Virus record (IMG/VR): IMGVR_UViG_3300042384_000447
Span: 1-24,051 of that record
Source: a virus
Strand: one strand, 5' to 3'
DNA length: 24,051 nt
Shown: positions 1 through 24,051 of the stretch, one piece after another
Position numbering within the stretch: position 1 is the first letter of the stretch
Layout of the letters: the number at the start of each line of letters is the position of its first letter
Translations under genes and position numbers: made by a program
Notes under the pieces: model-generated
Told to the model about the DNA's origin: nothing
The model's input: the letters and a program-made list of their open reading frames with translations, nothing else
The model's database searches: none

Positions 1-110
1 ATCTTGAGTTTGTGTAGGAATACATCTAAAGATGGTGGTTAAGTGGGTCTCTTGGATATACCCAACCAAGCGTAAGGTGACAACACGTGAGGGAAGGCTG
101 TCACAACATT
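1..110 (+). ncRNA. Candidate structured RNA (3' part), strand inferred from the following terminator
   Basis: This stretch is visibly richer in G and C than the rest of the window and has no convincing ORF; the reading frame open at base 1 ends at 40-42 after 13 codons. Two stems can be drawn. One pairs 37-40 plus 45-48 with 60-67 (GGTT/GGGT with ACCCAACC). The other pairs 77-82 (GTGACA) with 99-104 (TGTCAC). A strong intrinsic terminator follows directly, as expected for the 3' end of an RNA gene. The 5' end lies outside the window. I do not recognise an RNA family. The alternative is the 3' end and UTR of a protein gene. Confidence 0.35.
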
Positions 111-111
111 A

Positions 112-143
112 ACCCCCCAATAACTTGGGGGTTTTGTTTTTTA
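112..143 (+). terminator. Intrinsic terminator after the candidate RNA
   Basis: A seven-pair GC-rich stem, CCCCCAA at 114-120 with TTGGGGG at 125-131, closes a TAAC loop. It is followed by a T-tract interrupted by one G (TTTTGTTTTTT). The TTG in that tract also fits the -33 element of the next promoter. Confidence 0.85.
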
Positions 144-164
144 ATTTAATGGGTTATATGTTTT
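134..164 (+). promoter_or_regulatory. Bacteroidota-type promoter, TTG-N20-TATGTTTT
   Basis: TTG at 134-136 and TATGTTTT at 157-164 are separated by 20 bases, the spacing seen repeatedly in this window. The -7 element ends in T instead of G. The -33 TTG lies in the T-tract of the preceding terminator. It would give the ORF at 251 a leader of about 80 bases; 165-250 is AT-rich and shows nothing else I can name. Confidence 0.5.
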
Positions 165-250
165 AATAATTTTTTTCATATTTATATAAATATCTAAAAA
201 AAAGTATTATCTTAGCACAGAATTAGTTATTAACCTATAAAAAAAATAAG

Positions 251-361
251 ATGAAAACAATTGAAATTACAATGCAGGAGATATGGTCAGCGACAAAACC
301 AATAGTTTACAAGAGTAAAAAACAATACACTCGTAAAGAAAAACACAAAAACAACTATTGA
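251..361 (+). CDS. Small basic protein, 36 aa, unknown
   Basis: The 36-codon ORF starts at an ATG preceded by AAATAAG, the same context as several other starts here (16313, 16509). It is directly followed by a terminator, so it forms a one-gene unit. The product is basic, with a Lys/Arg-rich C-terminal half and no membrane segment. I do not recognise a domain. Codon use and the flanking promoter and terminator support a real gene despite its length. Confidence 0.55.
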   Translation: MKTIEITMQEIWSATKPIVYKSKKQYTRKEKHKNNY

Positions 362-368
362 TTACGAT

Positions 369-398
369 AAAGTGGTGGATTTTTCTACCACTTTTTTT
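369..398 (+). terminator. Intrinsic terminator
   Basis: The stem AAAGTGGT at 369-376 pairs with ACCACTTT at 387-394 and runs into a T-tract. It separates the 36-residue ORF from the gene at 411. The T-tract merges with TATATTTT at 398-405, which ends 5 bases before that ATG and may be a weak -7 element; no TTG is seen at the usual distance. Confidence 0.75.
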
Positions 399-410
399 AT
401 ATTTTAAAAT

Positions 411-758
411 ATGGAACGAAAGGAATTTTTTGAGAAAGAAAGTGATATTTTAAAATGGATATATGAACAAGAGGGAATGTTATTATCAAAATGTGCTGTT
501 GATGGTAAATTAAATATAACACCAGAGTTATTATTAACTAAAAATTTTTTATTAATATATAGTGACAGTGTTATATTTGATAATGGGTTTTTGTATTATG
601 ATGCTTTTTTTAAGAATAAATCAGACCTTTATATATATTTATCAAAGAAGGATATTCGTGATTCGGAATATAAAATAACAATATATTTTGAGCCAAAAAA
701 CATAGAAGAAACAAAGTTCTTCATAAAAAATTTAATGAAATTAAAAGATGGAAATTAG
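411..758 (+). CDS. Hypothetical protein, 115 aa
   Basis: First gene of a three-gene unit with thioredoxin and glutaredoxin; its last 11 bases overlap the thioredoxin start at 748, which suggests translational coupling. The product is rich in Lys, Glu, Phe, Tyr and Ile, with no signal peptide or clear membrane helix. A hydrophobic patch around residues 45-65 looks like core beta strands (FLLIYSDSVIFDNGFLYY). I do not recognise the family. The link to redox proteins is by position only. Confidence 0.75.
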   Translation: MERKEFFEKESDILKWIYEQEGMLLSKCAVDGKLNITPELLLTKNFLLIYSDSVIFDNGFLYYDAFFKNKSDLYIYLSKKDIRDSEYKITIYFEPKNIEETKFFIKNLMKLKDGN

Positions 759-1062
759 TAGTGTAGAATTACAAGAAAAAATTAATAAAGGTGAGAAAAT
801 AATTCTGAAGTTAGGTGCATTGTGGTGTGGTCCGTGCAAAATGTTAAAACCAATATTTGAAAAAGTGGCAAACGAGAATACAACCGACGTTCAAATGTAT
901 ACACTTGATGTTGATTTAAACAGAGAAATCGCGATGTCATTAGGTGTTAGGAGTGTACCAACAATAAAAATGTTTAATGCTGGTGAGGTCATTGACACAA
1001 AAGTTGGTATTCAATCAGAAACCCAATTAAACGATATGATAAACACATTGATAAATGGATAA
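748..1062 (+). CDS. trxA: Thioredoxin
   Basis: A single thioredoxin fold of 104 residues, the usual length. The active site WCGPC lies at residues 26-30 and the cis-proline loop (RSVPT) at Pro71. It would act as a cytoplasmic disulfide reductase; in phages thioredoxins commonly serve ribonucleotide reductase or a replication protein, but which applies here is not visible. It overlaps the preceding gene by 11 bases and the glutaredoxin gene by 8, so the three are probably translated together. The sequence is complete with no missing catalytic residue. Family assignment is firm; the partner is inference. Confidence 0.95.
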   Translation: MEISSVELQEKINKGEKIILKLGALWCGPCKMLKPIFEKVANENTTDVQMYTLDVDLNREIAMSLGVRSVPTIKMFNAGEVIDTKVGIQSETQLNDMINTLING

Positions 1063-1342
1063 AGCGGTTGTATTGTTCACAATGAAAAGTTGTCCTTTTT
1101 GTGTTGAACTAAAAGAAATGTTGGATAAATCAAATATCCAGTTTGTTGATAGAGATATTGACGAATACGAAGAAGAATATAATATGTTTGTTAATATTAC
1201 TGAAAATGATTATGTACCAGCATTTATGTTAATTGAGGATCCAGAAACTGAAGAACCATTAACAGAGTTGTTTGCACCAGATCGTGATTTTGACGACATT
1301 AACGAAGGTTTTGAGATTATTAAATCATTTATAATTGATTAA
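1055..1342 (+). CDS. Glutaredoxin-like protein
   Basis: The 95-residue product has the glutaredoxin start, a beta strand (VVLFTM) followed by the dithiol active site CPFC at residues 13-16. A YVP motif with Pro55 sits where the cis-proline loop of the family lies. The C-terminal part is acidic and diverges from host glutaredoxins. It should reduce disulfides, with ribonucleotide reductase a plausible client. The start overlaps the thioredoxin gene by 8 bases, and a terminator follows the stop closely, ending the unit. NrdH-type redoxin is an alternative label. Confidence 0.88.
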   Translation: MDKAVVLFTMKSCPFCVELKEMLDKSNIQFVDRDIDEYEEEYNMFVNITENDYVPAFMLIEDPETEEPLTELFAPDRDFDDINEGFEIIKSFIID

Positions 1343-1344
1343 AA

Positions 1345-1378
1345 AAAATCCCACCTTAGTAGTGGGATTTTCGTTTTA
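1345..1378. terminator. Bidirectional intrinsic terminator between convergent units
   Basis: A perfect ten-pair stem, AAAATCCCAC at 1345-1354 with GTGGGATTTT at 1362-1371, lies between the glutaredoxin stop and the end of the minus-strand gene at 1376. T-rich sequence follows on both strands, so it can serve both directions. Confidence 0.85.
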
Positions 1379-2071
1379 AAACAATATAATATGTTCTAAT
1401 AAATCTTGTTTTGTATAGGGTTTATCTTTGACAGGGTTTAAAATATCTTCAAGAACGTTATAATCATTGATTTTACCTTTAAAGTCTTTTAAATCAAACG
1501 AAAACACGTCTAAAATTAATGACGTTATGTCTTTTAAATTTTGTTTTGTGTCACAAATTATTTTTATTTTGAAATCTTCAGAATCATCAGTTTCTTTAGT
1601 GAAGTAAAATTCCACCTCATCGGTATTTAATAAACTATATAAATGGTTAAAAATGTAGTGAGAATAATACACCATCAATCTACCGCAGTTTAGACTATAC
1701 CCATAAGGAAATTCGGACGTTATCGATAATTCGTGAATAGGGTCAACATCATCGGTAAAAATGTTTTTATTTACAGTGATCCAACCTTTTTCAATGTTAT
1801 TGATTTCTTGGTCATATCTAATAACGTCAATGGTATTTATTTTCTCAATACCAATACTACTTAATTCATCTTTAAACAAAACATAAAATTCTGATTTGAC
1901 CTCCTCAAGATCTAATATTGTTTTTGATGTTGTTTGGCCGTGAACAACCATAAACGATTCACAGTCTGTAATTTGAATAATCGTGTTCTCGTTTTTATCT
2001 ATTTTGGTTAATATGAAATCGGTAAATAGATTTACGATACCTCTTTTTGAATTTTTATTAATTTTTTTCAT
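1376..2071 (-). CDS. Hypothetical protein, 231 aa
   Basis: A minus-strand gene whose stop abuts the shared terminator. The product is soluble, mixed alpha/beta, acidic towards the C terminus, without signal or membrane segments. The segment around residues 40-60 (FMVVHGQTTSKTILDLEE) faintly recalls the strand and turn near the N terminus of S-adenosylmethionine synthetases, but the rest does not obviously fit and MetK is much longer, so I do not assign that function. The start ATG is the first codon of MKKINKNSKRG. No convincing promoter was seen upstream. It may be read through from the gene at 3237, since only about 60 bases separate them. Confidence 0.75.
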   Translation of the reverse strand: MKKINKNSKRGIVNLFTDFILTKIDKNENTIIQITDCESFMVVHGQTTSKTILDLEEVKSEFYVLFKDELSSIGIEKINTIDVIRYDQEINNIEKGWITVNKNIFTDDVDPIHELSITSEFPYGYSLNCGRLMVYYSHYIFNHLYSLLNTDEVEFYFTKETDDSEDFKIKIICDTKQNLKDITSLILDVFSFDLKDFKGKINDYNVLEDILNPVKDKPYTKQDLLEHIILF

Positions 2072-2130
2072 ATACTATTTTTGTTAATAGATATGAATTT
2101 TATTTGGATAGTTAAATAGTTAATGATTTA

Positions 2131-3237
2131 TTATATGTAATCACCAAAGTAATCATTTATGTTTTTTCGGATATCATCCCAATCTGCATATTCTGGTATA
2201 CGAAAACTAATCTGATCGTAAGTACCCTCATCAAGTAGTTTACCCATCATACCGACATATGAACCAAAATGTTCTAATAGTGAGTCGTTATAAGTATAAC
2301 CTTTATTTTCATTGACAAATACAGATACGTTACTTCCAAAGTCACGTATTCTAATATAGTTACGATATTTTGTATTACCACCAGTTTCAAAAGATTCTTC
2401 AACAATTTTTGACTCAAAAAATTCATAAAGACCGTCGTTTACCAAATCATAACATTCACTTTCATAAGCATTATTATAAGCACTATTATGAACTGAATAT
2501 AATTCAGATTTAAGATCGTCCAGATCTCCATTTAACAACTCATTCATTGCTTTTTCATTGGAAATAAGTTCCATCACGTTTTCACTAGTAATTGTAAAAA
2601 ACCCTTCAGTTCCTTGTTCTTCTGAAAACTCATTAAACAACTCAGAATCATATTCATCAAGTGATAATTCTTGATTTCCGATTTGTTTAACGATATAATG
2701 TGATAATCTGTATTTATTTTCATCATTTAAGTCATCAATTACATCGCGATAAACATCATCAGTTGTGTCCCAAAAGCGTTCAAAAAAATCATCCTCAGTA
2801 AAAATTGCTTTTGCTAAGTCTTGAGGTGATGTCTCACGACTATAGGATTCAAAAAAAACACTTAACTCATCTTTATCTCTCAAATATAACCAATATTGAC
2901 CACTTCTATTTTCAACATCAGTTAAAAGGTTGTTACAAATATATTGAAGTGCACTATCTTCATCGTTTTCTAACCACCATTCTAAATAGTAGTTTTTAAT
3001 TTCATCATCAAAACCTTCATAGTCAACATCAACCAAAAACCCGTTTTTTGATAAAAAATCAAATAGACCAGGATTTGCACCAAAGTCATCACCTTCTAAC
3101 ATTTCAAGGTTAATCTCAGATTGTCGGTTCGCCCTAGCGACCATTGTTAAAAATGCTGTCAACCTAACAAAAACGGATTTAACAGTTCCAACGAAACCAT
3201 CTTCATTGTATTCTTCAATAAAATTATTTAGTGCCAT
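2131..3237 (-). CDS. Hypothetical acidic protein, 368 aa
   Basis: The long open frame encodes a very acidic protein rich in Asp, Glu, Asn, Tyr and Phe, with little Cys or Pro. No transmembrane helix or signal peptide is evident; residues 15-35 are moderately hydrophobic. The C-terminal 100 residues look like mixed beta strands and helices (for example NYIRIRDFGSNVSVFVNE). I do not recognise a family. Its composition resembles that of the acidic protein at 3522, but I see no alignable homology. A possible -7 element (TATATTTA on the minus strand, 3244-3251) ends 6 bases before the ATG, right after a minus-strand terminator. Confidence 0.75.
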   Translation of the reverse strand: MALNNFIEEYNEDGFVGTVKSVFVRLTAFLTMVARANRQSEINLEMLEGDDFGANPGLFDFLSKNGFLVDVDYEGFDDEIKNYYLEWWLENDEDSALQYICNNLLTDVENRSGQYWLYLRDKDELSVFFESYSRETSPQDLAKAIFTEDDFFERFWDTTDDVYRDVIDDLNDENKYRLSHYIVKQIGNQELSLDEYDSELFNEFSEEQGTEGFFTITSENVMELISNEKAMNELLNGDLDDLKSELYSVHNSAYNNAYESECYDLVNDGLYEFFESKIVEESFETGGNTKYRNYIRIRDFGSNVSVFVNENKGYTYNDSLLEHFGSYVGMMGKLLDEGTYDQISFRIPEYADWDDIRKNINDYFGDYI

Positions 3238-3250
3238 ATTATATAAATAT

Positions 3251-3281
3251 AAAAAAGGTGATAAAATATACTTACCACCTT
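3251..3281 (-). terminator. Intrinsic terminator for the minus-strand 44-aa gene
   Basis: On the minus strand AAGGTG (3281-3276) pairs with CACCTT (3260-3255) and is followed by a T-run. It lies just past the stop of the small gene at 3304. The T-run merges with the possible -7 element of the next minus-strand gene. Confidence 0.6.
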
Positions 3282-3303
3282 AAATTTTAGTTACCCAAAG
3301 GAA

Positions 3304-3438
3304 TTATTTTTTATTGTAGTATTTCTCAACAATTTTTTTAACTGACTCTTGTACACTTGCACTTTTTTGTTCTTGAGTTTGTTTTACGGTTTGTTCCGCT
3401 TGTTGTTGGTTTCCTTTGTTTTTACATCCACATCCCAT
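3304..3438 (-). CDS. Small MGCGC-start protein, 44 aa
   Basis: The ATG at 3438 on the minus strand opens 44 codons ending in TAA at 3306-3304. The product begins MGCGCKNKG, continues with a Gln-rich, probably helical stretch and ends in a basic tail (EKYYNKK). From memory, short proteins with this Gly-Cys start recur in Bacteroidota phages, with no known function; I could not check that. The two N-terminal cysteines could bind metal or form a disulfide, but one pair alone is weak evidence. A terminator follows it. Length and composition make it a confident coding call. Confidence 0.65.
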   Translation of the reverse strand: MGCGCKNKGNQQQAEQTVKQTQEQKSASVQESVKKIVEKYYNKK

Positions 3439-3521
3439 AATTGATTGATTTTATAGTGTTTATTTATTAATAAATATTGGAATATAGATTAATTTGTAAA
3501 GAATTATATATTTATTATTGT

Positions 3522-5054
3522 ATGAAAAAGACATTTAAAATAACAGAATCAAAATTAATAACCTTAATTAAGGATATTATTAGAGAACAAGAAATGGAGG
3601 AGGTTGTAATAACACCAGAACAATATTATGACTTAATGAGAAAAGTGTTTTATAAAACAGAAGCAATACCATCATTACCACCTTTTAAAAATAAAACATT
3701 AGTGGTTTCTGGTGATTTAAAATTAACAGACCCAAAAATTAAAAAATTAGGTAAACTTAAAATTTTAGGAAAGTTAGACATTTCGCGTTCAAATATATCA
3801 TCATTAGATGGTGTTGAAGTTACTGGTTATGTTAGTGATTGGAATACACCACTATATAATATTAAACAACAAAGAATATTAAACGCAAAAATTAGTGAAC
3901 AAGAAAGTCTTAGAGAAGATGATGAATGGAACTTGAATAATACTGATGAGGTTGGTGAAATGGCACATGCGGCATTTGAATATGCGAATAATCGTTCTGA
4001 TATTACTGCGTTAACGGATGACGAACTTGAACGAGTTAATGAAATTAGAAAAACAATACAAGAATTAGAAGAAGAACAGGAAAATTTAGACACAGGACTT
4101 GAAAATTGGAATGAGTTAGATGATGATATTACAGATCGTATTGGTGAGTTAGAAGATGAACTTAATGAATTAACAGATGATAAATCAGATGTTTATGATT
4201 TTTACCCGTCTGGTCGTCATTATGATTTACACGAATATGAGTGTTTAACAGAAAATATGAAATTCGCAGTTGGAACAACTGAAGAGGCTGATAGTTCATT
4301 AAGAGTTTATTTTGAAGAATGGATTGACAACCCATTAGAATATCTTGGACCAGATCGTATATCACACTATGTTGATGCCGATATGGTTGTAGATGCTTTT
4401 GAGGATGGCGAACGAGAGTATATAGAAGAAAACCCCGAAGATTACAATATTAGTAGAGATTTGAGTTATAAACAAGAAGAAGAAATTCAAGATTACGAAA
4501 AACAAAAATTAGGGTTAGAAGTTGAACGATTTTTAATTGAAAAGGGAGGAAGAACACCATTAATTGAAGATGTGATTGATAGTGCAAAATATTTTAAATT
4601 TAAAGATTATTTGGATAATATTTTTGTTGTTGAGTTTTCAGACAAATGGGAATTATATCAAAATGGGAAAAAAGTTGAAACAATAATATATTCTGATGAG
4701 GAATTTGAAGAACAAGAAACCGATAATCAAACACGTTTGGATGAGATTGTGAGTGAAATCAGTGATATTGAGTACGAAATAGAAGAAATAAATGAAAACC
4801 CTGACGGTGATTTTAATCAGGATGAAATTTTTGAAAAGGTTGAGTCTATGTTAGAAGATATTAGATACGATCCATATGACTGGTTAAAGGATAGAGGTTA
4901 TGAGAATGAGACAATTGTTAAATTTATAGACACAGATGCTATGCTGGATGACCTAGTCCGTGACGCGGATTACGGTTCATTAAATGGTTATGATAACTAT
5001 TACGACGAAGTAAATATTAACGACACATATTATGTTGTTATGAGGATTGATTAA
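3522..5054 (+). CDS. Large acidic phage protein with ITE-type N-terminal leader and LRR-like segment, 510 aa
   Basis: The frame is open further upstream, but the ATG at 3522 gives MKKTFKITESKLITLIKDII, matching the leader seen on the lysozyme (7998) and the metallopeptidase (10558). A second related stretch, VVITPEQYYDLMRKVF, follows at residues 28-43. Residues about 58-110 look like a short leucine-rich or beta-solenoid repeat (VVSGDLKLTD, LGKLDISRSN, SSLDGVEVTG). Residues about 165-220 and 405-430 are Glu-rich and predicted coiled coil. The C terminus ends in a tyrosine-rich segment and YYVVMRID. I recognise the general architecture from uncultured Bacteroidota phages but know no function. 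The leader suggests a virion or packaged protein (inference). Confidence 0.8.
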   Translation: MKKTFKITESKLITLIKDIIREQEMEEVVITPEQYYDLMRKVFYKTEAIPSLPPFKNKTLVVSGDLKLTDPKIKKLGKLKILGKLDISRSNISSLDGVEVTGYVSDWNTPLYNIKQQRILNAKISEQESLREDDEWNLNNTDEVGEMAHAAFEYANNRSDITALTDDELERVNEIRKTIQELEEEQENLDTGLENWNELDDDITDRIGELEDELNELTDDKSDVYDFYPSGRHYDLHEYECLTENMKFAVGTTEEADSSLRVYFEEWIDNPLEYLGPDRISHYVDADMVVDAFEDGEREYIEENPEDYNISRDLSYKQEEEIQDYEKQKLGLEVERFLIEKGGRTPLIEDVIDSAKYFKFKDYLDNIFVVEFSDKWELYQNGKKVETIIYSDEEFEEQETDNQTRLDEIVSEISDIEYEIEEINENPDGDFNQDEIFEKVESMLEDIRYDPYDWLKDRGYENETIVKFIDTDAMLDDLVRDADYGSLNGYDNYYDEVNINDTYYVVMRID

Positions 5055-5082
5055 TCTATAAATTATTAATATTATTAGTGAG

Positions 5083-5862
5083 ATGGGTAGGAAAAAAAAG
5101 GTAATGTTTTTGATGGAGACAGATTGGATGTTTGACAAACCAATTGACCAAGAACATAAAGAGTATGTGTTATTATCCTATTTTCAAAAAATGGGTGAAA
5201 AATTAGATAAATTAGAATTATACCCAGGATTTATTGAGTTATCATTACATCTCGCAAATGCGCAAACGTTAATTAAAGATAAGAAAATTTTATATACGGA
5301 TAAAAAATTTAAAACTGTTGATGACGAATTATTGGTTATGGATTTAAAAATTAAAGATCTACCCCCAATGACAAGTGATGAACATGCAGAATTTATTAAG
5401 ATTTTATCATATAGTACACCAAAATTACACGAATATTTTGATATTGCAAAATCTGTATGGGAAACAGTATTTGACAATGTTGTTGTTAAAGTTAAAAAAA
5501 ATATTGATAATATAACATTAAAAACTGGTTATTTTTATTATGAAAATAATAACACTAATGTTTTATATGTTTGGGAATATGAGAAAAAACCAGCAGCAAA
5601 AGGATCCCCTGAAAATAAATTAATTATAAATTTAATTTATTCAGATGAAAAAAAGGATTTGACTATTACAAAAATAATTGATATGTTTAGTAATGTTGAT
5701 AGTGAGAAACAAAAAACACTACCGATTGTTGAAATGACAGTTAATGGTGAGTTCCCGTTAGAAGAAACATTATTACCACTATTTAAACGAAAATTGATTA
5801 GTTACATCGTACAGAAAAAAGGAATTGAGGATTACAAAAAAACAAAGGAACAATTAAAATAA
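5083..5862 (+). CDS. Hypothetical protein, 259 aa
   Basis: Begins MGRKKKVMFLMETDWMF. It is soluble, Lys/Glu-rich, with a helical N-terminal half (residues about 20-135) and a strand-rich segment after it (TLKTGYFYYENN, VLYVWEYEKK). No catalytic motif or membrane helix is seen. A weak promoter candidate, TTG at 5047-5049 with TATTATTA at 5070-5077, has the 20-base spacing common here and ends 5 bases before the ATG. The gene follows the acidic protein by 28 bases and precedes a 67-residue ORF by 5, so co-transcription is likely. Role unknown; a structural or assembly role would fit its neighbour but is not shown. Confidence 0.78.
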   Translation: MGRKKKVMFLMETDWMFDKPIDQEHKEYVLLSYFQKMGEKLDKLELYPGFIELSLHLANAQTLIKDKKILYTDKKFKTVDDELLVMDLKIKDLPPMTSDEHAEFIKILSYSTPKLHEYFDIAKSVWETVFDNVVVKVKKNIDNITLKTGYFYYENNNTNVLYVWEYEKKPAAKGSPENKLIINLIYSDEKKDLTITKIIDMFSNVDSEKQKTLPIVEMTVNGEFPLEETLLPLFKRKLISYIVQKKGIEDYKKTKEQLK

Positions 5863-5867
5863 ATAAT

Positions 5868-6071
5868 ATGAAAACAAGAACACTTAATGAATTAAGACAA
5901 GAGAAAGAGTTTGGTTACAAAAATCCTGTATCACAGAAAAATAATCAACAAGAAATTGATTTAGTAAAAACTTACAAAACAATTCAGGATTTGGCAAACG
6001 AATTCCCGAACGACGCAGATCTTGGTCGTAAAACGAGAACACTTTTAATTAGTTTAGGTCTGTATCAATAA
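5868..6071 (+). CDS. Small hypothetical protein, 67 aa
   Basis: Starts 5 bases after the preceding stop in an AATAAT context. The product is charged and probably helical, with a C-terminal segment rich in Leu (TRTLLISLGLYQ). No motif is recognised. It sits between the 259-residue protein and DUF3310 in a tight run and is probably co-transcribed with both. Confidence 0.68.
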   Translation: MKTRTLNELRQEKEFGYKNPVSQKNNQQEIDLVKTYKTIQDLANEFPNDADLGRKTRTLLISLGLYQ

Positions 6072-6083
6072 AAAACGCTTAAT

Positions 6084-6311
6084 ATGTTAGGAAAAGAAAT
6101 GGTTAACCACCCAGAACATTATGGTGGTTCAGAGAATAAATACGAAGCGATTAAAGTGATTGACGCTTGGGATCTTGGGTTTAGTTTAGGAAATACCGTA
6201 AAGTATATTTCAAGAGCCGGAAAAAAAGATAAAGATAAGGAAATACAAGATCTGAAAAAAGCGGCTTGGTATTTACAACATCATATTGAAAACTTAGAAA
6301 CTAATCGTTAA
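6084..6311 (+). CDS. DUF3310 family protein
   Basis: The 75-residue product contains the family signature in order: VNHPEHY at residues 7-13, then LGNTVKYISRAGKKD at 35-49, then DLKKAAWYL at 56-64. DUF3310 proteins are very common in tailed phages of many hosts. T7 gp1.7, a nucleotide kinase, carries a related segment, but this short version has no P-loop and no activity should be assumed. The last 11 bases overlap the end of the convergent DUF192 gene, so both stop codons lie in the shared segment, with no terminator between them. An internal ATG at residue 6 is an alternative start. Confidence 0.88.
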   Translation: MLGKEMVNHPEHYGGSENKYEAIKVIDAWDLGFSLGNTVKYISRAGKKDKDKEIQDLKKAAWYLQHHIENLETNR

Positions 6312-6648
6312 TAACAACGATATCGTTTTCTTGGATATCATATAGATCAGAAGAGCCACCCTTTATTTCAAGAACCATATCACCAAAACCTTTGTAACGT
6401 AAACAATTATTACCTTTACACGGTTTACAATTTTTATGTATTTTTGTTATAGTGTTATTGTTGATAAAGATAATATCAAGATTGACGATACAATCTTTCA
6501 TCCAAAAGGAATGTTCACCATCGGTTAAAATAAATAACATACCATTAAATTGGTTATCAAATTTTTTACCCATCATTCCATTTTGGATATCTTTGGGTGT
6601 AATCATTGTTTTTACAGTAAAGGAATTGTTATTTATTAATAGTTCCAT
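6301..6648 (-). CDS. DUF192 family protein
   Basis: The start at 6648 gives 115 residues, MELLINNNSF onward; the frame is open to 6693 but the extra 15 residues are not typical. The family pattern is clear: a helix after the first strands (TPKDIQNGMMGK, 17-28), GMLFI (36-40), FWMKD (48-52), LDIIF (57-61) and VLEIKGG (92-98). An insert with three cysteines (74, 77, 82) lies where many members carry a short Cys-containing loop. DUF192 proteins form a small beta barrel of unknown function. Many cellular members are exported, but this one has no signal peptide. Convergent with DUF3310 and overlapping it. Confidence 0.88.
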   Translation of the reverse strand: MELLINNNSFTVKTMITPKDIQNGMMGKKFDNQFNGMLFILTDGEHSFWMKDCIVNLDIIFINNNTITKIHKNCKPCKGNNCLRYKGFGDMVLEIKGGSSDLYDIQENDIVVIND

Positions 6649-6707
6649 AGTAATAAATATCATAAAATATTGAATTAATTTGGTTTTTAACAATTTTGTA
6701 GATATTT

Positions 6708-6749
6708 ATGAAATACAAAAAAACACACACCCACCCTTTCTGTTGGTAA
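6708..6749 (+). CDS. Possible 13-aa peptide before a terminator
   Basis: An ATG preceded by GATATTT opens MKYKKTHTHPFCW and a TAA. It ends 6 bases before a perfect 13-pair terminator stem. The tight placement suggests a very short gene or a leader peptide, but 13 codons can arise by chance and no good promoter was found. Listed with low confidence. Confidence 0.2.
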   Translation: MKYKKTHTHPFCW

Positions 6750-6755
6750 AACATA

Positions 6756-6797
6756 AAATCTCAAAAAATTAAAATATTTTTTTGAGATTTTTGTTTT
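6756..6797 (+). terminator. Strong intrinsic terminator overlapping the next promoter
   Basis: A perfect 13-pair stem, AAATCTCAAAAAA at 6756-6768 with TTTTTTGAGATTT at 6778-6790, is followed by TTGTTTTTAT. The TTG right after the stem is also the -33 element of the promoter at 6791. Confidence 0.8.
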
Positions 6798-6821
6798 TAT
6801 AATAATTTTTTTATATATTTG
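6791..6821 (+). promoter_or_regulatory. Bacteroidota promoter, TTG-N20-TATATTTG, leaderless geometry
   Basis: TTG at 6791-6793 and a perfect TATATTTG at 6814-6821 are separated by 20 bases. Only 4 bases (TACT) lie between the -7 element and the ATG at 6826, so transcription should begin at or within a base or two of the start codon. Confidence 0.85.
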
Positions 6822-6825
6822 TACT

Positions 6826-7098
6826 ATGAAAACAGGATTTAACATTAGAATATTACACGAAACGTTTGGTGAGTTACTAAACGAAACATTTGTTGATCAA
6901 ATACAATTTAAATTGTTTTTAAAAATGATTCATACTAGTGTTGAATTAAAACAAAATTTATCATTTTATAATGGTGATACATTTTACATTAATATACCTA
7001 GTAAAACTTTGGTTGATTGTATTATTGTCACCAACACAAATGAATTATCTTTAACAGAACAGGTTAGAAGTAAGATTGAAGCACTGGTAACAAAATAA
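6826..7098 (+). CDS. Hypothetical protein, 90 aa, single-gene unit
   Basis: Flanked by its own consensus promoter, 4 bases upstream, and a strong terminator downstream, so it is a monocistronic unit. The predicted mRNA is leaderless. The product is soluble, with helical and strand segments and no recognisable motif; a strand-rich centre (DTFYINIPSKTLVDCIIV) lies near residues 50-68. A dedicated strong promoter for so short a gene suggests it matters at a particular stage, perhaps early, but that is inference. Confidence 0.78.
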   Translation: MKTGFNIRILHETFGELLNETFVDQIQFKLFLKMIHTSVELKQNLSFYNGDTFYINIPSKTLVDCIIVTNTNELSLTEQVRSKIEALVTK

Positions 7099-7146
7099 AT
7101 TGGGTTTTTTCATTTTCCTATGTCCAAAAAATGAAATGGTGGAGTC

Positions 7147-7183
7147 AATGGGTTGTTAATTAAATTTAACAACCCATTATTTT
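7147..7183 (+). terminator. Strong intrinsic terminator
   Basis: A perfect 13-pair stem, AATGGGTTGTTAA at 7147-7159 with TTAACAACCCATT at 7166-7178, is followed by T-rich sequence. It ends the unit starting at 6826 and overlaps the last bases of the convergent lysozyme gene. The minus-strand side lacks a T-run, so it is mainly a plus-strand terminator. Confidence 0.8.
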
Positions 7184-7998
7184 AATTTTAAAATTTGACC
7201 AGGTTTAAGTTCTGTTGATTTTAAATCGTTTAGTTTAATTATGGAATCAACGGTTACTGATTTGTCATATTTGGAAGCAATTCCAGATAATGTTTCACCT
7301 GGTTTTACAACATATAGTTTAAAGACACTCGGAGAAAGACCACCACCACCAATTTGTGGTTTAGGTTTTTGTGTCTTAGTTTTTTGTTGTTTAACTTTCG
7401 GTTCAACTGGTTTAGATAATTCTTCGGCATATTTTAAGAACGCCCTTTGGTTGTTTTTCATTCGTTCGGCAACAGTTCCTTTTTTTCTTGGGTCGTCAAC
7501 ATTTGAAAAGTCAATATTCCAACCTTCAAGATATTGTTTAGCACCCAAAGACCAATTATCATCATTTAAACTTTTAACCCATTTATAACCACTTTTAACT
7601 TCACCACGATATGTCGCATTAACCAATGCTCTTTGAACATACACTGGGTATTTATCAAATTTTGGAAAAACTTTTTTAGCAATCTCTTCGTGTTTTTTAA
7701 TATCATCAGTTAATAATTGTTCGGCTTCTCTATTTGATATAATCATACCTGGTTTTACTGATGGTCCGGTATGACCCCACCCAATTGTTAACACACCACC
7801 ATAAGGTGATTTTTTACGAATGAATGTTTTTTTATTGTTTGGTGGTAATTTCGGATCCTTATCATCAAACACGTAATGTTGGTTCTTACTATTAACAACG
7901 GTTGATTCATAACCTTTAATTAAATTCCTAAATTCTGTGTCACTAACAACACTTTCAATTAACATTTTATGTTGATTTTCAGTTATTACGATTTTCAT
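7177..7998 (-). CDS. T4-type lysozyme (GH24) with C-terminal LysM domain and ITE leader
   Basis: The ATG at 7998 gives 273 residues; the frame is open to 8100, but that extension is hydrophobic and unlike the family. Residues 1-16 (MKIVITENQHKMLIES) are the leader shared with the genes at 3522 and 10558. A lysozyme domain follows: the catalytic Glu in GYES is Glu31, and the substrate-cleft signature TIGWGHTG lies at 71-78. Between them is an insert longer than in T4 lysozyme. A Lys/Pro/Gln linker (about 196-217) leads to a LysM domain (about 229-272, YVVKPGETLSGIA). It should bind and cleave peptidoglycan. No signal peptide or holin was seen nearby. The leader hints at a virion-associated rather than purely late lytic role. 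Confidence 0.92.
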   Translation of the reverse strand: MKIVITENQHKMLIESVVSDTEFRNLIKGYESTVVNSKNQHYVFDDKDPKLPPNNKKTFIRKKSPYGGVLTIGWGHTGPSVKPGMIISNREAEQLLTDDIKKHEEIAKKVFPKFDKYPVYVQRALVNATYRGEVKSGYKWVKSLNDDNWSLGAKQYLEGWNIDFSNVDDPRKKGTVAERMKNNQRAFLKYAEELSKPVEPKVKQQKTKTQKPKPQIGGGGLSPSVFKLYVVKPGETLSGIASKYDKSVTVDSIIKLNDLKSTELKPGQILKLK

Positions 7999-8010
7999 AA
8001 TGATAAATAG

Positions 8011-8041
8011 TTGTGTAATTAAAAAAAAATATCTATATTTG
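8011..8041 (+). promoter_or_regulatory. Bacteroidota promoter, TTG-N20-TATATTTG, leaderless geometry
   Basis: TTG at 8011-8013 and TATATTTG at 8034-8041 are 20 bases apart, with 4 bases (CTAT) before the ATG at 8046. The arrangement matches the promoter at 6791 base for base in spacing. It lies in the short divergent gap next to the lysozyme start. Confidence 0.85.
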
Positions 8042-8045
8042 CTAT

Positions 8046-8435
8046 ATGGAAAAAACAATATACATCGTAAGAGGATGTCCGGGATCAGGGAAATCAACAT
8101 TTGCTAAAACACTGGGTGGAATACACATTGAGGCGGATCAATACTTTGTTGATGCTGATGGTAATTACAATTTTGATGGTAGTAAAATTAAAAATGCTCA
8201 CGCTTGGTGTTTAGATAGGGTTAAAACGAATATGGCGACAGGTAGAGATAAAATAGTTGTCTCAAATACCTTTACACAAGAATGGGAATTCCAACCATAC
8301 CTTGAACTTGCAAAAGAATATGGTTACAAAACTTTCACTATTATAGTTGAAAATTATCACGGAGGTATAAATCAACACAATGTTCCAGAAGACAAAATAG
8401 AACAAATGAAAAACAGATTTAGTATAAATTTATGA
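8046..8435 (+). CDS. P-loop kinase, polynucleotide-kinase / N4BP2-like
   Basis: A 129-residue AAA-type P-loop protein. The Walker A motif GCPGSGKST is at residues 10-18. An acidic segment EADQYF at 29-34 sits where polynucleotide-kinase relatives hold the catalytic Asp. A later strand IVVSNTFTQ and the helix after it fit the N4BP2-like ATPase family, which commonly ends with the pattern seen here (VPEDKIEQMKNRF). It could phosphorylate 5' ends of nucleic acid or another small substrate; the substrate is unknown. It is the first gene after a leaderless promoter and overlaps the next gene by ATGA. A phosphatase-type HAD gene lies 2.6 kb downstream. Confidence 0.85.
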   Translation: MEKTIYIVRGCPGSGKSTFAKTLGGIHIEADQYFVDADGNYNFDGSKIKNAHAWCLDRVKTNMATGRDKIVVSNTFTQEWEFQPYLELAKEYGYKTFTIIVENYHGGINQHNVPEDKIEQMKNRFSINL

Positions 8436-9388
8436 ATAGATTAGACAAACTTAAAGAACAACATCCGGATTTAAATGTATCATTAATTGATATCATAACA
8501 TCATTGGACCCAACTGGTACTTACAAGTATACCGAGTTTTTAATTAAAAACTTTAAAAGGGATAACCAATATTATAGCCCAAATTTGGATGAACTTAAAG
8601 GTTATCTGGGAGTATTTTTGTTCGGTTCAAATGAAATTGAAGTTTTAAATGAATTTGAAAGACACTCAAGATCTAATAGAATAAAAGAAAAAGACATTAG
8701 TAAATATAAAAATTTTCTTGAGTTAAACGAACAAGTTAAGATTGCTGAAGATATTGAAAAACAAAAAGAAGTTGAAAAACAAATTTTGAAAATACACGAA
8801 GATGACACCTGGTTAGTATTAACACCTTTAAGTTTTGAGGCGTCAAGGGTTTACGGATCAAATACAAAATGGTGTACAACACAAGAAAAATATTGGGATA
8901 GATATCTAAAAACACATAGGTTAGTTTATTGTATTAATAAAAAAATTGATACTAAAGTTGCGTTTTCAAGAGATTACGGTGATGATAAATTCCAAGCTTG
9001 GACCGCAGACGATAGTGAGGTTAGTCCAATGTTTATAGATTGGATTCCGGATGAAATCTTTTTAAAGATTAGAAAAGAATTACAAAAAAATGAAAGAACC
9101 ATTGATTTAATTTATGGTGAAACCAGAAATAAACCAGTTTCTATTTCAGATATAATTAATATTCACCAAGGTAATAGTGAAACAACTAATTATCCAATCA
9201 TACTTGACAGAATAAGAAGTTTAATGGATACTAATCGTTATAATAGTAATTGGACATCTGAACAGTATAGGATACCAGTAGTAGGACCAAACGATGATTT
9301 ACCAAACCAAGGTGAATATGAAGTAACAAGAAGAATCAGTGATTACCCAAGAATAAGTGTTAATTATACTGGTGATGTTTTACCTTAA
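8432..9388 (+). CDS. WCT-motif phage protein, 318 aa
   Basis: Translation is coupled to the kinase by an ATGA overlap. The N-terminal 120 residues are helical and charged. The centre has a conserved-looking pattern: WLVLTPLSFEAS (127-138), YG, then KWCTT at residues 146-150, followed by an aromatic stretch (RYLKTHRLVYCINKK) and a strand with KVAFSRDYG. I have seen proteins with this WCT block in many large phages, without a proven function. The C-terminal 80 residues, after about 240, are low in pattern and Asn/Arg-rich. No membrane segment. Its pairing with a kinase may indicate a shared process. Confidence 0.8.
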   Translation: MNRLDKLKEQHPDLNVSLIDIITSLDPTGTYKYTEFLIKNFKRDNQYYSPNLDELKGYLGVFLFGSNEIEVLNEFERHSRSNRIKEKDISKYKNFLELNEQVKIAEDIEKQKEVEKQILKIHEDDTWLVLTPLSFEASRVYGSNTKWCTTQEKYWDRYLKTHRLVYCINKKIDTKVAFSRDYGDDKFQAWTADDSEVSPMFIDWIPDEIFLKIRKELQKNERTIDLIYGETRNKPVSISDIINIHQGNSETTNYPIILDRIRSLMDTNRYNSNWTSEQYRIPVVGPNDDLPNQGEYEVTRRISDYPRISVNYTGDVLP

Positions 9389-9400
9389 AAAATAAAAAGT

Positions 9401-10054
9401 ATGAACTTTAAAAAAATATTAACAACAGGAAAAGTATTCATAACATCGGATACACATTACGGACACAAAAATATTGTACGAGGTGTAACAAACTGGAGAA
9501 CCCAGGATGGTGAAATACCTATTGATTCAGTTAGGGATTTTGGAACAATTGATGAAATGAATGAAAGATTGGTTTATGGTATTAACAATATGGTTGGTCA
9601 AGACGACACACTAATAATGTTGGGTGATGTTTCATTTGGGGGATTTGATAATATTGGAATTTTTCTTGATAGATTGGTATGTCAAAACATTCATCTTATA
9701 TTAGGAAATCACGATATGCACATCCAGAACAATCGTGGAAACATACAGAGTAGATTTTTAAGTGTTAATCACTATTTGGAAGTGAATATTGAAGGAAAAA
9801 ATTTTGTGTTATGTCATTATCCATTACAAAGTTGGCATGGACTAAATAAAGGCGTTATCCAACTTCACGGGCATGTACACCTTAGTCCAGACAAAAAATT
9901 TGGTAAAGGTAAAAAAATGGACGTTGGTATGGACGGTAATAACTTAAACCCATATAGTATTGGTGAAATCATTAAGATTATGGATAAAAGACCAATATTT
10001 TCAGATATGGATAATGATCATCATCTGGATGATTTAGTTGGTATTATTGGTTAA
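9401..10054 (+). CDS. Calcineurin-like metallophosphoesterase
   Basis: All signature blocks are present in order: SDTHYGH (Asp17, His19), GDVSFG (Asp76), GNHD (Asn103, His104), HYP (His139) and GHVH (His158, His160). These residues bind the two metal ions of the family. The protein of 217 residues should hydrolyse a phosphodiester or phosphomonoester; the short form resembles phage and bacterial single-domain phosphoesterases, and the substrate cannot be read from sequence. It lies 12 bases after the WCT protein in the same run as the kinase. Confidence 0.93.
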   Translation: MNFKKILTTGKVFITSDTHYGHKNIVRGVTNWRTQDGEIPIDSVRDFGTIDEMNERLVYGINNMVGQDDTLIMLGDVSFGGFDNIGIFLDRLVCQNIHLILGNHDMHIQNNRGNIQSRFLSVNHYLEVNIEGKNFVLCHYPLQSWHGLNKGVIQLHGHVHLSPDKKFGKGKKMDVGMDGNNLNPYSIGEIIKIMDKRPIFSDMDNDHHLDDLVGIIG

Positions 10055-10058
10055 TAAT

Positions 10059-10481
10059 ATGGAAGACAAAATAAAAGAAAAATTAAAGGATTTAATCAAA
10101 AATGTTGGATTTAAATCAACGATAAGAGTTGTCGGATCCTTGGATAAAACATTTGAGATCTTTGATATTAAAGAACCAATGGATTTCTTAAATTTATTTA
10201 ATGATTTGGAATCGGTTCAGAGTGAAGAACGTGAAGATTGGACGTTATATCGTTATAAAAAAGGACATAATTTTATAATTTACAATAGAAAAAATGATTA
10301 TGTTCATATCAATTATGATGAAATTTGGTCAGTTTTAGAAGACAATTTTGGACTTAACTACTCTGAAACACAAGAACTTACACAGAGATGGTTGGATGAG
10401 GTCTACAATTTAAGGGGAGTCACACCATATATTCAACTTTTTGAAAATCAGCAATATAGTTGGATGAGGTCTACAATTTAA
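10059..10481 (+). CDS. Hypothetical protein, 140 aa, 3' end altered by a tandem repeat
   Basis: The ATG at 10059 follows TTAATA, 5 bases after the phosphoesterase stop; the frame is open further upstream but that part overlaps the previous gene. The product is soluble, Lys/Asp-rich, and may be mixed alpha/beta. Its last 30 codons run through a 68-base repeat unit. Because 68 is not a multiple of three, the second copy is read in another frame and ends at a TAA inside it. Without the first unit the frame would continue to ...LRGVIPTPPSNF and stop at a TAG near 10517. The C terminus is therefore likely to be recently changed. Function unknown. Confidence 0.72.
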   Translation: MEDKIKEKLKDLIKNVGFKSTIRVVGSLDKTFEIFDIKEPMDFLNLFNDLESVQSEEREDWTLYRYKKGHNFIIYNRKNDYVHINYDEIWSVLEDNFGLNYSETQELTQRWLDEVYNLRGVTPYIQLFENQQYSWMRSTI

Positions 10482-10544
10482 GGGGAGTCATACCAACACC
10501 CCCTTCCAACTTTTAGTAAACATTGGATGATATCAACAATTTAA
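10391..10544 (+). repeat. Decaying tandem repeat, two full units and a partial third
   Basis: Unit 1 spans 10391-10458 and unit 2 spans 10459-10521. Their first 37 bases (10391-10427 and 10459-10495) differ at one position. The remaining parts align less well, with gaps. A diverged third start, TTGGATGATATCAACAATTTAA at 10523-10544, matches the unit start at most positions. Unit lengths of 68 and 63 bases shift the reading frame of the gene at 10059. The third copy carries the -33 TTG and spacer of the next promoter. Confidence 0.85.
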
Positions 10545-10552
10545 TATATTTA
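10523..10552 (+). promoter_or_regulatory. Bacteroidota-type promoter, TTG-N19-TATATTTA, leaderless geometry
   Basis: TTG at 10523-10525 and TATATTTA at 10545-10552 are 19 bases apart, with 5 T residues before the ATG at 10558. The -7 element has A in place of the final G. The spacer lies in the third, diverged repeat copy. Confidence 0.65.
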
Positions 10553-10557
10553 TTTTT

Positions 10558-11010
10558 ATGAAGATCATAATAACCGAAGAACAATATAACCTACTACAAG
10601 ATATTGATGATGGGTTAATAACCTACTCAAGTATATTTAAACCTAAGATTAAGATTTTAGTTATATTTAAAAATAATGAAAATTACGAAAATCTTATAAC
10701 GATATTCAATGAGTATGGTTATGGTTTTTATGTACCAAACCAAGAATTAATAATTATTAATGGTGAAATATTTTTAAATTCTAACGATTTAACAATGGAC
10801 GATTTAAGGTTTATTGAGGCTCACGAAATTAGTCACTTACTTTTAAATCACGATGGACCAAGATCCGAGAAAGACGAAATGGATGCCGACATAGGTGCGT
10901 ACATATTATTAACAAGACATAATATTTCAACAGAACGATTAGTGGATGAATTTGAATTTAGACATAATGTTAAATTTGATGAAAAACTAACTAAAAATTT
11001 TGATATTTAA
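10558..11010 (+). CDS. Zinc metallopeptidase-like protein (HEXXH) with ITE leader
   Basis: Residues 1-15 (MKIIITEEQYNLLQD) form the leader shared with the lysozyme and the 510-residue protein. The HEISH motif at residues 89-93 supplies two His ligands and the catalytic Glu90. A downstream acidic stretch with Glu107 (EMDAD) followed by a hydrophobic helix (IGAYILL) sits where ImmA/IrrE-type (M78) peptidases place their third ligand. At 150 residues it is one compact domain, without the helix-turn-helix of phage regulators. It could process phage or host proteins. A dedicated, probably leaderless promoter precedes it. Confidence 0.8.
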   Translation: MKIIITEEQYNLLQDIDDGLITYSSIFKPKIKILVIFKNNENYENLITIFNEYGYGFYVPNQELIIINGEIFLNSNDLTMDDLRFIEAHEISHLLLNHDGPRSEKDEMDADIGAYILLTRHNISTERLVDEFEFRHNVKFDEKLTKNFDI

Positions 11011-11029
11011 TTTTCTTTTACTAAATTTA
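11000..11029 (+). promoter_or_regulatory. Bacteroidota-type promoter, TTG-N19-TAAATTTA, leaderless geometry
   Basis: TTG at 11000-11002 spans the end of the metallopeptidase gene. TAAATTTA at 11022-11029 follows after 19 bases and ends 5 bases before the ATG at 11035. The layout copies that of the promoter at 10523. Confidence 0.65.
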
Positions 11030-11034
11030 GTTAT

Positions 11035-11589
11035 ATGAAGAAAGCGATTTTATTTTTGGATAACGACGGTGTAATATGCCTTTCCAACAATTGGGGTGGT
11101 AGATTTAAGAAAAAAGGATTTGATTCTAATCCCCAAACACCAATGGATATTAGAATGGATGATTTTGATACTAAAGCGGTTAAAGTTTTAAATGAGATTA
11201 TTAAGGAAACTGGTTGTGATATTGTGATGTCATCTGACTGGAAGAGACACGGTACTTTGGAACAAATACAAGAAATGTATGAAATCCGAGGAATTAAAAA
11301 ACCAATTGATTTAACACCATTCTTTACTGACTTAGCGGTTAAACAATTATTACCAAAAGATTTTATTTTACCGTATTTTGATCGTATAGAAATTGAACGA
11401 CATATTGAAATCCTACATTGGTTAAAAGAACACCCAGAAGTAACACACTGGGTAGCAGTAGATGATTTAGATATGGGAATACAAGATGGTTGGGGTTTAA
11501 CAAATTTTGTTCACTGTCAACGACCACATAATGAGGGAATAAAACAATCAGGAATTAAGGATAAGATTATAAAATTTTTAAATAGTTAA
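11035..11589 (+). CDS. HAD-family hydrolase, similar to HAD domains of RNA-repair proteins
   Basis: HAD motif I is FLDNDGV with nucleophile Asp9 and acid/base Asp11. Motif II is MSSDWKR at residues 65-71, and motif IV is AVDDLD at 141-146. The SSDWKR form and the VDD pair are typical of the small HAD domains linked to polynucleotide phosphatases and the HAD domain of Swiss-Army-knife RNA-repair proteins. At 184 residues it is a single domain with a modest cap between motifs I and II. It should be a magnesium-dependent phosphatase, possibly on 3'-phosphate ends. The P-loop kinase at 8046 would be a natural functional partner, though the two are separate genes. Confidence 0.85.
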   Translation: MKKAILFLDNDGVICLSNNWGGRFKKKGFDSNPQTPMDIRMDDFDTKAVKVLNEIIKETGCDIVMSSDWKRHGTLEQIQEMYEIRGIKKPIDLTPFFTDLAVKQLLPKDFILPYFDRIEIERHIEILHWLKEHPEVTHWVAVDDLDMGIQDGWGLTNFVHCQRPHNEGIKQSGIKDKIIKFLNS

Positions 11590-11648
11590 AGGTTAACTTC
11601 AATTAAAAATATAGTTACTTATCATAATAAAAAATAAGACAATATAAA

Positions 11649-11954
11649 ATGGTAAAAAAATTAAAATTATTTATGGTTGATGAATCACCATATATGGTAT
11701 CATTAGATCCGATTGAACTCGGTGATAAAGCGATTGTTACTGTTGGAGGACAATACCCTAGTATCGTTGAGTGTTCAACAAATCAAGTAATAATGTTAAT
11801 CACTCAATCTAAATTAAAATCAACACAAGCGTATAAAGTTTTTTTAAATCCAGACAACGTTAAATTGACAACAGAACAGATAGATAAAATTATAGAAAAT
11901 TCCAATGAATTTGAAGTTGAAATAAATGGTAGTGAGATAACATACAATATATGA
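11649..11954 (+). CDS. Hypothetical protein, 101 aa
   Basis: Starts at an ATG in an ATATAAA context, 59 bases after the HAD gene; the gap holds no clear promoter or terminator. The product looks strand-rich (VDESPYMVSLDP, ELGDKAIVTVGG) with a helical C-terminal part, soluble. No family recognised. Its ATGA overlap with the 31-residue membrane peptide downstream suggests coupled translation. Confidence 0.75.
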   Translation: MVKKLKLFMVDESPYMVSLDPIELGDKAIVTVGGQYPSIVECSTNQVIMLITQSKLKSTQAYKVFLNPDNVKLTTEQIDKIIENSNEFEVEINGSEITYNI

Positions 11955-12046
11955 TTTTAGAATCAATATTAATTGTAACCTCAACAATAATAATCACACT
12001 AATGATTACCTACGAATTATATCGTAGATTTAAAAACAAAAACTAA
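11951..12046 (+). CDS. Single-helix membrane peptide, 31 aa
   Basis: The ATG overlaps the preceding stop (ATGA), and its own TAA overlaps the next ATG by one base (TAATG). The product has a hydrophobic N-terminal helix of about 20 residues (ILESILIVTSTIIITLMIT) and a basic tail, YRRFKNKN, as expected for a small inner-membrane protein with its C terminus in the cytoplasm. The double coupling argues strongly for real translation. Function unknown. Confidence 0.6.
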   Translation: MILESILIVTSTIIITLMITYELYRRFKNKN

Positions 12047-12678
12047 TGGGATATATTGAACATAATTTTTTCCCACTCAAAGTTTGGCTTAGGAATGAAT
12101 ATCTTTACCAAAATAAAAAGGGTCACGGTGAATTTACACCTGGTGTCATAATATCTGTAAGATGTATGCCAGGACAAGCAGCATTATTCCAGGTTCTTTT
12201 AGAAAATGGTGTAATGCGAGACAAATTACCATCACATGCGTTATTAACGGAACCACAAACACCAAATCCAGATTTACCATTTCATTATTTACAGTTATGG
12301 AATTGTTTCTCATATAATTTTACATTAACACATTTGTCTTATGTCTATGATACCAAAGTTGAGGTGTATATGAAAGATAAAAAATGGTACACCGGAAGTT
12401 ATTACGCAACAATAAATTGGGGTTCAAATGATCTTAATACAGATTTGTCATTAGCGGAAGATCCTATGGAACATAAGTCACACCATATTATTTTACTTGA
12501 TAACGGACAAATCGCACTTCAACCGAACAATAGAATTAAATGGTCAGAACCATCGTTTGTTACAAAACCATTTCCAGAAAGACCTGATTATTTGGTAAAT
12601 AAAGATTGGTATAATTGCGAGGGTTTTGACAAATGGCACACAGAAGATAATGAAAAAATGTTTTATGACAATGAATAA
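12046..12678 (+). CDS. Hypothetical protein, 210 aa
   Basis: Translation is coupled to the 31-residue membrane peptide. The product is aromatic-rich, with many Trp, Tyr and Phe, strands and few helices. Repeated short motifs suggest a beta-barrel or SH3-like core, such as VEVYMKDKKWYTGSYY and GVIISVRCMPGQAALFQV. No catalytic motif, signal peptide or membrane helix was seen. I do not recognise a function. The next gene begins inside its last 8 bases. Confidence 0.75.
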   Translation: MGYIEHNFFPLKVWLRNEYLYQNKKGHGEFTPGVIISVRCMPGQAALFQVLLENGVMRDKLPSHALLTEPQTPNPDLPFHYLQLWNCFSYNFTLTHLSYVYDTKVEVYMKDKKWYTGSYYATINWGSNDLNTDLSLAEDPMEHKSHHIILLDNGQIALQPNNRIKWSEPSFVTKPFPERPDYLVNKDWYNCEGFDKWHTEDNEKMFYDNE

Positions 12679-12874
12679 ACTATTAATGATAACAACACCT
12701 AAAGGAAATGGTGTAATTGAAAAAATATATAAGTCTGAATTAGATTTTTTAATGTTGAGGATTGATAATTTAGACGGGACTTACACAACATATAACTTAG
12801 GTAAGTATGATCCAGATAATAATATCTTTACAACAATAATAAATAATGAAAACACTGGATCTACACGGGATTAA
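12671..12874 (+). CDS. Small hypothetical protein, 67 aa
   Basis: The frame is open from 12626, but the ATG at 12671 gives a better start (MNKLLMITTPKG) with only 8 bases of overlap with the upstream gene. The protein looks like a small strand-rich domain (GVIEKIYKSELDFLMLRID, TYTTYNLGKYD). The pattern of a KGNGVIEKIY turn followed by strands resembles SH3-like barrels, but this is only an impression. The Smr gene starts inside its last 29 bases. Confidence 0.7.
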   Translation: MNKLLMITTPKGNGVIEKIYKSELDFLMLRIDNLDGTYTTYNLGKYDPDNNIFTTIINNENTGSTRD

Positions 12875-13067
12875 ACATTCTGAAGTACAAAGAGTTGTTG
12901 ATGTTTTTCTTTGGGATAATATCCAGAAAAAAGAAAAAGAGGTTGAAATTATAACAGGGATTAGTGAACAAATGAAATTCATAGTTAAGAACTGTATAAA
13001 GGATTATAATATGGAATGTAATGATGATTTGTTAAATTTTGGAAAAATCATAGTAAAACTTGTCTAA
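12846..13067 (+). CDS. Stand-alone Smr-domain protein
   Basis: The 73-residue product matches the Smr (small MutS-related) fold. The LDLHG motif lies at residues 4-8. A strand then precedes IITGIS (35-40), in place of the usual HGxG. Then a helix with MKFIVKNCIKDY and a final strand, FGKIIVKLV, follow. The second motif departs from consensus, so nuclease activity should not be assumed. Family members cut branched or structured nucleic acid, and some act in RNA or ribosome quality control. It overlaps the previous gene by 29 bases and ends a run. Confidence 0.8.
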   Translation: MKTLDLHGIKHSEVQRVVDVFLWDNIQKKEKEVEIITGISEQMKFIVKNCIKDYNMECNDDLLNFGKIIVKLV

Positions 13068-13090
13068 TTAAAAAAAAAGTTATATATTTG
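13060..13090 (+). promoter_or_regulatory. Bacteroidota promoter, TTG-N20-TATATTTG
   Basis: TTG at 13060-13062, inside the end of the Smr gene, and a perfect TATATTTG at 13083-13090 are 20 bases apart. Here the ATG lies 34 bases further on, so the mRNA for the glycosyltransferase unit has a leader of about 30 A/T-rich bases. Confidence 0.85.
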
Positions 13091-13124
13091 TCAATATAAA
13101 TTAAAACTATTAAATAACTTTAAA

Positions 13125-13700
13125 ATGTTACATATAATAACACCTTTATATCGTCCTACTAATTTACCAAAAGTTTACGCATCAATATTTAAAAATGATG
13201 ATATTATTTGGCATATTTCTAAATCATCTAAAGTTCCTGATCCAGAATATGATTTTCTAAAAAACGACAAACAAATCAAATTATATAATGTTGATTGTGA
13301 AGATTCGGATACAACCTCAAAAAGAAATTTTGTATTAGAAAAAATTAAAACTGGGTATTTTTGTTTTTTAGATGATGATACCATCTTACACGAAAATATA
13401 TATATAAAATATCTTGAGTGTAAAGAATATAATTTTATAGGGATGTTAGTTGGAGAACAAATAGATAATAATGGTAAATTACGATTAATCGCTAGTAAAC
13501 CAGTTTTTGGTAGAATTGATACTGGTAATGTAATTGCACATCATAAATGTTTAGAAGTGTGTAAATGGCCAACTCACAACCAACCAGGTGTTAATCAAAA
13601 AGATTTTCTTTTTTGGGAGTCTGTTTATAATTACTATGGTAATAAATGTGGGATATGGAATCAAACTATAAGTTATTACAATAAAATAAAAGTTAATTAA
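13125..13700 (+). CDS. GT-A type glycosyltransferase (family 2-like), 191 aa
   Basis: Starts with a typical GT2 opening, MLHIITPLYRPTNLPKVYAS, placing a nucleotide-sugar-binding strand first. The metal-binding DxD region is FLDDDTI with Asp83-Asp85. Conserved-looking WPTHNQPG and FWESVY segments follow in the second half. At 191 residues it is a minimal catalytic domain without membrane helices. It could modify a phage structural protein, host surface glycan or DNA base; the target is not visible. It leads a unit from its own promoter, followed closely by a lipoprotein gene. Confidence 0.82.
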   Translation: MLHIITPLYRPTNLPKVYASIFKNDDIIWHISKSSKVPDPEYDFLKNDKQIKLYNVDCEDSDTTSKRNFVLEKIKTGYFCFLDDDTILHENIYIKYLECKEYNFIGMLVGEQIDNNGKLRLIASKPVFGRIDTGNVIAHHKCLEVCKWPTHNQPGVNQKDFLFWESVYNYYGNKCGIWNQTISYYNKIKVN

Positions 13701-13701
13701 T

Positions 13702-13965
13702 ATGAAAAAACTATTTTTAACAATTCTAATGGGCATTATGGTAACATCTTGTACGGAAAATGAAAGAGTAAAACAATGGGGGGGAGAAGGAAACATTAAA
13801 CTACCAAAGGGTCGTAAATTAGTTAATGTAACCTGGAAAGAAACTCAAGTTTGGTATTTAACACGACCAATGAACTCAAACGACGTTGCGGAAACATATC
13901 AATTCCAGGAAGAATCATCTTGGGGTGTAATGGAAGGAACATATAACATTATTGAAACAAAATAA
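13702..13965 (+). CDS. Small lipoprotein, 87 aa
   Basis: The N terminus MKKLFLTILMGIMVTSC is a type II signal peptide with lipobox VTSC and Cys17 as the lipidated residue. The mature part is about 70 residues with conserved-looking LPKGRKLVNVTWK and LTRPMNS segments. It should be anchored in a membrane of the Gram-negative host. Similar small lipoproteins occur in other phages; superinfection exclusion or envelope alteration would be typical roles, but there is no direct evidence. Its ATG follows the glycosyltransferase stop by one base. Confidence 0.82.
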   Translation: MKKLFLTILMGIMVTSCTENERVKQWGGEGNIKLPKGRKLVNVTWKETQVWYLTRPMNSNDVAETYQFQEESSWGVMEGTYNIIETK

Positions 13966-13967
13966 TT

Positions 13968-14216
13968 ATGACTGAAAGAGAGTTAATAACTTTAGGTTTT
14001 TTAAGTGAGGAAATAAGAGAACACGATGAAGATGATGCTTATTACTACGCCTTAGATGTTGTTGATGGAATAACATTTATAACAACAACTAATGATGAAA
14101 TCAAAGATGATGAGTGGTACGTAGAAATTTTCAATACGGATCCCATTATTAGATTTTATGATTTTCAAGAAGTCCAAGGGCTGATAAACACATTAAAAAA
14201 TAGGATTGTAAAATGA
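13968..14216 (+). CDS. Small acidic hypothetical protein, 82 aa
   Basis: Begins two bases after the lipoprotein stop and overlaps the next gene by ATGA. The product is acidic and strand-rich (YYALDVVDGITFITTTN, WYVEIFNTDPIIRFYD), with a helical C terminus (VQGLINTLKNRIVK). No family recognised. It may be a small soluble domain; the alternation fits a compact alpha/beta fold. Confidence 0.7.
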   Translation: MTERELITLGFLSEEIREHDEDDAYYYALDVVDGITFITTTNDEIKDDEWYVEIFNTDPIIRFYDFQEVQGLINTLKNRIVK

Positions 14217-14407
14217 CAAACAAACAAGTTATTTATGAAACATTATTAAATGAACATAGATTAATTACAAATCAAATTTCGGACATCAAAGCAAATAGTT
14301 ATGATTTAAATGAATCCGAAAAAAATAAAGTAGTAGAATTACAAAAAAGACAAGTTGAATTAATGAATAGAATGAAAACATTATTCAACGGAAATTTCGG
14401 AAAATAA
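14213..14407 (+). CDS. Small coiled-coil protein, 64 aa
   Basis: The ATGA overlap indicates translational coupling to the upstream gene. The product is almost all helix, with a heptad-like pattern across residues 5-55 (LLNEHRLITNQISDIKAN, KVVELQKRQVELMNRM), and should form a coiled coil or helical hairpin. Function unknown. Confidence 0.65.
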   Translation: MTNKQVIYETLLNEHRLITNQISDIKANSYDLNESEKNKVVELQKRQVELMNRMKTLFNGNFGK

Positions 14408-14412
14408 GAGTT

Positions 14413-14775
14413 ATGGGAATGTTTGATAGTTTATATTTTGATAAAGAAATATTACCGTTATCGGATGATATTTTAAAGGATTTTCCAAATGATATTGAGT
14501 GGCAAACAAAATCATTAGAATGTGTTCTTGATAGATTGACAATTAAAGATGGTGAATTACTTGTACAAAGGTATGAAACAGAATTAACACCTGAAAACGA
14601 AAGACCATACCCAAATGACTCCAGACTTAGTTTTATTGGAATGTACCGAAAAATTAACGAAAGGTTTGAGAAATATGAACACACTGGATCAATTATGTTT
14701 TATTCATTTGTTAATGATGTCTGGTACGAATTTTTTGGGGAGTTCCAGGATGGTAAATTAATTAAAATAACCTAA
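14413..14775 (+). CDS. MGMFD-start phage protein, 120 aa
   Basis: Begins MGMFDSLYFD, an opening I have often seen in phage proteins of unknown function that usually continue with a zinc knuckle; here no Cys pair follows. Strands and short helices alternate through the sequence, and the C terminus is aromatic (MFYSFVNDVWYEFFGEF). The gene follows the coiled-coil ORF by 5 bases and closes the unit started at 13125. No promoter lies in between, so it is probably read from the promoter at 13060. Confidence 0.75.
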   Translation: MGMFDSLYFDKEILPLSDDILKDFPNDIEWQTKSLECVLDRLTIKDGELLVQRYETELTPENERPYPNDSRLSFIGMYRKINERFEKYEHTGSIMFYSFVNDVWYEFFGEFQDGKLIKIT

Positions 14776-14783
14776 CAAATAAT

Positions 14784-14814
14784 TTGATTATTTAAAAATA
14801 AATGATTAATTTTA
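14784..14814 (+). promoter_or_regulatory. Bacteroidota-type promoter, TTG-N20-TAATTTTA
   Basis: TTG at 14784-14786 and TAATTTTA at 14807-14814 keep the 20-base spacing. The last base is A instead of G. It lies 12 bases before the ATG at 14827 and would drive the membrane peptide and the prohibitin. Confidence 0.6.
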
Positions 14815-14826
14815 CCAAAAAAAGAT

Positions 14827-15006
14827 ATGAAGTATTTTAAATTATTTTTGATGTGGTGTGGATTTATAACAATCACGTCAATGTTCGCTGAATATATTAT
14901 CAGCAGAGAATTAAACGGATTCCTCCAATTGTTAAGTTTCGTTGGATTGGTTGGGATTTTTATTTTTACAATATACGAAACAGTAAATTTATTTAAAAAC
15001 AATTAA
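14827..15006 (+). CDS. Two-helix membrane peptide, 59 aa
   Basis: The ATG at 14827 gives 59 residues with a hydrophobic segment at about residues 5-20 (KLFLMWCGFITITSMF) and a second at about 33-50 (LQLLSFVGLVGIFIFTIY). Short charged loops lie between them. It precedes the prohibitin gene by 12 bases and follows its own promoter, so the two membrane proteins are likely co-expressed and may interact. No family is recognised. Confidence 0.65.
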   Translation: MKYFKLFLMWCGFITITSMFAEYIISRELNGFLQLLSFVGLVGIFIFTIYETVNLFKNN

Positions 15007-15018
15007 AAAAAAAGAAAA

Positions 15019-15966
15019 ATGATTGGACTATTAATTTTTATTTTAGGATTAGCAATTGCTGGAGTTATTGCTTACACAACACGAGAACAAATGTTTGAAA
15101 TTGTTGAATCACGTTATGGTAATTCAGAAGAATTCAAACCATCCTGGGTGGTTAAACCATTATCAGTTTTATTATTAACAATGTTGATTGGTATGGTACA
15201 ACCATTCGCGATTGAAAAAATTGATGCTGGAAACAAAGGGTTAAAAGTTAACTTAGTAGGTAACCAAAGAGGAGTATCAAGTTATCAATACAAAACTGGT
15301 TGGGTAGTTTATAACACCTGGACAGAACAGATTTTAGAGTTTCCAATTTATCAACAACACATTGAATACGATGATCAAATTGTTATATTAAAAGGTGGAT
15401 TCTCAGCAACAATTAAACCAACATTTAATTATTCATTAAAAGAAAATGCTATTGGAGATATGTTTGTGAATTTAAGGAAACCAATCACAGATATTGAACA
15501 GTTTTGGCTTAAAAATGCAATCGTTGGTGCCGTTAATGATGAGGCCAATAAATGGGAAGTTGATAGTATATTTAATCACAGACAAGCGTTTGAAGCAGCA
15601 ATTGTAGTTGAATGTAACGCAAGACTTTCTAAGTGGTTCAATGTATCACAATTAAGAACAAACATTACACCACCAGAGGCGTTACAAGAATCAATTATTG
15701 CCAAAACAAAATCAATCCAACAAGCACAAGCGTCAGAACAACAAGCGTTAGCCGCAATTGCTGATGGTAAAAGAAAAATCGCGGTAGCAAGGGCTGATAG
15801 TGCTGAAACAGTAATCAACGCATCCGCAAAGGCAAAAGCAATGGATCTTACACAACAAAAATTAACATCACTTTATGTTGAATATAAGAAAGTTGAAAAA
15901 TGGGACGGAAAATTACCAACAACAGTTGCTGGTGGATCTGGGACATTTCTAAATATAAAACAATAA
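15019..15966 (+). CDS. SPFH/prohibitin-domain membrane protein
   Basis: The 315-residue product has an N-terminal membrane helix at residues 2-19 and a second hydrophobic segment at 48-65. An SPFH-type beta-rich domain follows. The helical part has NDEANKWEVDSIFNHR and an Ala/Gln-rich heptad stretch (IQQAQASEQQALAAIADGK), typical of the prohibitin coiled coil. A short C-terminal segment is KWDGKLPTTVAGGSG, as in phage prohibitins I know from memory. Such proteins form ring-like membrane assemblies; in phages their role is unproved, with membrane stabilisation or control of host proteases proposed. Followed by a strong terminator, so the transcript ends here. Confidence 0.88.
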   Translation: MIGLLIFILGLAIAGVIAYTTREQMFEIVESRYGNSEEFKPSWVVKPLSVLLLTMLIGMVQPFAIEKIDAGNKGLKVNLVGNQRGVSSYQYKTGWVVYNTWTEQILEFPIYQQHIEYDDQIVILKGGFSATIKPTFNYSLKENAIGDMFVNLRKPITDIEQFWLKNAIVGAVNDEANKWEVDSIFNHRQAFEAAIVVECNARLSKWFNVSQLRTNITPPEALQESIIAKTKSIQQAQASEQQALAAIADGKRKIAVARADSAETVINASAKAKAMDLTQQKLTSLYVEYKKVEKWDGKLPTTVAGGSGTFLNIKQ

Positions 15967-15988
15967 AGTTTTATATTAATATATAAAG

Positions 15989-16030
15989 AATCCCCCCAGG
16001 TAAAAAAATATCTTGGGGGGTTTGTTTTTT
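15989..16030 (+). terminator. Strong intrinsic terminator overlapping the next promoter
   Basis: CCCCCCAGG at 15992-16000 pairs with CTTGGGGGG at 16012-16020 (one G-T pair), followed by TTTGTTTTTT. The TTG in the T-tract is the -33 element of the promoter at 16022, the same layout as at 134 and 6791. Confidence 0.88.
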
Positions 16031-16052
16031 TAAAAAAAATGTTGTACATTTG
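16022..16052 (+). promoter_or_regulatory. Bacteroidota promoter, TTG-N20-TACATTTG
   Basis: TTG at 16022-16024 and TACATTTG at 16045-16052 are 20 bases apart and fit TAnnTTTG exactly. The start at 16069 lies 16 bases downstream. It opens the run of small genes to 17567. Confidence 0.82.
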
Positions 16053-16068
16053 TATAAAATATAAACAA

Positions 16069-16308
16069 ATGAAAATAGAAACAAATGACGATGTTATCTT
16101 CTTGAAAGAAGTATATAACACAATAATATTAAAAACCAATGAAGGTAAATGTCTATACCTTTGTATGAGAGATGGTGGATTTGAAATGTCATTAGATAAT
16201 AAAAATTGGCACATTATTCATAGTGATGATGACTTTACAAAACCTAGTTTAACTAACCCAAGAAATCTTCAATTGGATGATGATATCCCACAATCAAATA
16301 AATCATAA
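16069..16308 (+). CDS. Small hypothetical protein, 79 aa
   Basis: The frame is open from 16039, but that ATG lies at the -7 element of the promoter. The ATG at 16069, preceded by ATAAACAA, is therefore chosen, giving MKIETNDDVIFLKE. The product is mixed, with strands (YNTIILKTNEGKCLYLCMRD) and a polar C terminus. No family is recognised. The next gene starts 4 bases after its stop. Confidence 0.68.
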   Translation: MKIETNDDVIFLKEVYNTIILKTNEGKCLYLCMRDGGFEMSLDNKNWHIIHSDDDFTKPSLTNPRNLQLDDDIPQSNKS

Positions 16309-16312
16309 TAAG

Positions 16313-16507
16313 ATGATACAAGAACAAGGAGAAAAAAATAATAATATATTCCAACGTATAAAAGTAGCGTATCGGAGATATAAGTCAGATGTGTATTTTG
16401 TTAAAAACAAGAATAAATTCTGGAAACAGAGACCTTATAGATGGGGTATAACCCACATTTCAATAGCAAAACATGCTATCTATTGGGAAATAATTAAATC
16501 AGAATAA
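16313..16507 (+). CDS. Small basic protein, 64 aa
   Basis: Preceded by AATAAG at the ATG of 16313; the frame extends to 16277 but inside the previous gene. Lys, Arg and aromatic residues dominate (RIKVAYRRYKSDVYFVKNK, KFWKQRPYRWG), which could bind nucleic acid, though this is only a composition argument. No motif is recognised. One base separates its stop from the next ATG. Confidence 0.62.
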   Translation: MIQEQGEKNNNIFQRIKVAYRRYKSDVYFVKNKNKFWKQRPYRWGITHISIAKHAIYWEIIKSE

Positions 16508-16508
16508 G

Positions 16509-16760
16509 ATGACAGCAGTAGAAGTAATGATAAATGAATTTCAAAAAGAACTTGAAGTGTCTACCCAAATTGGAAATGAAGATAAAATTAGAATGATTAA
16601 ACATCTAATTAATATCGCAGGTCAGTATTTACCAAAGGAGAAAGAGCAACACAATGAAACCTGGGACATTGCACACCAAGCGGGTAGATTTGAAGGTAAA
16701 GGGATTGCTGAAGAAAATTGGCAAACATTTGAAACACATTGGGAAGAAACATTTAAATAA
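16509..16760 (+). CDS. Small helical protein, 83 aa (MTAVEx opening)
   Basis: Starts one base after the previous stop with AATAAG upstream. The opening MTAVEVMINEFQKEL and the helical, acidic body are like a family of short proteins I recall from Bacteroidota phages and their hosts (with TAVEW near the N terminus). No function is known to me. The centre holds GRFEGKGIAEENW, probably a turn between two helices. Confidence 0.68.
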   Translation: MTAVEVMINEFQKELEVSTQIGNEDKIRMIKHLINIAGQYLPKEKEQHNETWDIAHQAGRFEGKGIAEENWQTFETHWEETFK

Positions 16761-16767
16761 TAATAAA

Positions 16768-17178
16768 ATGGAAAAAGAATTTGTACCTTATGAGTTGGCA
16801 GTTAAACTTAAAGAATTAGGATTTGATGAACCTTGTTTTGGATGTTACACTAAAGAGGGTCAATTATCGTATGACTTTTCAGATAACCGAGGAATAGGAC
16901 ATTATTTTCAAAGTTGTGTAGCACCAACATTCTCACAATGTTTTAAATGGTTTAGAGAGAAATACCAGATATTTCCCGAAGTGTTAACCGATTGTACTAC
17001 AGAACCGAAATTTGTTTTTACCTATAACACATTTTATGGAAACCCAAAAGATTTAACTGAACAAGAGTGGGGTTGGGAAAATAATATAGGTCAATATTCT
17101 GATATATATAGAACCTATGAAGATGCAGAATTGGAATGTTTGAAAAAATTAATTGAAATTGTGGAATCTAAATCATAA
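16768..17178 (+). CDS. MEKEFVPY-family phage protein, 136 aa
   Basis: The ATG at 16768, with AATAATAAA before it, gives MEKEFVPYELAVKLKELGFD; the frame upstream lies within the previous gene. This N terminus is shared with the 302-residue protein at 22832 (14 of the first 20 residues identical by eye), so the two are paralogous at least there. The remainder is aromatic- and Cys-containing (PTFSQCFKWFREKY). I recall members of this family in many Bacteroidota phages; their role is unknown. The C-terminal helix is ELECLKKLIEIVES. Confidence 0.78.
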   Translation: MEKEFVPYELAVKLKELGFDEPCFGCYTKEGQLSYDFSDNRGIGHYFQSCVAPTFSQCFKWFREKYQIFPEVLTDCTTEPKFVFTYNTFYGNPKDLTEQEWGWENNIGQYSDIYRTYEDAELECLKKLIEIVESKS

Positions 17179-17195
17179 TAAGATACAAAACAATT

Positions 17196-17567
17196 ATGAC
17201 AAATTTAGAAATATTTACGAAGGAATACGAAACACTTAAAGGTCAATTTGTTTTGGTTGATACTGAGGCGATACGTTTGATTGGGATTGCTGAAGATGAA
17301 ATTGACTATTACTATGTGTTATATAATGGTAGAACGTTACGATTAACAAGTTGTGTAATACGATTGACACCACTTAAAGGATTCATACAGGATGATCATT
17401 ATAATGATATGGTTAGAATCGCAAAATTAAATCATTATGATCAAGTAACACTTTGGGGATCCAAGGATGACGAACTAATTGGTTTTAATGAAAAACACAA
17501 AGAAGAGTTAATAAATGGGTGGAATGACACAAAATTTATACTTGGACCTTACTGGGATCTAAATTAA
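17196..17567 (+). CDS. Hypothetical protein, 123 aa
   Basis: Follows the MEKEFVPY protein by 17 bases and ends the transcription run opened at 16022; a new promoter starts in its 3' flank. The product is soluble with a strand-rich centre (GQFVLVDTEAIRLIG, YYYVLYNGRTLRLTSCVIR), which resembles a small beta barrel. Its C terminus is Trp/Asp-rich (GPYWDLN). No family is recognised and no catalytic motif is seen. Confidence 0.73.
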   Translation: MTNLEIFTKEYETLKGQFVLVDTEAIRLIGIAEDEIDYYYVLYNGRTLRLTSCVIRLTPLKGFIQDDHYNDMVRIAKLNHYDQVTLWGSKDDELIGFNEKHKEELINGWNDTKFILGPYWDLN

Positions 17568-17568
17568 T

Positions 17569-17599
17569 TTGGATATTAAATAAATAATAGTTATTTTTG
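17569..17599 (+). promoter_or_regulatory. Bacteroidota promoter, TTG-N20-TATTTTTG
   Basis: TTG at 17569-17571, just past the stop of the upstream gene, and TATTTTTG at 17592-17599 are 20 bases apart and fit the consensus fully. The next ATG at 17619 is 19 bases beyond. It opens the long run of small genes up to 22793. Confidence 0.82.
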
Positions 17600-17618
17600 T
17601 TGTTATAAAATAAATAAT

Positions 17619-17858
17619 ATGGAAAAAAGAAGTATACACTACGGAGACGTAGCAAAATGGATTGAGAAAGTAATTGATTCTTGTGAAACACATAATCAAT
17701 TAATTACGGCTAGAAACCTAGTTTCTAATTTTAGAAAACGACTATCTTCAGATAATCTTTATCACTCAAAATACCACTATAGTGTTATAATACCACTTGA
17801 CAATCGTATCACATATAAGCGTGATAATTTAAGGATGATAAGGTTAACACACCAATAA
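17619..17858 (+). CDS. Small hypothetical protein, 79 aa
   Basis: First gene of the long accessory run. The product is basic, helical in the first two-thirds (DVAKWIEKVIDSCETHNQL, LITARNLVSNFRKRL) and likely compact. The segment with WIEKVIDSCET and the ARNLV helix recalls small proteins I know from Bacteroidota phages, without a function. The next ATG follows by one base. Confidence 0.7.
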   Translation: MEKRSIHYGDVAKWIEKVIDSCETHNQLITARNLVSNFRKRLSSDNLYHSKYHYSVIIPLDNRITYKRDNLRMIRLTHQ

Positions 17859-17859
17859 T

Positions 17860-18042
17860 ATGGAAGAAACAAAAATTACTGAAAAAGAAAATAGTGGTGT
17901 TGAAATACTCAAAGATTACTTACCTGGGTTTATAGAACAATTTGGTGATGGTCCTCTTGGTGAATTGAATCCAGATGATTGGGACGCACTTAATTTTTTA
18001 ATGTGGTTAGAACTTAATAATTACAAAATAGTAAAAAAATGA
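17860..18042 (+). CDS. Small acidic protein, 60 aa
   Basis: Starts one base after the previous stop and ends in an ATGA overlap with the next gene. It is acidic in the N-terminal two-thirds (GDGPLGELNPDDWDALNF), with a helical end (FLMWLELNNYKIVKK). No family is recognised. Too short to assign. Confidence 0.65.
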   Translation: MEETKITEKENSGVEILKDYLPGFIEQFGDGPLGELNPDDWDALNFLMWLELNNYKIVKK

Positions 18043-18218
18043 TTACAAACAAAGAAGTTGAAATTGTAGCATTGAATGGGTATCTTGAAGGGTTAAATTA
18101 TAGACATACCTCTCTTGTAAGTATAAGTAAAAATCCACTTTATAAATCTGATTTGAAAGAAGAGATAGAAAAAGTGTTAAATGAGATTAAAGAAGTTAAA
18201 AACAAATTAAATGATTGA
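18039..18218 (+). CDS. Small helical protein, 59 aa
   Basis: An ATGA start, coupled to the preceding gene, gives 59 codons, and its TGA lies 8 bases inside the next gene. The C-terminal half is a long amphipathic helix rich in Lys and Glu (EEIEKVLNEIKEVKNKLND), a likely coiled coil. Both couplings, and similar base composition, support a real gene. No family is recognised. Confidence 0.6.
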   Translation: MITNKEVEIVALNGYLEGLNYRHTSLVSISKNPLYKSDLKEEIEKVLNEIKEVKNKLND

Positions 18219-18813
18219 TAACATAGAACTTATAAAACCTTTATTAAATTTTTCTGAACCTGGAGATTTTTATATGTTATATATTTTTATACGTAAAAAA
18301 GATCAACCCGAAGGAGAAAGAGATAATCACCAATCAGTTAGAACAATAAAAACTTATTGTGTTGATTCTATCCCATACCTTGAAAAAAGATATGATGAGA
18401 TAAAACAACTATGTGAGATGTTTAAAGCGCGTGCGTACATTCACGTCCAAAAACAAAATCATAGAGATGTATCGTTAAATATGATGGTCGCGTTGGCACA
18501 GAAAATCCAGAACGGTAATCATAAACAACAAGGATTGTTTGATTCTGTTGTTGGGCAAATTAAAACATATGAAAAAAATTGGGTTGTGGATATTGATTTA
18601 AAAGACAGGTTGTTTTGTGAAGAGGTTGCAGAATTTATTAACACACTTAAACCTGAAGGTGATAAAATTAAAACGGCTATACCAACCAAAAATGGTTATC
18701 ATTTAATCACTAAAAGATTTGATGTTAAAACATTCTCTGAAATATACCCAGAAATCCAAATACAAAAAAAGAACCCAACGCTTCTTTTTTTACCCAAATC
18801 GTTAGAACTGTAA
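18211..18813 (+). CDS. Hypothetical protein, 200 aa, possible primase-like fragment
   Basis: The gene overlaps the preceding ORF by 8 bases. Two features recall the catalytic core of archaeo-eukaryotic primases. One is a strand ending in an acidic pair, VVDIDL at residues 125-130 (Asp127, Asp129). The other is TKNGYHL at 159-165, similar to their conserved GYH segment. The third acidic residue expected later is not obvious, and the first 100 residues (with MLYIFIRKKDQ and FKARAYIHVQ) fit no primase I know. It may be a degenerate or repurposed domain, or unrelated. I would treat the assignment as a weak hypothesis. Confidence 0.6.
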   Translation: MIDNIELIKPLLNFSEPGDFYMLYIFIRKKDQPEGERDNHQSVRTIKTYCVDSIPYLEKRYDEIKQLCEMFKARAYIHVQKQNHRDVSLNMMVALAQKIQNGNHKQQGLFDSVVGQIKTYEKNWVVDIDLKDRLFCEEVAEFINTLKPEGDKIKTAIPTKNGYHLITKRFDVKTFSEIYPEIQIQKKNPTLLFLPKSLEL

Positions 18814-18833
18814 ATAATATAAAATAAATAAAG

Positions 18834-19100
18834 ATGGAAAAAGTAATTAAAATGAATTTAGGAATTGGGATGAATATGTTATTTCCAGAACCAGTAACTA
18901 TCGTAATTGAATCTTTTGAAGAAAGATATGAGAAATATCGTGAATTTTGCAAAACAATTGAAGAACCTGATTATGATTTTTTGGTGGATGATCCAAACCA
19001 AAATAAAGTTAGAATATTAACGTTAGATGAATTTATAGATACGTGGCATACAAGTACAACATTTCAAGAAAAATTTAAAATTAATGAAGATGAAATATAA
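18834..19100 (+). CDS. Small hypothetical protein, 88 aa
   Basis: Begins after AATAAAG in the context typical of this phage. The product is acidic, mixed alpha/beta, with a start of MEKVIKMNLGIGMNM and a later helix, EERYEKYREFCKTIEE. No family is recognised. The 37-residue ORF at 19090 begins inside its last 11 bases. Confidence 0.7.
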   Translation: MEKVIKMNLGIGMNMLFPEPVTIVIESFEERYEKYREFCKTIEEPDYDFLVDDPNQNKVRILTLDEFIDTWHTSTTFQEKFKINEDEI

Positions 19101-19203
19101 AATAATTAAATGGTTTGAATTGAATATCGGTTGGTTTTTCGTTAATGGTAGAAAACAAGATAAGTACATTGAATATTTAAAAAATAAATATGAAAATAAT
19201 TGA
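19090..19203 (+). CDS. Small basic protein, 37 aa
   Basis: An ATG at 19090 (or two codons upstream at 19084) overlaps the end of the previous gene in another frame and ends in a TGA at 19201-19203. The product MKYKIIKWFELNIGWFF plus a basic tail has one moderately hydrophobic segment, probably peripheral to the membrane. Its stop lies inside the next small ORF. The unbroken coupling makes it plausible; no family is recognised. Confidence 0.5.
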   Translation: MKYKIIKWFELNIGWFFVNGRKQDKYIEYLKNKYENN

Positions 19204-19312
19204 ATGTACTGATTACGACAGTATGGGTAATCACGGACGATTTCCGTTAAAGAAAAAAACAAAGTCAATCCGACAAAAACTGATTGACATTTACAACAGA
19301 TTTAAAAGATGA
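19190..19312 (+). CDS. Small basic protein, 40 aa
   Basis: Starts inside the preceding ORF (14 bases of overlap) and ends with ATGA overlapping the membrane protein at 19309. The sequence is polar and basic (GRFPLKKKTKSIRQKLIDIY). Coupling on both sides supports translation, but composition and length give no function. Confidence 0.5.
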   Translation: MKIIECTDYDSMGNHGRFPLKKKTKSIRQKLIDIYNRFKR

Positions 19313-19659
19313 CAAACATAAATAATTTATTGATCGGAATAATATTCGGGGTTTTAGCACAAATACTAACGTTTTTTCAATTACAAGGTCAAATGAAATT
19401 TGAATGGGTAAAAGAAAACTACTGGTTAACAGTTTTAGTTGGGATTCCGATATCAATGTTGTTTATGTTTTCGGTAAAAAATATGATAATTGCTTTTAAT
19501 GGTGAAATGTGGCCATCAAGATTGTTTGGTTTTAGTATTGGTGCAATTGTGTTTACCATATTGAGTTGGTTAGTCTTTAGTGAACCACTAACAACTAAAA
19601 CTTACGTTTGTCTGTTTTTAGCCTTGTTAATATTGTTGATTCAATTATTTTGGAAGTAA
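19309..19659 (+). CDS. Multi-pass membrane protein, 116 aa
   Basis: Four hydrophobic segments can be drawn at about residues 6-24 (LLIGIIFGVLAQILTFFQL), 38-58, 70-90 and 98-114, with short loops. The product should sit in the cytoplasmic membrane. I recall proteins of similar size and layout from other Bacteroidota phages, with no known function. It is coupled to the ORFs on both sides (ATGA upstream, TAATG downstream), so the three are probably translated together. Confidence 0.78.
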   Translation: MTNINNLLIGIIFGVLAQILTFFQLQGQMKFEWVKENYWLTVLVGIPISMLFMFSVKNMIIAFNGEMWPSRLFGFSIGAIVFTILSWLVFSEPLTTKTYVCLFLALLILLIQLFWK

Positions 19660-19742
19660 TGAAAAGAAAACTACAAAAATTATTACTTTGGTTAAGTTAT
19701 AAATTTCCAAAGAAAAAAAGAAAATCAATTTGGGAATTATGA
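19659..19742 (+). CDS. Very small basic peptide, 27 aa
   Basis: Its ATG shares one base with the preceding stop (TAATG), and its TGA overlaps the next start. The peptide MKRKLQKLLLWLSYKFPKKK and a short tail is amphipathic and strongly basic, so it could bind membrane or nucleic acid. Function unknown and existence depends on the coupling argument. Confidence 0.45.
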   Translation: MKRKLQKLLLWLSYKFPKKKRKSIWEL

Positions 19743-20002
19743 TGGAAGAAAATAATTATGATCCGTATTGTCCAGTATGTGGATCCTGTGGTGAAGATGG
19801 ATGCTGCCCAGCAACATCGTGTAAACAACATCCAGATGGTCATTATTGTCAAACATATCTTGCCGAATTAAAATTCGGATATTTGATGTATCACAAATTA
19901 CTTGAATTAATTGATGGTGATGAAAAATATAAGGAACAAGTTGATGAGATTTGGGATAAGTTATATGATCAAATTTTTTATGATGACAAAGAAGATAAAT
20001 AA
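19739..20002 (+). CDS. Cys-rich zinc-knuckle-like protein, 87 aa
   Basis: Two adjacent ATG codons (19739 and 19742) are possible starts; the first overlaps the preceding TGA. Seven cysteines occur in the first 37 residues, including CPVCGSCGEDGCC and later CKQHPDGHYC, with two His residues nearby, so one or two zinc sites are likely. The rest is helical and acidic (KFGYLMYHKLLELIDGDEK). I recall a similar Cys-rich N terminus in Bacteroidota phage proteins of unknown function. No enzymatic motif is seen. Confidence 0.75.
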   Translation: MMEENNYDPYCPVCGSCGEDGCCPATSCKQHPDGHYCQTYLAELKFGYLMYHKLLELIDGDEKYKEQVDEIWDKLYDQIFYDDKEDK

Positions 20003-20044
20003 ACAAATAGGAATAACAAGTAATATACATTTAATTTAAAACAT

Positions 20045-20392
20045 ATGGAAAATTGGTTATTAAATTGGTCAGGGTGGTTAACAATGAATACACACGCTGA
20101 AATTGATGGGTTCAACTTTGAAGATGGACCAGATTGGTATTATGCTGCGTTTAAGGCTTGGCAAAAAAACTCAATGTATGGTCAAGATTATGAAAGACAT
20201 AAAACGGCATTTTCTTTAAGTGAATCACAACAAAATAAGTTGGATGAATGGAAGGGTCATATTAAGGCTGTATTTGGTGAATATGGTGATTATGACTTCA
20301 TATTTAAACCAAATGGTATTGGTATGTCTGTTTCCGTTTATAGTGAATTAGCGGACAGAGAATTGGATTTAACAGAAATAGAAAATTGGTAG
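20045..20392 (+). CDS. Hypothetical protein, 115 aa
   Basis: Preceded by AT-rich sequence with a possible weak -7 element (TACATTTA, 20026-20033) but no TTG at the normal distance. The product is aromatic-rich with many Trp and Tyr (MENWLLNWSGWLTMN, FEDGPDWYYAAFKAWQ) and soluble. No family is recognised. It is followed by the next gene within 2 bases. Confidence 0.72.
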   Translation: MENWLLNWSGWLTMNTHAEIDGFNFEDGPDWYYAAFKAWQKNSMYGQDYERHKTAFSLSESQQNKLDEWKGHIKAVFGEYGDYDFIFKPNGIGMSVSVYSELADRELDLTEIENW

Positions 20393-20394
20393 TT

Positions 20395-20778
20395 ATGGGT
20401 GAAATAAATAATATGGATTGGAGAACGACATACCATACAGAAAGTACTGATGGGAAAACAGAACACATTATTTGTGAATTATGGATTAATTTCCCAAATT
20501 CAATATGGAATCCAAAGGTGGAAAGTCCAATAATAAAACTACATTATCACGACAGAAAAGGTAAAATATTTTGGCCAGAAACTAATTATGTTATTGAACC
20601 AAATAAATCATGCACAATTGAGTTTAATTATTTCCAAAGACAACCTAACAAAGGGTTATATTCAGGTATAAATGGTTCACCAGCGTATGATGATTTTAAT
20701 TTAGATTACTGTAAAGATTATGCGGTTAAATTAATATCTGAAAGATTAAATGATGTTGTAAATCAATTAAAAAAATAA
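20395..20778 (+). CDS. Hypothetical protein, 127 aa
   Basis: The ATG at 20395 (MGEINNMDW) follows the upstream stop by two bases; a second ATG at 20413 is an alternative. The product appears strand-rich in its centre (HIICELWINFPNSIW, CTIEFNYFQRQPN) with a C-terminal helix (AVKLISERLNDVVNQ). Soluble, no catalytic motif. I do not recognise the family. Confidence 0.72.
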   Translation: MGEINNMDWRTTYHTESTDGKTEHIICELWINFPNSIWNPKVESPIIKLHYHDRKGKIFWPETNYVIEPNKSCTIEFNYFQRQPNKGLYSGINGSPAYDDFNLDYCKDYAVKLISERLNDVVNQLKK

Positions 20779-20779
20779 T

Positions 20780-21049
20780 ATGGAAAAAACTGATAATATG
20801 TTGAGATATGAAAAGGCTCACGATGATGTAAGAAAAATTTTTGAGAGTGATAAATCACTTGATGAAAGATTAAATGAGTTTAATGATTATTTAAAAGGTT
20901 ATGTGAATAATATTGATGAAGAAGATAATGGAATGATTAGAACTTTATTAGTTATTGGTAAGTCTTTTAAAACCAACCCAATTGTTAAGGATAATCTTGA
21001 TTATTTGGTAACCACATTAAAGACAAGGTTAAACGTTAATTTTATTTAA
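20780..21049 (+). CDS. Small helical protein, 89 aa
   Basis: Starts one base after the previous stop. It is acidic and almost all helical, with heptad-like spacing (RYEKAHDDVRKIFESDKSL, NDYLKGYVNNIDEEDNG), and probably forms a helical bundle. No family is recognised. A 28-residue ORF follows within 12 bases. Confidence 0.7.
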   Translation: MEKTDNMLRYEKAHDDVRKIFESDKSLDERLNEFNDYLKGYVNNIDEEDNGMIRTLLVIGKSFKTNPIVKDNLDYLVTTLKTRLNVNFI

Positions 21050-21061
21050 AATAATTGACTG

Positions 21062-21148
21062 ATGAAAAAAATTTACATATTTTTTTGGTGGTTATGTTAC
21101 TATCCAGAAATAGTCTGGATTAAATTTAAAACATATTTTAAAAGATGA
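21062..21148 (+). CDS. Aromatic membrane-associated peptide, 28 aa
   Basis: Begins MKKIYIFFWWLCYYPEIVW and ends with a basic tail (KFKTYFKR). The hydrophobic aromatic core could insert in or lie on the membrane. Its TGA overlaps the following start as ATGATG. The short length leaves doubt, but coupling favours a real gene. Confidence 0.45.
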   Translation: MKKIYIFFWWLCYYPEIVWIKFKTYFKR

Positions 21149-21507
21149 TGAATAAAGAAAAATACAACGAGATTATTGATGAGGTGTATGACAAATACAC
21201 AACCAAGTATGTAGGTTATGACGATGTACCATCAAAAGAATTGTTTTTGTTTGAGATTAGAACAAATAAAGAATTCTCTGAAAAGTGGGGATTAAAGATT
21301 GAGGAACGAGAGTTGAGTTTGGAAGAGAGATATGAACTTTGTAAAGAAAATACAAATAAAAACCCATTAAAGTATTCAGATGAAAATGGTAACTATCCCG
21401 AACATATACAAAAACCTATATTAAAATGGATGGAAAGTGAAAATATCCCAACCAAACTAATCACAATAACATATAACAACGAAACAATAGAAAATTATGA
21501 ATATTAA
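21145..21507 (+). CDS. FSEKWGLKIEER-family protein A, 120 aa
   Basis: Two ATG codons (21145, 21148) are possible starts. The centre contains FSEKWGLKIEERELSLEER, also found with few changes in the gene at 21696. The C-terminal segment (IPTKLITITYNNETIENYEY) matches IPSKLTTLEYNGIKTESYE there. The two are therefore a tandem pair of paralogs, separated by the 68-residue gene at 21497. The product is soluble, acidic and of unknown function. Its end overlaps the start of the next gene by 11 bases. Confidence 0.78.
   Translation: MMNKEKYNEIIDEVYDKYTTKYVGYDDVPSKELFLFEIRTNKEFSEKWGLKIEERELSLEERYELCKENTNKNPLKYSDENGNYPEHIQKPILKWMESENIPTKLITITYNNETIENYEY
21273..21305 (+). repeat. 33-base direct repeat, copy 1
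   Basis: A 33-base block inside the gene at 21145 is identical to 21869-21901 in its paralog, while the sequence on both sides has diverged. It encodes the FSEKWGLKIEE core. Confidence 0.85.
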
Positions 21508-21703
21508 AATTGATGGAAATGATTTACTCAAAAATATGATGTTTTGGAGTGAGAAAACGGATGATGATTGTGTTGAAATGGCAACTGTTGAAGGTAAACT
21601 AGATGCTGAACAAGCACTTATTAACATGATAGAAAGAGATTTTGCCTTAGAGTTTAATAAGGAAGTTATTGAAGGATTAAAAAACTTAGGAACAGATGAA
21701 TAA
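21497..21703 (+). CDS. Small hypothetical protein, 68 aa
   Basis: Overlaps the upstream gene by 11 bases and the downstream gene by 8, in the middle of the paralog pair. The product is acidic and helical (DAEQALINMIERDFALEFN, KEVIEGLKNLGTDE). No family is recognised. Its position between two related genes may mean that the pair arose by a duplication that carried or flanked it. Confidence 0.72.
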   Translation: MNIKIDGNDLLKNMMFWSEKTDDDCVEMATVEGKLDAEQALINMIERDFALEFNKEVIEGLKNLGTDE

Positions 21704-22067
21704 AGAACAACAAGAATTATTGAATGATGCTTATGAGAATTATTCAAAGGAATATGAAAAGGATAATTCTATTGGGATGTGTCTTTTAGTTGCACGAATG
21801 GATGGTAAAAAAACCTATCGTAAACCCAACAAAGAAATGTTTGTTGGTTTATGTACTTCCGATAAAACATTCTCTGAAAAGTGGGGATTAAAGATTGAGG
21901 AGAGGAGTTTAAGTTACTCTGAAAGAGAGGAGTTATTCAACCAAAACAGAATTGTTATTCTAACAAAAGGTGAAAAAATAGATGAACAAGATTTTGATGA
22001 TGAAGAGATTCCATCAAAATTAACCACACTTGAATATAACGGAATAAAAACAGAAAGTTATGAGTAA
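21696..22067 (+). CDS. FSEKWGLKIEER-family protein B, 123 aa
   Basis: Paralog of the gene at 21145: the FSEKWGLKIEER core, the following SLSYSEREELFNQN against ELSLEERYELCKEN, and the C-terminal IPSKL...YNG block align. It has an additional N-terminal segment with MCLLVARMDGKKTYRKPNKE that the first copy lacks. Soluble, mixed composition, function unknown. It overlaps the zinc-ribbon gene downstream by 8 bases. Confidence 0.78.
   Translation: MNKEQQELLNDAYENYSKEYEKDNSIGMCLLVARMDGKKTYRKPNKEMFVGLCTSDKTFSEKWGLKIEERSLSYSEREELFNQNRIVILTKGEKIDEQDFDDEEIPSKLTTLEYNGIKTESYE
21869..21901 (+). repeat. 33-base direct repeat, copy 2
   Basis: Identical to 21273-21305 over 33 bases, including third codon positions, although the surrounding sequence of the two genes differs strongly. 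This favours recent duplication or gene conversion limited to the core. Confidence 0.85.
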
Positions 22068-22362
22068 AAGAGTTAAGTTTGATGGTATATACGGTGAACC
22101 TATTGATTTTTCAAAATTTTGGGGTGATTCAATTAAAAGAAAAGAAGATGAAGAAGAAGTCAAAAGAAAAGAGGAAGAATTAGAAAGGGAACGAATTAAC
22201 AAAATTGAATGTCCACTTTGTAAGTCAACCGATAAAATTCATCATATTAAAATAAATAATAATGGTATTATCGGTTCAGGGTATTCTTCCTGGGTGACAG
22301 ATGAATACTTAATTTGTAAAAGTTGTGGAATACATTATAGTGATAAAACAAAGTTAAAATAG
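22060..22362 (+). CDS. Zinc-ribbon-like protein, 100 aa
   Basis: The N-terminal part has a charged helix with strong Lys/Glu repeats (residues about 25-48), a likely coiled coil. A CPLC pair at residues 51-54 and a CKSC pair at 86-89, 31 residues apart, form a typical four-cysteine zinc ribbon. It could bind nucleic acid or protein. No further domain is seen. It overlaps the upstream gene by 8 bases and lies two bases from the next. Confidence 0.78.
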   Translation: MSKRVKFDGIYGEPIDFSKFWGDSIKRKEDEEEVKRKEEELERERINKIECPLCKSTDKIHHIKINNNGIIGSGYSSWVTDEYLICKSCGIHYSDKTKLK

Positions 22363-22364
22363 AT

Positions 22365-22793
22365 ATGGAAGGTTTAAACGTTAAAGATTTAAGATTTGGT
22401 AATTTAGTTAAAACAGTTTTGACCGATGAATATCATATACTTGATATATACGATTTAAGAGTTATTTCAGAAGGTAATTATCAAAATTCTTATAATCCAG
22501 ATATTAAAGTTTTCAAACCGATTAGATTAAATAGAGATTATCTATTAAATTTAGGTTTTGAACAATGTGGTTATGATTTGTTATATTGGAGACATCCAAG
22601 GTTATATAATATTGAGTTTGTTGGAATTAATTGGGCTGATGAGGAATTTCCAGAATATCAATTTTTAAATGCTGAGATTTATGGTAATTTAATTAAAATT
22701 GATTATGTTCACCAAATTCAAAACTTTTTTAATATATTGACTGACGAAGAATTGGATATATCATTATTTTCTGTTGATGATTTAGATAATTAA
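22365..22793 (+). CDS. LRxGN-type phage protein, 142 aa
   Basis: The product starts MEGLNVKDLRFGNLV. It then has PIRLNRDYLLNLGFE in the centre and VHQIQNFFNILTDEEL near the C terminus. I recall that layout, with LRIGN, PI.LTE.WLL.FGF and VHQLQNLYFALTGEEL blocks, in proteins common in Bacteroidota phages and prophages. Here the blocks are present in order but diverged. The role is unknown. It is the last gene of the run from 17619; a new promoter overlaps its 3' end. Confidence 0.8.
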   Translation: MEGLNVKDLRFGNLVKTVLTDEYHILDIYDLRVISEGNYQNSYNPDIKVFKPIRLNRDYLLNLGFEQCGYDLLYWRHPRLYNIEFVGINWADEEFPEYQFLNAEIYGNLIKIDYVHQIQNFFNILTDEELDISLFSVDDLDN

Positions 22794-22812
22794 AATAATA
22801 TTCATATATTTG
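22782..22812 (+). promoter_or_regulatory. Bacteroidota-type promoter, TTA-N20-TATATTTG
   Basis: A perfect TATATTTG at 22805-22812 stands 20 bases after TTA at 22782-22784, where TTG is the norm. The start at 22832 is 19 bases downstream. Because the -33 element is changed, this promoter may be weaker. Confidence 0.65.
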
Positions 22813-22831
22813 CAAAACAAAAATTAGTAAA

Positions 22832-23740
22832 ATGGAAAAAGAATTTGTACCATATAATATTGCCGTTAGATTAAAAGAACTTGGGTTTAATGATGAATGT
22901 TTTGGTTCTTATTATTTAGATAAAGATGAAAATCACCAGGAAGGTAAATTTGATTATAGAGGTGAACTTAATATTGAATATTCAATATATAAAGAAAATA
23001 CATATTACATTTTAGCACCAATTTACCAACAAGCATTTTCATTTCTAATCCCACTTCAAGATGAATTTAAAGTTTGTCTAGATGAAAATGGTTGGTACAT
23101 ATATAATCTGGAAAGTCAAACATATTCAAGTAACGCATTAGAAAAACTATTATCAACAGTTGAGTTAAACCTGATAGTAAAACCCGATATTGATATAGTG
23201 ATTGAAAATAAATCAGATTATTTTGAATATTTTATTTATCAATTGTTAACCAAATATAACAAAACTGAAGATAACGATTTTAGCCGAGTAAAAACATTGT
23301 TATTATTAACCTTTTTGGTTCATACAGACTCTGGTAGGGATGAATCAAATAAACTTATAAAAATATTATTTAATAATATTGGCGCAAGACCACACGGTGC
23401 TTATGATTTTAATATCAGCAAAATAATGAACGAAAATAAACTAAAATATTTGGATATATCAACATCAAAAACAACAATAGCAAAAACTCCAGATTTTAGT
23501 GATTTAAATGTTGAATTAAAAAGAATAATTGATAAATCAATAGAGAAGTTATTAAATTATAACCCAGAGATTCTTGATTATAACGTTAATCTGTTAATGG
23601 AAGTAAACAAGGACCATCGTTATTGGGATAGAAATTATCACCAAAATAGGGAAGTTTGGGACTTTGATAAACCGATTCCAATTAAAGAAATAATTGAATC
23701 TGAAAAATATTATAAATACAACATTTTTAAACTAATATAA
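22832..23740 (+). CDS. MEKEFVPY-family protein with extra C-terminal domain, 302 aa
   Basis: The first 20 residues (MEKEFVPYNIAVRLKELGFN) repeat those of the 136-residue protein at 16768, and the homology continues weakly through CFGSYY and the aromatic middle. Residues from about 110 have no match there and form a separate region with helices (YFEYFIYQLLTKYNKTE, VKTLLLLTFLVHTDS) and an Asn/Tyr-rich C terminus. Its layout suggests that a common N-terminal module was joined to a second domain. Soluble, no catalytic motif. Its stop lies 6 bases before thyA, so both probably share the promoter at 22782. Confidence 0.78.
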   Translation: MEKEFVPYNIAVRLKELGFNDECFGSYYLDKDENHQEGKFDYRGELNIEYSIYKENTYYILAPIYQQAFSFLIPLQDEFKVCLDENGWYIYNLESQTYSSNALEKLLSTVELNLIVKPDIDIVIENKSDYFEYFIYQLLTKYNKTEDNDFSRVKTLLLLTFLVHTDSGRDESNKLIKILFNNIGARPHGAYDFNISKIMNENKLKYLDISTSKTTIAKTPDFSDLNVELKRIIDKSIEKLLNYNPEILDYNVNLLMEVNKDHRYWDRNYHQNREVWDFDKPIPIKEIIESEKYYKYNIFKLI

Positions 23741-23746
23741 AACAAT

Positions 23747-24051
23747 ATGAACAACAATTTAGATAAACAATACACAGATTTATTACAGGATATTTTAGAG
23801 AATGGTACAAAAAAAGAAACTAGAAATGGTGGAACACTTTCAGTATTCGGAAGACAAATACGTCACAATATGAAAGATGGGTTTCCAGCCATTACTACCA
23901 AAAAAATGGTATTTAAGACAATGGTAACCGAATTGTTATGGTTCTTACGTGGTAGTTCAGATATTAGGTTTTTATGGGAAAACAATTGTAAAATCTGGGA
24001 TGGTGATTGGGAAAAAAATTACAAAACTACTTGTTCAGAACCATATACAAT
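23747..24051 (+). CDS. thyA: Thymidylate synthase, 5' part only (runs off the window)
   Basis: The frame is open to the last base and gives 101 codons. The N-terminal ThyA pattern is clear. Residues RNGGT, FGRQIRHNMKDGFPAITTKK and ELLWFLRGSSDI appear in the expected order, then IWDGDW. These correspond to the folate- and phosphate-binding part; the catalytic Cys lies beyond the window end and cannot be checked. ThyA makes dTMP from dUMP with methylene-tetrahydrofolate. In phages it supports DNA synthesis, consistent with the thioredoxin and glutaredoxin genes. The start follows AAAACAAT, 6 bases after the preceding stop. Confidence 0.92.
   Translation, partial: MNNNLDKQYTDLLQDILENGTKKETRNGGTLSVFGRQIRHNMKDGFPAITTKKMVFKTMVTELLWFLRGSSDIRFLWENNCKIWDGDWEKNYKTTCSEPYT

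Follow-up and report, generated by a model that had tools for sequence, protein, structure and literature searches.

Results

Leader-bearing genes in the window

The window analysed here, a 24,051-nt stretch of viral DNA, matches part of G001, a 296-kb contig of a T4-like phage. Three of its genes, coding for a 510-residue protein, a lysozyme and a metallopeptidase, begin with short leaders: MKKTFKITESKLITLIKDIIREQ at 3522 (+), MKIVITENQHKMLIES at 7998 (-) and MKIIITEEQYNLLQD at 10558 (+). A sequence-only reading of this DNA had singled out these N-termini, and our analysis confirms that they are real and far above chance. Features of the locus are listed in Table 1.

Table 1. Features of the leader-bearing genes and their surroundings (a slash marks the predicted cut)
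Feature	Position	Strand	Remarks
Upstream motif ATATTTAT	3508..3515	+	Precedes the ATG at 3522 by 14 nt, inside a longer ORF
Type A leader MKKTFKITESKLITLIKDIIRE, 510-residue protein	3522..3587	+	Profile match; predicted cut after E22 (I-R-E/Q); E22 invariant
Body of the 510-residue protein	3588..5054	+	No known family or fold
VVITPEQYYDLMRKVF, start of body domain	3603..3650	+	Residues 28-43; conserved in homologues with other leaders
Lysozyme body	7177..7953	-	C-terminal LysM domain (PF00959, PF01476)
Type B leader MKIVITENQHKMLIE, lysozyme	7954..7998	-	Profile match; predicted cut after E15 (L-I-E/S); the lysozyme family retains type B
TATTTAT	8003..8009	-	Directly before the lysozyme ATG
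Leaderless protein MEDKIKEKLKDL...	10059..10481	+	Elsewhere in the family: A, B or short leaders
Upstream motif ATATTTAT	10546..10553	+	12 nt before the peptidase ATG
Type B leader MKIIITEEQYNLLQD, metallopeptidase	10558..10602	+	Profile match
Metallopeptidase body	10603..11010	+	Weak PF06114 (Peptidase_M78) match, at the curated cut-off

The same reading had moved the first two starts to internal ATGs, and both shifts are likely correct. The ATG at 3522 is preceded at 14 nt by a motif common to many leader genes; across the whole window this motif is not in excess (10 found versus 8.7 expected), and only its position is notable. We considered it as a possible mark of late genes. Among lysozyme homologues, similarity begins at the leader Met (the ATG at 7998), and several have a stop codon directly before that Met or one residue further upstream.

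The body of the 510-residue protein had no Pfam match, and its AlphaFold model (pLDDT 76) had no PDB match at E<=0.001 and one uncharacterised viral match. We rejected a proposed second leader copy in this protein, VVITPEQYYDLMRKVF. The segment has no [IL]xE site, and homologues that bear a short-helix leader (LVTLTPEQYKDVL, WVDVSPEYYIDLL or WVEVDPQDYLEL) match it with the first strand and helix of their bodies; it is therefore part of the mature domain.

A transferable family of N-terminal leaders

In T4-like phages, a short N-terminal capsid-targeting sequence (CTS) leads internal proteins into the prohead and is then removed by the prohead protease. The leaders here fall into three types: the ITE/LTE types A (MKKIIRLTESDLTRIVKRVIKE) and B (MKIIITESQYKxLIxE), and a short-helix type (M..IIKKILKE). 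We read G001 as overlapping stretches with simple greedy gene calls, and its per-genome counts are approximate. Of the 366 genes called, 32 show a loose form of the motif after the start Met; after an internal Met it occurs in 7 of 1,317 cases (Fisher p = 7e-16). Leader profiles found 30 ORFs in G001 at 1e-3, carrying 19 unrelated bodies. Among IMG/VR relatives, where the motif again proved commoner than chance, we identified 404 leader proteins whose bodies form 203 clusters with no detectable similarity between them, and a Met stands at the leader start in 498 of 504 matches. As with a CTS, a short leader thus sits N-terminally on several unrelated proteins. The tagged bodies include endolysins and other lysis enzymes, homing nucleases, a sigma factor and peptidases.

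One could suppose that the leader has no function as protein and is a common start region (a translation signal or promoter) or a leftover of gene duplication. Many leader genes do share the upstream motif, and 12 of the 30 in G001 belong to a single paralogous family. However, the 203 dissimilar body clusters speak against this idea, and synonymous positions vary in the leader much as in the bodies, indicating selection on protein and not DNA; the latter result largely refutes the idea, and we give it hardly any credence.

A cut motif at the joint between leader and body

Conservation of type A stops at [IL]xE, the cut motif of T4 gp21, and reaches E22 plus one residue. When type A proteins were picked by residues 1-9, 97 of 106 had [IL]xE with its Glu at exactly residue 22, compared with 0.8% per position in bodies. 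Other motif-bearing genes have no general excess of [IL]xE (p = 0.44). The short-helix type also ends in [IL]xE, which is part of the definition of its search pattern. Homologous bodies carry an A, B or short leader or none; the different types join at one [IL]xE point, which is also where leaderless homologues begin. In the 510-residue protein, E22 is invariant in 7 homologues despite changes of leader type. These comparisons establish, at the level of sequence, a transferable leader family with N-terminal placement, modularity and an [IL]xE boundary.

Among 92 type B leaders picked by residues 1-7, 35 have [IL]xE at residue 15 or 16, and residues 14-17 hold 39 sites versus 4.7 expected. More than half have no distal site, including the window's peptidase, whose leader ends in LLQD with Asp for the distal Glu and in which only ITE-7 fits the cut motif; its homologues have LLKE or IIKE at the distal site, or no leader. 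ITE-7 fits the motif in nearly all type B leaders, but ITE was selected for. These figures allow a reading in which type A and the short type tag proteins for the capsid, but type B, including the window's lysozyme and peptidase, is a different, uncut signal. The 35 of 92 would fit, as would conservation of Gln9 beyond any cut at E7, although the search pattern had in part selected for Gln9. On the other side, A, B and short leaders interchange on one body family, most of the lysozyme family keep [ILM]xE at the end of the B leader, and ITE-7, like ITE-6 of T4 Alt, fits the motif. We consider a separate role for type B unlikely.

The prohead protease accompanies the leader

G001 encodes an S77 prohead protease of the T4-gp21 type (PF03420, 78.9 bits versus a cut-off of 27; phrog_207, 6.9e-43), and S77 was found in 21 of 28 other leader contigs longer than 100 kb, a count that covers leader contigs only. 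All 22 S77-positive contigs have a gp23-type capsid gene. The seven S77-negative contigs are probably fragments, because no terminase was matched in them and no more than one partial capsid match was obtained; this capsid check rests on a protein search, as the Gp23 Pfam search is uninformative without a positive control. S77 is thus present in every tested leader contig with a full-length capsid gene. The capsid proteins have LINE/A or LLNE/S at the place of FLTE/A in T4 gp23, and most of the protease N-termini that we read have a site similar to that of the capsid protein.

These findings bear on two further explanations. The leader could be an uncleaved docking helix outside the capsid, bringing many proteins to one partner (a replication or membrane site, a chaperone or the tail), with [IL]xE as part of the helix. 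Type A is indeed a strongly amphipathic helix, the distal site is absent from over half of the type B leaders, and nothing requires lysis enzymes, a sigma factor or nucleases to be packaged in a virion. But a docking helix gives no reason for conservation to end at E22 plus one residue, or for three leader types of unlike sequence all to end in [IL]xE at the body joint, and S77 accompanies the leader; we rate it as quite improbable. Alternatively, another protease, from the host or a Lon-like one of the phage, could cut the leader as a propeptide or degron, for activation or turnover rather than packaging. G001 does encode an ATP-dependent, Lon-like protease, and a sharp boundary would suit any sequence-specific protease. 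Yet the motif is the gp21 consensus and also occurs on the capsid protein and the protease of the same phages, which makes this explanation very improbable.

Discussion

We propose that the leaders are a family of capsid-targeting propeptides, of the kind of the T4 CTS but of different sequence and on many more proteins, and we put the probability of this reading at roughly three in four. The earlier suggestion of a T4-CTS-like leader cut by the prohead protease is strongly supported, on sequence grounds, by the S77 gene, the gp21 consensus at the leader end and the swapping of leaders at that point; core binding, cleavage, packaging and delivery are steps that we infer. While the prohead grows, the leader would draw its proteins into the scaffold core. 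Once the head is complete, the phage S77 protease would cut after the Glu of [IL]xE, at residue 22 in type A and at 15-16 in many type B leaders, and ITE/LTE at 7-9 may be cut as well. Set free, the proteins would remain in the head beside the DNA and so reach the next host. In the window this would apply to the 510-residue protein and the lysozyme, both packaged and trimmed; for the peptidase we expect targeting but, with Asp in place of the cut Glu, probably no cut at the distal site. Some bodies, namely endolysins and homing nucleases, are odd as head cargo, and we counted them against the capsid reading, along with the many type B leaders that have no distal site and with the nearest isolates (below), in which we saw the protease but no ITE leader.

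More broadly, many uncultivated phages that probably infect Bacteroidota may form a large group in which transferable, cleavable tags (A, B and short helix) load the head. Each genome would have such tags on dozens of genes, among them those for lysozymes, peptidases, sigma factors and nucleases, and each virion would bring a large, quickly changing protein set into its host; on this wider picture we hold the scales even. Read from sequence alone, the tag would give an inventory of what a widespread group of phages, of which we found no cultured member, injects. The more than 200 mostly uncharacterised body clusters would be candidate factors for early host takeover and anti-defence, and a leader plus [IL]xE would serve as a cheap rule for virion cargo.

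Relation to known systems

A megablast search for near phage genomes gave no match. In INPHARED, tblastn did not find leader A or a third ITEEEK type (the queries are short and the evidence weak), and the expanded cargo family was not found there either. Two isolates stand nearest, immuto and Mel-JY01. Both possess the protease, the head genes and cut sites like those described here; the ITE leader was not seen in immuto by profile or among the head-region N-termini that we read in Mel-JY01. In the literature searched, which excluded preprints and most subscription papers, no paper contained the leader string or combined "capsid targeting sequence" with "metagenom-".

Several characterised systems resemble the leaders in part. 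In the phiKZ-like giant phages SPN3US, phiKZ and 201phi2-1, head and ejection proteins are cut after Glu by a prohead protease, and SPN3US gp53 and gp54 have identical N-termini (PMC5694885). The leaders would share with this system the N-terminal propeptide and the Glu cut, and their phages encode a related prohead protease; unlike here, the phiKZ-like protease is of family S80, the motif is AxE/SxE and propeptides are mostly long. The first 30 residues of phage P1 DarB bring a reporter into the head (PMC9024508), an N-terminal capsid signal as proposed for the leaders, but on a single large antirestriction protein with no shared leader family. The T4 gp24 propeptide, MAKINELLRE/S, resembles the short-helix leaders, and the [IL]xE site of the major capsid protein gp23 is equally placed in G001; unlike the leaders, the gp24 and gp23 propeptides belong to one structural protein each and are no transferable tag.

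The closest likeness in kind is to the T4 CTS of IPI, IPII and IPIII and to the Alt propeptide: a short N-terminal leader on unrelated internal proteins, an [IL]xE end (here in type A and the short type; in T4, MKTYQEFIAE/A in IPII and IPIII, ..ITE/A in IPI, ITE-6 in Alt) and an S77 protease encoded by the phage itself. In Alt, gp21 cleaves at ITE-6 (PMC5694885), and in IPIII ten N-terminal residues are enough for targeting, with residues 8 and 10 controlling processing (PMC9026906). The sequences themselves are unrelated (LTESDLTRIVKRVIKE or IIITESQYK here, MKTYQEFIAE in T4), and the T4 IPIII/IPII family (MKT[YF]xEF..) was not matched when we compared the T4 N-termini by eye. T4 places its CTS on a few internal proteins, whereas the leaders described here, known from sequence alone, occur on many more genes per genome, on more than 200 body clusters and in three interchangeable types.

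Frequency and conservation of the leader

The window matches a stretch of a 296,330-nt IMG/VR contig, the T4-like G001, in which the three named proteins are 100% identical in amino acid sequence. The sequence-only reading had proposed that a 510-residue protein, a lysozyme and a metallopeptidase share an N-terminal leader; all three N-termini were found where it placed them, and the second copy that it saw at residues 28-43 of the 510-residue protein was rejected. We distinguish two ITE/LTE types, A (typically with Glu at residue 22, E22) and B (MKIIITESQYKxLIxE), and a short helix (M..IIKKILKE). In G001, 32 of the 366 start methionines are soon followed by hydrophobic-x-hydrophobic-[TS]-E, against 7 of the 1317 internal ones (p = 7e-16 for this loose motif). 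Profiles of types A and B match 30 G001 ORFs at 1e-3; counting the twelve that are paralogues of one another as one, and adding 18 mutually unrelated ones, there are 19 independent bodies. The short helix (e.g. MNLQESIRRILRE, MKKIIKKILRE) begins 13 further G001 genes. Its motif occurs in 23/366 first-26-residue stretches versus 5/2814 internal ones (p = 2.5e-9 with the ITE types left out), an enrichment that is no test of a cut site because the motif includes Glu by definition.

At least 488 type A places were confirmed in a scan of viral contigs; type B places were collected by pattern, and the matches listed are a lower bound. For the loci fetched, among the matches listed, the leader starts with Met in 498/504, a median of 5 in-frame residues lying ahead of it. 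At least 404 distinct proteins have a usable body and form at least 203 clusters with no detectable similarity between them; in an alignment of 100 representatives, conservation covers the leader and hardly extends past it. Selection on the leader acts on the protein, and codon variation at its conserved positions is much like that of the bodies.

No INPHARED record with leader A or the ITEEEK type was found by tblastn with short queries. In the genome collection there are nine leader places, three in one MAG labelled Alphaproteobacteria and most in contigs of Bacteroidota MAGs (Bacteroidales, Prevotellaceae), so that the hosts are probably Bacteroidota.

The end of the leader and its exchange between bodies

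Column information in type A falls from 3.2 bits at E22 to 1.8 at residue 23, where Gln prevails, then to 0.4 at residue 24 and about 0.2 from 25 onward; residue 21 is nearly free. The Glu of [IL]xE, the T4 gp21 cut motif, falls at residue 22 in 97 of 106 non-redundant proteins picked on residues 1-9 only, a sample not fully selection-free, with loci collected partly by whole-leader similarity; the background in bodies is 0.8% per position. G001, reached via the peptidase body, gives the same E22 pattern. The signal is weaker in type B picked on residues 1-7, since [IL]xE lies at 15 or 16 in 35/92, with 39 observed versus 4.7 expected over residues 14-17. In type A, the helix over residues 8-22 is strongly amphipathic (moment 0.64 versus 0.31 shuffled), and a model of the 510-residue protein places residues 9-23 in a low-confidence helix ahead of the folded body.

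Comparison of homologues indicates that leaders are exchangeable between bodies. For the family at window 10059-10481, the leader is of type B in G001 and in relatives (..YKLIKE/NISLKEKL; the slash marks the predicted cut), of type A in one case, and short elsewhere (MEKLIKKILKE/ESLKQNL, MNLQENIRRILRE/ESLKQTL). The 510-residue protein has type A in the window and short leaders in four relatives, E22 being invariant across the change. Some metallopeptidase homologues have type B (LLKE, IIKE) and others, at 52-63% identity, start at the body; all lysozyme homologues among the matches listed have type B. In nearly all cases the joint is [IL]xE; the window's own peptidase group has LLQD or LIQD.

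Coordinates of leader genes, the upstream motif and other features
Feature	Location	Strand	Observation
Window position 1	G001, about 39,822
510-residue protein	window 3522	+	type A
Lysozyme	window 7998	-
Metallopeptidase	window 10558	+
ATATTTAT	window 3508-3515, 10546-10553, 3243-3250; also G001 (sequence stretches L028-L043)		12-28 nt ahead of start codon
VGSLDKTFEIFDIKEPMDFLNLF family	window 10059-10481		leaderless; ~148 residues, function not assigned; 12 leader-bearing copies in G001 plus leaderless ones
Same family, type A	G001 144152-144634
..LVLTPLSFEASRVYGSNTKWC.. family	window 8432-9388		no leader
Its paralogues	G001 72370-73344		seeming short-helix leader, MMKTIIKKILKEV.. (by eye)
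N-terminal type MKKFLITEEEKSRILGMHKSAIAREFLGEQ	G001 139186-139692, 278695-279381, 279388-280176		ends LGE/Q; perhaps a longer capsid tag
Thioredoxin- and glutaredoxin-like genes	window 748-1342		adjoining (by reading only)
AAA_33 kinase-like gene	window 8046-8435		start close to lysozyme start, opposite strand
Band-7/SPFH protein	window 15019-15966
Portal gene	G001 (L036:10873-13968)	+	carries an HNH-endonuclease-like segment in frame (residues ~229-412), possibly an intein or insertion

In G001, ATATTTAT lies within 60 nt of the start in 22/34 leader genes versus 52/332 other genes, and also upstream of the protease, scaffold and portal genes. It is perhaps a late promoter or translation signal. 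Read on the opposite strand, TATTTATA gives the T4 late promoter box TATAAATA.

Head genes, putative cargo and comparison with T4

The head module of G001 is of T4 type and encodes a large terminase, a portal, an S77 (gp21-type) prohead protease, an acidic scaffold-like protein and a gp23-type capsid protein. S77 was found in 21 of 28 other leader contigs >100 kb and in 0/14 control genomes; those 21 contigs, like G001, also have the capsid protein. The seven S77-negative contigs, with no more than a single partial match to capsid and none to terminase, are probably fragments without a head module. One S77-bearing contig of 268,739 nt (G020, behind L150) has the S77 protease and the gp23-type capsid gene twice each; it is perhaps two phages joined in assembly.

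The capsid proteins read LINE/A, once LLNE/S, where the T4 gp23 cut is FLTE/A, and most of the protease N-termini inspected contain IMES, IKES, LQES or similar. In T4, IPII and IPIII read MKTYQEFIAEA, IPI has ITEA at 19 and gp24 reads MAKINELLRES; the exact cut positions in IPI and gp24 are presumed from the motif. Among the named leader bodies are lysozyme and other endolysins, chitinase, Tae4-like amidase, SET domain, sigma-70 factor, tRNA nucleotidyltransferase, and HNH and homing endonucleases; most bodies have no family assigned. Head cargo is plausible for several. Lysis enzymes and homing nucleases would be odd cargo, and for that reason weight remains on the rival reading of an uncleaved helix that docks on a common partner other than the capsid.

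T4 Alt is cut by gp21 at ITE-6 and LTE-619 (PMC5694885). For IPIII, targeting needs no more than the first ten residues; residues 8 and 10 are important for processing, and an Asp at residue 10 stops processing while leaving targeting intact (PMC9026906). We consider it likely, at roughly three chances in four, that the leader works like the T4 capsid-targeting sequence (CTS), as a propeptide that sends proteins to the capsid. By sequence it falls outside the T4 CTS family; it is a new variant, far more widely used than the known T4 CTS kind.
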